Part shown: piece by piece, positions 1 to 64,000 of the stretch
Layout: the number at the start of each line of letters is the position of its first letter
How positions within the stretch are numbered: position 1 is the stretch's first letter
From: Hymenobacter swuensis DY53
GTDB lineage: Bacteria; Bacteroidota; Bacteroidia; Cytophagales; Hymenobacteraceae
Reading direction: 5' to 3'
Assembly: GCF_000576555.1 (NCBI RefSeq)
Contig: NZ_CP007145.1
Span: 4,840,242 to 4,904,241 of the forward strand
Length of the DNA stretch: 64,000 nucleotides
Translations under genes and position numbers: made by a program
The notes under the pieces: generated by a model
Seen by the model: the letters and a program-made list of their open reading frames with translations, nothing else
What the model was told of the DNA's origin: nothing
The model's database searches: none

Positions 1-402
1 CGTGGCTACGACATGCCCTCTGAGCCGGTGAATGCCATGAACGTAGAGGACGTGCATAATGCCGTGGCACGCGCCGCCGAGCGGGCCCGGGCCGGTGAAG
101 GCCCTACCTTCCTCGAGTTTAAAACTTACCGCTACAAAGGTCATTCCATGAGCGACCCGGCCAAGTACCGCACCAAAGAGGAGCTGGAAGACTACCGCTC
201 CCGCGACGCCATCGAAGCCGTACGCCACACCATCCTGACGCACAACATGGCTACCGAAGAGGACCTGGCGGCCATTGATGAGAAGATCAAAGGACAGGTG
301 GCCGAGTCGGTGGAGTTTGCCGAGAACTCGCCCTTCCCTACAGCCGACGAGCTGTACAAGGACGTGTACGTACAACAGGACTACCCCTACATCCGCGACT
401 AG
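1..402 (+). CDS. pdhA: Pyruvate dehydrogenase E1 component, alpha subunit (C-terminal part)
   Basis: The 5' end lies outside the window; 133 C-terminal codons are visible and end at TAG 400-402. This is the thiamine-diphosphate E1 alpha chain that decarboxylates pyruvate for the acetyl-CoA-forming complex. The family signature is the stretch TYRYKGHSMSDP, the phosphorylation-loop region conserved in E1-alpha, preceded by the GPTFLEFKT strand and followed by a helical tail rich in Glu and Asp. A GC-rich hairpin with a T-run follows at once, so this looks like the last gene of its transcript. A branched-chain E1-alpha is possible in principle, but the tail fits PDH better. Confidence 0.9.
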   Translation, partial: RGYDMPSEPVNAMNVEDVHNAVARAAERARAGEGPTFLEFKTYRYKGHSMSDPAKYRTKEELEDYRSRDAIEAVRHTILTHNMATEEDLAAIDEKIKGQVAESVEFAENSPFPTADELYKDVYVQQDYPYIRD

Positions 403-420
403 CTCGCCGGAAGGTTATCG

Positions 421-446
421 GGCCGCTGTCGGCGGCCGCCTTTTTG
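421..446 (+). terminator. Intrinsic terminator after pdhA
   Basis: Stem GGCCGC / GCGGCC with a 5-nt loop, followed by GCC and five T. Confidence 0.6.
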
Positions 447-456
447 AGTAATACCC

Positions 457-1233
457 ATGTCGAAGATTCCGTTCACAGGCAAAAGCCAGCAAGCGCGTCA
501 GCAGCAACAGCGCGTTGTCTCTCCTGACCCCACGCAGCCGCTGGAGGCGTACAACCCCGAGCATCCGCTGCTGGAAGACCCCGATGCCTTGGCTATTCGC
601 CTGGTGGAATCGGAAGACTTCGTGCGGCGCAACAAGAACGTGCTGCTGGGTTTGCTGGCCGTGGTAGTACTGGCCGTGGCTGGTGGCTTCGGCTACTACC
701 TGTGGCGAGGCTCCCAGGATACCAAAGGGCAAGCAGCCCTGTTCCAGGCGGTAAGCTATTGGGAAGCCGACTCTTTGCAGAAAGCCATGAAAGGCGACGG
801 CCGCAACCTGGGGTTGGAGCGCGTGGCATCAGAGTACAGTGGCACCGACGCTGGTAACCTAGCCAACTTCTACGCCGGTGTGGCTGCTTTGAAAGAAGGC
901 AAAAATAAAGAGGCCATCGACTACCTTGAAGACTTCAGTTCCGATGACTACTTGGTGCAGGCTCGAGCGTATTCCCTACTAGGTGATGCGCACCTGGAAA
1001 TGAACCAGGCCAAAGAAGCCGCTGACTTCTATAACAAAGCCGCTAATTATAATGCTAACGAGTTCTTCTCGCCCGGCTACCTGCTGAAGGAAGCTACGGC
1101 CCGCGAAGCCGCTAAGGATTATGAAGGTGCCATTACGGCGTACAACAAAATCCTGACCGACTACGCTTCGGCGGCGGAGGCTACGGAAGCCAAGGAATAC
1201 AAGGCCCGCGCCGAAGCCCTGGCTGGTAAATAA
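457..1233 (+). CDS. Membrane-anchored TPR protein (YfgM-like)
   Basis: 258 residues. About 60 polar N-terminal residues rich in Gln and Pro are followed by one hydrophobic segment (about 61-83) starting NVLLGLLAVVV. A periplasm-facing helical domain with tetratricopeptide-like repeats follows (about 100-250, for example AIDYLEDFSSDDYLVQARAYS and the final repeat ending ARAEALAGK). The single-helix plus TPR layout is that of YfgM/ancillary SecYEG-associated proteins, which help periplasmic folding; the exact role here is an inference. It sits just ahead of ribH but is separated from it by a terminator and a promoter box, so it is probably its own unit. Confidence 0.7.
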   Translation: MSKIPFTGKSQQARQQQQRVVSPDPTQPLEAYNPEHPLLEDPDALAIRLVESEDFVRRNKNVLLGLLAVVVLAVAGGFGYYLWRGSQDTKGQAALFQAVSYWEADSLQKAMKGDGRNLGLERVASEYSGTDAGNLANFYAGVAALKEGKNKEAIDYLEDFSSDDYLVQARAYSLLGDAHLEMNQAKEAADFYNKAANYNANEFFSPGYLLKEATAREAAKDYEGAITAYNKILTDYASAAEATEAKEYKARAEALAGK

Positions 1234-1260
1234 ACATAGCTCAGCATTTCTGTATTCTGC

Positions 1261-1294
1261 ACAAGAGGCGGCCCCCGGGTCGCCTCTTGTGTTT
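1261..1294 (+). terminator. Intrinsic terminator
   Basis: Perfect 10-bp stem ACAAGAGGCG / CGCCTCTTGT, followed by GTTTT. Confidence 0.8.
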
Positions 1295-1328
1295 TCAGGA
1301 CCAGCCGGCCGGAGTAGAAACCGTCCCC

Positions 1329-1336
1329 TATCTTTG
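1329..1336 (+). promoter_or_regulatory. -7 box TATCTTTG upstream of ribH
   Basis: Matches the Bacteroidota -7 consensus TAnnTTTG, 50 nt before the ribH ATG. No clear TTG lies at the -33 distance, so the site is only moderately supported. Confidence 0.5.
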
Positions 1337-1385
1337 ACCGCACGGAGCTACTAGCTTCTCTTACCTGTTTAAACCTCCCCGCCGC

Positions 1386-1862
1386 ATGGCTACCTCTCTC
1401 AAAAATCTGAGCGACTATACTTCCGACCACTTCGTTGACATCAGCGAGAAACGCTTTGGGCTGGTGGTGGCCGAGTGGAACCGCGAAATCACCGACACCC
1501 TGGCCCAGGGCGCGTTCGACACGCTCCTCAAACACGGAGCCAAACCCGAGAACATCTTCCGCAACACGGTGCCCGGCAGCTTCGAACTGACGCTGGGGGC
1601 CCAGCTACTGGCCCAGCATGAGGAAATTGACGCGGTTATCTGCCTGGGTGTCGTTATCCAAGGCGAAACCAAGCATGATGACTATATCTGCCACGCGGTG
1701 GCCAGCGGCATCACCAACGTGAGCCTGAAGTTCAACAAGCCGGTCATCTTCGGGCTGGTGACCACCAACACACTGGAGCAGGCCTGGGACCGGGCCGGTG
1801 GCAAGCACGGTAACAAAGGTGTGGAAGGGGCAGTGGCTGCCATCCATATGCTGGGTTTCTAG
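1386..1862 (+). CDS. ribH: 6,7-dimethyl-8-ribityllumazine synthase
   Basis: 158 residues, the normal size. The cytosolic enzyme condenses 5-amino-6-ribitylaminouracil with 3,4-dihydroxy-2-butanone 4-phosphate in riboflavin synthesis and usually assembles as pentamers or 60-mers. Visible family motifs are the substrate-binding WN in VAEWNREIT, the PGSFEL loop, the phosphate and catalytic segment GVVIQGETKHDDYI with its conserved His, and the C-terminal TLEQAWDRAGGKHGNKG. The ATG at 1386 places the protein exactly on the family start. No other riboflavin gene is adjacent. Confidence 0.95.
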   Translation: MATSLKNLSDYTSDHFVDISEKRFGLVVAEWNREITDTLAQGAFDTLLKHGAKPENIFRNTVPGSFELTLGAQLLAQHEEIDAVICLGVVIQGETKHDDYICHAVASGITNVSLKFNKPVIFGLVTTNTLEQAWDRAGGKHGNKGVEGAVAAIHMLGF

Positions 1863-2134
1863 ACGAGCCTTACCTGACTCGTCGGCAAAAACCGGGGCCG
1901 GAGGGGGTATCGTGCAGATTAGCAGACAAAGCCGTAGCTTTGCGGCCGGAAATAGTCTGGCTATCGGGACCACCGGAGCTAGTAGGAGCAGTCCGGCTGC
2001 TGAAGGCTATGCGCAAAAAGGACAAACTTATTCGCGCAGGCTGCTGTTGGGCGTAACTACTGGCTGTTCAGTGGCTGCCGAAACTGGCATCCTAGCAAAT
2101 AACATAGTTTCATATAACCTCTTCCTGCAACGAC

Positions 2135-2518
2135 ATGAGTGAAGCACCCCTACGCTATTCCAGGGAAGAACTGGCTGAGTTTGAGCAAATCATTCAGGAC
2201 AAGGTCACGGCCGCCCGCAAGGAAGTAGCGTTTATCAAAGAAACCCTGAGCCGCAAAAACGATACCGGCACCGACAACACAGCTTCTTCTTCGAAGGTGC
2301 TGGAAGACGGAGCCGATACGGCCGAAAAGGAAAGCCTGAACCAGTTGGCCTCACGCCAGATGAAGTTCATCCAGCAGCTCGAAAACGCCCTGATCCGTAT
2401 CAAGAATGGCACCTACGGTGTCTGCATTGGTACCGGCAAGCTGATTCCGAAGGAACGCCTGCGTGCCGTACCGCACACGCAGCATTCCATTGAAGCCAAG
2501 ATGGCCCGCCGCGACTAA
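2135..2518 (+). CDS. TraR/DksA-family zinc-finger-like protein
   Basis: 127 residues. The N-terminal two thirds form a long coiled-coil hairpin with acidic tip residues (LEDGADTAEKE), as in DksA proteins that reach into the RNA polymerase secondary channel. The C-terminal finger reads YGVCIGTGKLIPKERLRAVP: only one of the four zinc-ligand cysteines of classical DksA remains, so the fold is probably held without zinc. This degenerate finger is common in Bacteroidota homologues. The gene stands alone, after a 272-nt gap and before a large hairpin. A direct effect on rRNA transcription is an inference. Confidence 0.85.
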   Translation: MSEAPLRYSREELAEFEQIIQDKVTAARKEVAFIKETLSRKNDTGTDNTASSSKVLEDGADTAEKESLNQLASRQMKFIQQLENALIRIKNGTYGVCIGTGKLIPKERLRAVPHTQHSIEAKMARRD

Positions 2519-2540
2519 CCTCGCTTTTGGCTCTTATTAC

Positions 2541-2597
2541 TGCCCGGACTTGTGGCCGGCCTGTACTTTTTGGTACAGCCGGTTGCTGGTCCGGGCA
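2541..2597 (+). terminator. Large stem-loop after the dksA-like gene
   Basis: Outer stem TGCCCGGAC / GTCCGGGCA encloses a second hairpin CTGTAC-TTTTTG-GTACAG flanked by GGCCGG / CCGG. It is a likely terminator, although the T-run lies in the loop rather than after the stem. Confidence 0.45.
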
Positions 2598-2688
2598 CTG
2601 TTTTCGGCGGCTTGTCGTTAGGCAAGCTTCCGCCTGTATCTGATTATTAACCTGTACCGTAGCGATACGGCACGCACGCTTCTTCCAC

Positions 2689-4641
2689 ATGGGCAAGAAA
2701 CACTTCTCCGGCGATGCGCCCGGCCGCCGTGGCCGTACCACCGGCTCCGGCCGTCCTGCTGACAGCCGTAACAATGACAGCCGTAACAATGACAGCCGCG
2801 GCAACGACAACCGTTCTTCGGATAACCGAGGCAACGAGGGATTCCGCAAGTTTATACAGCCCGGTCAGGAGCGCACGGAGCGCACGGGCGGCAACCCGCG
2901 CTTCGGCCAGAATGGGGGCGGCTCAGATGAGCGTCGGGGCAACTCCGACCGCTCTTCGTTCGGGCGTTCCAGCGGCGGCAGCTTCAGTGGGCCGCGCAAG
3001 TTCGGCAACTCGCCGGGCGGTAGCTTTGGCGGTCCGAAGAAATTCGGGACTTCCTCGGGTAGCGGCTCTTTCAACCGGGGCGGCCGGGACTTCCGGGGCG
3101 GTGACGATACGCGCCGTAGCAGCGGCTTTGGCGACAACCGCGAGGAGCGCCCGGTGCGGGAATTTGAGCCCAAGAAAACATGGCAGGGCCAACCATACCG
3201 CAGCCAGGAAGGACAGTCGGCAGTGCCGCGTGGCTTGCCGGGTGAGCGGAACCGTAAGTTCATCAAGCAGAACCCCAACCCTCAGGACGAACCCCAGGAA
3301 TTCCGTCCCCGGCAGGAAGAAGCACGCCCGATGCGCGAAGCTGCTCCCGGCGAGCGGGAAATCCGGGCGGCGCGTCCGTTCGATTTCCGTGGCCGGCCTT
3401 CGGACCTCGACAACGAGCAGTCGGAACAGGCGGCGCGGCCAGAGCGCATCGAGCGTCCTTCCCGGTCGGAGTGGTCAGAACGTACGGAGCGGCCGGCCCG
3501 CTTTGAGGCTGATGACCGCCGGGAACGGCCGGTTCGCCGGGCCGATGACAGCGGCGAGCGGCGCGACTTTGGTAGCCGGAAGCCCCAGGGCTTTGGAGCC
3601 GGAGCTGCCGGGGAAAAACGCACAAGCCGCCCCGGCGCTTTCGGCGACAAGCGGGAGGGTCGTGCTTTTGATCAGGACCGCCGCGGGGCCTTTGGCGAGA
3701 AGCGTAGCTTCGGTAGCGACAGGCGCGAAGGTCGTTCCTCAGAGGAGCGCCCAAAGCGGGCCCATGATGAGTACGCGGGCCGGGGTGCCCAGACGCCCAC
3801 CAGCAACCAGGCCGGCAAGCGCAAGTATGGCGAGGTAGCAGGGCAGGCTCCTGACTACAAAAACCTGAAACACTACGAGGACGATAAAACCCGGGGCAAT
3901 AAACGTCGGCGTGAGGAAGATGACACGACGGGCGAGGAAGTTCGCCTGAACCGCTACATCGCCAACGCCGGTATCTGCTCCCGCCGTGATGCCGACGCCC
4001 TGATTGCCGCCGGCGAAATCAAAGTAAACGGGGAAGTAGTAACGGAAATGGGCTACAAAGTGCAGCCCTCCGACACGGTGCAGTACGGCAAGACAAACCT
4101 CAACCGCGAGAAGCAGGTGTACGTGCTGCTCAACAAGCCCAAGGACTTCCTCACGACGACTGAGGACCCCGAGGGCCGCCGGACGGTGATGGAACTGGTA
4201 AAAGGGGCATCAAAGGAGCGTCTGTTCCCGGTGGGCCGCCTCGACCGGAATACCACGGGCCTGCTGCTGTTCACCAACGACGGGGAAGTGGCGCAGAAAC
4301 TCTCGCACCCCTCGCACCGCAACAAGAAAATCTACCAGGTGGAGCTGGATAAGCCGCTAACGGAGGAACACCTGAAGCAGATTGCGGACGGGGTGATGCT
4401 GGAAGACGGCAAAGCCGACGTGGACGATGTAGCGGTGGTAGCGGGTAACCCGCACTTTGTAGGTGTGGAAATCCACATTGGCCGTAACCGCATCGTGCGC
4501 CGCATTTTCGAGCACTTGGGCTATGATGTAATTACCCTGGACAGGGTGCAGTACGCCGGTCTGACTAAGAAGGACCTGCCGCGCGGCAAATGGCGCTTCC
4601 TTTCGGAGAAAGAAGTTATCCGCCTGAAGTATTTCATGTAA
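2689..4641 (+). CDS. rluB: 23S rRNA pseudouridine synthase (RluB/RsuA family) with long disordered RG-rich N-terminus
   Basis: 650 residues, of which only about 235 are the enzyme. Residues about 417-475 are an S4 RNA-binding domain (VRLNRYIANAGICSRRDAD). The pseudouridine synthase domain follows, with the motif GRLDRNTTGLL (catalytic Asp519) and the C-terminal RNRIVRRIFEHLGYDV element. The first about 415 residues are low-complexity, rich in Arg, Gly, Ser, Asp and Glu, with repeated FGDKREGRAF-like and RPxR units and a 15-bp tandem DNA repeat at 2759-2805 coding DSRNN units. Such an extension probably binds RNA or promotes condensation (inference). It isomerises uridine in 23S rRNA. The whole reading frame is open, so the extension is genuine and not a fused ORF artefact. 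Confidence 0.9.
   Translation: MGKKHFSGDAPGRRGRTTGSGRPADSRNNDSRNNDSRGNDNRSSDNRGNEGFRKFIQPGQERTERTGGNPRFGQNGGGSDERRGNSDRSSFGRSSGGSFSGPRKFGNSPGGSFGGPKKFGTSSGSGSFNRGGRDFRGGDDTRRSSGFGDNREERPVREFEPKKTWQGQPYRSQEGQSAVPRGLPGERNRKFIKQNPNPQDEPQEFRPRQEEARPMREAAPGEREIRAARPFDFRGRPSDLDNEQSEQAARPERIERPSRSEWSERTERPARFEADDRRERPVRRADDSGERRDFGSRKPQGFGAGAAGEKRTSRPGAFGDKREGRAFDQDRRGAFGEKRSFGSDRREGRSSEERPKRAHDEYAGRGAQTPTSNQAGKRKYGEVAGQAPDYKNLKHYEDDKTRGNKRRREEDDTTGEEVRLNRYIANAGICSRRDADALIAAGEIKVNGEVVTEMGYKVQPSDTVQYGKTNLNREKQVYVLLNKPKDFLTTTEDPEGRRTVMELVKGASKERLFPVGRLDRNTTGLLLFTNDGEVAQKLSHPSHRNKKIYQVELDKPLTEEHLKQIADGVMLEDGKADVDDVAVVAGNPHFVGVEIHIGRNRIVRRIFEHLGYDVITLDRVQYAGLTKKDLPRGKWRFLSEKEVIRLKYFM
2759..2805 (+). repeat. 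15-bp tandem repeat inside the RluB extension
   Basis: The unit GACAGCCGTAACAAT occurs twice exactly and then continues in degenerate form (GACAGCCGCGGCAAC). It is in frame and encodes DSRNN / DSRGN, so copy-number change would keep the frame. Confidence 0.7.
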
Positions 4642-4673
4642 GCACGCAACCGCCTGCCCGGCGGATGGCTCCT

Positions 4674-4833
4674 GATGGTGAAGTTGTGAAATAGGGAAGT
4701 GGTGAGTGGATGGGTTATTCTGACCTGCCACGCCCAGCCTCTCCTATTCCACGGCTTCACCATTTTTGCGCTGTTGAATGCCGAAAACCCGCGCGTTCCG
4801 GCTGCACTACTTCACCATTTACCACTTCACCAC
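4674..4833. repeat. Intergenic inverted repeat with GTGAA-word arms (copy A)
   Basis: The left arm (4674-4709) is a run of GGTGAAGTTGTGAAAT-like words. The right arm (4807-4833) reads CTACTTCACCATTTACC and is its imperfect reverse complement; a second partial right arm lies at 4751-4763. It fills nearly all of the rluB-coaX gap. Confidence 0.6.
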
Positions 4834-5577
4834 TTGCGTACTCTGGCCCTCGATATTGGTAACACAGCCGTGAAGTACGGCTGCTTCGAAGCCGATGCGC
4901 TGTTGGAATCGGCTACGGGGCAGACGCCGGCGCAAGTACGGGCGGCCGTGCAGCGGCTGCGGCCGGAGCACGTAATCCTGGCTTCGGTGGCCGAGGCTAC
5001 GGCCGCCTGGGCAGAAGAACTACGCCAACTGGTGCCGGGACATATCCTGGAGTTTGCGCCGGCCACCACGCCATTGCCCATCGGCAATGCGTACGCCACA
5101 CCGCACACGCTGGGCGCCGACCGGTTGGCGGCCGCCGTTGGAGCCGCCTGGCTGCTTCCTGCTCGTCCGGTGGTGATTATAGATGCCGGTACGGCCATCA
5201 AGTGCGACCTGGTCACGGCCGATGGCGTCTTTCGGGGCGGCAGTATTTCGCCGGGGTTGGCTATGCGTTTTCAGGCTCTGCATACGTTTACCGGACGGCT
5301 GCCGCTCATTACCAAACCCGAAAATCCAGTTGCTACTGTGCCGCTTACCGGAGCCGATACCCAGGCCGCCATTCGGAGTGGCGTGCTGAATGGGGCAGCA
5401 GCAGAAGTGCGTGGAATGCTGGCTGAATATGAGGCGCAGTTTCCGGGCTTAGCGGTGCTGGTAGCCGGTGGTGATGCCGGGTTTTTCCGCACCCGGCTGA
5501 AACGGCCTATCTTTGTTGTTCCGGAGCTCGTGTTAATGGGGCTTCACCGAATCTTAGTACACCATGTCTCAACCTAA
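4834..5577 (+). CDS. coaX: Type III pantothenate kinase
   Basis: 247 residues from a TTG start at 4834. This start is chosen because the family begins right at LALDIGNTAVKYG, the phosphate-1 motif; upstream in-frame codons run through an intergenic repeat. CoaX phosphorylates pantothenate with ATP in coenzyme A synthesis and is not feedback-inhibited by CoA. Other motifs are GADRLAAAVGA, the phosphate-2 segment DAGTAIKCDLV, and GGSISPGLAMR. panC and panD for the same pathway lie 24 kb away. The gene overlaps the next CDS by 14 nt, so the two are co-transcribed. A longer start (TTG or GTG further upstream) cannot be excluded. Confidence 0.9.
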   Translation: MRTLALDIGNTAVKYGCFEADALLESATGQTPAQVRAAVQRLRPEHVILASVAEATAAWAEELRQLVPGHILEFAPATTPLPIGNAYATPHTLGADRLAAAVGAAWLLPARPVVIIDAGTAIKCDLVTADGVFRGGSISPGLAMRFQALHTFTGRLPLITKPENPVATVPLTGADTQAAIRSGVLNGAAAEVRGMLAEYEAQFPGLAVLVAGGDAGFFRTRLKRPIFVVPELVLMGLHRILVHHVST

Positions 5578-6916
5578 CTACGCCGGCCTAGCCGGTGGTC
5601 TTTCGCTGCTGGGGCTGCTGGCAGCCTCGTCGGCCGCACTGGGGCAGGGCCTCGGCAACTCGCCTTACTCGCGCCTGGGCCTAGGCGACGCCAGTATGAA
5701 CTCGGGCGGCGTCCGGCAAATGGGTATGGGAGGCATCGGCGTAGCCGCGCCCAACAGCGTGAACGTGAACGAGCTGAACCCGGCCCTGGTGTACTATACC
5801 AGCCGTACCACGTTTGAGGCCGGATTTACGGGACAGTTCAAAACCCTGAAGAACACGGTAAGTAGTCAGCGGACTGGCTCGGGCACGCTGGGCTATTTGG
5901 CATTGGCGGTGCCCATCAACCGCCGCTGGGCGGGGCTTATTGGTCTGAAACCCTACAGCACGGTTGATTACGAATCGAAAACGCTGGACAATACGGTAGT
6001 TGGCGACCCTACCTCGCAGGTGGAAAAGCGCTATGCCGGTTCTGGTGGGTTGGCTGAAGCCTATATGAGCCACGCCGTGCGGGTTGCCAAAGGGCTGACG
6101 CTGGGGGCATCGGCAGGCTACGTGTTCGGCAGCATCGACCAGGAAGCCAGTACCCGCATTGGTAGCAGCACCCTGGCCTTGGATTTATCTAACCGAGACA
6201 TTTACCAGCAGCAAGTTCATTATTCCGACTTCGCCTTCCGGACGGGCCTGCACTACCGGGGGCAGATCAAGGACAAACTGAACTACAACGTAGGCGGAAC
6301 CTATAGCTTCCGATCCAACCTGAACGGGGAGCGAAGCACAAGTCTGTTGCGTGAAGACTACAATGGCGTCCAGATTGGATCAACGGCCTTGGAAGTTGAA
6401 GCGGCTGGCAAGGCCCGGGTGCCCGCGCTTACCCAGTTGGGTATCAGCCTGGATAACAACCGTAGTTGGAGCCTGAGCGCCGAAGGTAGCCGCCAGGAAT
6501 GGTCGCAGTTCCGGGCATTTGGGGAACAGGGCGGCTCCTCCGGGATTCTGCTTTCCGATACCTACCGCTTCGGTGTGGGCGGTGAGCTGACGCCGGACGC
6601 CACTTCAGTAGACAATTACTTTAAACGCGTAACCTACCGGGCTGGCCTGAACGTCACCCAACTGCCTTACCGCCCCGGTGGTCAGACGCTCTACGACCGG
6701 TCTGTCAGCTGGGGCTTTGCCCTGCCGCTACCCACCGCTACGCCGCTCGATGCCACGACCATCAGCCTGGGTTTCACCTACGGCCAGCGGGGTAACACCG
6801 ATGTGCGTAGCCTGTCGGATGGTTCTACGGAGCGTAATGTGAAGGAAGACTACGTGCGTATGCAATTGGGCGTGACGCTCAACAACCGGTGGTTTATCAA
6901 GCGCCGCATTGAATAA
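5564..6916 (+). CDS. Outer membrane beta-barrel protein (FadL/OmpP1-like)
   Basis: 450 residues. An N-terminal signal sequence (LSLLGLLAASSAALGQ, cleavage near 28) is followed by GLGNSPYSRLGLGD, typical of a conserved Bacteroidota outer membrane family next to coaX. The rest alternates in barrel strands, with AYMSHAVRVAKGLTLGASAGYVFG resembling FadL-type proteins. The likely product is a barrel for a hydrophobic or envelope-related substrate; the substrate is unknown. It is translationally coupled to coaX upstream, and lptC follows by 10 nt, an order kept across the phylum, suggesting a link to envelope assembly. Confidence 0.7.
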   Translation: MSQPNYAGLAGGLSLLGLLAASSAALGQGLGNSPYSRLGLGDASMNSGGVRQMGMGGIGVAAPNSVNVNELNPALVYYTSRTTFEAGFTGQFKTLKNTVSSQRTGSGTLGYLALAVPINRRWAGLIGLKPYSTVDYESKTLDNTVVGDPTSQVEKRYAGSGGLAEAYMSHAVRVAKGLTLGASAGYVFGSIDQEASTRIGSSTLALDLSNRDIYQQQVHYSDFAFRTGLHYRGQIKDKLNYNVGGTYSFRSNLNGERSTSLLREDYNGVQIGSTALEVEAAGKARVPALTQLGISLDNNRSWSLSAEGSRQEWSQFRAFGEQGGSSGILLSDTYRFGVGGELTPDATSVDNYFKRVTYRAGLNVTQLPYRPGGQTLYDRSVSWGFALPLPTATPLDATTISLGFTYGQRGNTDVRSLSDGSTERNVKEDYVRMQLGVTLNNRWFIKRRIE

Positions 6917-6926
6917 CTCCGTTCCT

Positions 6927-7514
6927 ATGTTTCCGGTTTCTACCCGTCTGGTTTCGGTATTGGTGGGAATAACCCTGCTCACGGCGGGCTGTCGTAAGAG
7001 CAGCGACGAGGTAGCAGCCAAGCCGATAGAATACAAGGGCCCTACCGTAGAAACGGAGAATGTGCTCATGCTGGTCAGCGACTCGGCTAAGCTGCGTATT
7101 CGCCTCACGGCCCCGCTGGAGCAACAGTTTGAGTCGGGCGACATGCTGTACCCCAAAGGCGTGAAGCTCACGTTTCTGGGAGCTGATGGTCAGGAAGTGG
7201 TCAACACCATCACGGGCAAGTATGGCAAGTTTGAAAAGGCCAAGAACCTCTATACCATGCGCGGCGACGTGCGGGTGGTAAACGTGCCCAAGCAGCAGCG
7301 CATGAATACGGAGGAGGCCTTCTACGACAAGCTCAAGGCTAGTATCTATACCCAGGAGCAAACCGAAGTTAAGGTAACCACGCCCACGGAGGTTCTTACA
7401 GGCCGAGGGCTGATGGCCAACCAGGATTTCTCTTGGTATCGGATTTTAAACCCCACCGGCGTATTCACGCTGCAAAACGCCCCTACGGCCGGCCCGGCCG
7501 CGCCGCCTCGCTAA
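6927..7514 (+). CDS. lptC: LPS export protein LptC (lipoprotein form)
   Basis: 195 residues from ATG 6927. A TTG 18 nt earlier would overlap the upstream gene and add six residues before the signal peptide. The signal peptide ends in the lipobox LTAGC. The remaining sequence is the LptC/OstA-like beta-jellyroll: LRIRLTAPLEQQF, GVKLTFLGADGQEVVNTITGKYG, and the repeated strand KVTTPTEVLTGRGL. LptC passes lipopolysaccharide from the LptBFG transporter to the periplasmic bridge. E. coli LptC has an N-terminal helix, whereas Bacteroidota forms are often lipoproteins, as here. lptB lies separately at 16,674. Confidence 0.85.
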   Translation: MFPVSTRLVSVLVGITLLTAGCRKSSDEVAAKPIEYKGPTVETENVLMLVSDSAKLRIRLTAPLEQQFESGDMLYPKGVKLTFLGADGQEVVNTITGKYGKFEKAKNLYTMRGDVRVVNVPKQQRMNTEEAFYDKLKASIYTQEQTEVKVTTPTEVLTGRGLMANQDFSWYRILNPTGVFTLQNAPTAGPAAPPR

Positions 7515-7523
7515 CCTCTTCGC

Positions 7524-7787
7524 ATGAAACGTTTCTGGGAGCCCGGCATCAGCCGGACCATCTTGTTTGCTCTGTCTATCGTCACGTTCGTCATTGCGTG
7601 CTATCAAACGCTGGTAACGGGCAAGATGGAGGGCTTATACCAGAACTACTGGCTGTTCATGCTCTCCTTCGGGCTGGTGATTGGGTTGCGCTACCTCCGC
7701 CAGCGCGATAAAATAGCGGCGGCCGAGGCAGAAGCAGCCCGCAAAGCGGCTACGCCGCCCACCAAAAAACCGAAGAAGAAAAAGTAA
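7524..7787 (+). CDS. Small membrane protein of unknown function
   Basis: 87 residues. There are two predicted transmembrane segments (about 11-29 with TILFALSIVTFVIACYQ, and about 41-58 with WLFMLSFGLVIGLRYL), then a cytoplasmic Lys/Ala-rich tail ending in KKPKKKK. It begins 9 nt after lptC and is in the same operon. Its position between lptC and the PpiD-like gene suggests an envelope role; no family function is recognised. Confidence 0.8.
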   Translation: MKRFWEPGISRTILFALSIVTFVIACYQTLVTGKMEGLYQNYWLFMLSFGLVIGLRYLRQRDKIAAAEAEAARKAATPPTKKPKKKK

Positions 7788-7821
7788 TCTTCTTGGTACT
7801 AGTGGCGGGGCAACCTCGGCC

Positions 7822-7867
7822 AAGCCCAAGTCCCTGATATCCGTGCGGATGCCAGGGACTTGGGCTT
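7822..7867 (+). terminator. Long hairpin after the coaX-lptC operon
   Basis: Perfect 15-bp stem AAGCCCAAGTCCCTG / CAGGGACTTGGGCTT with a 16-nt loop and TTGT after it. Confidence 0.7.
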
Positions 7868-8063
7868 TGTACAGCTTTGCCGTTTTTGAAATAGCAAAGA
7901 GGAGAGCCGCTATTTCAGCGGTTCAGCGCTGGGAAAAGGACCGTATGCTTTGCGTCGCCGCCGCAAGCAGACAACTGCCGCGCCATTTCATTACCTAATG
8001 ACCATCTTTTTTGGTTATTTTGCACCTCTTTCACCTTTTCTTACTGCGCTTTTTTTCAAGTAA

Positions 8064-10196
8064 ATGGCATTAATCAACACGATTCGAGAAAAATCGGGCT
8101 GGGCGGTCGGGGCCATCATCATCGGCCTGCTGCTCTTTATGCTCGGCGGTGACTTCCTGTATGGTCGGAGCAGCATCTTCGGCAAAAACGATACGTCGGT
8201 AGGCGAAGTGGCCGGTGAAAAGGTGGAGTACGATGACTTCAACAACACGCTGGAGCAGGCCAAGCAGCAGTTCATTCAGCAGCAGCAGCGCCAGCCCGAT
8301 GACCAGGCTATGGGCTACCTGCGCGACCAGGCATGGAACCAGACCCTCTACCGCATTGCCTTCCAGAAGGAATTCGACAAGCTGGGGCTGAAAGTATCCG
8401 ACGAGGAACTGACCGATATGGTACAGGGTACCAACGTGCACCCCAGTATCCGTCAGGCCTTCACCGACCCGAAAACGGGCCAGTTCGACGTGCTAAAAGT
8501 GAAGGAGTACCTGCGCAACCTCGATAAGATGGATCCGCAGGCCCAGGCCGCGTTTGCCAACTTCGAAGCGAACCTGCGTCCCGAACGGCTGGGCACCAAG
8601 TACAACAACCTGCTCAAAATGAGCACCTACGTCACCTCGGCCGAAGCCAAGCGCTACAACGAGGGCCAGGCGGCCCAGGCCAGCCTGCGCTACCTATTTG
8701 TACCGTACTTCTCCCTCTCCGATTCAAGCGTGAAAGTGAGCAACGAGCAGCTGCAGGCCTACATCGACAAAAACAAAGGGCGCTACAAAGTAGAGGATGG
8801 CCGCAGCATTGAGTACGTGACCATCCCGGTAACGGCTTCGGTAGAAGACAGCACCACCGTGCGTAAAACCGTAGATGAGCTGGCGGCCCGGTTTGCCACT
8901 GCTCCGGTAGACTCGGCTTTCGTGAAGCTGAACTCCGACAATCCCACCCGCCCCGCTTTCCTTTCGCCGGCCGATATGCCCGAGAAGCTGCGCGCTCAGC
9001 TGCCCCTGCAGCTGGGAAAAGTATATGGCCCTTACGCTGAAAACGGCACGTACTCGCTGTATAAAGTGTCGAGCCAGAAAGCCGGTGCCCAAGCCGCGGC
9101 CCGCGCCAGCCACATCCTCATCAAGCCCGAAGGTACCACGCCCGAGGCCGATGCGGCTGCTAAAGCCAAGGCCACGGAAGTGCTAAACAAAATCAAAGGT
9201 GGCGCCGATTTTGCCGCCATGGCCCGTCAGTACGGTACGGATGGCACCACTGCTACCGGCGGCGACCTGGGCTGGTTCCAGCAGGGCCGTATGGTACCCG
9301 AGTTTGAGAAGGCCGTATTTGCCGCCGCTTCGCCTGGCCTGCTGCCCGCTCCGGTGAAAACGTCGTTCGGCTACCACATCATCAAAATTACGGCTCCCAA
9401 AACCACGCAGACCTACGAAGTAGCCACGGTACAGAAAGGCATTCAGCCCACCGATGCTACCCGTGACGCCGCGTACCAGAAAGCGCAGGAGCTGAAAGGT
9501 GCCGCTACCGATCTGGCTTCCTTCCGCGCCGCTGTGGCGAAGGATAAGAGCCTGCAGAAAATGGAAGCCAAAGGCCTCGGCCGCGGCGACCAAGCTGTGA
9601 ACAACATCCAGAACGCCCGCTCCATTGTGCGCTGGGCCTACGGCGTAAACCCCGAAGGCTCGCCTACCGAGGTAGGCGACGTATCCCGGGTATTTGATGA
9701 CGTGGGCGACCAGTATGTAATTGCGGTATTGACCGGTGAGCGGACCAAAGGCACCGCCGACGTGGCTAGCGTGAAGCCGGAAGTAACGGCCCTCGTGCGC
9801 AATGAGTTGAAAGCTGAGCAGATCATCAGCAAGCTGAACGCCGCCAAAGGCAGCTCGCTGGAGCAGATTGCTCAGGCGTACGGCAACGGCGCCCAGGTGA
9901 AAACCGCCGACAACGTGGTTCTGGGTCAGGGCATGATTCCCGGCCTCGGCTCGGAGCCGGTAGCCGTGGGCAAAGCCTTCGGGCTGAAAGCCGGCCAGAA
10001 GTCGAAAGCCTTTGCTGGCGAGCAGGGTGTGTTAATCGTGGAAGCGGTAAGCACTACGCCCGCGCCGGCCACGGCTGACGTGAAAGCAGCCAAGCAGCAG
10101 CTCACCGCCCAGCGCGTAGCCCGCGCCGATGGTCTTATCTATGAGGCTATTAAGCAACACGCCAACGTGAAGGACAACCGCACCAAGTTCTTCTAA
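8064..10196 (+). CDS. ppiD: PpiD/SurA-like peptidylprolyl isomerase
   Basis: 710 residues. An N-terminal anchor (WAVGAIIIGLLLFMLGGDFLYG, about 12-35) is followed by a SurA-N-like chaperone domain and a parvulin domain at about 345-455 (ASHILIKPEGTTP, then GGDLGWFQQGRMVPEFEKAV and TSFGYHIIKI). This order is that of PpiD, the inner-membrane periplasmic foldase that assists outer membrane proteins. At 710 residues it is longer than E. coli PpiD (about 620) and has a second, weaker parvulin-like stretch after 470. The terminator at 10,220 ends the unit. Its linkage to the barrel and lptC upstream supports an envelope role. Confidence 0.9.
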   Translation: MALINTIREKSGWAVGAIIIGLLLFMLGGDFLYGRSSIFGKNDTSVGEVAGEKVEYDDFNNTLEQAKQQFIQQQQRQPDDQAMGYLRDQAWNQTLYRIAFQKEFDKLGLKVSDEELTDMVQGTNVHPSIRQAFTDPKTGQFDVLKVKEYLRNLDKMDPQAQAAFANFEANLRPERLGTKYNNLLKMSTYVTSAEAKRYNEGQAAQASLRYLFVPYFSLSDSSVKVSNEQLQAYIDKNKGRYKVEDGRSIEYVTIPVTASVEDSTTVRKTVDELAARFATAPVDSAFVKLNSDNPTRPAFLSPADMPEKLRAQLPLQLGKVYGPYAENGTYSLYKVSSQKAGAQAAARASHILIKPEGTTPEADAAAKAKATEVLNKIKGGADFAAMARQYGTDGTTATGGDLGWFQQGRMVPEFEKAVFAAASPGLLPAPVKTSFGYHIIKITAPKTTQTYEVATVQKGIQPTDATRDAAYQKAQELKGAATDLASFRAAVAKDKSLQKMEAKGLGRGDQAVNNIQNARSIVRWAYGVNPEGSPTEVGDVSRVFDDVGDQYVIAVLTGERTKGTADVASVKPEVTALVRNELKAEQIISKLNAAKGSSLEQIAQAYGNGAQVKTADNVVLGQGMIPGLGSEPVAVGKAFGLKAGQKSKAFAGEQGVLIVEAVSTTPAPATADVKAAKQQLTAQRVARADGLIYEAIKQHANVKDNRTKFF

Positions 10197-10219
10197 ACCA
10201 GGCTGAGTAAGAAACAGCA

Positions 10220-10254
10220 AAAGGGCCGTACCTTAGAGGTGCGGCCCTTTTTTG
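10220..10254 (+). terminator. Intrinsic terminator after ppiD
   Basis: Stem AAAGGGCCGTACC / GGTGCGGCCCTTT followed by six T. It is strongly supported. Confidence 0.85.
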
Positions 10255-10264
10255 ATTTAGCGAA

Positions 10265-10371
10265 TCGGTGACTTGGCGATTTAGTGAATTGAATGAGCCT
10301 GAGATGCAGGCTGCGCAAGTGTTACAGGCTCAACGGTCAGCTCACTAAATCACTAGGTCACTGAATCACCG
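10265..10371. repeat. Intergenic inverted repeat (copy B)
   Basis: The left arm has CGGTGACTTGGCGATTTAGTG. The right arm, reversed, reads CGGTGATTCAGTGACCTAGTG and repeats the word AGTGATTT. The loop contains GCCTGAGATGCAGGC. Confidence 0.6.
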
Positions 10372-10395
10372 TCAGGGTCTTTTCGTTATGCGCTT

Positions 10396-12228
10396 ATGAA
10401 AAAGTCGTTGCGTTTGGGAGTAGGGAAGGCAGGGCTGACCGTGTTGCTATTGGCAGCCGGGCCGGTGGTAGCCCAGGTTCAGGAAGACAGCCAGGTGCAG
10501 CTAGCTCGTGAGTATGAGCGCAAGGGCGAGCATGAGAAGGCCGCCTTTCTGTTCGGCCGACTGCGCAACGATGAGCAGACGGCCCCCAACATCCTGCCCG
10601 ATTACCTGGCTGCCCTGCAAGGACTCAAGCGCCCCAAAGATGCCGAGAAGCTGGTGAAGCGTGCCCAAAAGCAACGGCCCCAGGAAGCCAAGCTGGGCGT
10701 CACGCTGGGCCAGGTGTACGCCCAGGCTCCCGATGAGCTAGCCGCCCAAAAGCAGTGGGAGCGGGTGCTGGCCCAGCTGCCCCCGGAACAGGTAGTAGCC
10801 GTAGCCACCGAGTTTCAGAAGCTGGCGTTACCTGACTGGGCTATCCGTACCTATCTGCGCGGCCGGGAGCTGGCCCGTTCCGAAACCGAGTTCGGCCCCC
10901 AGCTCATCCAGCTCTACACCCAGCAGGGCCAGACGGATAAGCTGATGGCCGAAACTCTGCGTCTGGTGCAGGACGATGAGCGGCAACTGCCCTTCGTGCG
11001 CAACATGCTTCAAAACAGCCTCCAGGAAGATAAGGACTTTGCCACGCTGGAAAAAGAGCTGCTGAGTCTGGTGCAGAAAAACCCCGAGCTGCCTGTGTAC
11101 AGTGAGTTGCTGCTGTGGCTGCAGGTGCAGCGCCGCGACTTTACCGGCGCGCTGGTGCAGGCCAAAGCCCTCGACCGGCGCGGCCGTACCGAAGGCCAGC
11201 GCGTACTGGAAGTAGCCGAAATTGCCCGCCGCAACAAAGACTACGAAAGCGCAATCCAAGGCTACGATTACGTGGTGCGCGAGTACCGCAACCAACCGTA
11301 CTACGCCCTGGCCCGCCAGCGCCTCGTGCAGACCCGCGAGGACCAGGTACGCAACACGTACCCCGTCAGCCCCGCCCAGCTGCGGAGCCTGCTGCAGGAG
11401 TATGAGCAGGTGCTTACTGACCTGGGCCGCACGCCCGATACGGCCCCGGTGCTGCGTAGCATGGCGGCCTTGCGCGCCTTCCAGCTCGATGAGAAGGAAC
11501 CCGCCATGAAGCTGCTCAACGAGGTAATCACCATGCCCCGCGCCAGCCTCGATGTGGTGGATCAGGCAAAGATTGATCTGGCCGATATCTACCTGCTGCG
11601 CGCCGAGCCTTGGGAAGCTACCCTGTTGTACTCGCAGGTAGAGAAGTCGCACAAGGATACGCCGCTGGGTTATGATGCCAAGCTGCGCAACGCCCGCCTC
11701 AGCTACTTTGCCGGCGACTTCAAGCTGGCCCAGTCGCATCTGGATATTCTCAAGCAGGCCACCAGCCGAGAAATTGCCAACGATGCCATGCAGCTCAGCC
11801 TGCTCATCACCGACAACACGGCCATGGACACGGCCGGCGTGGCCCTGCGCGACTACGCCGTGGTGGAGCAGCAGGTATTCCAGAACAAGTTGCCGGAAGC
11901 CCTGCGCGGCCTCGATGCTCTGCTGGCCAAGTATCCCGGCCACGCGCTGCAGGACGACGCTTGGTACCTGAAGGCCCAGCTTCAGCGCCGCACCGGTGAC
12001 TATCCCGGTGCCTTAGCCACCCTGGAGCGCATTACGGCTAACCCCAAATATGATGTGCTCAGCGACGACGCACTGTTCTTGGCCGCTCTCATTCAGGAGG
12101 AAAACGTGCAGGACCGCGAGAAAGCCCAGCAGCTCTACAACCAGGTTATCACCAAGTACCCCGGCAGCATCTACGTGGCCGAAGCCCGCAAACGGTTCCG
12201 CAAAATGCGCGGCGATGCGGTCAACTAG
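10396..12228 (+). CDS. Secreted tetratricopeptide-repeat protein
   Basis: 610 residues. An N-terminal signal peptide (GLTVLLLAAGPVVAQ, cleavage about 27) precedes a continuous array of TPR helices, including YERKGEHEKAAFLFGRL near the start, IARRNKDYESAIQGYDYVV in the middle, and the final QLYNQVITKYPGSIYVAEARKRFRK, a YbgF/BamD-like repeat. It is probably a periplasmic scaffold that binds partner proteins; the partner is not visible. It is flanked by intergenic inverted repeats on both sides and by recJ after a 257-nt gap, so it seems to be a single-gene unit. Confidence 0.8.
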   Translation: MKKSLRLGVGKAGLTVLLLAAGPVVAQVQEDSQVQLAREYERKGEHEKAAFLFGRLRNDEQTAPNILPDYLAALQGLKRPKDAEKLVKRAQKQRPQEAKLGVTLGQVYAQAPDELAAQKQWERVLAQLPPEQVVAVATEFQKLALPDWAIRTYLRGRELARSETEFGPQLIQLYTQQGQTDKLMAETLRLVQDDERQLPFVRNMLQNSLQEDKDFATLEKELLSLVQKNPELPVYSELLLWLQVQRRDFTGALVQAKALDRRGRTEGQRVLEVAEIARRNKDYESAIQGYDYVVREYRNQPYYALARQRLVQTREDQVRNTYPVSPAQLRSLLQEYEQVLTDLGRTPDTAPVLRSMAALRAFQLDEKEPAMKLLNEVITMPRASLDVVDQAKIDLADIYLLRAEPWEATLLYSQVEKSHKDTPLGYDAKLRNARLSYFAGDFKLAQSHLDILKQATSREIANDAMQLSLLITDNTAMDTAGVALRDYAVVEQQVFQNKLPEALRGLDALLAKYPGHALQDDAWYLKAQLQRRTGDYPGALATLERITANPKYDVLSDDALFLAALIQEENVQDREKAQQLYNQVITKYPGSIYVAEARKRFRKMRGDAVN

Positions 12229-12231
12229 AAT

Positions 12232-12432
12232 CACAGATTTTCGCTGATTAACTGTGGTTTCGCTGATTCAGGCCGGCAAAACGTGTACCCCGGAGCTGGG
12301 CTCTGGCTTGCGCTTAGGAGTAAGACCCTTCTGACGCGGGCCGGAGCCCAGCTCCGGGGTACACGTTTTGCCGGCCTCGAACACTACCCCCTCAATCTGC
12401 GGCATCTGCACCCGAATCTGCGAAAATCTGTG
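12232..12432. repeat. Nested inverted-repeat element with a perfect 34-bp inner stem (copy H)
   Basis: The inner arms are 12270-12303 and 12344-12377, exact reverse complements of 34 bp starting AGGCCGGCAAAACGTG. The loop is 40 nt. Outer arms at 12232-12249 and 12415-12432 match 17 of 18 (CACAGATTTTCGCTGATT). It occupies the gap between the TPR gene stop (12228) and the recJ promoter. Confidence 0.85.
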
Positions 12433-12444
12433 CTTCTGTTTTTG

Positions 12445-12452
12445 TACTTTTG
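12445..12452 (+). promoter_or_regulatory. -7 box TACTTTTG upstream of recJ
   Basis: Fits TAnnTTTG, 34 nt before the recJ ATG and immediately beside the outer right arm of the inverted-repeat element. No convincing -33 TTG is present. Confidence 0.45.
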
Positions 12453-12485
12453 GAGATACTGCCGCTGTTAGGCTCCTCTGTACTC

Positions 12486-14207
12486 ATGGAAAAACGATGG
12501 ATTCGCAAGCCCGCGCCTGACGTTGAAACAGTCCGGCATCTGGCTGATGCGCTGCGCGTAAACGAGGCCATCGTCAGCCTGCTGTGCCAGCGCAATGTGG
12601 GCACGTTTGAGGAAGCGCGTTCCTATTTCCGTCCCGACCTCAGCCAGCTACCCGACCCGCTGCTCATGCGCGACATGGACCGCGCCGTGGACCGCCTGCT
12701 CCAAGCCCTGCACCTGGGCGAGCGGGTGCTGGTATTTGGCGACTATGACGTGGACGGGACTACCTCCGTGGCACTGGTGTACAGCTATTTGTGCCGATTT
12801 TTCGGGCCGGAGCGCATTGATTACTACATTCCGGACCGCTACAAAGAGGGCTATGGCATTTCCGACGCCGGCATCGACCATGCCCACGACTTCGGCTACC
12901 AGCTCATTATTGCCCTCGACTGCGGTGTGAAGTCGGTGGATAAGATTGCCTATGCCAACCAGCGCGGCGTCGATTTTATCATCTGTGACCACCACTTACC
13001 CGGTCCCGAGCTGCCAGCGGCCGTGGCCGTACTCGACCCCAAGCGCCAGGATTGCCCGTATCCGTTCAAGGAACTGTCGGGCTGCGGCGTGGGCTTCAAA
13101 CTGATGCAGGCCTTCACCCAGCACCAAGGCCTGCCCGAAGACGAACTCTATGAGTTGTTGGACTTAGTGGCCGTGAGCATTGCCGCCGACATCGTGCCCA
13201 TCTACGGCGAAAACCGCACCCTGGCCTACCACGGCCTGCGCCTCATTAACGACCGGACCCGGCCTCAGCGCCCCGGCCTGGATGCGCTGCGCGAACTGGC
13301 CGGCCTGCAAACCGCCGAGCTAAACATTAGCAGTCTGGTGTTCGGGTTTGCGCCCCGCATCAACGCGGCCGGCCGCATGGGTGACGCCAAACGCTCGGTG
13401 GCCATGCTGCTGGCCGGCAGCACCGCAGAAGCCGTAGCCACTGCCGGCGTAGTCGACAAAACCAACCAGGAACGCCGGGGTTTCGACACTAGCATAACGA
13501 AGGAAGCGCTGGAAATGATTGAGCAGAGCGACCTGCTGCGCACCGCCCGCACCACCGTGCTATTCAAGCAGGATTGGCATAAAGGCGTGGTGGGCATTGT
13601 GGCCTCGCGCTGTCTCGATAAGTACTACCGGCCCACCATTATCCTCACCGAAAGCAACGGCAAAGCCACCGGCTCAGCTCGTTCGGTGGTAGGGTTCGAT
13701 GTGCACCAAGCCATTGAGGACTGCGCCGAGCTGCTCGACCAGTACGGCGGCCACATGTACGCCGCCGGCCTCACGCTGCCGGTAGAGAACGTGCCCGCTT
13801 TCCAGGAGAAATTCGAGCGGATTGTAGCCGGTCGTATCCTGCCGGAGCAGCTGATTCCGCCCGTGGAAATTGACTGGACCATTCGACTAAGCGACATTAC
13901 GCCGTCGTTTTACCGGCTGCTGAGCCAGATGGAGCCGTTCGGTCCTGGCAACCCCAACCCGGTGTTTGCCTCCGAGCAGGTGTACGCCACCCCCGATTCG
14001 GCGCGCATTGTAGGCAACTCCCACCTCAAGCTTACCCTCACTCAGGACGGCCACCACACCGTGGATGCCATTGGCTTCGGGCTGGGCGAATACCACGAGC
14101 AAATTCGTCAGGGCCAGCCGTTCAGCGTTTGTTACACCATCGAAATCAACGAGTACCGGGGCGTGAAGAACCTGCAGCTGCGGGTGAAGGACATCCGGTG
14201 GGAGTAG
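12486..14207 (+). CDS. recJ: Single-stranded-DNA-specific exonuclease RecJ
   Basis: 573 residues from ATG 12486; an upstream in-frame TTG at 12450 overlaps the promoter box and is not used. RecJ is the 5'-3' ssDNA exonuclease of the RecF recombination pathway and mismatch repair. DHH-superfamily motifs include the metal-binding DYDVDG at residues 87-91 region (motif I), ALDCGVKS, DHH at 168-170 followed by LPG, the central GCGVGFKL, and the DHHA1 element RINAAGRMGDAKRSV. The C-terminal OB-like domain ends at the stop with RVKDIRWE. It is a lone gene on this strand. Confidence 0.95.
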   Translation: MEKRWIRKPAPDVETVRHLADALRVNEAIVSLLCQRNVGTFEEARSYFRPDLSQLPDPLLMRDMDRAVDRLLQALHLGERVLVFGDYDVDGTTSVALVYSYLCRFFGPERIDYYIPDRYKEGYGISDAGIDHAHDFGYQLIIALDCGVKSVDKIAYANQRGVDFIICDHHLPGPELPAAVAVLDPKRQDCPYPFKELSGCGVGFKLMQAFTQHQGLPEDELYELLDLVAVSIAADIVPIYGENRTLAYHGLRLINDRTRPQRPGLDALRELAGLQTAELNISSLVFGFAPRINAAGRMGDAKRSVAMLLAGSTAEAVATAGVVDKTNQERRGFDTSITKEALEMIEQSDLLRTARTTVLFKQDWHKGVVGIVASRCLDKYYRPTIILTESNGKATGSARSVVGFDVHQAIEDCAELLDQYGGHMYAAGLTLPVENVPAFQEKFERIVAGRILPEQLIPPVEIDWTIRLSDITPSFYRLLSQMEPFGPGNPNPVFASEQVYATPDSARIVGNSHLKLTLTQDGHHTVDAIGFGLGEYHEQIRQGQPFSVCYTIEINEYRGVKNLQLRVKDIRWE

Positions 14208-14226
14208 CGGTGAGTGAGTGAAGCAG

Positions 14227-14586
14227 TTACTTACGCACTTTCCACACCCAGCCAATAAGCACCAGTTGGAGCGGCAGGCGCGCCCATAGCGCCCATAACG
14301 GCACTGGCAGGCCTGCGCCGCGGGTTTGCAGCATGTATACGTTGGCTGGAAACACGGCTACCAGTAGCGCCATCAGGCCCCAAGCGGCCCAGCAGCGGGT
14401 AGCGGGAATAAGCAGCCCGAGGCTACCGGCCAGTTCAGCCGCGCCGCTCAGGTATACCAGTAGGAGGGGAGCCGGCAGGTAGGGCGGTACGATGCGCAGA
14501 AACCCCGCTGGGTTAGTAAAATGCGTAATGCCGGCCCCGATAAAAAACGTAGCCAGCATAATGCGGCTGATGGTTTTGATGCGCAT
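14227..14586 (-). CDS. DoxX-like small membrane protein
   Basis: 119 residues from the ATG complementary to 14584-14586. A longer start would add a polar stretch that interrupts the usual N-terminal helix. There are four hydrophobic helices (ISRIMLATFFIGAGITHF; LPAPLLLVYLSGAAELAGSLGLL; CWAAWGLMALLVAVFPANVYML; LPLQLVLIGWVWK), the DoxX/DUF417-like layout. The function of this family in bacteria is unclear; DoxX itself is a membrane oxidoreductase subunit. It sits convergent with recJ and divergent from the M61 peptidase. Confidence 0.75.
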   Translation of the reverse strand: MRIKTISRIMLATFFIGAGITHFTNPAGFLRIVPPYLPAPLLLVYLSGAAELAGSLGLLIPATRCWAAWGLMALLVAVFPANVYMLQTRGAGLPVPLWALWARLPLQLVLIGWVWKVRK

Positions 14587-14740
14587 GCCGACAAGGTACA
14601 GGGGAATCGGCGTGTCGTTCGTGCCAGAAAGCTGTCCTTCGGGTACTTCGCCTGTAATGACAATCCACCCGTTCACCCATTCATACTACCTATCTTCGCC
14701 GGGGCGTTAGTGCCGTATCCCATCTATCCTTGTTCGTTTT

Positions 14741-16576
14741 ATGAAAGCTACTTTGCTGGCCCTCGGGCTGAGCCTCGCCACCGCTTCGGCCGCTTTGGCC
14801 CAACAGCCCGCTGGCTACCAGATTCGCCTCGATTTGCAGCAGGTGACCAACGACCGGGTGAAGGTCGTTATTAATACCCCCGCTATCCGTGAGGCGCAGG
14901 CTACGTACGTTATGCCCTCGGTGGTGCCCGGCTCGTACTCCAAGAAGGATTACGGCCGCTTCGTGACCAGCTTCAAGGCGTTTGATAAGAATGGCAAGAG
15001 CCTGAAGGTGAAGAACAACGGCCCCAACCTGTTTGTCATCGACAACGCAACCAAGCTGGCCCGCCTCGAATACCTGGTGGACGATACCTGGGACGTGAAG
15101 CAGGACGACCAGTTCATCTTCCAGCCCGGCGGCACCAACATTGATGCCGGCCGCAACTTCACTATTAACCATTACGGCTTCTACGGCTACTTCGAGGGCT
15201 ACAAGATGCTGCCCTACGAGGTGCAGGTGCAGAAACCCGCCGACCTCTACGGTGCCACCGCCTTGGATGTGCGCCGCGCTTCAACTACGCAGGACGTATT
15301 CACGGCCTCCAACTACGTGACGCTGGCCGACGGCCCCATCCTCTACGCCCGCCCCGATACGGCCAGCTTCAGCACCGGCGGGGCCCGCATTTCGGTGGCC
15401 GTGCTGTCGGAGAGTGGCGCGGTGAAGGCTGCGGACGTAAGCCAGATGCTGCGGCCTATGTCGGAGGCCTTGACGAAGTACTTTGGTAAGATGCCAGTGC
15501 CGCGCTACCAGTTTCTGTTCTACTTCCCCAGCCTCACCTCGGCGCTTAATAGCGAAAAAGGCGGTTACGGGGCCATGGAGCACAGCTACTCTTCTCTCTA
15601 CTTCCTGCCCGAGCTGCCCGACGCCGACCGCCTGCGCAGTATGGTGCTGGAAGTGGCCTCGCACGAGTTTCTGCACATGCTGGCCCCGCTCAACATCCAT
15701 TCCCGCGAAATCGGGGAGTTCGACTTCCGCAACCCCCAGATGTCGCAGCACTTGTGGCTGTACGAGGGCGTGACGGAGTACGTGTCGCAGCTGGTGCAGG
15801 TGCAGGGCGGGCTTATCACGCCGGAGGAGTTTCAGAAGCGCGTGAAGGAGAAAATCGACAAGTCGGATAAGTACGCCACCGTGTCGTTTACGGAGATGAG
15901 CCGCCGCATTTTGGAAGACCCGTACAAAGACATGTATGAGAACGTATACAACAAGGGCGCGCTCATCGGGCTGCTGCTGGACATTCGCATCCGGGAGCTG
16001 AGCCAGGGCCGCCAGACGCTGCGCGACGTGCTGCTGGCCCTGCGCGAGAAGTACGGCCCCACCCGCTCCTTCGAGGACAAAGACCTGATTCCTGAAATCG
16101 TGGCCCTTACCAACCCCGAAATCGGGACGTTCTTCCGCCGCTACGTGGAGGGCGCCGAGCCGCTGCCGCTGGCCGAGGACCTGGCCAAAATCGGGTGGAC
16201 GTACGCGCCCACCGGCCAGGCCCGCGTGAAGGCGTTCGGTAACCTGGGCTTCGCCTATGACCAGAGCAAGGACCAGTTCCGGGTAGCCAAAACCAAGCCT
16301 GAGGACAACGCCTTCGGTCTGGACGAGGGCGACGTGGTGGTGGCTATCAACGGGCAGTCGGTAACGATGCAGACCGCCGAGAAGCTGCTGCGCCCGTTGG
16401 TAGAGCCCCAGACGGCCGACGCCGTACGGGTGAAGTTCCGCCACGGCAACGGTGCCGAGCAGGAACGCCAGGCCACCCCGCGCGAGTTTGAAGTAGAAGT
16501 CAAGAACCTCGTCGAAACGCAGTCTGCTGCCACTCCCGCCCAGCAAACGCTGCGTAGCAGGTTGTTAAAAGGGTAG
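14741..16576 (+). CDS. M61-family metallopeptidase with C-terminal PDZ domain
   Basis: 611 residues with an N-terminal signal peptide (LLALGLSLATASAALAQ). The catalytic zinc motif HEFLH is at residues 308-312, with the family follow-up NIHSREIGEFDF and the third-ligand helix WLYEGVTEYVS. The N-terminal about 200 residues are the beta-rich M61 region and the C-terminal about 110 residues form a PDZ domain (GLDEGDVVVAINGQSV). M61 enzymes are glycyl or neutral aminopeptidases; here the target is probably periplasmic peptides or outer-membrane substrates. Its only close neighbour downstream is lptB, 97 nt away, with its own promoter. The sequence has all active-site residues and is intact. Confidence 0.9.
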   Translation: MKATLLALGLSLATASAALAQQPAGYQIRLDLQQVTNDRVKVVINTPAIREAQATYVMPSVVPGSYSKKDYGRFVTSFKAFDKNGKSLKVKNNGPNLFVIDNATKLARLEYLVDDTWDVKQDDQFIFQPGGTNIDAGRNFTINHYGFYGYFEGYKMLPYEVQVQKPADLYGATALDVRRASTTQDVFTASNYVTLADGPILYARPDTASFSTGGARISVAVLSESGAVKAADVSQMLRPMSEALTKYFGKMPVPRYQFLFYFPSLTSALNSEKGGYGAMEHSYSSLYFLPELPDADRLRSMVLEVASHEFLHMLAPLNIHSREIGEFDFRNPQMSQHLWLYEGVTEYVSQLVQVQGGLITPEEFQKRVKEKIDKSDKYATVSFTEMSRRILEDPYKDMYENVYNKGALIGLLLDIRIRELSQGRQTLRDVLLALREKYGPTRSFEDKDLIPEIVALTNPEIGTFFRRYVEGAEPLPLAEDLAKIGWTYAPTGQARVKAFGNLGFAYDQSKDQFRVAKTKPEDNAFGLDEGDVVVAINGQSVTMQTAEKLLRPLVEPQTADAVRVKFRHGNGAEQERQATPREFEVEVKNLVETQSAATPAQQTLRSRLLKG

Positions 16577-16638
16577 AGACGCGTCAGTACAAGCGGCGCT
16601 TTGAGGTGTCGTTGTGCCGCCTCGAAATGACACACCTG

Positions 16639-16666
16639 TTGACCTTCCTGCTTCCCCTTACCTTTG
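16639..16666 (+). promoter_or_regulatory. lptB promoter, probably leaderless
   Basis: TTG at 16639-16641, a 17-nt gap, then TACCTTTG at 16659-16666. The lptB ATG begins 8 nt after the -7 box, about where transcription would start. Confidence 0.6.
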
Positions 16667-16673
16667 CCCCACG

Positions 16674-17447
16674 ATGATTCTACGAGCCGAGCACCTGGTT
16701 AAGAAATACAAGTCGCGCACGGTAGTGAACGACATGTCGCTGCAAGTGGAGCAGGGCGAGATTGTGGGGCTGCTGGGGCCGAACGGAGCCGGCAAAACCA
16801 CCTCGTTCTACATGACGGTGGGCATGGTGAAGCCCGACTCCGGCCGCGTATTTCTCGATGACAAGGAAATCACCAAGCTGCCCATTTACCAGCGGGCCCG
16901 GCTGGGCGTGGGCTATCTGGCCCAGGAGGCCAGCGTATTTCGCGACCTGACCGTGGAGGAAAACATTCTGGCTGTGCTGGAAATGACGGATATGCCCAAG
17001 CAGGCTCAGCGCGACAAGGTAGAAGAGCTCATTAGTGAATTCAGCCTCGGCCATGTGCGCAAAAATCTGGGCCGGGTGCTGAGCGGCGGTGAGCGGCGGC
17101 GCACCGAAATTGCCCGGGCCTTGGCCGTCGACCCCAAGTTTGTGCTGCTCGATGAGCCGTTTGCCGGCGTCGACCCCATTGCTACCGAGGAAATCCAGAG
17201 CATCGTGGCCCGCCTCAAACACAAAAACATTGGCATCCTCATCACCGACCACGATGTGAACTCCACCCTGGCCATTGTGGACCGGGCGTACCTACTCTTC
17301 GAGGGTAAGCTGCTGAAAGCCGGTACCGCCGAGGAACTGGCTGAAGATGAGATGGTACGCCGCGTGTACCTGGGCAAGAATTTCGAGCTGAAACGCAAGG
17401 ACTACACCACGGCTCCCGGTCAGGATATGACTGCGGAAAGTGCCTGA
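16674..17447 (+). CDS. lptB: LPS export ABC transporter ATPase LptB
   Basis: 257 residues from ATG 16674; a GTG 60 nt earlier is rejected because it runs through the promoter. It is the cytoplasmic ATPase that powers LptFG to extract lipopolysaccharide. Walker A is GPNGAGKTT (Lys41), the Q-loop follows in [19 protein letters not shown], the signature is LSGGE at 136-140, Walker B is LLDEPF (Asp160-Glu161), and the switch His is in [10 protein letters not shown]. The LptB-specific phrase [13 protein letters not shown] is present. It has no lpt partner beside it, so lptF/lptG are elsewhere. Confidence 0.95.
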
Positions 17448-17638
17448 GGTGAGCTCAGCAAGCTTGCTGTACTGCTGCCTCACCTGATAGGCAGGGCCAG
17501 TGCCGTAAACGCAGCCGCGAAAAGGCCGTTGGGGTCCCGTCAGAATCACCCAAAGCATTTCGGTAACTTTCCCGGGCGGTCAGCGGTACAGCGTATCCGG
17601 TGGCCGCCCGGCCGCTTTTTCCTTCTCATCTCTCCTCC

Positions 17639-19165
17639 GTGATTAGTACCGTTCTGACCTGGGCCGTGCAGCGCCGGTTGGCCAGCATCAGCCATTTTAG
17701 GGATAACCCGCACGAGGTGCAGCAGGCGGTACTGCACAGCCTGTTGCACACGGCCCGCGCTACGGCCTGGGGCCGCCGCTACGGCTACTCCGATGCGCCT
17801 TCGGCCCGGGAGTTTGCCCAACGGGTACCCATCAGCAGCTACGAGGAGTTGTACCCGGAAATTGAGCGGGTCCTGCGTGGCGAGTCCGATGTGTTGTGGC
17901 CCGGCCGCGTGGAGTGGTTTGCCAAAAGCAGCGGCACCACCAACGCCCGCAGCAAGTACATTCCCGTTACGCGCGCCTCTCTGCACGAGGGCCACTACCG
18001 CGCCGGCCGCGACATGACAGCCCTGGCCACCCGGTGCTATCCTGAAACGGATGTGCTGGCTGGCAAAACCCTGTCGCTGGGTGGTACCCACAGTGCCAAT
18101 CCGTTCCGCCCTGAAGATGCCGCTTCCCGCGTCGGCGACGTGTCGGCGGTAATCATGCAGAACCTGCCGGCCTGGGCCGAGTTTATCCGTACCCCGCCGC
18201 TGGAACTGGCATTGCTGGACGAGTGGGAGGAAAAGATTGAGCGCATTGCCCGCCACGTTCTCACGGCCGATGTGCGCGTGCTGGCCGGCGTGCCCACTTG
18301 GATGATTGTGCTGCTGCGGCGGGTAACGGAGCTGGCCGGAGCCGAATCCATCGTGGACGTGTGGCCGCGCCTGGGGCTGTTTCTGCACGGGGCGGTGGCG
18401 TTTGGGCCGTACCGAGAGCTATTCCGTCAGCTGATTCCCAGCTCCCGGATGCACTACCTGGAAATATACAACGCCTCCGAAGGCTACCTAGCCCTCCAGG
18501 ACGAGCCCGATTCGGAGGACCTGCTGCTGTTACTCAACCACGGCATCTACTACGAATTCCTGCCTGCCGACCAGTGGGACGTACCCCAGCCCCAGGCCAT
18601 CGGGCTGGAAGAAGTGGAGCTGGGCCGCATTTACGCCCTCATCATCAGTACCAACGCCGGCCTGTGGCGGTACAAAATCGGGGATACGGTGCGGTTTACC
18701 TCTCTGGCTCCGTACCGCATCCGCATTGCTGGCCGGACCAAGCATTTTCTTAATGCCTTTGGGGAAGAAGTGGTGGTGGAAAATGCCGATGCGGCGGTAG
18801 CCGCCGCCTGCCAGGCCACCGGCACCACCGTGCGCGACTATACTGCGGCCCCCGTTTATTTCACTGCGCACGATGGCGCCTCGCGCGGCGGCCACCAGTG
18901 GCTGATTGAATTTACCCAGCCGCCCACCGATGCGGCCCGCTTCACCAGCGTGCTTGATTCCACGCTCCGCCAGCTCAACTCCGACTATGACGCCAAACGG
19001 CACCGTGACATTGCCCTGCTGCCGCCCCAGGTAACCGCAGTACCCACCGGCACCTTTGTAGCGTGGCTGGCCCGCCGGGGCAAGCTGGGCGGCCAGCACA
19101 AGGTGCCCCGGCTCAGTAACTCACGGGAATTTCTGGAGGAAATACTTTTACAACTAAAAAATTAG
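17639..19165 (+). CDS. GH3 auxin-responsive-promoter-family protein
   Basis: 508 residues from GTG 17639, where the family begins (ISTVLTWAVQRRL); a GTG 39 nt earlier would add a signal-free proline-rich stretch. The ANL adenylating fold is seen in WFAKSSGTTNARSKYIPVT (the ATP-binding P-loop-like motif) and in YNASEGYLALQ and LWRYKIGDTVRF. In plants GH3 enzymes join amino acids to jasmonate or auxin; in Bacteroidota the substrate is unknown and the enzyme is probably an acyl-acid amido synthetase (inference). The last codons lie in a perfect 12-bp inverted repeat. It is followed 38 nt later by a lipoprotein gene. Confidence 0.9.
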   Translation: MISTVLTWAVQRRLASISHFRDNPHEVQQAVLHSLLHTARATAWGRRYGYSDAPSAREFAQRVPISSYEELYPEIERVLRGESDVLWPGRVEWFAKSSGTTNARSKYIPVTRASLHEGHYRAGRDMTALATRCYPETDVLAGKTLSLGGTHSANPFRPEDAASRVGDVSAVIMQNLPAWAEFIRTPPLELALLDEWEEKIERIARHVLTADVRVLAGVPTWMIVLLRRVTELAGAESIVDVWPRLGLFLHGAVAFGPYRELFRQLIPSSRMHYLEIYNASEGYLALQDEPDSEDLLLLLNHGIYYEFLPADQWDVPQPQAIGLEEVELGRIYALIISTNAGLWRYKIGDTVRFTSLAPYRIRIAGRTKHFLNAFGEEVVVENADAAVAAACQATGTTVRDYTAAPVYFTAHDGASRGGHQWLIEFTQPPTDAARFTSVLDSTLRQLNSDYDAKRHRDIALLPPQVTAVPTGTFVAWLARRGKLGGQHKVPRLSNSREFLEEILLQLKN

Positions 19166-19173
19166 TTGTAAAA
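19146..19173. repeat. Perfect 12-bp palindrome across the GH3 stop codon
   Basis: TTTTACAACTAA and its exact reverse complement TTAGTTGTAAAA are separated by AAAA. The stop codon TAG (19163-19165) lies in the right arm. The stem is AT-rich and no T-run follows. Confidence 0.85.
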
Positions 19174-19203
19174 TAGGGCAGGTTCTTATTTTATGCTCTT
19201 GCC

Positions 19204-19710
19204 ATGCTCCGTATCCGCTTTCAGCTAGTAGTTCCGGCTTTATCAATTCTTGTGGCGGGTTGCACTACCATGGCGCAGCACGGTCCCATCGGCTTCTGGT
19301 CGCGCAACCGATTTGGCGCCGACGGGCAGCGTCAGGGTCCCTGGCGTGAGTACTTCGACGCAGCCGAACAGCAGCCAGCTAATAAGGGGCGCTACCAGCA
19401 TGGGCGGCCTGTGGGAACTTGGCAGTACTATAACGCCACCCGTCAGCGGGAACGTACTGAGCGGTTTCACCGCCAACCATACGGCCTGGTCACACTCACC
19501 TACTACCATCCGGGTGGGCAAGTGGCCAAACAGGGACAGGCCCGCTACCGTGCCGATGCTAATGTGGCCCGGTTCTACTGGTTTGGGGAGTGGAAATGTT
19601 ATTCCGTTACCGGCCAGCCGCTCCGCCCCGAGTTTTATCGAAACGGTCACCGCACCGCCACCCTGCTCACTACGCCTGCCGGCGACACGTTGTTCGGAGT
19701 AGAGCGGTAG
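19204..19710 (+). CDS. MORN-repeat-like lipoprotein
   Basis: 168 residues. The signal peptide ends at the lipobox LVAGC. The mature part has MORN_2/YwqK-like repeats: GADGQRQGPWREYF, YQHGRPVGTWQYYN, YHPGGQVAKQGQARY, then GEWKCYSVTGQPLRPEFY, each a Gly-x-Trp turn. Such proteins are usually surface or periplasmic lipoproteins of unknown function; the family name YwqK antitoxin is only a label from databases. The gene is short and lies 38 nt after the GH3 gene, so the two may be one operon. Confidence 0.75.
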   Translation: MLRIRFQLVVPALSILVAGCTTMAQHGPIGFWSRNRFGADGQRQGPWREYFDAAEQQPANKGRYQHGRPVGTWQYYNATRQRERTERFHRQPYGLVTLTYYHPGGQVAKQGQARYRADANVARFYWFGEWKCYSVTGQPLRPEFYRNGHRTATLLTTPAGDTLFGVER

Positions 19711-19939
19711 GCCTTGCCGGCGGTAGAAGTGGATGGCGCAAATTGTACCGTGCCCGGCAAGGTGGCAGGGATAGTGCTGGCTCATTTAGAAACCAACAAA
19801 TGCCATAGTAGCTTGTCAAGGCGAAAGTTAAATTAGTCGGCTAGAATGCTGTGTTTGTCGATGCGCAAGACGTCTGAAATGGATTTTGTTGAGAAACCAT
19901 CCTATATTCCCGCTCTGGTTTCCCACCAATCACCCACCT

Positions 19940-20110
19940 ATGGCAACGTCTAGCTCTTCGTAGTCTTCCGGCAGTCGTCGGCGACGGTATCGTCTGAAAT
20001 CCGAAGTATCAACGGATACCAAATCCCGCAAGCTGACCCTTGCCTTTCTGGGGCTGATGCTATTCGCCTTACTGGCGAGTATCGGGGTAATTGCCGCTAC
20101 TGCCGTTTAA
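19940..20110 (+). pseudogene. Small single-helix membrane protein, reading frame broken by an amber codon
   Basis: ATG 19940 opens a frame reading MATSSSS, TAG at 19961-19963, then SSGSRRRYRLKSE and a clean transmembrane helix (KLTLAFLGLMLFALLASIG) ending at TAA 20108-20110; 56 residues if the TAG were read through. The break falls in a run of serine codons, so one C-to-A change of TCG would create the TAG. No ATG, GTG or TTG start occurs between the stop and the helix. A strong terminator follows, as expected of a real gene. Alternatives are a sequencing error or read-through of the amber codon. Confidence 0.6.
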
Positions 20111-20124
20111 GAAATCTGGTAGCA

Positions 20125-20172
20125 TACTAAGGCCCGGCCGTTGGTAGCAGTACCAGCAGCCGGGCCTTAGTA
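20125..20172. terminator. Bidirectional terminator between the small gene and AIM24
   Basis: A 13-bp perfect stem TACTAAGGCCCGG / CCGGGCCTTAGTA enclosing an inner TGGTA-GCAG-TACCA hairpin. It lies between converging genes. Confidence 0.75.
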
Positions 20173-20190
20173 TATGCAGGAGCAGGCTGC

Positions 20191-20973
20191 TTACTCGTCC
20201 AGAATGCCGCCTACCATTCTGCCCAGAATCCCACCGCTTTCCTTCTGAGCGTTGCCGCCATTAGGGGCCAGAGCCTGGATGAGCTTCTTCACGGGCATAG
20301 ATTGCAGCCACACGCGGCCGGTGCCCTGCAGAGTTGCCAGCAGTAGACCTTCGCCTCCAAAAATCATGGATTTCAGGCCGCCGGCGCGGGCAATGCTGAA
20401 GTCAATGCCAGGCTCGAAGGCCACTACGCAGCCGGTATCCACACGCAGCAGCTCGTTGTTCAGCCGCTTCTCGATGATAGTGCCGCCGGCGTGCACGAAG
20501 GCCTTGCCGTCGCCGGTAATTTTCTGCAGAATAAAGCCTTCGCCCGCAAACAGGCCCGCGCCCAGCTTCTGGTTGAAGTGCAGGCTGATTTTGGTGCCCT
20601 TTGCGGCAGCCAGGAAACCATCCTTCTGCACAATCAGGCCTTGGGGAAGGCTGCGCAGGTCAAGAGGAATGATGGTGCCGGGATAAGGGGCCGAAAATGC
20701 CACGTGCGCCTTGCCGTAGCTCCCACGGTTGGTGAAGTGCGTCATGAACAACGACTCGCCGGTTATCAGCCGGGTGCCCGCCGAAAACAGCTTGCCCATG
20801 ATGCTCTGGTTCGGCTCCGAACCGTCGCCCATCTTCGTCTCGAAGGCAATGGCCTCGCTCATGTATACCATGGCTCCGGCTTCGGCTACCACAGTTTCAT
20901 TTGGGTCGAGCTCAACCTCCAGTACCTGAATGTCGTTGCCGAGAATTTTATAGTCCACGTCGTGCGACTGCAT
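20191..20973 (-). CDS. AIM24 / TIGR00266 family protein
   Basis: 260 residues from the ATG complementary to 20971-20973 ([24 protein letters not shown]). The family fold is a beta-rich trefoil seen in [31 protein letters not shown] and [25 protein letters not shown], which are conserved across AIM24 proteins from bacteria to mitochondria. The function is not established in bacteria; the mitochondrial protein supports inner-membrane organisation. The Gly-rich tail ([14 protein letters not shown]) could be membrane-associated. It stands alone on this strand. Confidence 0.9.
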
Positions 20974-21012
20974 CGGAAAAAAGGAAAGGATGAAAGGATA
21001 CCTCAAGTATAG

Positions 21013-21039
21013 CGAAAGCCCGATAAAATCGGGCTTTCG
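21013..21039. terminator. Hairpin between two - strand genes
   Basis: CGAAAGCCCGAT / ATCGGGCTTTCG with an AAA loop, a perfect 12-bp stem. It is downstream of the gene at 21,082. Confidence 0.75.
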
Positions 21040-21081
21040 TGCGCTATTCTGCCAGATATTCCTCCTACCTGTAAAGCAGCG

Positions 21082-21447
21082 TTACTCAGCTTCTTCTTCG
21101 CGGGTAGCCTCGTCGTCTTCAGCGGCGGCTTTAGTACCTTTTTTCTTCGCCTCCTTACTGGTACGACGCATAAAATCCTCATCCGATTCTTCGGGCTCCT
21201 GGGCACCGTCTTCCAGGGGAAAGTCCTCATCCTCGTCCTTCTCACCGAACTGGCCGTCACGGTTTACCAGCTTTTTGTCGCGCACGTGGCGGTTCAGGAA
21301 CTGGTTGATATCCTCAATGGAATAATTGGAGGTAATTTCGCCCAGTGGGTTTACCTTGATTTCAAAGCCTTCCAGCTCTTTATGAACGCGGGCTTTTTTT
21401 TCAGGATCAGCAGCTTTTTTCTTCGGGCTAACGGGTTTTTTGGCCAT
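21082..21447 (-). CDS. Charged protein of unknown function
   Basis: 121 residues from the ATG complementary to 21445-21447; an in-frame upstream start would add 36 residues of intergenic-looking sequence. The N-terminus is Lys-rich (KKPVSPKKKAADPEKKA). A central block (ELEGFEIKVNPLGEITSNYS, then IEDINQFLNRHVRDKKL) looks structured and is the likely conserved part, and the C-terminal half is very acidic with a final REEEAE. It resembles small histone-like or nucleoid-type charged proteins, but no homologue is identified. It lies between gltX and AIM24. Confidence 0.7.
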   Translation of the reverse strand: MAKKPVSPKKKAADPEKKARVHKELEGFEIKVNPLGEITSNYSIEDINQFLNRHVRDKKLVNRDGQFGEKDEDEDFPLEDGAQEPEESDEDFMRRTSKEAKKKGTKAAAEDDEATREEEAE

Positions 21448-21582
21448 GATGCGGGTGGCTAAAGAGTCGGGGGAAAGAGAACCGGAGGGTTCCAAGCCAG
21501 TACGTACGCAAGGCCCCCGCTGAAAGATGTGCAGTGTATTGGCAGCCCGCCCCACTACCCCGACTCAGCCCACCCAAAACAA

Positions 21583-21616
21583 GCCTGCCTACCCAACGTG
21601 CGTCGGGTAGGCAGGC
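21583..21616. terminator. Hairpin after gltX
   Basis: Perfect 12-bp stem GCCTGCCTACCC / GGGTAGGCAGGC with a 10-nt loop, just past the gltX stop. Confidence 0.8.
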
Positions 21617-21641
21617 AGCATAAAGATTGGTAAGGATTTCC

Positions 21642-23183
21642 TTACGCCGACAGCACGGCCACGGCGGCCTGAATACGCTCGGCGGTTTCCTGCGGCCCCA
21701 GAATGCGCATAATGTGCATCAGGTCGGGGCCAGCAGCGTGGCCGGTTACGGCTACGCGCAGAGCCTGTAGCACCTGTCCGATTTTCAGGCTTTGGGCTTC
21801 GAGCACCTGCGTGAGCAACGCTTTGATACCGTCGGCTGAAGCATCGGCAGCGGTGGGTAGCTGCCCGGCAAAGGCTGCCAGGGCCGCCGATACCTGCGGG
21901 TTCCACTTCTTGCTGATAACTTGCTCATCATAACTGCTGGGGCGCTGGAAGAACAACTGCGCTTCCTGGGCCAAGTCGGCGGGGAAGGTGGCGCGTTCCT
22001 TTACCAGGGCCGCAATCTGCTCGGCTTGGTCAGCGGGCACCTCGATTCCCTGCTGGCTTAGCTCCTCGGTGAGGTACTGGGCCAACTCGGCGTCAGGTTT
22101 GGCACGCAGATACTGCTCGTTGTACCACCGCACTTTGTTCTGGTCGAAGCGGGCCGGCGACTTGCTCACGCGCTCAATCGAGAAGTTCTCAATCAGCTCA
22201 TCCATCGTGAACAGCTCCTGCTGGGTGCCGGGGTTCCAGCCTAGGAAGGCCAGGAAGTTGATGAACGCCTCGGGCAGATAGCCCGATTCACGGTAACCGC
22301 TGCTCACGGTCGGCTCACCGGTTTCGGCGTCTTTGCCATGAAACTCCAACGGAAATACCGGGAAGCCCAGCTTGTCACCGTCGCGTTTCGAGAGCTTGCC
22401 GGTGCCGTCGGGCTTGAGCAGCAGGGGCAGGTGGGCAAACTGCGGCATGGTGCTTTCCCAGCCCAGGTAACGGTATAGCAGTACGTGTAGCGGAGCCGAG
22501 GGCAGCCACTCTTCACCCCGGATAACGTGGGTGATTTCCATCAGGTGGTCATCCACAATGTTGGCTAGGTGGTAGGTCGGCATGCCATCCGACTTCATCA
22601 GTACCTTATCATCTATGCTGGAAGAATGCACCACTACCCACCCGCGAATCAGGTCGTTGAAGCGGATTTCCTCCTTGCGTGGCACCTTCAGGCGGATGAC
22701 GTAGGGCGTACCGCTTTCCAGTAGTTGCGTTACCTCCTCGGCCGGCAGGGTGAGGGAGTTGCGCATTTGGGCGCGGGTGATGCTATTATACTGCGGATTA
22801 GGCACCTTGGCAGCCGTGAGGCGGGCCCGCATGGCGTCCAGGTCCTCGGGCGTATCGAAGGCGTAGTAGGCGTGGCCGGCCTGAATCAGCTGGTCGGCGT
22901 ACTGGCGGTACATGGGCTTCCGCTCGCTCTGGCGGTAGGGGGCGTGGGGGCCGCCCTGCTCAATTCCTTCGTCAATTTCAATGCCGCACCAGCGCAGGGA
23001 GTCCATAATGTACTGCTCCGCACCGGGCACGAAACGGTTCTGGTCGGTGTCCTCAATGCGCAGCAGCATCTTGCCGCCCAGCTTGCGGGCCAGCAGGTAG
23101 TTATACAGCGCAGTGCGCACGCCGCCGATGTGCAGCGGCCCCGTGGGGCTGGGCGCAAAACGCACCCGTACTTCTCTTTCCAT
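21642..23183 (-). CDS. gltX: Glutamyl-tRNA synthetase
   Basis: 513 residues. Class I synthetase that charges tRNA-Glu. The HIGH-type motif is in SPTGPLHIGGVRTALYN, and the KMSKS-type loop is KLSKRDGDKLGF. The central GIEQGGPHAPYRQSER region and the C-terminal anticodon-binding domain are complete. The ATG complementary to 23181-23183 fits the family start (MEREVRVRFAPSPTG). It is intact and typical in size. Confidence 0.97.
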   Translation of the reverse strand: MEREVRVRFAPSPTGPLHIGGVRTALYNYLLARKLGGKMLLRIEDTDQNRFVPGAEQYIMDSLRWCGIEIDEGIEQGGPHAPYRQSERKPMYRQYADQLIQAGHAYYAFDTPEDLDAMRARLTAAKVPNPQYNSITRAQMRNSLTLPAEEVTQLLESGTPYVIRLKVPRKEEIRFNDLIRGWVVVHSSSIDDKVLMKSDGMPTYHLANIVDDHLMEITHVIRGEEWLPSAPLHVLLYRYLGWESTMPQFAHLPLLLKPDGTGKLSKRDGDKLGFPVFPLEFHGKDAETGEPTVSSGYRESGYLPEAFINFLAFLGWNPGTQQELFTMDELIENFSIERVSKSPARFDQNKVRWYNEQYLRAKPDAELAQYLTEELSQQGIEVPADQAEQIAALVKERATFPADLAQEAQLFFQRPSSYDEQVISKKWNPQVSAALAAFAGQLPTAADASADGIKALLTQVLEAQSLKIGQVLQALRVAVTGHAAGPDLMHIMRILGPQETAERIQAAVAVLSA

Positions 23184-23239
23184 AAGTCAGTCAGTTCGCA
23201 ACGCTTTCGGGGAAAGAAAGCGCGCCGCAAAGGTACGAA

Positions 23240-23341
23240 AGGTGAGATGGTGAAATGGTGAAATTGTGAGTTTGGCGTTCTACCGGGCCTGATGGCACAA
23301 GCAGAACGTCAAACTTACCATGTCACTATTTCACCACCTTA
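23240..23341. repeat. Intergenic inverted repeat (copy C)
   Basis: The left arm carries three GGTGAAAT-like words and then GTTTGGCGTTCT. The right arm reversed gives GTGGTGAAATAGTGACATGG and GTTTGACGTTCT. The loop contains CCTGATGGCACAA, shared with copy D. It ends 4 nt before the next gene's stop codon. Confidence 0.75.
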
Positions 23342-23345
23342 CTTA

Positions 23346-23957
23346 TTACTCCACTACCAAGCCGTATTTACCCAGTAGGCCGGGCAGGCTCTGGAGGGCG
23401 AAACGGGCCTGTTTCAGCTCATTCTGCTCGGGGTCGAGTACCATGCCCTGAGCGGTGCGAAAGTCAACTCCCGGCAAACGGGTTTGGCTGAAGATGGCCC
23501 CGCGCAGCTGGCATTCCTGGAATACGGCGTTGGTCAGGTCGGCGCGGGTGAAATCAACCTCCTGTAAGGAGCAGCTTACAAAGCGCGTGTTGGGCATGAC
23601 TTTGCCCCAGAACGAGGCATAATCTAGCTGGCACCGGTCAAAATGCACATCGAACAGCATGTCCCGGCAGGAGGTGAACTGCAGCCCCAGGAGCTTACAG
23701 CTCTCGAAGGCCACATTCTGCAAACTGGTATTGGCCAGAGAGGCCCCGGCCAGGTTGCAGTTCTCAAACAGGCACTCGCTAAACCGCCGGCCCGCTAAGT
23801 CTGCCTGGCTTAAGTCGAAACCGATAAAATGGAACTGCTCAAACTCCCTCTGCCCCACTAGGGCGGGTGGCAGCACACGTAGCACCACGTTTCCGGGCGG
23901 GAAGTACGTAGGCTTTGCCAACGCCTTGGCGGGTTTGCGGGAAACCGGTCGGCGCAT
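23346..23957 (-). CDS. Pentapeptide-repeat protein
   Basis: 203 residues. After a basic N-terminus (MRRPVSRKPAKALAK) comes a run of A(D/N)LxX-type pentapeptides such as LSQADLAGRRFSECLFENCNL, AGASLANTSLQNVAF, and FTRADLTNAVFQECQLRGAIF, which form a right-handed quadrilateral helix. Qnr/MfpA relatives mimic DNA and protect gyrase, and others are structural. The loop and length differ from Qnr, so no resistance role is claimed. Its ATG (23955-23957) immediately follows the stop of the membrane protein upstream, so the two are one transcript. Confidence 0.85.
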   Translation of the reverse strand: MRRPVSRKPAKALAKPTYFPPGNVVLRVLPPALVGQREFEQFHFIGFDLSQADLAGRRFSECLFENCNLAGASLANTSLQNVAFESCKLLGLQFTSCRDMLFDVHFDRCQLDYASFWGKVMPNTRFVSCSLQEVDFTRADLTNAVFQECQLRGAIFSQTRLPGVDFRTAQGMVLDPEQNELKQARFALQSLPGLLGKYGLVVE

Positions 23958-24152
23958 TTAGTGGCGGTTTTTGAAGCTGAGCCAGAGTATCAGGCCCAAC
24001 GCAGTAATGCCGCCCTTGATGGCCCACGCTACCGTTGGGCCCCAGTTGTAGATCCAATCCAGCAGCGGAAATCGAAAGTTAGCGGGCAGCAGCAACGGGG
24101 CGGCAATAGCAATCAGCCCAGCGAAAAACAGAAAAATACCCAGCTCGCGCAT
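23958..24152 (-). CDS. Two-helix small membrane protein
   Basis: 64 residues from the ATG complementary to 24150-24152. Helices are about 4-24 (LGIFLFFAGLIAIAAPLLL) and about 40-59 (TVAWAIKGGITALGLILWL). It resembles small DUF2905-type membrane proteins, though this is only a family guess. An in-frame TTG upstream would cross the inverted repeat and is rejected. It abuts the pentapeptide gene with no gap, and it is separated from ridA by inverted-repeat copy D. Confidence 0.7.
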   Translation of the reverse strand: MRELGIFLFFAGLIAIAAPLLLPANFRFPLLDWIYNWGPTVAWAIKGGITALGLILWLSFKNRH

Positions 24153-24287
24153 AGCAGTGAATTTGTGAAGTAGTGAAATAGTGGGTTTGACGTGCAGAGA
24201 ACCTGACGGCACAATCTGCACAATCCGCGCAAGCGGCGCAAACCGAACGTCAAACTCCCCCTTTCATAAACTCACAAATTCACTGCT
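24153..24287. repeat. Intergenic inverted repeat (copy D)
   Basis: The first 16 bp of the left arm (AGCAGTGAATTTGTGA) are an exact reverse complement of the end of the right arm. The inner arms share GTTTGACGT. The loop carries CCTGACGGCACAA. It fills exactly the gap between the ridA stop and the next ATG. Confidence 0.8.
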
Positions 24288-24669
24288 ACTGCACTGCAAT
24301 GCAGGAAATCTCTACCTGCACGTCTTTCGGCAGGCGGCTTACTTCCACAGTTTCGCGGGCAGGGGCGTAGTCGGCATCGAAGTAGCTGCCGTAGATTTCG
24401 TTGATGAGGCCGAAGTTGCCTAGGTCCTTCACGAAGATGCTACACTTCACCACATGGCGCAGGGTGAGACCCACGGCTTCCAGCACGGCTTGCAGGTTGC
24501 GCATTACTTGGTGAGTTTCCTGGGCTACGTCGCCGTCGCCCACCAACTGGCCATTGGCATCCAGCGGAATCTGGCCCGATACGTACACGGTGCCACCGGC
24601 CTGAATGGCTTGGCTATACGGGCCGATGGGAGCAGGGGCCTGGGGCGAAAAAACAACAGTATGGGCCAT
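24286..24669 (-). CDS. ridA: RidA/YjgF-family deaminase
   Basis: 127 residues from the ATG complementary to 24667-24669 (MAHTVVFSPQAPAPIGPYSQ). RidA hydrolyses reactive enamine/imine intermediates made by PLP enzymes, protecting the cell. The family elements are PIGPYSQAIQAGGTVYVSGQIPLD, the central KCSIFVKDLGNFGLINEIYG, and PARETVEVSRLPKDVQVEISC containing the conserved arginine. It lies in the - strand run between glmS and a small membrane gene. The full family length is present. Confidence 0.93.
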   Translation of the reverse strand: MAHTVVFSPQAPAPIGPYSQAIQAGGTVYVSGQIPLDANGQLVGDGDVAQETHQVMRNLQAVLEAVGLTLRHVVKCSIFVKDLGNFGLINEIYGSYFDADYAPARETVEVSRLPKDVQVEISCIAVQ

Positions 24670-24744
24670 AAGGTAGGGCGGGTAAGGATGGAGAAAGAAG
24701 GAGCGCAAAGTACGCGGAAACCGGCACAGATGCGGGGCAAAAAA

Positions 24745-24776
24745 CAGCCGCCACCCCGAATTTCGGAGTGGCGGCT
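24745..24776. terminator. Terminator after glmS
   Basis: Stem CAGCCGCCACCCCGAA / TTCGGAGTGGCGGCTG, 15 of 16 paired. The T-run appears when read on the - strand (TTTTT). Confidence 0.75.
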
Positions 24777-24801
24777 GGTACTGTTCTGTTAGCGGGGCGG
24801 G

Positions 24802-26637
24802 TTATTCAACCGTTACCGATTTGGCCAGGTTGCGGGGCTGGTCCACGTTGCAGCCGCGTAGCACGGCAATGTGGTAGCTCAGCAGCTGCAGAGGCACTAC
24901 CGATACCAGCGGCATCAGCACGTCGCTGGTAGCGGGCACTTCGATGGTGAATTCGGCCATGGCCGGAATCACGTCGTCGCCTTCCGTTACTACCGCAATG
25001 ATGCGGCCTTTCCGGGCCTTTACTTCCTGAATGTTGCTCACCACCTTCTCGTACGAGCTATCCTTGGTGGCAATCACCACCACGGGCATGTTCTCATCGA
25101 TGAGGGCAATGGGGCCATGCTTCATTTCGGCGGCTGGGTAGCCTTCGGCGTGGATGTAGCTGATTTCCTTCAGCTTCAGTGCGCCTTCCAGGGCCACGGG
25201 GAAGTTGTAGCCCCGGCCCAGGTACAGGAAGTTCGGCACGTCCTTGAACGTTTCGGCAATCTTCTCGATCTGGTCGTTAAGCAGCAGCGCCTTCTCCACT
25301 TTCGCGGGAATCGTGCTTAGCTCCACCATCAACTCCCGCAGGCGGGTGTCGGAGAGGGTACCACGCTTGTGGCCCACAATCATGGCCAGCAGTGTTAGTA
25401 CGGTTACCTGGGCCGTAAAGGCTTTGGTAGAAGCTACCCCGATTTCGGGGCCGGCATGGGTGTACGCGCCGGCATCGGTGGCGCGGGCAATGCTGCTGCC
25501 CACCACGTTGCAGATACCGAAGATGGTCGCGCCCCGGCTCTTGGCCAGCTCAATAGCTGCCAGCGTATCGGCCGTTTCACCTGATTGCGAAATGGCAATG
25601 ACGATGTCGCGCTCCGTAATTACAGGGTTGCGGTAGCGGAACTCCGAGGCATACTCCACTTCCACTGGAATGCGGGCCAAGTCTTCCAATAGGTACTCGG
25701 CCACGAGGCCGGCGTGCCAGCTGGTACCACAGGCCACAATCAAGATGCGGTCGGCATTCACGAACTTCCGCTCGTAAGCGCGCACGCCGCCCATGTTTAG
25801 GTGGCCGGCTTCCAGCTCCAGACGACCACGCATGGAGTCGAGAATCGAGCGGGGCTGCTCGAAAATCTCCTTCAGCATGAAGTGCTCGTAGCCACCTTTC
25901 TCGATGCGGTCCAGCTCCAGCTCCAGTGTCTGGATGTAGGGCGTCTGTACTACATCTTCGCGGGAGCGGATTTCCAGCTTCCCGTCCCGGATAATGGCCA
26001 GCTCGTAGTCATTTACATACACTACTTCGTTGGTGTACTCAATGATGGGTGTCGCATCGGACGCCAGGAAGAACTCGCCTTCACCTACCCCGATTACCAG
26101 CGGGGAACCCTTGCGGGCCGCAATTAGCTGACCGGGATTGTCTTTGCTGAGTACTACAATAGCGTAGGCTCCTACTACTTCGTGCAGAGCCAAACGTACA
26201 GCTTCCTCCAGCGTGCAGCTGTTCTGCTTCTGGATTTCCTCAATCAGATTCACGAAAACCTCCGTGTCCGTATCGGAGTGAAATACGTGACCCTGCTGCT
26301 GCAAATGCTGCTTCAAAGCGGCGTAGTTCTCGATGATGCCGTTGTGAATGATGGCAATGCGCTCCGAAGTGGAGTAATGCGGGTGCGCATTCACGTCGTT
26401 CGGCTCACCGTGGGTGGCCCAGCGGGTGTGGCCCATGCCAATGTGAGCGTGGGTGTCCTGCTCACCGATGAAGGCTTCAAGGTCGGCTACTTTGCCTTTC
26501 TTCTTGTAAACGGTAAGCTGCCCGTTCAACAGGGCAACCCCGGCCGAGTCGTAGCCCCGGTATTCCAGACGGCGCAGGCCTTTGATGATAATGGGGCAAG
26601 CCTCACGGTGCCCAATGTAAGCGACAATTCCGCACAT
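24802..26637 (-). CDS. glmS: Glutamine-fructose-6-phosphate aminotransferase (isomerizing)
   Basis: 611 residues from the ATG complementary to 26635-26637; Cys2 follows it as the glutaminase nucleophile (MCGIVAYIGHREACP). It makes glucosamine-6-phosphate, the first step to UDP-GlcNAc for peptidoglycan and lipid A. The N-terminal Ntn glutaminase domain (HTRWATHGEPNDVNAHPH) is followed by two SIS sugar-isomerase domains (ACGTSWHAGLVAEYLLE, SQSGETADTLAA, GRGYNFPVALEGALKLKE), and the C-terminus has LAKSVTVE as in all GlmS. It lies next to the DUF4270 gene, an order conserved in Bacteroidota. Confidence 0.97.
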   Translation of the reverse strand: MCGIVAYIGHREACPIIIKGLRRLEYRGYDSAGVALLNGQLTVYKKKGKVADLEAFIGEQDTHAHIGMGHTRWATHGEPNDVNAHPHYSTSERIAIIHNGIIENYAALKQHLQQQGHVFHSDTDTEVFVNLIEEIQKQNSCTLEEAVRLALHEVVGAYAIVVLSKDNPGQLIAARKGSPLVIGVGEGEFFLASDATPIIEYTNEVVYVNDYELAIIRDGKLEIRSREDVVQTPYIQTLELELDRIEKGGYEHFMLKEIFEQPRSILDSMRGRLELEAGHLNMGGVRAYERKFVNADRILIVACGTSWHAGLVAEYLLEDLARIPVEVEYASEFRYRNPVITERDIVIAISQSGETADTLAAIELAKSRGATIFGICNVVGSSIARATDAGAYTHAGPEIGVASTKAFTAQVTVLTLLAMIVGHKRGTLSDTRLRELMVELSTIPAKVEKALLLNDQIEKIAETFKDVPNFLYLGRGYNFPVALEGALKLKEISYIHAEGYPAAEMKHGPIALIDENMPVVVIATKDSSYEKVVSNIQEVKARKGRIIAVVTEGDDVIPAMAEFTIEVPATSDVLMPLVSVVPLQLLSYHIAVLRGCNVDQPRNLAKSVTVE

Positions 26638-26750
26638 AGTTGTTTGATTGTGACAGAGCAGAAACCTTCCAGAAGAAAGCAAAAATTCGGGCGGCAACGG
26701 CAAAAGCCGTGCCGCCCTTGCCGGCAAGCTAACCTGGCAGCGAAAGCTGC

Positions 26751-28229
26751 TTAACGCAGCTTGGAGTAGTATACGCGCAACTTGATGTTGTTGGCATCCA
26801 GTTGGGCCCGGCTAAGCCCAAGACTCAGATTAGCCCGGAGTACCGGCGACAGAATCAGGCCACTTGGTAATTCCCCGTCCAGTCGGTTTTGCAGGTAGGC
26901 CTGCAGGTATTCAGTGATGGAAACGGAGTAATACTGCACAGGGTCCTGGCCGGCCGGAATGGATGCCGATACCGGAAAATCGGTTCGGGTAGGCGTTAGG
27001 CGCGCTCCGTTTTTGTCCAAGCCTTCCTGCTGTACCATACGCTCCGCAACGGTGGCCCCCACGGTGCGGGTCAGTACCTGATTGGCACTGTTAACCTCAT
27101 ATAGGTACAAGCCATTCGGGTAAGAGAACAGTCCGTTGCTGAACTGCTTTACCGGAATGAGCAGCTCGGCCCGGTTAATAGCCAATTCAGCGTTATTCCG
27201 AAGGTTGTCCAGCCCCTGAAACTCAATGCGGGTAGCCAATCCAGTTCCTTCCTGAGCGTACGTGAAGCCATTGGTTGCGCTGGGGGGCAGGGTGGACTGA
27301 GCAGTGGTAAGGCCTGCGAGGGCAGTACCACTCAAATCCGTGTTCACCTGCGTGAAGTATTTGCCCGGAACTGAAGAAAGGCCGTGGGCCAGCAGCAACC
27401 GGTATTGCCGGGTGCGTACTTTGCCGGTGGTAGAAGTGCCGGTGTAATAAAAGCTTACGTTGGCGCTTGTGTTGCTGGTGAAGCCAGCAATACTGCCCAG
27501 ATGCCCGGCGGAAGGCTGCAGAGCCAAACCCTTCCAGACGGCGTCCAGCTTGCTTTGAGAAGGAGTTCCGTCCTTTAGGGCCGCAAACACGGAGTTAGCC
27601 AACGTGGCCGTAGCCGGATACTTCTGCATGCGGATGCGCACTACGCGGTCAGGCACCAAGGCGGTGGTTACCGTAGTGGTCGTATCACCGCTGTTGCCAG
27701 AGGCAACACGCTGCTTAACCAGCCTGTTGCGGTTAAGCGGGGCTTCAAAATTTGTCAGCAGGCTGGTGCCCGTTGCTACCGTTGAGGCAGAGTTGTACAC
27801 TGCCCGCTCATCCAGCGGCTGCTGCAAATCTTTCAGATCGAGTCGCAGGGGTTGAGCCGCTGAGCCGTATATCTGATCAAAAGGCAGACTGATGACAGCT
27901 GAGTCCAGCCTGAGAGCCGTAAACGTAGACGGCACCGTATCACTGCTGATGACCAGCAGGTTCAGGAAGCCACTAGCGGCCGTGGTGCCAACGAAGGAGT
28001 CGCGCACCCGGCCTACCAGAATGTGGTCAGCTTTCACCGTTTCTACGGGTTGCTGCCGCACAGTGGAAGCCGTCACTGGCAGATCGAGGTAGCTAGCGGT
28101 AATGGGAGAGGTGCCGGGAAGCTCGAGACCCAGGTCGCTGGCTTTTTCGCAGCCAGTAGCAAATCCGAGCAGGGAAACGGCAAAAAGGGAAACCGAAGCG
28201 AGTCGGCTGGCGCTAGTTGGCCAATTCAT
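26751..28229 (-). CDS. DUF4270-family lipoprotein
   Basis: 492 residues. An N-terminal signal peptide ends in a lipobox (LLGFATGC), followed by a long beta-rich exposed region, for example LGLELPGTSP and LRLDSAVISLPFDQIYG. This is a Bacteroidota-specific family of unknown function. It overlaps the GT5-like gene upstream by 17 nt and precedes glmS, so it is translationally coupled. The conserved neighbourhood (GT5-like, panC, panD) suggests it belongs to an outer-membrane process tied to sugar metabolism, but the role is unknown. Confidence 0.85.
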   Translation of the reverse strand: MNWPTSASRLASVSLFAVSLLGFATGCEKASDLGLELPGTSPITASYLDLPVTASTVRQQPVETVKADHILVGRVRDSFVGTTAASGFLNLLVISSDTVPSTFTALRLDSAVISLPFDQIYGSAAQPLRLDLKDLQQPLDERAVYNSASTVATGTSLLTNFEAPLNRNRLVKQRVASGNSGDTTTTVTTALVPDRVVRIRMQKYPATATLANSVFAALKDGTPSQSKLDAVWKGLALQPSAGHLGSIAGFTSNTSANVSFYYTGTSTTGKVRTRQYRLLLAHGLSSVPGKYFTQVNTDLSGTALAGLTTAQSTLPPSATNGFTYAQEGTGLATRIEFQGLDNLRNNAELAINRAELLIPVKQFSNGLFSYPNGLYLYEVNSANQVLTRTVGATVAERMVQQEGLDKNGARLTPTRTDFPVSASIPAGQDPVQYYSVSITEYLQAYLQNRLDGELPSGLILSPVLRANLSLGLSRAQLDANNIKLRVYYSKLR

Positions 28230-29025
28230 TATAGAGTGCGTAGTAAGAAGTCAGCAGATTGTCGTCGGCGCCTACCTGCTCAATTTGTTTGTTGGTTGAA
28301 TACTCTGCAAACAGAGTCTTCAGGTTTTCGCTAAAATCCTCGTCGGATTTCACCACTGTATCGGCATATTCCATACCTACTTTGATGAAACCGCCGAAGT
28401 CGGCGGTTTTCAGCGAAGCCAGCATTTCGTCCTCAATGTCCAGCATCTTAGCCTTCTCTACAATATCGCCCTCAAATTTGAAGTCGAACTCGTTGTTGTA
28501 GATAGTAAAGACCGATTTGGCGTCCTTGAAAATCGGGTCCTTTTTATAGGTCGTTTTCAAATACATGGGAATAAGGCCGGTCATCCAGTCGTTGCAATGT
28601 ACGATATCCGGCGACCAGCCGAGTTTCTTCACCGTTTCCAGTACCCCTTTGCAAAAGAAGATAGCCCGCTCGTCGTTGTCAGAGTGAAACTTATCGTTCT
28701 TATCTACCAGCACCGACTTGCGGTGGAAGTAATCTTCGTTGTCGATGAAGTAAACTTGCAACTTCGCATTCGGAATGGAAGCTACCTTAATGATAAGCGG
28801 CTTCTCATCTTCGCCCACCGCAATATTGATTCCCGACAGACGCACTACTTCATGCAGGCGGTTTTTACGCTCATTAATAATGCCGAACCGGGGTACAAAA
28901 ATGCGGATTTCCATCCCCATTTCCTGCATTCCCTGCGGCAGGCGCCGCAAAAACTCCGCTACCTTGGTGGTCTGCAAAAACGGGTTGATTTCCGTGGCAG
29001 CGTAGAGTATTCTCAACTTGGACAT
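28213..29025 (-). CDS. Glycogen/starch synthase-like protein (GT5 catalytic domain only)
   Basis: 270 residues, about half of GlgA. It has only the N-terminal GT5 Rossmann domain, with KLRILYAATEINPFLQ, a VHCNDWMTGLIPMYLKTTY element and a FTIYNNEFDF segment. The GlgA KxGGL ADP-glucose motif is not there; the equivalent stretch reads TTKVAEFLRRLPQGM. The C-terminal nucleotide-binding domain is absent. So a normal glycogen synthase reaction is doubtful; a regulatory or sugar-binding role is possible (inference). It is the start of a promoter-driven - strand unit with DUF4270. Confidence 0.85.
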   Translation of the reverse strand: MSKLRILYAATEINPFLQTTKVAEFLRRLPQGMQEMGMEIRIFVPRFGIINERKNRLHEVVRLSGINIAVGEDEKPLIIKVASIPNAKLQVYFIDNEDYFHRKSVLVDKNDKFHSDNDERAIFFCKGVLETVKKLGWSPDIVHCNDWMTGLIPMYLKTTYKKDPIFKDAKSVFTIYNNEFDFKFEGDIVEKAKMLDIEDEMLASLKTADFGGFIKVGMEYADTVVKSDEDFSENLKTLFAEYSTNKQIEQVGADDNLLTSYYALYNELAN

Positions 29026-29072
29026 ATAGAGTCAGTTGGGGTGATTGGGAAAGGGCAACACTTTGGGATGCA

Positions 29073-29103
29073 CAAAATTAAGCATTTTTGAGGGAAATTT
29101 CAA
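29073..29103 (-). promoter_or_regulatory. Promoter of the GT5-like gene
   Basis: On the - strand: TTG (29101-29103), 20 nt, then TAATTTTG (29073-29080), matching the TTG / TAnnTTTG pair. The start codon is about 48 nt downstream. Confidence 0.65.
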
Positions 29104-29145
29104 CTTTGCCCGGTTGGCCTCTGGCCGAAGGGCGCTTTTTACTCT

Positions 29146-29994
29146 ATGGAGATACTGAATACCGCCGCCGCGTTGCAAGCCCGGACCGAAACTTGGCGCC
29201 GTGAGGGAAAACGCATTGGCCTAGTGCCTACCATGGGGGCCCTGCACGAGGGACATTTGCAGCTGGTGCGCGCTGCGGCACAGGAATGCGAGGTGGTTGT
29301 GGTGAGCATTTTTGTGAACCCAACCCAGTTCAATAACCCCGATGACTTCCGGCTGTATCCACGCCTGCCTGAGGCGGATGCAGCCCTGCTAGACCCGGCA
29401 GGCTGCACGGCGCTATTTCTGCCCTCGGTAGAGGAAATGTATCCGCAGCCTACGGTTCTGCGGTTTGATTTCGGGCCGCTGGAACGGGTGATGGAAGGGG
29501 AGCACCGGCCGGGGCACTTCAACGGAGTAGCCACGGTAGTCAGCAAGCTGTTTCACCTGAGCCGGCCGCACCGGGCGTACTTCGGGCAGAAGGATTTTCA
29601 GCAGGTAGCGGTAGTGCGCCAGTTGGTGCAGGATTTGTCGTTTGATCTGGATTTGGTGGCGTATCCAACCATCCGGGAGGCGGACGGGCTGGCTATGTCC
29701 TCGCGTAACCGCCGGCTCGATGCCCCGGCCCGGGCAATGGCTCCCCGACTGTATCAGGCCTTGCAGCTCGCCGAAACACTAGTGTGTGAAAAGGCGGTAA
29801 GTCCGGCGGAGGTGAAAGCCGCCGCCGCTGGCTTTTTGGCGGAAGAACCAGCTATTGCCCTGGAATATCTGGCCGTAGTGGATGCGCAAACCCTGCAGCC
29901 ACTGACGGAATGGCAGCCTGGTCACCCGGTGGCGTTGTGTCTGGCCGCGCATCTGGGCGGCGTCCGGCTCATTGATAATATCGTGGTAAACTGA
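29146..29994 (+). CDS. panC: Pantothenate synthetase
   Basis: 282 residues. It joins pantoate and beta-alanine with ATP. The nucleotidyl-transferase HIGH-like motif is MGALHEGHLQLVRAA, with SIFVNPTQF and the KMSKS-type region ADGLAMSSRNRRL. Size and ends are normal. It is divergent from the GT5-like gene and 114 nt before panD, so the CoA precursor genes lie together. An inverted-repeat spacer separates the two. Confidence 0.96.
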   Translation: MEILNTAAALQARTETWRREGKRIGLVPTMGALHEGHLQLVRAAAQECEVVVVSIFVNPTQFNNPDDFRLYPRLPEADAALLDPAGCTALFLPSVEEMYPQPTVLRFDFGPLERVMEGEHRPGHFNGVATVVSKLFHLSRPHRAYFGQKDFQQVAVVRQLVQDLSFDLDLVAYPTIREADGLAMSSRNRRLDAPARAMAPRLYQALQLAETLVCEKAVSPAEVKAAAAGFLAEEPAIALEYLAVVDAQTLQPLTEWQPGHPVALCLAAHLGGVRLIDNIVVN

Positions 29995-30065
29995 TGAATG
30001 AATGGAGAATCTGAATAGCGCAGTCAAGCCATTCGTTCCGCCATTCACCGGTCCATCCATTCGCC
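29995..30065. repeat. Word-repeat spacer between panC and panD (copy G)
   Basis: The left part has GAATGAATGGA-like words, and the right part reversed reads GAATGGATGGACCGGTGAATGG. The pairing is imperfect; it looks like a weaker member of the family. Confidence 0.45.
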
Positions 30066-30070
30066 TTGCC

Positions 30071-30078
30071 TATCTTTG
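30071..30078 (+). promoter_or_regulatory. -7 box TATCTTTG upstream of panD
   Basis: Fits TAnnTTTG 30 nt before the panD ATG. No TTG at the -33 distance is seen. Confidence 0.45.
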
Positions 30079-30108
30079 CGGGCCAGAAATCACCCGTTTT
30101 TTCTTCTC

Positions 30109-30456
30109 ATGCATATCGAGGTTCTCAAGTCTAAAATTCACCGCGTGAAGGTTACGCAGGCGGAGCTGCACTACGTGGGCAGCATCACCATCGATGAGGA
30201 CCTGCTGGACGCGGCCAACATGGTGGAAAACGAGAAGGTCACCATTGTCAATATCAATAATGGGGAGCGGTTCGAAACCTACACAATTAAAGGGGAGCGA
30301 GGCTCGGGCATGATTTGCCTGAATGGGCCGGCCGCGCGCCGGGTGGCAGTTGGCGACATCGTCATCATCATCTCCTACGCCCTGATTGACTTTGCCGAGG
30401 CAAAGGCCCACCAACCTACCGTCATTTTCCCGGACCAGCATAACCGGGTAGCGTAA
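30109..30456 (+). CDS. panD: Aspartate 1-decarboxylase proenzyme
   Basis: 115 residues from ATG 30109; the upstream GTG adds a short hydrophobic stretch that the family lacks. It decarboxylates L-aspartate to beta-alanine for pantothenate. Self-cleavage between Gly24 and Ser25 in YVGSITID creates the pyruvoyl group. Other motifs are [15 protein letters not shown] [12 protein letters not shown] and [19 protein letters not shown]. It pairs with panC just upstream. Confidence 0.96.
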
Positions 30457-30481
30457 CCTCCCAGCCGCGGGCAACAGCGCG

Positions 30482-30519
30482 AAGGCTGACTATTCTTGCC
30501 TAAGAGTAGTCAGCCTTTT
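30482..30519 (+). terminator. Terminator after panD
   Basis: AAGGCTGACTATTCTT / AAGAGTAGTCAGCCTT with one mismatch, then TTTA. Confidence 0.8.
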
Positions 30520-30553
30520 ACTTGCCTGTAGGCTGACCCCGAACGATTAATCT

Positions 30554-31579
30554 ATGAAGCAACTCTTCAACGTTATCAAGTACACGCTGCTGCTGGCTGT
30601 TTCGGGGCTGCTGATGTGGTATGCCCTGCAGGGCCAGAACCTGAGCCGCATCGGGGAATACGTGCGCAGTGCTAACTATGCGTGGCTGGTATTGACGATG
30701 GCGCTGTCGGTGCTGGGCTATTTCAGCCGGGCGTACCGCTGGAAAATGCAGATTGACCCCACCGGCCACAAGCCGGCCTACTGGGATGTATACCACGCCA
30801 TGATGGTGGGCTACCTTGCCAACATGGTGCTGCCGCGCATGGGGGAGGTAATCCGGTGCTCGGTGCTGCGGCGCACCAGTGGCGTACCGGTACAGGTAGC
30901 GTTGGGTACGGTGGTAACGGAGCGGGTAATTGATGTGCTGGTGCTGCTTGGGCTACTGGGAACCACGCTGCTGCTCGATTTCAACACGTTCTGGTCGTTT
31001 GTGACGGATAAAGTGCTGGGTGGCCGCTACGATGCGCTGGCCCGCAACCGTACCCCGCTGCTGCTGGCTTTGGGTATTGCGGTGGTGCTGGTGCTGGGGT
31101 TGGCTTACGCGGTATTCCGCAACTTGGAGCGGCTGCGCCAGAACGCCCTGTTCAATAAAGCCATGAGCTTCGTGAAAGGAGTGTTAGCCGGAGCATTCAG
31201 CATCCTGAAGCTGGAGCACAAGGGCACCTTCCTGCTGCATACGTTCTTTACCTGGGCCGTTTATTACCTCATGGATTACCTGGCTTTCTTTGCCTTCCCA
31301 GCTACCTACGACTTAGGCATGCGGGCGGCCCTGGCGGTCCTCACGTTTGGGGCGTTTGGCATGGCCGCGCCGGTGGCGGGTGGTATTGGCCCGTTTCACG
31401 TAATGGTGCAAGGTATTCTGCTGGCGTATGGCGTGAGCAAAGAAGCTGGTATTGCCTATGCACTGGTGGTACACGGCTCCCAAACGCTGCTGGTCGTTGT
31501 GATGGGCGGCATCAGCTTTCTGGCCAGCATGATGAAATCGGGCAAAAAGGTGGTGTTACCGGAAGGAGTAGCCGCGTAA
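30554..31579 (+). CDS. UPF0104/lysylphosphatidylglycerol-synthase-like membrane protein
   Basis: 341 residues, strongly hydrophobic with about eight transmembrane helices (for example YTLLLAVSGLLMWYALQG near the start, DVLVLLGLLGTTLLLDF, and SQTLLVVVMGGISFLASMM near the end). The family includes AglD-like and MprF flippase domains; in Bacteroidota it is a conserved membrane protein near panC/panD with no proven substrate. Possible roles are lipid flipping or polyprenol-linked glycan export. It has a short positive C-terminal tail. Confidence 0.8.
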   Translation: MKQLFNVIKYTLLLAVSGLLMWYALQGQNLSRIGEYVRSANYAWLVLTMALSVLGYFSRAYRWKMQIDPTGHKPAYWDVYHAMMVGYLANMVLPRMGEVIRCSVLRRTSGVPVQVALGTVVTERVIDVLVLLGLLGTTLLLDFNTFWSFVTDKVLGGRYDALARNRTPLLLALGIAVVLVLGLAYAVFRNLERLRQNALFNKAMSFVKGVLAGAFSILKLEHKGTFLLHTFFTWAVYYLMDYLAFFAFPATYDLGMRAALAVLTFGAFGMAAPVAGGIGPFHVMVQGILLAYGVSKEAGIAYALVVHGSQTLLVVVMGGISFLASMMKSGKKVVLPEGVAA

Positions 31580-31648
31580 ATCAGGTTTTCCGGGGCCGGC
31601 AGTCTAACCGCCGGACCTTGTTGGTTGAGCAGAAATAAACCGTGTTGC

Positions 31649-32146
31649 ATGATGATGTGGACGAAAGATAAAATCCTGAGCCAAGCTAAGCTGCTGCCGG
31701 TGGTAGCAGGCTGGCAGGCGGCCGGCGAAAAGGTGGTGTTCACCAATGGCTGTTTCGACTTGCTGCACCTGGGCCATGTGGATTACCTCGAGAAAGCCCG
31801 GCACCTGGGTAACCGACTGGTGGTAGGCCTGAATACGGACGCCTCGGTGAGCTGCCTCAAGCCCGGCCGTCCGCTCCAAGACGAAGTGTCACGGGCGCGG
31901 GTGCTGGCCTCACTTTTGTTTGTGGATGCAGTAGTGCTCTTCGGCGAGCAAACTCCGCTGACGTTGATTGAAGCCGTCCGGCCCGACATTCTGGTGAAAG
32001 GCGACGATTATCAGCTTAGCGGAATTGTGGGCCACGAGGTAGTGTTACAGAACGGCGGGCAGGTGCTGACTGTACCCCTGGTAGTCGGCTACAGCACTAC
32101 CCGCATCGTCGAGCGTATTTTACAGAGTTCCCAGGGGCTCGTTTGA
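31649..32146 (+). CDS. rfaE2: D-glycero-beta-D-manno-heptose 1-phosphate adenylyltransferase
   Basis: 165 residues from the first of three ATG codons at 31649. It is the stand-alone adenylyltransferase half of HldE, making ADP-heptose for lipopolysaccharide. The nucleotidyltransferase motif is TNGCFDLLHLGHVDYL, with the HxGH at residues 40-43, and the C-terminal VPLVVGYSTTRIVERI fits the family. No kinase domain is fused. It is an LPS-related gene close to the UPF0104 protein, which may be in the same transcript. Confidence 0.93.
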   Translation: MMMWTKDKILSQAKLLPVVAGWQAAGEKVVFTNGCFDLLHLGHVDYLEKARHLGNRLVVGLNTDASVSCLKPGRPLQDEVSRARVLASLLFVDAVVLFGEQTPLTLIEAVRPDILVKGDDYQLSGIVGHEVVLQNGGQVLTVPLVVGYSTTRIVERILQSSQGLV

Positions 32147-32221
32147 GGAAAGAAGGTGGCCGCGAGGTACCGGTAGTTGCTCAGGCGGGTTCCGGTTTCT
32201 TCCACCCCGAAATTCCTTCCC

Positions 32222-32914
32222 ATGTACCAGATGAATCCGGCCTATATCATCGTCTTGCTGACGATGCTGGCCAGTTGGCTGATCCAGCGCCGTTTGCAAA
32301 GCAAGTTTGAGCAGTACTCCCGGGTAGGACTGAGCAACGGCCTGTCGGGCCGCCAGATTGCGGAGCTGATGCTGGCCGACCACGGCATCACCGATGTGCG
32401 CGTTATCAGTACCGAGGGCCGCCTCACCGACCACTACAACCCGGCCGATAAAACCGTAAACTTGAGCGAGGCGGTGTACGAGGAGCGAAGTGCGGCCGCC
32501 GCTGCCGTAGCCGCCCACGAGTGCGGCCATGCCGTGCAGCATGCCACCGCCTACAGTGCTCTGCAGTTCCGCTCGGCTATGGTGCCGGCTTTAAGCGCAG
32601 TGTCGAAGTTTATGCCCATCCTGCTGTTCTTGGGCGTGATAATGCTGCGTACCACGCCGTTACCGCTTGGCATCGGCGTTGCGTTTTTCGCCCTGACCAC
32701 CCTCTTCAGCTTTGTGACGCTGCCAGTGGAATTTGATGCCTCCAAACGCGCCCTGGCCTGGATGGACAAGCGCAACGTAGTAACTCCACAGGAACACGTC
32801 ATGGCAAAAGACGCCCTCTGGTGGGCCGCCATGACCTACGTGGTAGCCGCTCTGGGCTCCTTGGCTACTCTGTTTTATTACGCCACCCTGCTCATGGGTC
32901 GCCGCCGTGACTAG
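32222..32914 (+). CDS. YugP-family zinc metallopeptidase (membrane)
   Basis: 230 residues from ATG 32222, where the N-terminal helix starts. The zinc motif HECGH is at 99-103, followed by AVQHATAYSALQ. Helices are near the N-terminus (PAYIIVLLTMLASWLI), in the middle (FMPILLFLGVIMLRTTPLPLG, VAFFALTTLFSFV) and at the end (MTYVVAALGSLATLFYY). The PF04298 family is a neutral membrane metalloprotease with unknown substrates. It stands after the heptose gene by 75 nt. Confidence 0.88.
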   Translation: MYQMNPAYIIVLLTMLASWLIQRRLQSKFEQYSRVGLSNGLSGRQIAELMLADHGITDVRVISTEGRLTDHYNPADKTVNLSEAVYEERSAAAAAVAAHECGHAVQHATAYSALQFRSAMVPALSAVSKFMPILLFLGVIMLRTTPLPLGIGVAFFALTTLFSFVTLPVEFDASKRALAWMDKRNVVTPQEHVMAKDALWWAAMTYVVAALGSLATLFYYATLLMGRRRD

Positions 32915-32939
32915 CCGCTGGCCTTTGATGGAATTGCTG

Positions 32940-32966
32940 CCGCCACGCCGGTCACCGGGGTGGCGG
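32940..32966 (+). terminator. Stem-loop after the yugP-like gene
   Basis: CCGCCAC / GTGGCGG stem with inner GGTCACC pairing. No T-run follows. Confidence 0.45.
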
Positions 32967-33233
32967 TAGTGTATCTGGGAGGGCTGGTTTGTTGGAAATC
33001 TGCAAAAGCGAACAGGTGTTAGCGGGCCTATAAACCTGCTCAGGCAGTACCAATAAGTACATAGTTTGGTGCCTTGGAAACAAAAAAGGGGCTTCAGACC
33101 TTATAAAGCCAGCTTCCCAGAAAAAATCTGTGGTATCTGCTTAATCTGCAAAATCTGTGCTTTAATTTTGATCCGCCAGCGAATTTACGCTCGGTCTTTG
33201 CAGACGAGTTTCCCACCCCACCCTTAGTACCCT
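32967..33233. other. Gene-free stretch with AATCTG words
   Basis: About 270 nt with no reading frame. It contains a repeated ATCTG word near 33121-33162 (AATCTGTGGTATCTGC, AATCTGCAAAATCTGTG), the same words as the outer arms at 12,232, but no convincing inverted partner. The acyl-CoA dehydrogenase ATG follows at 33234. Confidence 0.5.
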
Positions 33234-34373
33234 ATGGACTTTCAGCTCACCGAAGAACAACTGGCCGTGCAGGCCGCAGCCCGCGAATTCGCACAGACCG
33301 AACTGTGGGCCGGCGTGATTGAGCGCGACGAACACCAGAAGTTTCCTGCCGAGCAAATCAAGAAGATGGGCGAGCTGGGCTTCATGGGCATGATGGTAAG
33401 CCCCGAGTACGGCGGCGGCGGCATGGATACAGTGAGCTACGTATTGGCCATGGAGGAAATCAGCAAAGTGGATGCCTCCTGCTCCGTTATTATGTCGGTG
33501 AATAACTCACTGGTATGCTGGGGCTTGGAGAAGTATGGCACCGAGGAGCAGAAGCGCAAGTATCTGCCCCGCCTGACCTCCGGCGAAATCATCGGGGCTT
33601 TTGCCCTCTCGGAGCCCGAAGCCGGTTCGGATGCCACCAGCCAGCGCACCACCGCCGAAGACAAAGGCGACTATTACCTGCTGAACGGTACCAAAAACTG
33701 GATTACTAACGGCACCACGGCTTCCGTGTACCTGGTTATTGCCCAGACCAATCCTGAGCTGAAGCACCGCGGCATCAACGTGCTGATTGTGGAGAAGGGC
33801 ATGGAAGGCTTCCAGACGGCCCCCAAAGAAAACAAGCTCGGTATCCGTGGCTCCGATACCTGCTCGTTGTTGTTCACCGACGTGAAAGTGCCCAAGGAAA
33901 ACCGCATCGGCGAAGACGGCTTCGGCTTCAAGTTCGCCATGCAGGTGCTGGCCGGCGGCCGGATTGGTATTGCCGCGCAGGCGCTGGGCATTGCCTCGGG
34001 TGCGTATGAGTTGTCGTTGAAGTATTCCAAAGAGCGTAAGGCCTTCGGCGTGCCGATTTCGCAGCATCAGGCTATCCAATTCAAGCTGGCCGATATGGCC
34101 ACGAACATCGACGCCGCGCGGTTGCTATGCTTGCAGTCGGCCCACGATAAAGACGCCCATCAGGATTATGCCAAGTCGGGAGCCATGGCCAAGCTGTTCG
34201 CTTCGAAGGTGGCTATGGACACGGCCGTGGAGGCGGTGCAAATCCACGGGGGCTACGGTTTCGTGAAGGAATACCACGTGGAGCGCATGATGCGCGACGC
34301 CAAAATCACCCAGATTTACGAGGGAACTTCCGAGATTCAGAAAATTGTAATCTCGCGGGAAATCCTCAAGTAA
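33234..34373 (+). CDS. Acyl-CoA dehydrogenase
   Basis: 379 residues. FAD flavoenzyme that introduces the 2,3 double bond in acyl-CoA, passing electrons to ETF. The family elements are the N-terminal MDFQLTEEQLAVQAAAREFA, FALSEPEAGSDATSQRTTA (flavin/acyl site), FGVPISQHQAIQFKLADMA, and the catalytic base Glu363 in QIYEGTSEIQ. The length matches short-chain (butyryl-CoA) dehydrogenases. It is a lone gene with a strong terminator. Other fatty acid oxidation genes are not next to it. Confidence 0.95.
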   Translation: MDFQLTEEQLAVQAAAREFAQTELWAGVIERDEHQKFPAEQIKKMGELGFMGMMVSPEYGGGGMDTVSYVLAMEEISKVDASCSVIMSVNNSLVCWGLEKYGTEEQKRKYLPRLTSGEIIGAFALSEPEAGSDATSQRTTAEDKGDYYLLNGTKNWITNGTTASVYLVIAQTNPELKHRGINVLIVEKGMEGFQTAPKENKLGIRGSDTCSLLFTDVKVPKENRIGEDGFGFKFAMQVLAGGRIGIAAQALGIASGAYELSLKYSKERKAFGVPISQHQAIQFKLADMATNIDAARLLCLQSAHDKDAHQDYAKSGAMAKLFASKVAMDTAVEAVQIHGGYGFVKEYHVERMMRDAKITQIYEGTSEIQKIVISREILK

Positions 34374-34404
34374 TTGGGGAATAGCCTAAAAGTCAGACGT
34401 ATTG

Positions 34405-34439
34405 CACAAAACCCAGTCATTAATTGACTGGGTTTTGTG
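34405..34439. terminator. Terminator after the acyl-CoA dehydrogenase
   Basis: CACAAAACCCAGTCA / TGACTGGGTTTTGTG, a 15-bp perfect stem with T-rich right arm, loop TTAAT. Confidence 0.85.
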
Positions 34440-34531
34440 TTTGTGTGAATTTTTATATGTTATTTTGCATTACATAAGTCCGGGGTGCTATTTACCGGCC
34501 ACACCAGAGTAACCTCAACCGCCCGCCAAAG

Positions 34532-35455
34532 ATGGAAGATTATAATAAAGTGATAGAGTCGCTGGGTGTTCGCTACATCAAAGCGAAAAACCTGGTATTA
34601 CAGCAGCCGTTCACCGTCCGTAATTCCTACGACGTCGGTAATAACCTGATTCTGCTGCATAAAGGTCGGTTGTCTTTCGGCGACGAGGAGCAACTGGTAG
34701 AGGAAGGCGAAATGCTCTTTATTCCCGGCGGCCGTGCCACCAAGGTGACCTACGGTGAGCCGTCGAGCAAGAGCATCACCAACGACGACCTGATTACCAA
34801 TAAGGACAAGTTCTTTCACTCCAATTCCGACCTCGACCTCATCGGCGACGCGGAGGAAAGCCACTCGTTCGTGAGTTTTGAGGCCAAGGTGTTTGATTCG
34901 GTAAACTTCTTTGCTTCCCTGGATGTACCGGCGTTCCTCATTACCGGCAACTCCAAGCTGGCGAATCTGGTGATTAAGGTGGTAGAAGAAAGCCTGCAGG
35001 AACTGCCCGGCCGCGAGCGGCTGATTACGATTTACACCGAGAATATTGTGGTGGAAATTGTGCGCTACATTCTGAAAAACAAGATGTTCGTGGAGCAGCT
35101 GGCCACCAACAGCACGTACTTCAAGGACCCGCGCCTCATCGACCTGTTCAACTACATCAAGGAGAACATCGGCGGCGACCTGTCGAACAAGGTGTTGTCG
35201 GGCGTGGCCAACGTGAGCGAGGACTATGTGGGTCAGTACTTCAAGATGCTCACCGGCATCAACCCGCAGGATTACATCGAGTACCAGCGCATGGAGCGCG
35301 CCGTATTCCTGCTGCGTACCACCAAGAAAAGCATCCGTGACATCGGCAAAGAGGTGGGCTATAAGGACACCGCCTACTTCTGCCGCCGTTTCAAGATGAT
35401 GTTTGGTATTCCGGCCGGTAAGATGCGGCGCCGTGAGTCGGCCATGAACATCTAA
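34532..35455 (+). CDS. AraC-family transcriptional regulator
   Basis: 307 residues. The N-terminal part is a cupin-like ligand-binding domain (NNLILLHKGRLSFGDEEQL, EGEMLFIPGG). The C-terminal about 100 residues form the AraC double helix-turn-helix: VSEDYVGQYFKMLTGINPQDY and SIRDIGKEVGYKDTAYFCRRFKMMFG. The ligand and targets are unknown. It sits between the acyl-CoA dehydrogenase and the GGGPS gene and has its own terminators, so a regulated neighbour is not evident. It is a member conserved in Bacteroidota. Confidence 0.9.
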   Translation: MEDYNKVIESLGVRYIKAKNLVLQQPFTVRNSYDVGNNLILLHKGRLSFGDEEQLVEEGEMLFIPGGRATKVTYGEPSSKSITNDDLITNKDKFFHSNSDLDLIGDAEESHSFVSFEAKVFDSVNFFASLDVPAFLITGNSKLANLVIKVVEESLQELPGRERLITIYTENIVVEIVRYILKNKMFVEQLATNSTYFKDPRLIDLFNYIKENIGGDLSNKVLSGVANVSEDYVGQYFKMLTGINPQDYIEYQRMERAVFLLRTTKKSIRDIGKEVGYKDTAYFCRRFKMMFGIPAGKMRRRESAMNI

Positions 35456-35473
35456 GTAAGGATTTCCTTTCAT

Positions 35474-35710
35474 CACAGATTTAGTCGGATTAAGCCGGAT
35501 TCTGTAGACAAGTCTGGTCCAATTTACTAGACAGCAAAACGCCCCGCAGCCAAGCTGCGGGGCGTTTTGCTGTCTAGTGTACCTATACCGGATAGGTGAC
35601 AAGGAAAACAAGGTATCGGATATTGATTAGCTGACTTGTCGTCTTCGGCCCTAATGCACGGAGCCTCCCACAAAATCCGATGAATCAGCCTCAACCCGTG
35701 AAAATCCGTG
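35474..35710. repeat. Inverted repeat reaching into the GGGPS coding end (copy J)
   Basis: The left arm 35474-35501 has CACAGATTTAGTCGGATT. The right arm 35674-35710, reversed, reads CACGGATTTTCACGGG and ends ATCGGATT. The right arm lies in the last 20 codons of the GGGPS gene. A perfect 24-bp terminator stem sits between the arms. Confidence 0.5.
35527..35577. terminator. Bidirectional terminator, 24-bp perfect stem
   Basis: Exact reverse complements beginning CTAGACAGCAAAACGCCCCG with a 3-nt loop. It stops both the AraC gene and the - strand GGGPS operon. Confidence 0.9.
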
Positions 35711-36463
35711 TTCCTGATTGAACAGGCGAACTGTGCGTGACATTTCGGACAGGAAGCTAGGGTCCTTCTCAATCTGGTTGCCGATGACAATGACATCGGC
35801 ACCGGCCTGGAGAGCGGCTTGGGCCTTCTCCGTTGTGTTAATACCGCCACCTACTATCAGCGGCACGTCCACGGCCTGGCGTACGGCCCGGATCATGGCC
35901 GACGAGACGGGATACATAGCACCGCTGCCACCGTCAAGATACATCAGGCGCAGCCCGAGCTGCTCACCGGCCATGGCCGTGCAGGCTGCAATAGAGGGCT
36001 TGTCGTGGGGTAGGGGCGTGGTACCGCTGATGTAACTGGCGGTAGTTTGACGTCCGGTATCTACCAGCATGTAGCCCGTGGGCAGTATCTGGAGGTTGCT
36101 CTGGCGTAGCAGCGGCGCGGCAATAACGTGCTGCCCGATCAGGAAATCGGGGTTTCGGCCTGAAATGAGGGACAACAACAAAATGCCATCGGCCTGATCA
36201 TCGAGATGGAGGCTGTGGCTAGGAAACAGGAGCACCGGCACCGTTGAGTGGCTTTTGATAAAACGAATGAGGGCATCCTGACGTGCTGTAAGCACCAGGC
36301 TGCCTCCCATAAAAAAGTAATCAACGGTGTGTTGTTCACTCAGCTCAAGCAACTGCCGGCAGCCATCTTCGTCCAGGTTATCGGGGTCGAGTAATACGGC
36401 CAGTGACTTTTGGCCGTGCTTTCGGCGGTTACTTAAAGCATCATGCAGGCTGGTGAGGCGCAT
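35651..36463 (-). CDS. Geranylgeranylglyceryl-phosphate synthase family protein (group II GGGPS/PcrB)
   Basis: 270 residues from the ATG complementary to 36461-36463, overlapping the upstream gene by 23 nt. The TIM-barrel prenyltransferase joins a polyprenyl diphosphate to sn-glycerol-1-phosphate. Key elements are AVLLDPDNLDEDG (metal/phosphate binding), YFFMGGSLVL, YLDGGSGAMYPV and LIVGGGINTTEKA, ADVIVIGNQIEKD. Group II enzymes from Bacteroidota have been shown to make geranylgeranylglyceryl phosphate, the first archaeal-type ether-lipid intermediate. The last about 20 residues (QEHGFSRVEADSSDFVGGSVH) are encoded in an intergenic-type repeat and may be a recent extension. Confidence 0.88.
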   Translation of the reverse strand: MRLTSLHDALSNRRKHGQKSLAVLLDPDNLDEDGCRQLLELSEQHTVDYFFMGGSLVLTARQDALIRFIKSHSTVPVLLFPSHSLHLDDQADGILLLSLISGRNPDFLIGQHVIAAPLLRQSNLQILPTGYMLVDTGRQTTASYISGTTPLPHDKPSIAACTAMAGEQLGLRLMYLDGGSGAMYPVSSAMIRAVRQAVDVPLIVGGGINTTEKAQAALQAGADVIVIGNQIEKDPSFLSEMSRTVRLFNQEHGFSRVEADSSDFVGGSVH

Positions 36464-37187
36464 CCGCGTCGTCGTGGTGGTAGGTAAACTCAATATCCCG
36501 GGTTTCCGGTTCGGTCTGAGTCGGGCCGGAAGACGCAAGGTCGGGATTTTTGAGGATTGGCAAATACTCGCCTGCCTTCTTTGCCACGTAGGCCATCAGG
36601 ACAGCTGAGGCCTGCGCTACCAGCAGCTTGCCGGTATCTGACTGCAAAAACGACTTGACGGCCGAAGCTAGGATAGAAGAAGCCTCCGAAGACTTTGGCT
36701 GCGGCTCGGCGCGATAAGCAGATGTGGTAAGAGCCGAGGAACTCGTTGCGGCCGAAGTTGGCTGGAATGGGTCGGCATCGGTATGGTACACGTCCGGCGC
36801 AATATCGGCACGCTCCGAAGCGGGGGCAGTGTGCGTACGGCCCCGGTCATACTGGTGGTGGCCGGAGCCAAAACCCAAGTCATCGGCCACGGCCGTATCG
36901 ACGGTGGTAGTAGCCAGTGGTCGGCGCGGGCGCGGCGTTTTTAGCTGGTGGCGGGCGTATTCGTCGGCGTGGGCCAACTCCTTTTTGCGTTTGCCGCTAC
37001 CAAAGGCCTTGCTCAGCAGCCAGATGCCACCCAATACGCCTGCCCCAATGGCCACGTACTTGCTCACCTCCTGGGTTTTGGCTTTGATTTCTTCCACGTC
37101 GCCGATGAGGGCGCGCTCGTATTCCTGCTTCTGACGCTCCAGAAACTCTTTCTCGTCCTCGAACAGGGGATTATGCAGATCGGCCAT
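36441..37187 (-). CDS. Membrane-anchored protein of unknown function
   Basis: 248 residues. The N-terminal about 45 residues are acidic coiled-coil-like (EKEFLERQKQEYERALIGDVEEIK). A helix (VAIGAGVLGGIWLLSKAFG, about 45-63) is followed by a basic then disordered Ser/Thr/Pro-rich stretch, and a second hydrophobic segment (TGKLLVAQASAVLMAYVAKKAG, about 195-215). The tail is acidic with His and Asp. No known family is recognised, though it resembles YtxH/phage-shock-type small membrane helpers. It is the middle gene of the holin-family / this gene / GGGPS operon. Confidence 0.7.
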   Translation of the reverse strand: MADLHNPLFEDEKEFLERQKQEYERALIGDVEEIKAKTQEVSKYVAIGAGVLGGIWLLSKAFGSGKRKKELAHADEYARHQLKTPRPRRPLATTTVDTAVADDLGFGSGHHQYDRGRTHTAPASERADIAPDVYHTDADPFQPTSAATSSSALTTSAYRAEPQPKSSEASSILASAVKSFLQSDTGKLLVAQASAVLMAYVAKKAGEYLPILKNPDLASSGPTQTEPETRDIEFTYHHDDADAPHQPA

Positions 37188-37194
37188 AAGAAGC

Positions 37195-37581
37195 TTATGC
37201 TTGGCGTTTGTCGGATTTGTAAATGGTATTGTTCAGCAGTTTGTCAGCCAGTCCCTGGAAGAGTTTCTTATCGATACCGACCACGAAGACGATGAGTAGC
37301 ACCAGATAAAAGGCCGCCACAATACCGAAGCCCCAATACGGGCTATCCAGCACATCGTTGAGCAGCAACGCCAAAAACAGATTCAGGAAGACGAAAAATA
37401 GCAATCCGATGGCCGCTAGCGTAACGCCATGCACGGTGCCTACAAAGGCGACTTTCGCTTTTTCCTGTGCTTCGAGGCGTACCAGATCAATGCGCGTATC
37501 GAGGTAGCCCATCAGATTACCCATCAGGTTATCGGTGCGGGGCGTTTTGGAAGCGTCTTCTTCAGTGGAGAACAAGCCCAT
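37195..37581 (-). CDS. Phage-holin-3-6-family membrane protein
   Basis: 128 residues. An N-terminal amphipathic part (DTRIDLVRLEAQEKAKVAFV) leads to two hydrophobic helices (VTLAAIGLLFFVFLNLFLALLL and YWGFGIVAAFYLVLLIVFVVG). PF07332 proteins are widespread in free-living bacteria and are not true lysis holins; no phage genes are nearby. It starts the - strand operon that ends in the GGGPS gene, 7 nt before the next gene, so it may act in membrane organisation. Confidence 0.8.
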   Translation of the reverse strand: MGLFSTEEDASKTPRTDNLMGNLMGYLDTRIDLVRLEAQEKAKVAFVGTVHGVTLAAIGLLFFVFLNLFLALLLNDVLDSPYWGFGIVAAFYLVLLIVFVVGIDKKLFQGLADKLLNNTIYKSDKRQA

Positions 37582-37726
37582 AGGGGAGAATATTTGCGGG
37601 AAACAATGTTACAGGTTTGGGGCGCGCAAAACTAGGGCACCACCGGTTTAGCAGTAGCCCACTCATACGGAAAAGGTGGCCGCGTGTCTGAAAATTGCCG
37701 TACTTTTACTATACACCGTTTTACCG

Positions 37727-38869
37727 TTGAGTCAGAATCATTATCAGGTACTAGGGGTTTCTGCTGCTGCTTCGCCCCACGATATAAAGCTGGCGTACAA
37801 GCGGCTGGCGGTGCAATATCATCCCGATAAGCACGGCGGCAATACGCTGTACGAGGAGCTTTTTAAAGCAGTAGCCGCCGCGTATCATGTGCTGGGGAAC
37901 CCGGACCGGCGGCTGCAGTACGACTACCAGTTACAGGTGGCCGCCCGCCGGGCCGAGGAAGCCCGCCGTCAGCAGGAATTCCGCAATCAGGGTCAACGAG
38001 TATACGGGGTGCCGATGCCGCCGCCCGCGCCATTGCGTACGCGCCGCCCGGCCGGAGCCCACGAGCGGCACTATCGGCCCATTCCGCGCCAGAAAACGGT
38101 TTTCACCCGCCGCGACTACTGGATGGCTGCGCTGCTGATTGCGGGGTTTCTGCTCTTTATCGTGTCGGTGAAAGTCACAATGGACCACGTTTCCGGAATC
38201 CGCAACTACGAGCGGGGCTTGGGGGCGTACAAGCAGCAGAACTGGGAAGGAGCACACAGCTATTTCACCGATGCGCTACACTTTAAGCCCGCCTACAGCC
38301 CCGCGTTGCAGCGGCGTGGCCGAATTGAGCAGCTTATTCACAAAGACTACGCTGCCGCCGAGAAAGATTTCCGGGCGGCACTGCCTGGGGCGGTCAGGAA
38401 CCAGCAGGGCCGGCTGTGGCTGCGTATTGGGCAGTGCCAGGCGGCCCAGGGGCAAGCCAGAACGGCCCAGGCCGCGTATAGCCGCGCTTTGGCACTGGAC
38501 AGCACGCTGGCCCGGGCCTGGCTGCTGCGTGGGGAAGACCAGCTATTTGCCCGGAACGAGTTTGAAACGGCTGCGCGCGCCTTCAGTCAAGGCCTGCATC
38601 ACGAGCCAGCTGCTTCCCGGCTACGCAGTCGGCTGCTCACGTTTCGGGGTCTGGCTTACTACAAGCTAAAGCAATACGATGCTGCTCGCCGCGACTATTG
38701 GGAAGTGTTGGAAATTATGCCCCGTAGCGGGCAGGTGTACTTTCTGCTGGGCCGGCTGGCCCAGCAGGAGCAGGACCGGGAGCACGCCTGCGAGTATTTC
38801 CGCCGGGCTGTGGTGCAGGGCTACGGGTTTGCCCGCGCCGCCCGCGACACTACCTGTGCCGGCCGCTAG
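37727..38869 (+). CDS. DnaJ-domain membrane protein with TPR repeats
   Basis: 380 residues from TTG 37727, chosen because the J domain begins at once (MSQNHYQVLGVSAAASPHD) and a TActTTTA promoter-like box lies about 20 nt upstream. The J domain's HPD motif is at 32-34 (YHPDKHGG). A transmembrane helix is at about 132-153 (MAALLIAGFLLFIVSVKV) and the C-terminal about 200 residues are TPR repeats facing the periplasm (GAYKQQNWEGAHSYFTDALH, RTAQAAYSRALALDSTL, YWEVLEIMPRSGQVYFLLG). It may recruit a DnaK partner at the membrane. Its 3' end overlaps the convergent MarR gene by 4 nt. Confidence 0.8.
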   Translation: MSQNHYQVLGVSAAASPHDIKLAYKRLAVQYHPDKHGGNTLYEELFKAVAAAYHVLGNPDRRLQYDYQLQVAARRAEEARRQQEFRNQGQRVYGVPMPPPAPLRTRRPAGAHERHYRPIPRQKTVFTRRDYWMAALLIAGFLLFIVSVKVTMDHVSGIRNYERGLGAYKQQNWEGAHSYFTDALHFKPAYSPALQRRGRIEQLIHKDYAAAEKDFRAALPGAVRNQQGRLWLRIGQCQAAQGQARTAQAAYSRALALDSTLARAWLLRGEDQLFARNEFETAARAFSQGLHHEPAASRLRSRLLTFRGLAYYKLKQYDAARRDYWEVLEIMPRSGQVYFLLGRLAQQEQDREHACEYFRRAVVQGYGFARAARDTTCAGR

Positions 38870-39549
38870 GTGAGCGTACTGGGCTGCCAGTCCGCGGCGG
38901 CGTCGGGGAAGAAGGCTGCTACCAACTCCGGGAAGGAGCTAGGGCGGCTGGCGGCAAACACCGGGTAGTGGAAGGCATCGAGCTTGTGAAGCAAGTGTAC
39001 CAGCTGGTGCCGCTCGGGGCCGGTGAGGTTGCCGGCCGCCATGTGGGCCACTTGGCTCATGCGGCCCAGCACCTGAAACAGCAGCCCCCGTCCCGCTTCC
39101 GTGATGCGCAATAGCTTCCGCCGCCGGTCGGTGGCGTGGGGCTCCTCCGTGATAAGAGCGTTTTTTAGCAGCCGCTTGATGACCTCGGTGCCTGTGGCCT
39201 TCTCGTGGATGTTGCGGGCGATGATGTCGGACTTGGTGAGTGGGCCACCGGTGTAGAGGGCAATGAGGTAGGTGAAATCGTCGAAGCTGGCGAGGGGCGT
39301 ATCGGCTAGGGCCTGCCGGGCGTAGCCGCGCACGTAGCGGTATACGAACGTGAGCAGCTTGGTCAGCAACGACTCCACGGTTTCGTGCTCGTTGGGCGCA
39401 GTGCGGGCCGCCGCGTAATCGGGTGTGGCTGGCTGGGCCGGCGCGTGCAGCTGTAGCCACTCGCCAAACCCAGCTGTGCTGGGCGTTGGAGTGCTTTGTT
39501 GATAATCAGCCAGCAGCGGAAGAAGTTCTTGCAGCAAGTCGTATTGCAT
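38866..39549 (-). CDS. MarR-family transcriptional regulator
   Basis: 227 residues. The winged-helix region is seen in FDDFTYLIALYTGGPLTKSD, GTEVIKRLLKNALITEEPHA and the wing DRRRKLLRITEAGRGLLFQVLG. The N-terminus of about 60 residues is longer than in plain MarR proteins. The ligand is unknown. It is divergent from the TonB receptor at 39,733; three AAGTATG boxes in the shared 183-nt region suggest that it controls that receptor, itself or both (inference). Confidence 0.85.
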   Translation of the reverse strand: MQYDLLQELLPLLADYQQSTPTPSTAGFGEWLQLHAPAQPATPDYAAARTAPNEHETVESLLTKLLTFVYRYVRGYARQALADTPLASFDDFTYLIALYTGGPLTKSDIIARNIHEKATGTEVIKRLLKNALITEEPHATDRRRKLLRITEAGRGLLFQVLGRMSQVAHMAAGNLTGPERHQLVHLLHKLDAFHYPVFAASRPSSFPELVAAFFPDAAADWQPSTLT

Positions 39550-39626
39550 GCCTACTCACGAAAGGGAAGGGAGAATTCAGGAAGCAGTTGCCTTGCGTCA
39601 CCTTGGTAGACAGGCAGAAGATAGAT

Positions 39627-39692
39627 AAAAGTATGAAAACATTTTTTATTCGGAATTAATAAGTATGTTTATCAACTAAAAAAGTATGTTTG
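39627..39692. promoter_or_regulatory. Putative MarR operator / receptor promoter region
   Basis: AAGTATG occurs at 39629, 39661 and 39682, spaced by 32 and 21 bp (about three and two helical turns). The last two copies are 10-bp identical (AAGTATGTTT). TATGTTTG at 39685-39692 also fits the -7 box for the + strand receptor. Confidence 0.5.
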
Positions 39693-39732
39693 TGGGGAGT
39701 TTGGGTCGGAAAACATCCTTTTAAGTAGCCAA

Positions 39733-42180
39733 ATGAGATACGCTTTACCAATAACGTGGGCCACGGCGGCCGTCTTGGTTAGTGCCAGCATAGTCCAGGC
39801 CCAGACGACGGGCGTGGTGAGCGGCGTGGTGCGGGAGCGGGGCACGCAGCAGCCGCTGCCCGGCGCCACCGTGCTGCTGGAAGGTACCCAGCTGGGCACC
39901 AGCACCGATGAGAATGGCCGCTTCCGCCTCGCGGGCGTGCCCACCGGCAGCTACAACGTGCGCGCTACGCTGATTGGTTACCAGACCGATACGCGTTACA
40001 ACGTGAACATCACGTCCGGCAACGACAACCTGCTGAACCTGGAGCTGCGCCAGGGCCAGGAACTGCAGGAAGTGGTGGTAACGGCCAACCGCGCCATCCG
40101 AGTGGCCACCGCCGAAACGCCGTTGAGCGTGCAGCGGCTCAACGTGGAGGAAATCAAAAGCAACCCCGGCGGCAACTTCGACATATCCCGCGTTATCCAG
40201 TCGTTGCCCGGGGTGGGGGGCACGGCCGGTACCGGCGGCTTTCGCAACGACATCATCATCCGGGGCGGGGCCCCCAACGAAAACGTGTACTACCTCGACG
40301 GCATCGAGGTGCCCGTCATCAACCACTTTGCCACCCAGGGCTCGGCGGGCGGGCCGGTGGGAATCCTCAACGTGTCGTTTATTGAGGATGTGACGCTGAG
40401 CTCCTCGGCCTTCGAGGCGCGCTACGACAACACCCTGAGCAGCGTGCTGCAGTTCCGGCAGCGCGACGGCAACCCCAACCGGGTGCAGGGCAACGTGCGC
40501 CTGAGCGGCACCGAGCTGGCCGGCACGCTGGAAGGTCCGCTGGGGCCCAACACCACGTTCCTGGCCTCGGTACGCCGCTCCTACCTGCAGCTGCTGTTTA
40601 AGGCCCTCGACCTACCCATCCGGCCCGACTACTGGGATTCGCAGTTCAAAATCACCCACAAGCTCAACGACAAAACCACCCTCACGGCCCTGGGCCTGGG
40701 GGCTCTCGACCACTTCGAGCTGGGCGTGCCCCGCAACACCTCGGCCGACAAAGAGTACCTGCTGCGCTCCACGCCCACCTACGACCAGTGGAACTACACG
40801 CTGGGCCTAAGTTTGCGCCGGCTGCTGCCCAACGGCTACCTCAATCTTGCCCTCAGCCGCACCCAGCTCTATAATAAAGTGGATCTGTTTGAGGACCGGC
40901 AAATCGGCGACGAGACGAAGCGCGTGCTGCGTACCCGCTCGGGCGAGCAGGAAAACAAGCTCCGCCTCGACGTAAACAAAACCCTGGGCCGCTGGACGTA
41001 CAGCTATGGGGCCGTTACCCAACTCATCGGCTACGACAACGACTTCCGTAACCGTCTGCGCCGGGAGGTGCTCGATGCCAGCGGCAACGTGGTACAGCCC
41101 GCCGTAAACGTGGCTTTCCGCACCGATTTGCAGCTGGTACGCTTCGGGGCCTTCGTGCAGGGCACCCGCCGGCTGCTGCCCTCCGAGCGGCTCACCGTAT
41201 CGGCCGGGTTGCGCACCGATGGCAACTCCTTCACCGACGACGGCCGTAACCTGCAGCGTACCCTCTCACCGCGGGTATCGGCCTCGCTGGCCCTCACGCC
41301 CCAGCTGAGCCTGAACGCCTCGGTGGGCCGTTACTACAAGATTCCGCCCAGCACCATCCTGGGTTTTCAGGATAACAGCGGGCAACGGGTGAACCGCTCG
41401 GCGCGCTACATTGGCAGCACCCACTACGTGGCCGGCCTGGAGCTGGTACCGCGCCCGGCCACCCGCATCACGCTGGAGGGCTTCCTGAAACGCTATGACC
41501 ATTACCCCGTTTCGAGACGCGACGGAATTTCATTGGCCAACCTGGGCGGCGACTTCACGGCGTTGGGTAACGAGGCGGTTAGCAGTACGGGCAAGGGCCG
41601 GGCTTTCGGGGGCGAGTTCTTCGTGCAGCAAAAGCTGACCAAAAACGTGTTCGGGGTGCTGTCGTACACGGCTTTCCGCAGCGAGTTTACTGGGCAGGAC
41701 GGGGTGTACAAGCCCTCGGCATGGGATACGCGCCACTTGGTATCGGCGCTGCTGGGGCGCAAGTTCGGGCGAGGCTGGGAGCTGGGCCTGAAGTACCGTT
41801 ACTCGGGCGGAGCCCCCTATACGCCCTTCGATGAGGATGCTTCCCGCCTCAACTACGCCAGCCTGGGCACCGGCATCCTCGACTATTCCCGCCTCAATAC
41901 CCAGCGCCTGGGCAGCTTCCAGCAGCTCGATTTCCGGCTCGATAAAAAGGTGAACCTGCGCCGCGTGACGCTGGATTTCTACGTGGATATCCAGAACGCG
42001 CTGCTACAGAAAGGCGCGGCCTACCCCCAATACACCTTCCAGCGCACCGATGACAACACGGCCTTCCTCACCACCAACGGCCAGCCCTTACTCCCCGACG
42101 GCAGCAACGCCCGCCCCATTCTGCTCGCCAACGACGACGCCCAGGTAACGCCTACTATTGGATTCATCGTGGAGTTTTAG
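39733..42180 (+). CDS. TonB-dependent receptor
   Basis: 815 residues with a signal peptide (PITWATAAVLVSASIVQAQ). A CarboxypepD_reg-like domain (TTGVVSGVVRERGTQQPLPGA, 25-110) is followed by the plug domain (ELQEVVVTANRAIRV, NDIIIRGGAPNENVYYLDG) and a 22-strand barrel with a typical aromatic end (QVTPTIGFIVEF). It takes up a ligand energised by TonB. It is neither SusC-like in size nor paired with SusD, so the ligand is probably a siderophore, metal complex or similar (inference). The divergent MarR gene may control it. A strong terminator follows. Confidence 0.93.
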   Translation: MRYALPITWATAAVLVSASIVQAQTTGVVSGVVRERGTQQPLPGATVLLEGTQLGTSTDENGRFRLAGVPTGSYNVRATLIGYQTDTRYNVNITSGNDNLLNLELRQGQELQEVVVTANRAIRVATAETPLSVQRLNVEEIKSNPGGNFDISRVIQSLPGVGGTAGTGGFRNDIIIRGGAPNENVYYLDGIEVPVINHFATQGSAGGPVGILNVSFIEDVTLSSSAFEARYDNTLSSVLQFRQRDGNPNRVQGNVRLSGTELAGTLEGPLGPNTTFLASVRRSYLQLLFKALDLPIRPDYWDSQFKITHKLNDKTTLTALGLGALDHFELGVPRNTSADKEYLLRSTPTYDQWNYTLGLSLRRLLPNGYLNLALSRTQLYNKVDLFEDRQIGDETKRVLRTRSGEQENKLRLDVNKTLGRWTYSYGAVTQLIGYDNDFRNRLRREVLDASGNVVQPAVNVAFRTDLQLVRFGAFVQGTRRLLPSERLTVSAGLRTDGNSFTDDGRNLQRTLSPRVSASLALTPQLSLNASVGRYYKIPPSTILGFQDNSGQRVNRSARYIGSTHYVAGLELVPRPATRITLEGFLKRYDHYPVSRRDGISLANLGGDFTALGNEAVSSTGKGRAFGGEFFVQQKLTKNVFGVLSYTAFRSEFTGQDGVYKPSAWDTRHLVSALLGRKFGRGWELGLKYRYSGGAPYTPFDEDASRLNYASLGTGILDYSRLNTQRLGSFQQLDFRLDKKVNLRRVTLDFYVDIQNALLQKGAAYPQYTFQRTDDNTAFLTTNGQPLLPDGSNARPILLANDDAQVTPTIGFIVEF

Positions 42181-42233
42181 TGTAACGGCCGCCGGCGTGC
42201 CGGTACTACTGGCCAAGTAGCAGCTGAAAATGC

Positions 42234-42270
42234 AAAAGGCCCTTTCCGCGTCCGGTAAGGGCCTTTTTGG
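42234..42270. terminator. Bidirectional terminator between receptor and susD
   Basis: AAAAGGCCCTTTCCG / CGGTAAGGGCCTTTTT, with T-runs on both strands. Confidence 0.85.
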
Positions 42271-42424
42271 GCACAAAAAATGATGGCTAATAATTCTTGA
42301 TTTGGGGCATTGTACTCACACAACACTCCACTAATAGTACTCAAGTAGAAGGTAATTATACCGTTTCAACTACAGGACAGCCATTGCCGTAGTTACCCCT
42401 AAGCCCTGTCCGAAAAAGTTTCAC

Positions 42425-43954
42425 TTATTTATCCCACCATACTGGGGTCGTCAGTAAATCAGGGCCTTGATGGCTGACAGCCTGCAGATAGGATACGGAA
42501 TTAAACAGCCGCTCCGATAGGGGGTAGCGCAGGCGCAACGGTACCTGGCCAGTGGTTTCGCCTAGGTTGGAAATGGGCTGCAGCACCGGGAAGCCCGTGC
42601 GGCGGTACTCGGCGTAGGCCTCAAATCCGTTGTGGCCAAACAGGGAAAGCCACTTCTGGGTGATAATCAGCTCCAGAGCCCGGCCCAGCTCAAACTGCAC
42701 CCCGGGCTGCCGCAGGTACTCATCCTGGGCAGCGGGGGCGTTGATGCCCGCCTGCTGCAACGCTTCCCGCACGCCAGTGGTGTACCACTGCTCGGCCGTG
42801 CCGGTGGCATCCCATCCGCGTAGGCAGGCTTCGGCCCGCAGAAAGCACACCTCTGCGTATGTGAGCAGGTTCTGGTCGTGGGCTGGGTTACTGAAGCGGG
42901 CCCCGGCCAGACTGAAGTTGCTGGGGTTGTACTGCGGTAGCGTGAGTTCCGTAGCCGAAAGGCCGTTGGGCAGTCCCGCTAGGCTGGGGTTGGCATCGGA
43001 AACGGGGGCTACGTACACCGCCAGGCGCGGGTCGTGGAGGCGGCGTAGGTAGCTGACCAGCGTAGCACTCACGCGCGAGTCCTTGAACAGGAGTACTACT
43101 GCCAGCGGATTCTGGGTGATGCGGATGCCTTCACCCGTATTGCGCATCACGGCCGATTCGGCGGTGCTGCTCATTACGCCAGACGCCAGCGCGGCCCGCA
43201 CCTGCTGCTCGGCCAGGGCCGGGGCCACGGCCGACAGCCGCATGGCCAGGCGCAGGCGCAGCGAGTTGGCGAAGTGGCGCCAGCGCCGGTTGCTGGTCAC
43301 GGCATCGGGAGCGGGATTGGCGGCCCGGGGGTTGGCATACAGCAGGTCAGCCGGTCCGAAGTTCTCGGCTTGCGTGTCGTCGAGGGCAGCCTCGGCGGCC
43401 GTCAGTTCCCCCATCAAGTCGTGGTAAATGGCCTCCTGCCGGTCGTAAGCTGGTTGCACATTGGCCCCGGCCCCGGCAAAAGCTTCCGTGTAGGGCACAT
43501 CGCCCCAGTAATCAGTGATGCGCTGGAACAGAAATGCTCGCCAGATCCGGGCCTGGCTCAGGCGGTTTACCTGGGTTGGGTCGGGTTGCAATAGCCGAAT
43601 GGCCTGCTGCAAATCCATGCCGAAGCCTGCGTAGAAACTGGCCCAGAAGGTGCTGGACCAAGTATCATTGCTTTCGTACCGGTCGGTGTTGAATTCCGGC
43701 TTGGCATTGGCGAAAAACTGTACCCACATGTTGGCGTGCAAATGCTCGCCCACCTGAAAATCGTTGTCGTAGAGGGCCCCGTATTTAAGCGCCCGGGCAA
43801 ATAGCTGGTCGGGCGTGGCGTTGGCGGCCTTGGTGGGGTCAGTATTGATTTCCTCGAACCGGTCGGTGCAGGAGGGGGCAAGCAGTAACCCCAGGCCCAG
43901 AGCCAGCCGGCCGGCGGCCCGTCGGAAATCAGCGGTAGAAGAACGGCTCAGCAT
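42425..43954 (-). CDS. SusD/RagB-family nutrient-binding outer membrane lipoprotein
   Basis: 509 residues. The signal peptide ends at LLLAPSC (lipobox). The mature protein shows the SusD-like_2 pattern: FEEINTDPTKAANATPDQLF, SSTFWASFYAGFGMDLQQAI, and the helical repeats around LYANPRAANPAPDAVTSNRR with a long C-terminal arm. It binds the substrate on the cell surface and hands it to the SusC barrel encoded 17 nt upstream. The substrate is unknown; no glycoside hydrolase lies nearby. Confidence 0.92.
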   Translation of the reverse strand: MLSRSSTADFRRAAGRLALGLGLLLAPSCTDRFEEINTDPTKAANATPDQLFARALKYGALYDNDFQVGEHLHANMWVQFFANAKPEFNTDRYESNDTWSSTFWASFYAGFGMDLQQAIRLLQPDPTQVNRLSQARIWRAFLFQRITDYWGDVPYTEAFAGAGANVQPAYDRQEAIYHDLMGELTAAEAALDDTQAENFGPADLLYANPRAANPAPDAVTSNRRWRHFANSLRLRLAMRLSAVAPALAEQQVRAALASGVMSSTAESAVMRNTGEGIRITQNPLAVVLLFKDSRVSATLVSYLRRLHDPRLAVYVAPVSDANPSLAGLPNGLSATELTLPQYNPSNFSLAGARFSNPAHDQNLLTYAEVCFLRAEACLRGWDATGTAEQWYTTGVREALQQAGINAPAAQDEYLRQPGVQFELGRALELIITQKWLSLFGHNGFEAYAEYRRTGFPVLQPISNLGETTGQVPLRLRYPLSERLFNSVSYLQAVSHQGPDLLTTPVWWDK

Positions 43955-43971
43955 ACGCGGGGTACCAAACG

Positions 43972-46900
43972 TTAGAAATCCAAGATTAGGTGATAACCCA
44001 GCGTGCGGCTATTAGGGTAGCCGCCCGATTCCAGGCCCTGCGCCCGGCTCAGGTTGTATCCCGACTCGGGGTCGAAGCCCCGGGTGGCCCGGTATAGGAA
44101 GGCCACGTTGCGGGCCACCAGCGAAATGCTGGCTCCCCGGAGCCGGCCCATGCGGCTGGCCAGGGCGGTAGGCAGTTGATACGTAAGCGTCAGTTCACGC
44201 AGCTTCACAAAGGAAGCGTCGTACACGAATGGCTCCGAAAAGTTGGCCAGGCGGGCCCAGTATTGCTGCGGGTTCACGTAGCGGCTGCTGGGCGAATAGG
44301 TATTATCTGGGTTGAGCTGTACGCCTTCCACCAAAAGCCCGCCGGTGGCTACCCAGTTAGCGGCAGATACGCCAGCCGCCAGCCGGGCGGCCTCAGAAGC
44401 GTACCAGTCGGCCCGGCCGGGCAGCGTCCGACGGTCATTGCCGAACAGGGTGGCCTGCTGCTGCGAAACGGAGTAGATCTGGCCACCCCAGCGGGCGTCC
44501 AGCAAAAGTCCCACCTGAAACTGTCGGTAGCTGAGTTGGTTGTGCAGTCCTCCAAACCATTGAGGCTGAAAATTGCCGAGTCGCTCAGCCGGGCCCGGTA
44601 GGCTAAGGGGCAGCCCATTGGCATCTACCAGCAGCTGCCCATCGGGGGCGCGGCGCAGGCGGGTACCGTACAGGTCACCGAATGGTCGGCCCACTTGGGC
44701 TACCACAGCCACATTGTTGCTTTCGGTTCCCAACTGATATACTTCGCCGCCCTGATTCAGACTCCGAACTTCGGAACGGTTTGTGGCCCAGTTCAGCGTA
44801 ACGTCCCAGCTCAGCCGTTGGTGAAGTGGGGTTACCGTCGCCACTACTTCCAGCCCTTGGTTCTGAATATTCCCCGCGTTGATCAGCTGGGTGCGGAAGC
44901 CGGAGGAGGCTGCCAGGGGTACGCTGGTTACTTGGTTATAGGTATTGGTGCGGTATACCGTAACATCCAGCGAGGCCCGGTTACGGCCAAAGCGCATTTC
45001 GGAGCCCAGTTCCACGGCCTGGGTGAGCTGAGGTTTTAGGCGGAGCGTGGCCAGCTGGTCCTGCAACGTGGCAAACGGCTGGCCCAAGTGTGCCGTGCCC
45101 ACGCCCGGCCCGTTGGGTATGCCGGAGGTGGTCAGATCGTACTTGGTGGTGAGTTCATAGGGCCCGGCCCCTTTGCCCACCCGGGCCCAGGAGGCCCGCA
45201 GCTTGCCCAAAGTCAGCCAGCTCGATTTCCAGCCCAGCAGCTCCGTGTAGCCGACGGCCAGGGAAGTACTCGGGTAAAAATACGACCAGTCGCCACGCGG
45301 CAGCGTCGAGTCCCAGTCGTTACGGCCCGTTGCTTCCAGGAATACAGCGTTGCGAAAATCTAGCTGGGCCCGTCCGAACAACGACTGCACTTCAAACCGG
45401 GAGAAGCCATACACCGGCGTGGCGCTGGCTACATTATCAAGCCGGAACACATTCGGCCGCACGAAGCCCAGGCCGGTTACGCCCTGGTTTTCCATGCGTT
45501 TCTGCAGCAGGTTGCCAAAGGCTTCCCCAGTGAGCACCCAGTTGACACCCAAGCGTTGCCGGGCGTGCAGGATAAAGTCGAGGTTGTCTTCCCGCATCGT
45601 CAGCTCCGATTCCGAAAGACCGCCCCGGTCGGGTGTGGCCGTGGCGTTCCAGGAAGTATAGCTGGCGTACCGGTAGCCCAGGTCGGAGCGGTACCGGTCG
45701 GTGCCGGCGCGCAGCTGTAGCCATAACCAGTCGGCAAAATCATAGCGTACAGCTACGGAGCCATTGAGCCGGTGCTGGTTGGCAAAGTTGGTATTCAGAT
45801 AGGCGGCCCAGTAGGGATTCTGGCGGCTTGTGGTGGTTGAGGTGGTCCCCTGGTTCTGGTTCCAGAGAATAGGCTGTAGCGTCAGCGGATTGCGGTACGG
45901 CTGCAAATCGGCCAGATCCACACTGCGGGGCAAGTGCTGAAACTGGCTCATCACGTTGTCGGGGTTCACACCCAGAGTCGGCCGGTTAAAGGTGCGTGCG
46001 TACACGTAACTTGCCTTCACCTCCACCGATAGGCGGCTGGATATGTTAGTGGATCCCTTTACCGTGAGGTAGTTGCGGGCCAAGCGGCTGTTAGGGTAAG
46101 TGCCCCGGTTGCGCAGGTCCGTGGCCGAAATGCGCAGGGTACTACGCGCCGTACCGGCCGACAGCGCAACGGTGTTGGCCGTGGTGTAGCCCAGTTGGAA
46201 AAAGTCGCGCACGTTGTTGGGCTGAGCGGTGAAGGGCTTTATTGCGCCGTTCCAGTGCTTTACCAGCTGCCCTTCCATGCGCGGCCCCCAGCTTCCAATA
46301 TTTTCCCCGGCCGCTTCCACCTGCGGGTATCCTTCCGGGGTAAGCACCGGCTGGCCACGGGAGTCACTTAGGAACCGCCCCTGCGTGCCTTGGCCGTATT
46401 CGTTCTGGTAATCGGTCAGTACCTGCGCCCGGTCGAAGGTTGTATTGGAGCTGACAGTCAGGCCCAGGCCACGCCGGCCTTTTTTGGTGGTGATAAGCAG
46501 GACGCCGTTGGCGGCGCGGTTGCCGTATAAGGCCGCCGCGTTGCCGCCCTTCAGTACCGAAATATTATCAATGTCCTCCGGGTTGACTACTGACAGGCCG
46601 TCGCCTGAATCGTAGCCACCCAAGCGCGTGGCCTGCAGGGCGTTGCGGTTATCGATGGGTACCCCGTCCACCACAATCAGCGGCCGGCTGTCGCGGGTGA
46701 GGGAGGTATAGCCCCGGATGATGATGTTGGTGGAACCCATCGGGCCCGAGCCGCTACGGGTAATGTGTACGCCTGCCAGCTTGCCGCTGGCCGCGTTGAT
46801 GAAATTTGGCTCCCGGGCTACGGTCAGCTGCGCACCGGGCAACGCCTGTACGCTATACCCCAGCGCTTTACGCTCCCGGGCCAGTCCGAAAGCCGTTACA

Positions 46901-47538
46901 ACGACTTCCGTCAGGGGGCGCAGTTCGGTTTGCAGCCGTACCTCCAGCGGGGTGCGGTGGTCTGGCCGTACTTTCTGCGCCGTAAAACCCATAGAGCTAA
47001 CCACCACCACTGAATCGGTAGGGGCCAGGACCAGCGTAAATTCCCCGGCCGCCGAGGCTGCTGTGCCGCGCGGCGTGCCTTGCACCACCACGCTGGCTCC
47101 CGGAAGCGGCGTGCCGGTTTCGGCATCCAGCACGCGTCCGCGCAGGGTATAAGTGCCACGGCTTTCGGCCGGGAGGATAGGAATGGGAGAGGCACTCGGC
47201 GGCCCTTGGCGGGTAACGATAATCTGGCGGCCAATCAGCTGGTACGTGAGCCCCAGTGGCTGCAATACTTTGATCAGGGCCTGTTCCAGCGGAACCTTGA
47301 AGAAGTCCGCGCTGATGCGCTGGTTGCCGTTTACCTGGCTATTGCTGTACACAAACGTGTACTGGCTCTGTCGCTCCACTTCCCGCAGCACAACGGAAAC
47401 TTCCTGATTGGAAAGGTGGAGGGTAATAGTGGGCTGCGGCGTCTGGGCGACCAGTAAGGTTGGTATCAGCAGCAACCCGGTTACCAGGCTCAGTTGATAA
47501 TGGCCCACCATCCTTACCTGCAGGGCCTGGCACTTCAT
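43972..47538 (-). CDS. SusC/RagA-family TonB-linked outer membrane protein with N-terminal signalling domain
   Basis: 1188 residues. The signal peptide (LVTGLLLIPTLLVAQ) is followed by an STN domain at about 35-115 (ITLHLSNQEVSVVLREVERQSQYTF), a CarboxypepD_reg-like domain (YTLRGRVLDAETGTPLPGASVVVQG), the plug (RGYTSLTRDSRPLIVVDGVP, with ALYGNRAANGVLLITTKKG) and a large barrel. The STN domain lets it signal through the FecR-like protein in the inner membrane, so it is both transporter and sensor. It is co-transcribed with susD downstream, and the sigma/anti-sigma genes are upstream. ATG at the complement of 47536-47538 is used; a second ATG nine codons in is possible. Confidence 0.93.
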   Translation of the reverse strand: MKCQALQVRMVGHYQLSLVTGLLLIPTLLVAQTPQPTITLHLSNQEVSVVLREVERQSQYTFVYSNSQVNGNQRISADFFKVPLEQALIKVLQPLGLTYQLIGRQIIVTRQGPPSASPIPILPAESRGTYTLRGRVLDAETGTPLPGASVVVQGTPRGTAASAAGEFTLVLAPTDSVVVVSSMGFTAQKVRPDHRTPLEVRLQTELRPLTEVVVTAFGLARERKALGYSVQALPGAQLTVAREPNFINAASGKLAGVHITRSGSGPMGSTNIIIRGYTSLTRDSRPLIVVDGVPIDNRNALQATRLGGYDSGDGLSVVNPEDIDNISVLKGGNAAALYGNRAANGVLLITTKKGRRGLGLTVSSNTTFDRAQVLTDYQNEYGQGTQGRFLSDSRGQPVLTPEGYPQVEAAGENIGSWGPRMEGQLVKHWNGAIKPFTAQPNNVRDFFQLGYTTANTVALSAGTARSTLRISATDLRNRGTYPNSRLARNYLTVKGSTNISSRLSVEVKASYVYARTFNRPTLGVNPDNVMSQFQHLPRSVDLADLQPYRNPLTLQPILWNQNQGTTSTTTSRQNPYWAAYLNTNFANQHRLNGSVAVRYDFADWLWLQLRAGTDRYRSDLGYRYASYTSWNATATPDRGGLSESELTMREDNLDFILHARQRLGVNWVLTGEAFGNLLQKRMENQGVTGLGFVRPNVFRLDNVASATPVYGFSRFEVQSLFGRAQLDFRNAVFLEATGRNDWDSTLPRGDWSYFYPSTSLAVGYTELLGWKSSWLTLGKLRASWARVGKGAGPYELTTKYDLTTSGIPNGPGVGTAHLGQPFATLQDQLATLRLKPQLTQAVELGSEMRFGRNRASLDVTVYRTNTYNQVTSVPLAASSGFRTQLINAGNIQNQGLEVVATVTPLHQRLSWDVTLNWATNRSEVRSLNQGGEVYQLGTESNNVAVVAQVGRPFGDLYGTRLRRAPDGQLLVDANGLPLSLPGPAERLGNFQPQWFGGLHNQLSYRQFQVGLLLDARWGGQIYSVSQQQATLFGNDRRTLPGRADWYASEAARLAAGVSAANWVATGGLLVEGVQLNPDNTYSPSSRYVNPQQYWARLANFSEPFVYDASFVKLRELTLTYQLPTALASRMGRLRGASISLVARNVAFLYRATRGFDPESGYNLSRAQGLESGGYPNSRTLGYHLILDF

Positions 47539-47607
47539 ACGGTGGTACTAGGACGAATGAATCGGCGAGCGTAAAAATTCAGCCCTCCAATATACGCCAA
47601 AACGGGC

Positions 47608-48693
47608 TTACCGCCGCGTTTGTACCGGCCGGCTGCAGCCCGGTCCGGTAAGTACCAGCCGTTCCTCGCTCAACTCAAACCCGAACGCTCCCGTCATCGA
47701 CAACACCTGCACCACTTCACGCAGGCTCTGGTTCTGGAAGCGGCCCGTAAGACGACACTTTCCCATCTGCTCGTTGGCCAACTGCACCGGCAGGTTATAC
47801 TGCCGCGTCAGGGTGCGGGCCACTTCATCCAGCGGCGTTTCCTGAAATACAAGCTTGCCCTGGTTCCAGGCAGTGTAGTCACGACTGTCGACTACTTCCC
47901 GGTGCATGGATGTTGTTGGTTTGGCATACACCCCCAACTGGTTGGCCGTTACATATAACGTATCGGAAGCCTCGGGCGTGTCGGCTGGGCGGATAAATGC
48001 TACTTTGCCCTCCACCACGGCCGTCTGTACCGTTGATTCTTCGGGGTAGGCTTTCACGTTGAAAGCCGTGCCCAGCACCCGCACCTGTTCCTGTTCTATG
48101 TGCAGTACGAAAGGCTGCCTCAGGTTTGAGCTTACCTCGAAGTACGCTTCCCCCTGCAAATACACGTGGCGCTCACCGGTGCTGAATTTTTTCGGAAACC
48201 ATAGGCGGCTCTCGGCATTCAACCACACCACTGTACCGTCGGCCAGCAGCACCTTGGCCGTAGCGCCGCGGGGCGTTGATTGTTCCTCGTACGCGAAAGG
48301 AACGCCAGCAGGAGTAGTCAGGCGGTGGTACAGGCCGTAGCTCAGCGTGCTGGCGGCCAGCACTGTGCCCACGGCCGCGGCCACACGGCTGCGCCACCAA
48401 GGAACAGCTTGGGTAGGTTGCAGCCGAATAATAGAAGCTTCCGGCGCGGCTGGCAGTAGTTCCGAGCCCGTGTCGGGCAGTTGGTTGAGCAGGTTCTGAA
48501 GGGCGGTGGCGGTGTCAGATGGCGTAATCCGAGTGGGAACAGGTGCCTGCCAGTAGTGCCGGGTGGCCTCGTAGATGGCCCGCTCGTCGGCACTTGCCTG
48601 AGCCAGCCACGCGGTCAGGATTTCCTGTTCGGAGCCCGTCAGTTCACCGGCCAGCTCCTTCCCGATAAGTTCATGTATGACTGATAGCTCCAT
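47608..48693 (-). CDS. FecR-family anti-sigma factor
   Basis: 361 residues from the ATG complementary to 48691-48693. An N-terminal cytoplasmic sigma-binding part (LIGKELAGELTGSEQEIL) is followed by one helix (VAAAVGTVLAASTLSYGLY, about 103-122), the FecR domain (FAYEEQSTPRGATAKVLLAD, ERHVYLQGEAYFEVS) and a C-terminal DUF4974-like domain that contacts the STN domain of the SusC receptor. It holds the ECF sigma factor until the receptor signals. It is encoded between the two genes it connects. Confidence 0.92.
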   Translation of the reverse strand: MELSVIHELIGKELAGELTGSEQEILTAWLAQASADERAIYEATRHYWQAPVPTRITPSDTATALQNLLNQLPDTGSELLPAAPEASIIRLQPTQAVPWWRSRVAAAVGTVLAASTLSYGLYHRLTTPAGVPFAYEEQSTPRGATAKVLLADGTVVWLNAESRLWFPKKFSTGERHVYLQGEAYFEVSSNLRQPFVLHIEQEQVRVLGTAFNVKAYPEESTVQTAVVEGKVAFIRPADTPEASDTLYVTANQLGVYAKPTTSMHREVVDSRDYTAWNQGKLVFQETPLDEVARTLTRQYNLPVQLANEQMGKCRLTGRFQNQSLREVVQVLSMTGAFGFELSEERLVLTGPGCSRPVQTRR

Positions 48694-48834
48694 TATCAAA
48701 TAAGCCCGAATAACTGCTCTATACTATACAGACATCGAAACCCACCGCATCCCCTAAACTGGTAGCTGAAAACTAGACTACTTCTACCGAAAGAGGCCGG
48801 CCCGAAGCAGGAAACCAAGCCAGCTTAGTTCTGC

Positions 48835-48901
48835 CGCGACACGGAACACGTGCATGAGGGCGCCGGATAAACGGACGGCAGCTCCTTGTTCCTGTGTCGC
48901 G
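48835..48901. repeat. Inverted repeat between sigma and fecR
   Basis: CGCGACACGGAACA and TGTTCCTGTGTCGCG form a 14-bp stem with one bulge; the loop is about 38 nt. It has no T-run. Confidence 0.6.
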
Positions 48902-48936
48902 ACGAGTATAACTGCCCCCATCATTTTTGGTTGCCG

Positions 48937-49572
48937 CTACCCGCTCGCTACCGACAGCAACAGCGGCAGCCACAGCCCCGCAATGCGTAGCGTACGGCCC
49001 GGTCGCGACTGGTCAGCCAAGTGCTGGCGCAGCGCCACGCTGATCTTCTTTATGGCGATACCCATCTGTACATCCACCGTTTTGGGGGCCAGTCCCATGA
49101 TATCGGCTACTTCCTTGTACTTAAGGCCATCTTCGCGCACCAGCCGAAAAATCGCCTGGCACTGGGGCGGCAACGAGTTTACGGCCCGCGTAATATCGGC
49201 CTGTAGCTCTTGGGTCAGCAGAGTCCGCTCCGGCGTCATGATGTCTACCGGGTGTTCGGTAATGACATCATCGAGTGCCAGGGTGGGCTGGTTCTCCACC
49301 CGGAGTCGATAGTTAAGGGCCTGGTTTTTTACCGCTACGTAGAGGTAGCTGGTAATGCTCTGAATGGCTGGCAACGTTTCCCGTTTGTTCCAAAGCTTCA
49401 AAAAGACATCCGATACCACTTCCTCGGCCAGCTCCCGGGCTTTCACATACTGCAGGGCAAACGTGACCAAAGGGGCATGATAGCGCGTGAAGAATAGCCC
49501 GAATGCCTGTCGGTCATCGGCCGTAGCCATGCGCTGTAGCAGGTTTTCGGTAGAGGGGGTGGTGGTTTCCAT
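48937..49572 (-). CDS. ECF RNA polymerase sigma-70 factor
   Basis: 211 residues from the ATG complementary to 49570-49572; an in-frame longer start is rejected because it runs across the promoter. Sigma region 2 is in ATADDRQAFGLFFTRYHAPL, and AREL AEEVVSDVFLKLWNKRE gives its core. Region 4 is in LPPQCQAIFRLVREDGLKYK and EVADIMGLAPKTVDVQMGIA. The C-terminus has a hydrophobic GLWLPLLLSVA tail, which is unusual. It drives the SusC/SusD genes when FecR releases it. The family is the Bacteroidota regulator of TonB systems. Confidence 0.93.
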   Translation of the reverse strand: METTTPSTENLLQRMATADDRQAFGLFFTRYHAPLVTFALQYVKARELAEEVVSDVFLKLWNKRETLPAIQSITSYLYVAVKNQALNYRLRVENQPTLALDDVITEHPVDIMTPERTLLTQELQADITRAVNSLPPQCQAIFRLVREDGLKYKEVADIMGLAPKTVDVQMGIAIKKISVALRQHLADQSRPGRTLRIAGLWLPLLLSVASG

Positions 49573-49580
49573 CAGATACC

Positions 49581-49611
49581 CAAAGGTATAGCTCCAACGC
49601 AGGGAAATCAA
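49581..49611 (-). promoter_or_regulatory. Sigma-factor gene promoter, probably leaderless
   Basis: On the - strand: TTG (49609-49611), 20 nt, TACCTTTG (49581-49588). The ATG begins 8 nt downstream, so the transcript would be leaderless or nearly so. Confidence 0.65.
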
Positions 49612-49830
49612 GCGGCGGCGTAGCCACCACCGCCAACAGCCGCGCTCCGAACGCCCAATAGCAGTAGGTAACTGCACGGCTCGTTCAGGCGCGGCTGCGG
49701 CCCGGCCGACACAATAAACTGGAAGAGAAAGGGCGGAATGGTAAGCCGGCTTGGCAGTAGGGAAGAGACTCTCGGCTAGTGTATCACCAGCCTCCTGCCT
49801 TCTTCCAGACACCGTTTCGCCGCCGTTCTC

Positions 49831-51750
49831 CTAAAAATGCCAGCGCACGAAAGCCTCAATTCCCTCGTACTCGGGTAAGCCGAGCTGGTCGTAGAGGCGG
49901 GCAGTGGTGCGGTTGCGTTCCTCGGCCCGCTGCCAGAACTCGCGCTGGTCGGCCCCGGGGAATAGCGGCCGATCCTTCTGGCTCTGGTGCTTGAAGATGG
50001 CCCGGCGCTTGCGCGTGAGTTCCTGGGGCGAGAGGGGCACGGCCATCTCAATCTGGTCTACGTCCCATTCCTGCCATGCCCCCCGATACAGCCACACCCG
50101 GCACTCAGCCAGCCACGAGGCATTGGCCGCTTGCAGCCGGCGCATCGCCTCAAAAATAGCTGCCAGACATACCCGATGCGTTCCGTGCGGGTCCGATAGG
50201 TCGCCGGCGGCGTACACCTGCTGGGGGCGAATCTGGTCGAGCAGGTCCATCGTAAGGCGGATATCTTGCTCGCCAATCGGCTTTTTGCGTACCCGGCCGG
50301 TTTCGTAGAAGGGTAAATCCTGGAAATGAATGTTGGCGTCGGGAATACCCGCGTAGCGGCAGGCACTCTTGGCCTCGCCACGCCGGATCAGGCCCTTAAT
50401 CTGCTGCACTTCCTCCGAGTCAACCTGACCTGGGAGTTTGTTCTGCAGGAAATCGGCTACGCGGTGGTACAGGGTTTCGGCGGGCTGCTCATCCAGCCGG
50501 AACATCTCATCGTACTCGGCCACAAACTCGGCAAACCGGATGGCTTCATCATCAAACACGGCAATGTTGCCCGACGTCTGATACGCAACGTGCACATCGT
50601 GCCCCTGATCTACCAGCCGTAGCAGCGTGCCGCCCATCGAAATAACGTCGTCATCGGGGTGGGGTGAGAAGATGAGCACCCGTTTAGGGAAGGGCGCGGC
50701 TCGCTCCGGCCGGTCGGTATCATCGGCGTTGGGCTTGCCACCCGGCCAGCCCGTAATGGTGCGCTGCAACTGCCGAAACACCCGGATGTTGATGTTATAT
50801 GCCAGCCCTGACTGCGCCAGCAGTTCCGAAAGACCGTTTTCGTTGTAATCTTCGTCGGTAAGTTTGAGAATGGGCTTTTGCAAGGTGCGGGCCAGCCACG
50901 TCACGGCCTTGCGCACGGTGGGCGCATGCTGCCAGTTAAGAGTCCGTCCCACCAGCCAGGGCGTTTTCACCCGGGTCAGCTCGGCGCCGGCCGCTTCATC
51001 CAGTACCACGCGCACATTAGGATGCTGCTGCAGGTACGTGGCCGGCACTGAGTCAGTAGGCTCGCCCTCCACCATGCGCTTCACCACCGCGGCCTTACCC
51101 TCGCCCCAGGCCAGCAGCACAATCTCCCGGGCCTCCAGGATAGTGCCTACGCCCATGGTAATAGCGCGGCGCGGTACGTTTTCCTCTCCGTAAAAATCGG
51201 AAGCGGCATCTGTGCGGGTGATGTGGTCGAGGGTGATGAGGCGGGTCCGGGAGGCCGCGCCGGAACCGGGCTCATTAAAGCCAATGTGCCCGGTCCGCCC
51301 AACGCCCAGCACCTGCAAATCAATCCCTCCGGCTTCTCGGATCTGCTCCTCATAATGGCGGCAGAACTCGGCCACCTGCTCTTGCGGCAGCGTGCCGTCC
51401 GGAATGTGTACGTTCTCGGGCCGGATATCAATGCAGTCAAACAGATATTCGTGCATAAAGCGCACGTAACTCTGTAAAGAATCCGGTGCCATCGGGTAAT
51501 ATTCGTCGAGGTTGAATGTCACGACGTTCTGAAAGCTGAGCCCTTCTGCCTGGTGCAGGCGCACCAGTTCTTCATACAAGCGGGTAGGAGTTGAGCCCGT
51601 GGCCAGGCCCAGTACGCAGGTGCGCCCCTCGGCGGCGCGTTGCCGGATCAGGTCGGCAAGTTGCCGGGCCACCGCCACGGAAGCCAGCTCGGAATCGGGG
51701 TAGATGGTGGTGGACAGGCGTTCAGCACGGAGTTCGGTGGCAGTCTGCAT
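49831..51750 (-). CDS. Glucosamine-6-phosphate deaminase fused to LmbE-like deacetylase
   Basis: 639 residues from the ATG complementary to 51748-51750. The N-terminal about 270 residues are NagB: GLATGSTPTRLYEELVRLH, FNLDEYYPM, and VGRTGHIGFNEPGSGAASRT with the catalytic Asp, Glu and His residues. The C-terminal about 240 residues are a PIG-L/LmbE domain with FSPHPDDDVISMGGTLL and DPHGTHRVCL. NagB converts glucosamine-6-P to fructose-6-P and ammonia; the LmbE part would deacetylate an amino sugar. The fusion is known in Bacteroidota. It could use GlcNAc-6-P taken up by the Sus-type system next door (inference). Confidence 0.9.
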   Translation of the reverse strand: MQTATELRAERLSTTIYPDSELASVAVARQLADLIRQRAAEGRTCVLGLATGSTPTRLYEELVRLHQAEGLSFQNVVTFNLDEYYPMAPDSLQSYVRFMHEYLFDCIDIRPENVHIPDGTLPQEQVAEFCRHYEEQIREAGGIDLQVLGVGRTGHIGFNEPGSGAASRTRLITLDHITRTDAASDFYGEENVPRRAITMGVGTILEAREIVLLAWGEGKAAVVKRMVEGEPTDSVPATYLQQHPNVRVVLDEAAGAELTRVKTPWLVGRTLNWQHAPTVRKAVTWLARTLQKPILKLTDEDYNENGLSELLAQSGLAYNINIRVFRQLQRTITGWPGGKPNADDTDRPERAAPFPKRVLIFSPHPDDDVISMGGTLLRLVDQGHDVHVAYQTSGNIAVFDDEAIRFAEFVAEYDEMFRLDEQPAETLYHRVADFLQNKLPGQVDSEEVQQIKGLIRRGEAKSACRYAGIPDANIHFQDLPFYETGRVRKKPIGEQDIRLTMDLLDQIRPQQVYAAGDLSDPHGTHRVCLAAIFEAMRRLQAANASWLAECRVWLYRGAWQEWDVDQIEMAVPLSPQELTRKRRAIFKHQSQKDRPLFPGADQREFWQRAEERNRTTARLYDQLGLPEYEGIEAFVRWHF

Positions 51751-51850
51751 ACGGGAGGTAGTTGGTGGGTCGGTACAGCACGTAAGGTCCGGGAAGTACA
51801 TAGTTCGCCACGACAAACTCCAGTTTCTGCGCAAATTCTTTTCCACTACC

Positions 51851-51887
51851 GGCATATACTGGCCGGCTAAGCCGGCTGGTATATGCC
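51851..51887. repeat. Inverted repeat in the divergent nagB-lmbE promoter region
   Basis: GGCATATACTGGCCGGC and its near-reverse complement GCCGGCTGGTATATGCC, 15 of 17 paired, loop TAA. No T-run; it could be an operator. Confidence 0.55.
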
Positions 51888-52005
51888 CGAAAGCGCATGT
51901 CACAAATGAGCGGTAGTGTGCCTTTGCACAGCCGGCTTCTGCGGGCAATTTGCATAACCGGCTGCGTATTGCCGGGGCCGCCTCCACTCTTACCACTGTA
52001 CTGCT

Positions 52006-52377
52006 ATGACGACTATTGACCCCAAAGATGTTGCGCTGCGCGAACTGGGCTTCGTCCGGATTTCGCTTTATCGAGGCTGGGACTATCCGCTGGGCAACAA
52101 TGAAGCATCTTTTATTCCGGCTACCGACATCCGGTATCTGCACCACACGGTGGCCGTTGATGGCACGCGGCTGTATGCCTATTCCTGGATTAGTGAGCCG
52201 GGCTTCCTGCTGACCACCGAGCGCCACATTTCGGCGCTTGAGCACATGGTAGCAGAGTTAGAAACCGACAACATTCCGTTGCTGAAGCAGCAAGTAGAGA
52301 AATTCTTCTTACGCCACGGTGGCATGGGTCCCCAGATTTCTACCGCCGTACATCGCCCTTTGCCACAGCTTTCCTAG
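52006..52377 (+). CDS. Protein of unknown function
   Basis: 123 residues, ATG 52006. No signal peptide or transmembrane helix is evident. Features are an N-terminal VALRELGFVRISLYRGWDYPL, a short DVRYLHH-like segment and the C-terminal amphipathic helix LLKQQVEKFFLRHGG. It is divergent from nagB-lmbE and followed by a terminator. The sequence reads as a true gene (codon use like neighbours), but no family is recognised. Confidence 0.65.
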   Translation: MTTIDPKDVALRELGFVRISLYRGWDYPLGNNEASFIPATDIRYLHHTVAVDGTRLYAYSWISEPGFLLTTERHISALEHMVAELETDNIPLLKQQVEKFFLRHGGMGPQISTAVHRPLPQLS

Positions 52378-52401
52378 TCACCGTATAGGTAGCAGTAAAA
52401 C

Positions 52402-52437
52402 AAAAAAGGCCTTCCGTGCGATACGAAAGGCCTTTTT
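52402..52437. terminator. Terminator beside tRNA-Phe
   Basis: Stem AAAAAGGCCTT / AAAGGCCTTTTT flanked by A- and T-runs, serving both the unknown gene (+) and the tRNA (-). Confidence 0.8.
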
Positions 52438-52438
52438 G

Positions 52439-52511
<73 letters not shown>

Positions 52512-52552
52512 AGCTCTCGGTTCCCCGAGTGCGTTACCGCCGTTGGGGAGCA

Positions 52553-52582
52553 CAAAAGTAGTAAAGGTTTTGCAACCTGCAA
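52553..52582 (-). promoter_or_regulatory. tRNA-Phe promoter
   Basis: On the - strand: TTG (52580-52582), 19 nt, TACTTTTG (52553-52560). The tRNA begins about 35 nt after the expected start, with a small leader hairpin between. Confidence 0.7.
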
Positions 52583-52691
52583 GAACTGACCGGATTTTTT
52601 TTGCCGGAAGAAACATACCAGCTGAAAAGCTGTAATTTGTTATGCATACCGAGTATATTTCGGGCTAAACCCCAAACCTACCCAAATTCCC

Positions 52692-54074
52692 GTGCACTTC
52701 TCCATTCAAAACATCCTCTTCCTGCTGGTGGCGGTAGCGGGCTTCGGCCTGTTTGCCTGGCAAGCGCGGAAGATCCGGGCCAATATCCTCGTCGGGCGCG
52801 ACCGGGACATGAGCGGCCACGTCAATGAGCGCCTCTGGAAGACGCTGCTGGTGGCCTTCGGGCAGCAGAAGATGTTCAAGCGCCTCACGCCGGCCTTTTT
52901 GCACCTGATTGTATACGTCGGCTTCATCGTCATCAACATCGAAGTCATTGAAATCATGGTGGACGGCCTATTCGGTACCCACCGGTTTCTGCAGTTCCTA
53001 GGCCCGCTGTACTCGGCCCTGACGGGCACCAACGAGGTGCTGGGCGCGCTGGTGGTGCTGGCCGTGGTGGTGTTCTGGTGGCGCCGCAACGTAGGCGTAG
53101 TACGCCGTTTCACCGGCCCCGAGCTACGGGCCTGGCCCAAACTCGACGCCAACGTGATTCTCTACGTGGAGGTGGTACTGATGGTGGCCCTGTTCACGAT
53201 GAACGCCGCCGACCTGAAGTTGCATCAGCTGGAAGGCAAGGACCTGCCCGGCGCGTTTCCGGTCAGCAGCCTGCTGACGGGCCTGTTCCCCGATAACCTC
53301 ACGGCCCTGGCCGTGCTGGAGCGTGTGGGCTGGTGGGCGCACATTGTAGGCATTCTGCTGTTCCTGAACTACTTGCCTAGCAGTAAGCACTTCCACATCA
53401 TCATGGCCTTCCCGAACGTGTTCTACTCCCGGCTGGTGCCGCAGGGGCAGTTCTCGAACGTGGAAAGCATCACCCACGAGGTGAAAGCCATGATGGACCC
53501 CAGCTACCAGGTGCCCGCCCCGGCCACCAATCCCGATGGCTCGGCTGCCGCGCCCACGCCCTTCGGCGCTAAAGACGTGGACGACCTGGCCTGGACCAAC
53601 CTGCTCAGTGCCTACTCCTGCACCGAGTGCGGCCGCTGCACCTCGGTGTGCCCGGCCAACCTCACCGGTAAGCTCCTCTCGCCCCGCAAAATCATCATGG
53701 ATACCCGGGATAGGGTGGAGGAGAAGTACAACTCACCCCTGATTTTCCACCCCAGCCTGTACGGCCCGGAGGCCAAGCACAACCCCCAGGAGCAGCTCGA
53801 CAAGGAAAACCACACCCTGCTGCGCGGCTACGTAACGCCCGAGGAGTTGTGGGCCTGCACCACCTGCAACGCCTGCGTGGAAGCCTGCCCGGTGAACATC
53901 AACCCGCTGGAAAGCATCGTGGAAATGCGCCGCTTCCTGGTGCTGGAAGAGTCGGCCGCGCCTAACTCCCTGAACGTGATGTTCAGCAACATCGAAAACA
54001 ACGGCGCGCCGTGGGCCTTCTCGCCCTCCGACCGGTTCAACTGGGCCGACGACCTGTTCGTGGCGGAGAAGTAG
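52692..54074 (+). CDS. Membrane iron-sulfur oxidoreductase subunit (HdrD/GlpC-like N-terminal part)
   Basis: 460 residues from GTG 52692. The first about 240 residues hold five to six helices (NILFLLVAVAGFGLFAWQA, FLHLIVYVGFIVINIEVI, VLGALVVLAVVVFWW, VILYVEVVLMVALF, HIVGILLFLNYL), a heme-free b-type-like membrane part. Two 4Fe-4S motifs follow: CTECGRCTSVCP and CTTCNACVEACP. The CCG domains normally fused after these are in the next gene. Electron flow is from membrane quinone or cytosolic thiol pools; the exact reaction is unknown. The gene pair is conserved across Bacteroidota. Confidence 0.88.
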   Translation: MHFSIQNILFLLVAVAGFGLFAWQARKIRANILVGRDRDMSGHVNERLWKTLLVAFGQQKMFKRLTPAFLHLIVYVGFIVINIEVIEIMVDGLFGTHRFLQFLGPLYSALTGTNEVLGALVVLAVVVFWWRRNVGVVRRFTGPELRAWPKLDANVILYVEVVLMVALFTMNAADLKLHQLEGKDLPGAFPVSSLLTGLFPDNLTALAVLERVGWWAHIVGILLFLNYLPSSKHFHIIMAFPNVFYSRLVPQGQFSNVESITHEVKAMMDPSYQVPAPATNPDGSAAAPTPFGAKDVDDLAWTNLLSAYSCTECGRCTSVCPANLTGKLLSPRKIIMDTRDRVEEKYNSPLIFHPSLYGPEAKHNPQEQLDKENHTLLRGYVTPEELWACTTCNACVEACPVNINPLESIVEMRRFLVLEESAAPNSLNVMFSNIENNGAPWAFSPSDRFNWADDLFVAEK

Positions 54075-54075
54075 C

Positions 54076-54197
54076 GAGTATTGGGTAGTGAGTATTGAGT
54101 AATTAGACACTCGTGTGCCGCTCTCTCTGCCTCACCCAACTTATTGCTGCTTCTTTTTTCCCTTGTCTCAATACTCAATACCGACTACTCACTACTA
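54076..54197. repeat. Intergenic inverted repeat between the iron-sulfur genes (copy E)
   Basis: Left arm 54076-54109 has AGTATTGGGTAGTGAGTATTG. The right arm 54163-54197 reversed has GTAGTGAGTAGTCGGTATTG. It fills exactly the gap between the stop (54074) and the next ATG (54200). Confidence 0.75.
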
Positions 54198-54199
54198 TA

Positions 54200-55096
54200 A
54201 TGGCTGAACAAACTGCCAAACGTCCCGTATCTGTTCCGCTGATGGCCGACCTGGCCGCCCGGGGCGAGTCGCCGGAAATCCTGTTCTGGGTGGGCTGCGC
54301 CGGCGCCTTCGACGACCGGTACAAGCGTGTAACCCGCGCCTTCGTTCGCATTCTGGAGCACGTAGGCGTGAGCTACGCCGTGCTGGGCATGGAGGAATCC
54401 TGCACCGGCGACCCGGCCAAGCGCGCCGGCAACGAATTCCTGTTTCAGATGCAGGCCATGACCAACATTGCCACCCTCAACGGCTATGGCATCAAGAAGG
54501 TGGTCACGGCCTGCCCACACTGCTTCAACACCATCAAAAACGAGTATCCCGCGCTGGGCGGCGAGTTTGAGGTGATTCATCACAGCACCTTTCTGCAGCA
54601 ACTCATCAACGAGGGCAAGGTGACGGCCAAGGGCGGCGAGTCGTTCAAGGGCCGACGCATCACCTTCCACGACTCCTGCTACCTAGGCCGCGCCAACAAC
54701 ATCTACGAAGCGCCTCGCGAGGTGCTGGAAGTGCTCGACGCCGACCTGCTGGAGATGAAGCGCTGCAAAACCAACGGCCTCTGCTGCGGGGCCGGTGGTG
54801 CCCAGATGTGGAAAGAGCCCGAGCCCGGCAAAAAGGACGTGAACATTGAGCGGACTGAAGAAGCCTTGGCTACCTTGGATGGCGACGCCGATGTGCTGCT
54901 GAACCTGCAGGGCGTGGAAAGCACCGCGCCGGTGTTGCCCGCCGGCTCCAACCGCGGCGGCAGCGTAATTGCCGTGGCCTGCCCCTTCTGCATGACTATG
55001 ATGGCCGACGGCGTAAAGAACAAGGAGCGCGAACAGGACGTGCAGGTGTTCGACTTGGCCGAACTGATTGCCTCCGCCGAAGGCCTCAACGCTTAG
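54200..55096 (+). CDS. CCG-domain iron-sulfur oxidoreductase subunit (HdrB/GlpC-like)
   Basis: 298 residues from ATG 54200; an earlier GTG would run through the inverted repeat. It has two cysteine-rich CCG domains: ILFWVGCAGAFDDRYKRV with ACPHCFNTIKNEYP, and HDSCYLGRANNIYEAPREVL with LCCGAGGAQMWKE and VACPFCMTMMADG. These bind a noncubane iron-sulfur cluster in HdrB. Together with the upstream gene it makes a complete HdrD/GlpC-type enzyme that has been split in two. It is followed by a terminator. Confidence 0.9.
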   Translation: MAEQTAKRPVSVPLMADLAARGESPEILFWVGCAGAFDDRYKRVTRAFVRILEHVGVSYAVLGMEESCTGDPAKRAGNEFLFQMQAMTNIATLNGYGIKKVVTACPHCFNTIKNEYPALGGEFEVIHHSTFLQQLINEGKVTAKGGESFKGRRITFHDSCYLGRANNIYEAPREVLEVLDADLLEMKRCKTNGLCCGAGGAQMWKEPEPGKKDVNIERTEEALATLDGDADVLLNLQGVESTAPVLPAGSNRGGSVIAVACPFCMTMMADGVKNKEREQDVQVFDLAELIASAEGLNA

Positions 55097-55099
55097 CAA

Positions 55100-55172
55100 G
55101 TACTTAGTTGGTAGTGTCTAGTGCTTAGCTTATTCGGCTTTTGAATAGAGAAACAGCCTAAGCACTAATTAC
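55100..55172. repeat. Short inverted repeat after the iron-sulfur gene (copy F)
   Basis: TAGTGTCTAGTGCTTAG pairs imperfectly with CTAAGCACTAATTAC. It overlaps the start of the following terminator. Confidence 0.45.
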
Positions 55173-55210
55173 AGCCCCGCACCGGAACTTCCGGGCGGGG
55201 CTGTTTCTTT
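55171..55210 (+). terminator. Terminator before the small conserved gene
   Basis: Stem ACAGCCCCGC / GCGGGGCTGT with inner CGG/CCG pairing, followed by TTCTTT. Confidence 0.8.
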
Positions 55211-55298
55211 GTAACAGAGAGGCAGGCTGGCTGACAACACGGGTTGTACCTTGCCGTTGTAATTGGCAGCCGCGCCTCGCTGCCCCAAGCTTCTGCTT

Positions 55299-55793
55299 AT
55301 GTACGTGCCCTTCGATCAGCTTCCCGCTTCCGCCCGCATCTGGATTTACCAGGCCAACCGGCCGTTTACCGCCGCCGAGCTGGAAAACCTGCAACCGGCC
55401 CTACGCCGCTTCGTCGACGAGTGGACCAGCCACGGCCGCACCCTGGCGGCTTCTGTGGCCGTACTGCATCAGCAGTTTCTGGTAGTAGGATTGGATGAAG
55501 CCGTAGCTGACGCCAGCGGCTGCTCCATCGATGCCTCCGTGCGCTTTGTGCAAAGCATCGAGCAGCAGCAGCAGGTACAGTTGCTGGAAAAGTCGAAGCT
55601 GGCCTTCCTGCTGGACGGGAACGTAATGCTCCTCGACCGCACGGCGCTCAAAGAAGCTGTGGCCGCTGGTGCCTTGCAGACCGATACGCCCTATTTTGAT
55701 GCTACCCGTACCACAGTAGGCCAGCTCCAAGCCGGGTGGCCTGCTCCGGCGGGTACTACTTGGCTGGCCCGATATTTTCAGTCCGTTGCCTAA
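55299..55793 (+). CDS. Small conserved protein (so-called ABC transporter ATPase family)
   Basis: 164 residues from ATG 55299. No Walker motifs are seen, so the database name ABC transporter ATPase is misleading. Features are an N-terminal YVPFDQLPASARIWIYQANR, an amphipathic middle (HGRTLAASVAVLHQQFLVVG) and the C-terminal TTWLARYFQSVA. In Bacteroidota this gene often follows the split iron-sulfur pair, so it may serve in the same process. The function is unknown. It ends 104 nt before the OmpA gene. Confidence 0.75.
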   Translation: MYVPFDQLPASARIWIYQANRPFTAAELENLQPALRRFVDEWTSHGRTLAASVAVLHQQFLVVGLDEAVADASGCSIDASVRFVQSIEQQQQVQLLEKSKLAFLLDGNVMLLDRTALKEAVAAGALQTDTPYFDATRTTVGQLQAGWPAPAGTTWLARYFQSVA

Positions 55794-55896
55794 GCCTTCT
55801 AGGCAACGGAAAATTCACGGAATCATTAGTATTATTAACACCGGGTTCCGCCCTGCTACCCTAGGGCCGGCACCTATCCTTCAGCTTCCTGCTCCC

Positions 55897-57828
55897 ATGA
55901 AACACTATCTTCTTCCGTGCGCTATCCTAAGTTCTGCTGCAGTCCTTACCAGCTGTGCTACCTCGGGCAGCCTGAGCAAGGCCGACAAGCGGTTTGCCCG
56001 TGGTGAGTATGAAGCTGCTATTGCCTTATATAAGGCTGATGTAGCAAAGGGCCGCAACGTGGCCCAGGCCAATTACCGTTTGGCCGAGTCGTATCGGCTT
56101 TCTAACCGCGCCGAACTGGCCGAGGAATACTACAAGGCGGCTATGGCCGGTGGGGTTAAGAACTCGGAAGCCGGTTACCATTACGCGCAGGCATTGCGGG
56201 CCAGTGGGAAATTCGAGGAAGCTGCGGCTCAGTTTGAAAGCTACGCTCAGAATGGCAGCAACCGCACGCTGGCTGGCTTGGCTGAAACCGAAGCCAAAAA
56301 CGCCCGTGCCGCTACCAGCATTGTGGCCATGCGCACCAACAACGAGGTGCTGCCACTCGATCAGATCAACACGCCCGCCGCTGAGTTCAGCACCACCCGT
56401 ATACCAGATACCAAGGAGTTGGTCTTTGCCTCCGGGCGGGAAGGCAAGGTATATGTCGGCAACGGAGAAGGTTACAACGACCTATACGCTGTCAAATTCG
56501 ACGATGACCAGAAGCTGACCGGCGGCACCGTCCGCAAACTCGACCCAATCATTAATTCCGCCGATAAGCACGAAGCCAGTGCCACCTATTCGCCCGATGG
56601 CAAGATGATGGTATTCGCCCGTTCCAACAACGGCTCCAAAAAGGGCTACCTGAGCGTTGATTTGTGGGTTTCCTACTTCCGGGGCGGCGCTTGGACGGAG
56701 CCGGAAATTTTGCGCGGCGTAAACAGCAGTACCGCCGATGAGTTCTCGCCGGTTTTCTCACCCGATGGTCAGACATTGTATTTTGCCTCCACCCGTAAAG
56801 GCGGCCTTGGCGGCAACGACCTGTACAAGTCCACGATGGAAAGCCCTGGTCGCTTCTCCACCCCCGAAAACCTCGGCGACCAGATCAACACGCCCGGCAA
56901 CGAAAACTACCCGGCCGTTTCCCCTGATGGAACTCTGTATTTTTCCTCCGATGGGCAGCCCGGCCTAGGAAAGCTTGACATCTTTAAGGTCGAGAAAGGC
57001 AAAGTGGTAAACCTCGGTGCTCCTATTAATAGTAACGGCGACGATTTCGCCCCCTTCTTTACAGATAAGAAGATGGGTGTATTCTCTTCCAACCGGTCCG
57101 GCGGCAAAGGCTCCGACGACCTGTATCTGTTCCGTGAGAAACCCATCAAGCTCGTCACCTTCTATGCTGATGGTACGCTGGTAGAACGTAACGACAAAAC
57201 CGGCCAGACCGCTCCCGTCCCGAATGAGGCTGTAGGTCTCTATAATAATAAGGGACAGAAGCTTCAGGAAGCCACTACTGGCCCCGATGGTAAATTCAGT
57301 ATGAAGCTCGATACGGCTGCCGCTAGCTACTCCCTCGTTGCTGACCGTCCGGGGTACTTTACCGCCCGCAATTCGCTTAGCACCATTGGCCGCAAGCCCG
57401 CCCAGGATGCGCTGCCCGATCCGATGAATGATGTGAAAGTGCCCGTCACTCTCACTCTCACCAAAATTGTTAAAAACAAAGCCATTGTAGTCGATAACAT
57501 CTTCTACGATTACGATAAGGCCGATATCCGCCCCGATGCGGCGCTGGAACTAGATAAACTCGTAGAAACCCTCAACGACAACCCCAAAATCACCATCGAA
57601 CTCAGTTCTCACACCGACTCTCGGGGTAAAGACGCCTACAACATGGCCCTATCACAGCGCCGCGCCGAGTCGGCTGTAGCCTACATTGTTTCCAAAGGCG
57701 TTGATAAAGCCCGTATTACGGCCAAAGGATACGGGGAAAGCCGCCCCGTGCTAAAAGCCGCTAAGACGGAAGAAGAATACCAGCGCAACCGCCGCACGGA
57801 ATTCAAAGTGACGAAAATTGCCGAATAG
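55897..57828 (+). CDS. PorE-like OmpA-family lipoprotein (TPR, WD40, CRD, OmpA)
   Basis: 643 residues from ATG 55897; the lipobox is LTSC. Domains in order are TPR-like helices (about 25-130, with YEAAIALYKADVAKGR), a WD40-type propeller (about 160-440, with repeats such as FSPVFSPDGQTLYFASTRKGG), a carboxypeptidase regulatory-like domain (about 455-530, GLYNNKGQKLQEATTGPDGK), and an OmpA-C peptidoglycan-binding domain (about 545-643, FYDYDKADIRPDA, SSHTDSRGKDAYNMALSQRRA). This is the layout of PorE, which anchors type IX secretion to peptidoglycan. Other OmpA lipoproteins share parts of it, so the name is probable but not proven. Confidence 0.75.
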   Translation: MKHYLLPCAILSSAAVLTSCATSGSLSKADKRFARGEYEAAIALYKADVAKGRNVAQANYRLAESYRLSNRAELAEEYYKAAMAGGVKNSEAGYHYAQALRASGKFEEAAAQFESYAQNGSNRTLAGLAETEAKNARAATSIVAMRTNNEVLPLDQINTPAAEFSTTRIPDTKELVFASGREGKVYVGNGEGYNDLYAVKFDDDQKLTGGTVRKLDPIINSADKHEASATYSPDGKMMVFARSNNGSKKGYLSVDLWVSYFRGGAWTEPEILRGVNSSTADEFSPVFSPDGQTLYFASTRKGGLGGNDLYKSTMESPGRFSTPENLGDQINTPGNENYPAVSPDGTLYFSSDGQPGLGKLDIFKVEKGKVVNLGAPINSNGDDFAPFFTDKKMGVFSSNRSGGKGSDDLYLFREKPIKLVTFYADGTLVERNDKTGQTAPVPNEAVGLYNNKGQKLQEATTGPDGKFSMKLDTAAASYSLVADRPGYFTARNSLSTIGRKPAQDALPDPMNDVKVPVTLTLTKIVKNKAIVVDNIFYDYDKADIRPDAALELDKLVETLNDNPKITIELSSHTDSRGKDAYNMALSQRRAESAVAYIVSKGVDKARITAKGYGESRPVLKAAKTEEEYQRNRRTEFKVTKIAE

Positions 57829-57843
57829 GCTTTCCAAGCAGTC

Positions 57844-57879
57844 AAAAGGCCCGATTTGCACTAGCAAGTCGGGCCTTTT
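57844..57879 (+). terminator. Terminator after the PorE-like gene
   Basis: AAAAGGCCCGATTTGC / TCGGGCCTTTT stem with T-run, a 10-bp core. Confidence 0.85.
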
Positions 57880-58230
57880 CTGCGTCTTGTTCAGCCACGC
57901 ACGGTACTCTTATATATATAGTGTCGCCAAACAGCCCTCTTTCGGGTAGTAGTCGGCCAGCAACTCATTTCGTTTTCAATAGAAGAATAGTCGTTGGCAC
58001 GCGTGGGCAACGTTCTTGGTTAGGGGTAAAGTCATCCTATCGTGAGTGGCGTAAGTGTACTATCAGTTTCTTCCTGGGGTATTCTGCACATAACCGCACG
58101 TCTATATGTTGCCAACTACTAATCGGCACGAGCATTGGTGAGTGGAACTGCAACACAAGGGTAAAAAAGAATGGGACTGATACTGTGGGAGAAAGGGGAT
58201 TTCAGCGGGTCTTGAACGGGTTTTTTCAGT
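57880..58230. other. Gene-free AT-richer stretch upstream of the rRNA promoters
   Basis: About 350 nt of lower GC than the neighbourhood, with TATATATATAG near 57911 and an imperfect palindrome CGTTGGCACGCGTGGGCAACG at 57992. A 104-codon open frame (57921-58235) shows no recognisable protein features and is not annotated. Nothing else is clearly supported. Confidence 0.4.
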
Positions 58231-58236
58231 GGTAGG

Positions 58237-58268
58237 TTAGGAAGTAGCGGTAAAAGCCCGCACTTTTG
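58237..58268 (+). promoter_or_regulatory. Degenerate upstream rRNA promoter (P0)
   Basis: TTA (58237-58239), 21 nt, CACTTTTG (58261-58268), followed by CACTCCC as in the good copies. Both boxes have one deviation from consensus. Confidence 0.35.
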
Positions 58269-58409
58269 CACTCCCAATCCGAAACGCGGAAGGGGCCGCT
58301 GCCAATCTTCGGGCCACCAGCGCGCAAGTTCTTCTTTGCCTCCCGGCTTCTTTCTACAGCTCGCAGCTTTCCTTCGAAAAAGCGAGTTGAAAAAAGTTCG
58401 CCTGCGGGA

Positions 58410-58441
58410 TTGCAAATGGCAGCGAGAAAGTGCTATCTTTG
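58410..58441 (+). promoter_or_regulatory. rRNA promoter P1
   Basis: TTG (58410-58412), 21 nt, TATCTTTG (58434-58441), then GCACCCCGCTTC. An A-run precedes the -33 element. Confidence 0.8.
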
Positions 58442-58506
58442 CACCCCGCTTCAGAAGGAGGCGCTTTCCACGAGCTAGCAGCGAAAAACTTTTTTCGGTT
58501 GCACTC

Positions 58507-58538
58507 TTGGAAAAAGGCAGAAAAGCTTGTTACCTTTG
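58507..58538 (+). promoter_or_regulatory. rRNA promoter P2
   Basis: TTG (58507-58509), 21 nt, TACCTTTG (58531-58538), then GCAGCCCGG. AAAAACTTTTTTCGG lies just upstream like an UP element. Confidence 0.85.
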
Positions 58539-58618
58539 CAGCCCGGTTTCGACTGAGAAAATGGGCACTGGGAATCGGAAACGAAGAAAAGGCTAAAAAC
58601 TTTTTTTCGTTCGGGTTC

Positions 58619-58648
58619 TTGGAAAAAGCAAAAAGCTGCTTACCTTTG
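58619..58648 (+). promoter_or_regulatory. rRNA promoter P3
   Basis: TTG (58619-58621), 19 nt, TACCTTTG (58641-58648), then GCACTCCGCTTC. AAAAACTTTTTTTCG precedes it. Confidence 0.85.
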
Positions 58649-58732
58649 CACTCCGCTTCAACCGGAAGCTGGCTTACTGAAAAACGAATCGCTTTCGAAA
58701 TTTACTTCGGAAAATTTTTTTTCAGAAAAGGC

Positions 58733-58762
58733 TTGCAGGATGAAAAAAGCTGCTTACCTTTG
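58733..58762 (+). promoter_or_regulatory. rRNA promoter P4
   Basis: TTG (58733-58735), 19 nt, TACCTTTG (58755-58762), then GCAACCCGCTTC. AAAATTTTTTTTCAG precedes it. Confidence 0.85.
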
Positions 58763-58845
58763 CAACCCGCTTCGATCGGAAGGGGCTTACAACACGCAGA
58801 CTACGCCGCTTTCGAGCGGCACACGGTAGGGCCCAACGGGGCGCT

Positions 58846-58862
58846 GCATACGTTCTTTGAAT
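58846..58862 (+). promoter_or_regulatory. boxA-like antitermination element in the rRNA leader
   Basis: TGCATACGTTCTTTGAA, also found in the 16S-23S spacer. The core GTTCTTTGA resembles the boxA consensus TGYTCTTTAA. Confidence 0.6.
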
Positions 58863-59035
58863 GACTGGAAAAGACAAAAACGGTAAGCAACTTCGCTTCT
58901 GAGCAATCAGGGAAGAAGTTGAGATTACAGGTTTTCAAGCGAATCATGGGATGAGCCCACAAACAGCTCGTCAAATATACCGGGTCGGATCAGCACTTGA
59001 CATCAGTCAGCTTTCGAGCTGGTGAAGAAATTTCT

Positions 59036-63690
<4,655 letters not shown>

Positions 63691-63741
63691 CAGCAGCTAC
63701 CTCCTTTCTTTTTCTTAGACTCTGCCTCTATGTCGAATACG

Positions 63742-63765
63742 ACAGCCGCCGGGTGTGCGAACACG
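63742..63765 (+). other. Processing hairpin in the 23S-5S spacer
   Basis: CCGGGTG-TGCGAACACG-CACCCGG, a strong stem likely cut during rRNA maturation (RNase III-type, inference). Confidence 0.5.
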
Positions 63766-63786
63766 CACCCGGGCCGGGCTGACTTG

Positions 63787-63903
63787 ATAATGGTGGCTTT
63801 AGCCCGGGTGTTCCCCTTTTTCCATTTCGAACAGAGTCGTTAAACCCCGGAGCGCCTATGGTTCTGCCTTCCCCGGCGGGAGAGTCGGTTGCCCCCAACC
63901 TTA
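63787..63903 (+). rRNA. rrf: 5S ribosomal RNA
   Basis: About 115 nt with the conserved TCCATTTCGAACAGAGTCG and the CGCCTATGGTTCTGCC segments, and end helix TGGTGGC / GCCCCCA. Positions are estimated from the alignment of the ends. Confidence 0.9.
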
Positions 63904-63910
63904 TCATTCA

Positions 63911-63958
63911 AACTGCCTTGCAGCGTTTCCTCCCCGGAATGCGCGAGGCAGTTTGCGT
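63911..63958 (+). terminator. rRNA operon terminator
   Basis: AACTGCCT / AGGCAGTTT outer stem with TGCAGCG / TGCGCG inner pairing, then TTGCGTTTAT. Confidence 0.7.
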
Positions 63959-63964
63959 TTATAG

Positions 63965-63978
63965 CCCCCCCCCCCCCC
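63965..63978 (+). repeat. Poly-C tract of 14
   Basis: A run of 14 C after the operon terminator. No gene start is visible in the remaining 22 nt. Confidence 0.8.
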
Positions 63979-64000
63979 AGCCCGCGCGTGACCACTGCGC

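Follow-up and report, generated by a model that had tools for sequence, protein, structure and literature searches.

The window, the whole 64,000-nucleotide stretch analysed, corresponds to C3 4840242-4904241 of the 5.25 Mb genome of Hymenobacter swuensis DY53 (G000; 4 contigs). Positions given below are those of the window, and numbers of six or seven digits are genome positions. A simple hexamer-based gene finder called a series of minus-strand genes around the two elements studied here: gltX, encoding glutamyl-tRNA synthetase (21642..23183), a pentapeptide-repeat protein gene (23346..23957), a gene for a 64-aa protein (23958..24152), for whose longer reading frame a Pfam scan returned no family, and ridA (Ribonuc_L-PSP; 24286..24669, start placed at ATG by eye). 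The promoter-like TACCTTTG (23228..23235, minus strand) lies between copy C and gltX and matches TAnnTTTG, a -7 promoter motif known from Bacteroidetes. Relatives found with the pentapeptide-repeat protein were Hymenobacter species; of those with a name, H. perfusus and H. rigui came nearest, at 89% identity. Over 184 kb of aligned stretches, H. swuensis and H. perfusus (G061) were 89% identical.

Copy C occupies 23242..23342, with the stop side of the pentapeptide-repeat gene at one edge and, opposite, TACCTTTG between it and gltX. It consists of 40-nt arms around a 21-nt apex: the left arm (23242..23281) reads GTGAGAT GGTGAAAT GGTGAAAT TGTGAG followed by TTTGGCGTTCT, the right arm spans 23303..23342, and the apex contains CCTGATGGCACAA (23288..23300, plus strand). 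In copy D (24152..24288), arms at 24152-24193 and 24247-24288 are 81% complementary and enclose a 53-nt apex with CCTGACGGCACAA (24202..24214, plus strand). The elements and their arms were assigned no strand. Copy D fills its gap completely, the ridA stop codon (24286-24288, minus strand) lying within its outer stem and the ATG of the 64-aa protein gene (24152-24150) adjoining its other edge. The original prediction had described long hairpins at these places, with D exactly between ridA and the next ATG, and with word arms, CCTGAYGGCACAA in each apex and a core of GTTTGRCGT; all of this was found as described.

Folding confirmed that C and D are real hairpins. Folded as DNA, the plus strand reached -28.3 kcal/mol for copy C (shuffle mean -10.6, z -7.4) and -34.7 kcal/mol for copy D (shuffle mean -14.3, z -8.7); the minus strands gave z -5.9 (C) and -8.7 (D), and 0/200 shuffles reached any of the four energies. 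Chance hairpins in low-complexity gaps are thereby refuted as an explanation. Single words like GTGAAAT are, as is generally known, short and common. Against chance stand these fold scores, E values down to 1e-23 with the covariance model described below, and stem scores of at least 20 in 18 of 167 gaps of a 250 kb portion of the genome, a level reached in none of 5 shuffles per gap.

One detail of the original prediction failed. CCTGAYGGCACAA had been proposed as the mark of the family, and GTTTGRCGT followed by CCTGAYGGCACAA within 5-30 bases occurs genome-wide only in C and D; with two sites, this exact core is therefore not family-defining. The family mark is instead the combination of word arms with a GTTTGAYGTTC/GAACRTCAAAC core. 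From outside to inside, an element is built of tandem octamers NGTGARRT, then GTGAGTTTGAYGTTC, the apex, and the mirror image of both. By eye, the apex consists of NGCGCANNT units in most other members inspected, and the word lists vary from locus to locus. BLAST with copy D gave 42 genome matches at E <= 10, and most of the 22 loci inspected showed the same build by eye.

A covariance model built from 12 members, including copy C and excluding copy D, gave 118 hits at E <= 1 in the H. swuensis genome, merging to at least 61 loci with 150 of 2795 candidates scored. This number is a lower bound, since only that share of candidates was scored and two members in the window were missed; the weakest of the 61 loci may be false, as the threshold was E <= 1. 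The two missed members lie at 10265..10364, 69 bp past a stop codon and directly after a GC-hairpin with a T-run (~10220-10253), and at 4675..4763, a weak match (E 0.001) 34 bp past the stop of a gene ending at 4641; neither was assigned a strand. Applied to 457 kb of H. swuensis stretches, the model found 3 loci at E <= 0.01. Among the Hymenobacter genomes sampled, 49/61 had a match at E <= 0.01 and 12 had none, the number of matches per genome ranging from 0 to at least 72 with both strands counted. Order-wide, 8/118 genomes matched at E <= 1e-4, 6 of them in the same genus and 2, both weak, in other genera. The search of the complete genome and its relatives for further copies thus bore out the claim that C and D belong to one dispersed family. 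An Rfam scan of window positions 23000-24500 found no family above its gathering score, the match to mir-556 reaching 32.3 bits (E 0.00096) against a cut-off of 84.

We then compared the two arms over 101 members, 61 from H. swuensis and 40 from genomes G030, G059, G008 and G022, the latter favouring good stems because they were chosen as best-scoring. A core-motif filter passed 77/101 and dropped 24. The distance between core starts was 38 in 39/77, 29, 47 or 56 in 30 and another value in 8, so that apex length varies in 9-bp steps. Over the 77 members, arm pairing was higher within the same element than across elements for every word counted outward from the core: 0.865 vs 0.744 for word 1, 0.782 vs 0.653 for word 2, 0.703 vs 0.565 for word 3 and 0.394 vs 0.328 for word 4. 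In the 39 members with 38-nt spacing, 89.7% of cells were paired, a percentage that leans high because the model with which most of them were detected gives credit for pairing. Double changes occurred in 30/39 pairs, amounting to 151 double-changed cells against 46.7 in shuffles (0/500 reached 151), and fell to 26-45 when partners were slid by 1-3 columns. A separate count gave 147 against 51.5, the largest of 500 shuffles being 66. These results confirm the earlier observation that the arms keep pairing while their words vary. The letters are mirrored across the two arms of members, as template switching (quasipalindrome formation) leads one to expect.

Most members stand directly behind gene ends. 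Called genes contained 0/61 H. swuensis members; 41 lay in codirectional, 18 in convergent and 2 in divergent gaps, the background pairs being 164/30/30. Relative to the upstream stop, 32/41 codirectional members had an edge in the range -20..+5 bp (median 1 bp), 10/41 being equally near the next start, and in 13/18 convergent members both edges lay at most 20 bp from stops. A hairpin-plus-T terminator was present in 1/18 convergent gaps with an element versus 23/50 without (P 0.0016), and in 1/40 versus 26/233 codirectional gaps (P 0.15, not significant), where gaps counted as being without an element may include members weaker than the 61. The family element itself lacks a U-tract, and a GC-rich hairpin with a U-tract was found in 2/60 element-bearing gaps; by eye, a terminator adjoins the element at H. 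swuensis 3672021 and at window position 10265. The element therefore tends to occupy the terminator slot, not always alone. TAnnTTTG stood behind 4/18 codirectional members having at least 30 bp before the next start, so a promoter directly after the element, as at copy C, is not the rule. Two relatives' loci (L176 and L158) had suggested by eye that the palindrome spreads into convergent coding ends. This idea was rejected, as shared terminal bases averaged 1.72 in 18 gaps with the element and 1.55 in 60 without.

Strong covariation and placement at gene 3′ ends would both be expected if structure were under selection, that is, if the hairpin were required, whether in RNA or in DNA, with substitutions compensated singly. 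Selection on RNA alone predicts that sense-strand G.U pairs are tolerated. In codirectional H. swuensis members with a stem score of at least 14, sense-strand mismatches comprised 46 G.U vs 57 A.C (P 0.32); an RNA wobble signature was accordingly rejected, and the lack of a G.U excess speaks against the RNA form. Mirrored changes without wobble would also be expected from selection on DNA structure.

To see what relatives hold in place of C and D, we compared 18 relatives' loci; L104-L108, without matching neighbours, were left out, giving 13 relatives with the same gene order. Gap C held a model member in 4 of them (H. perfusus, H. rigui, H. aerophilus and H. actinosclerus), and gap D likewise in 4 (H. 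perfusus, H. rigui, H. metallilatus and H. aerophilus). Whether the same element sits at the same place in relatives, on which the original prediction had made a mobile or recombining family depend, was thus answered both ways: a member is kept in 4/13 at each gap, and 9/13 gave no model hit at each. By eye, gap C of H. psychrophilus, H. lapidiphilus, CCM 8763 and H. rubripertinctus carries another palindrome, of TGTCATTCC type, flanked in the first three by remains of GTGA words. It holds a lone octamer arm in H. guriensis, is short with possible remnants in ISL-91, is short and without the element in H. mucosus and BT18, and has other sequence in H. metallilatus (all by eye). In gap D of H. 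perfusus (L092, ~3680-3870) the element appeared by eye to be part-duplicated, with two cores in tandem.

These gaps bear on the possibility that the family is a MITE- or REPIN-like non-autonomous element mobilised by a transposase in trans, whose word arms would be terminal inverted repeats and whose copies would drift. Such an element would account for the relatives' gaps without a model hit, for one core at at least 61 loci and in most sampled genomes of the genus, and for copy numbers that range so widely between genomes. Apex spacing and core letters also differ by genome among the best-scoring members: spacing was 47/56 in 8/8 of G059 and 38 in 9/9 of G008 and 5/5 of G022, and the core letters were ATG/ATG in 15/18 of G030. 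Because these features are partly genome-specific, a degree of spread or conversion inside genomes is likely; for a single core to stand at dozens of loci, either spread or an old common origin is required. Other observations weigh against a mobile family. The H. swuensis genome had 0 matches to the Y1/RAYT transposase (PF01797), the control being positive in 5/14, and Y1 genes were not associated with element abundance over 61 genomes, being present in 15/23 rich (at least 30 hits) and 28/38 poor ones (P 0.57); mobilisation by Y1/RAYT was therefore rejected. The best identity among 666 pairs of 37 H. swuensis members was 82%, and the best within any of five genomes was 94% (G030). Conserved terminal inverted repeats, as in a MITE, were not seen: cross-element pairing falls outward from word 1 to word 4, and by eye the copies differ in their outer words. 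Members kept between species at some loci likewise weigh against movement. We consider a mobile element unlikely.

The comparison of arms between species bears on how pairing is kept. The fairest test covered 7 loci and took arms of 24 nt without gaps, their anchors being placed by hand; D of H. perfusus (two cores), D of H. rigui (left core lost), 3902025 and 3911332 were left out, and 3664114 and 3682027 were compared in H. swuensis and H. perfusus only. If one arm were copied from the other, the two arms of an element should resemble each other more than the same arm does across species. Overall identity was 0.773 within the same element (23 elements) vs 0.751 for the same arm across species (60 comparisons), and 0.721 vs 0.736 in the H. 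swuensis-H. perfusus subset. By locus, within-element identity was the higher at 485841 (0.86 vs 0.76), 476328 (0.85 vs 0.66), 3672021 (0.86 vs 0.80) and the copy C locus (0.83 vs 0.76), even at the copy D locus (0.71 vs 0.70), and the lower at 3664114 (0.62 vs 0.88) and 3682027 (0.40 vs 0.62). Stem-defined gapped arms, which are chosen by pairing, gave 0.93 vs 0.87 at 8 pairs, and 0.89 vs 0.86 when restricted to the five loci of the family.

Arms were 100% alike where the sister species differed in H. perfusus at 485841 and 3672021 and in H. rigui at 476328. At 485841 the 23-nt apex of H. perfusus matched that of H. metallilatus at 22/23 positions when inverted and at 11/23 in direct orientation, the one locus at which an inverted spacer was seen between orthologues. 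The earlier claim that arms are maintained by copying is thus favoured by four of seven loci and by the apex inversion, and not by the locus that is even or the two where the comparison is reversed. Across 30 orthologous gaps with palindromes of whatever type, we counted 92 single breaking changes and 22 restoring doubles; a rough independence estimate for the same gaps is 180 singles and 6 doubles. Perfect stems made of different letters in H. swuensis and H. perfusus occurred at 3861587, 3760615 and 3752929, loci picked for their stems, of which the first is a related word palindrome outside the family and the other two are ordinary convergent U-tract terminators. At the latter (C3:3760615 and 3752929) the terminators have outer stems lengthened into palindromes, perfect in each of the two species yet unlike in sequence. 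In our reading of the whole pattern, arms are re-mirrored in episodes and decay afterwards, and selection may play a part.

For single compensation under selection, the comparison between species cuts both ways. The 30 gaps show more doubles and fewer singles than the independence estimate, with singles still 4x doubles, and in the ungapped test the two arms of an element are, taken over all loci, not clearly more alike; both suit that explanation. Against it, at some loci species differ by entire words in the two arms (H. rigui vs H. swuensis at 476328), and the apex is inverted at 485841. Selection on structure as the whole explanation appears improbable to us, a little more so than a mobile element.

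The reading we favour, with a probability of about one half, is that the genus-wide family of C and D, non-coding palindromes of the terminator slot, has been shaped by episodic re-copying of arms through template switching, together with a measure of selection. While the DNA is replicated, the nascent strand would occasionally switch template within the hairpin, making one arm a copy of its partner (quasipalindrome correction). Such an event would reset mismatches, move word changes into both arms together and could flip the apex; between events the arms would decay, and slippage on the 8-bp and 9-bp units may gain or lose words. Arm copying at the DNA level would explain the mirrored words, the perfect stems of different letters in sister species and the apex inversion. 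The hairpin itself may act as a two-way 3′-end element, either a terminator or an mRNA end protector, and so hold its slot after the stop codon, a function suggested by placement and terminator exclusion. Quasipalindrome correction and template-switch hairpins were reportedly treated by van Noort in 2003.

The same slots also hold palindromes of other kinds. In 250 kb of H. swuensis, a stem score of at least 20 was reached in 12/27 convergent, 6/113 codirectional and 0/27 divergent gaps, and several of these palindromes belong by eye to other word families. The convergent gap 3664831 holds six different palindromes in six species, with 21-90 paired positions: terminator-like in H. swuensis and H. 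mucosus, with word-like arms in H. perfusus, H. rigui and H. rubripertinctus, and long and imperfect (72/90 paired) in H. metallilatus. As a raw value, no two species have more than 9 local alignment points in common between these arms, the top pairs being H. swuensis-H. mucosus and H. metallilatus-H. mucosus. Gap 3678007 carries word palindromes of AATTAAAAATT or GAATTATGAAT type depending on the species (by eye). A broader view, which we hold tentatively and regard as possible rather than probable, is that the post-stop slot, chiefly in convergent gaps, is a nursery of palindromes in which many word families arise, re-mirror and replace each other and terminators. Template switching fed by tandem words would drive this turnover, with the C/D family as one product and no transposon involved.

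Further repeats were noticed in the course of this work. At 54070-54196 a palindrome of other words (AGTAGTG AGTATTG AG...) fills a stop-to-ATG gap, and BLAST finds AGTAGTG/AGTATTG words in inverted pairs elsewhere, e.g. at 1044920-1045040, 829624-829706 and 2056311-2056408. A nested palindrome at 12226-12437, directly past a TAG stop, has outer words AATCACAGATTTTCGCTGATT and 43-nt inner arms (AGGCCGGCAAAACGTGTACCCCGGAGC...) that are 93% complementary. At G000:C3:3333451-3333633, GTGA word arms flank a different core, TGTCATCCTGAGCGGAGCGAAGGA...TCCTTCGCTCCGCTCAGGATGACA; word arms and cores are therefore combinable. Four direct repeats 97-114 bp apart at 58424-58772 contain AAAAGCTGCTTACCTTTGCA (TAnnTTTG, promoter-like) and lie upstream of a stretch at 59354 that resembles 16S rRNA by eye.

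If the favoured reading is true, the family is a natural record of arm-to-arm copying in bacteria, at dozens of loci per genome in the richer species. These loci, present in the majority of the genus genomes sampled, are easily re-sequenced. They would make compensation versus copying as the keeper of perfect stems directly testable. A further implication would be that a terminator can give way entirely to an unrelated-looking palindrome, and that 7-9-mer intergenic words in other phyla may trace one mutational process.

The nearest published look-alike we found is the set of octanucleotide-repeat pairs of Geobacter metallireducens, reported in 2009 as putative global regulator sites of classes 1-3 and possible IHF/HU sites (PMC2700814). 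The available text of that account describes, as in the Hymenobacter family, multicopy pairs of tandem octa- or heptanucleotides on opposite strands with variable spacing. The words differ (GTTGCTYN, MTYCTGA), and stop-codon placement, arm co-evolution and terminator exclusion are not among the features reported in that text (PMC2700814). By analogy, the Hymenobacter elements could be binding-site arrays in inverted pairs for a nucleoid or regulatory protein, to which their anatomy of tandem 7-8-mers would be suited. We think this very improbable, since the words turn over between near species, the elements follow stop codons rather than starts, and other species hold different palindromes in the same slot.

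Template switching is described as creating and repairing stems (PMC8794818) and as causing arm homogenisation and spacer inversion (PMC8604942), and the Hymenobacter elements may share these outcomes: one spacer is inverted, and at some loci perfect stems or closely matching arms suggest homogenisation and repair. Those papers, in the parts available, concern a mutational mechanism in RNA genes and yeast coding DNA, and a dispersed bacterial word-arm family does not feature there (PMC8794818, PMC8604942). REP/REPIN and CGTC-tagged palindromes are, like the Hymenobacter family, dispersed and extragenic, and CGTC repeats, which Bacteroidetes also carry, seem to have no transposase dedicated to them, as far as these reports show (PMC3733652, PMC3116915). 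REPs are described there as 20-40 bp long with an unpaired tag, whereas Hymenobacter arms have ~30-60 nt of variable words. REP/REPIN elements go with a RAYT, which the H. swuensis genome lacks.

Two systems known from Bacteroidetes share parts of this anatomy. A MITE of Porphyromonas gingivalis likewise has tandem and inverted repeats; as far as its available description goes, a minisatellite lies inside the MITE, unlike the palindromic word arms at stop codons in Hymenobacter (PMC4596501). TAACTGA heptamers are also short tandem intergenic words and occur in five Bacteroidetes, but in the text available they are one fixed word in direct repeats, mostly just upstream of starts in the main genome studied (PMC4679880).

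Intrinsic (Rho-independent) terminators, finally, share the post-stop hairpin, and rarely accompany the Hymenobacter element in convergent gaps. Compared with them, this element has no U-tract, a much longer outer stem of degenerate words and a larger apex. No description of the Hymenobacter family was found in the literature searched; what appears to be new here is the occurrence of word-armed palindromes in the slot that terminators otherwise fill.
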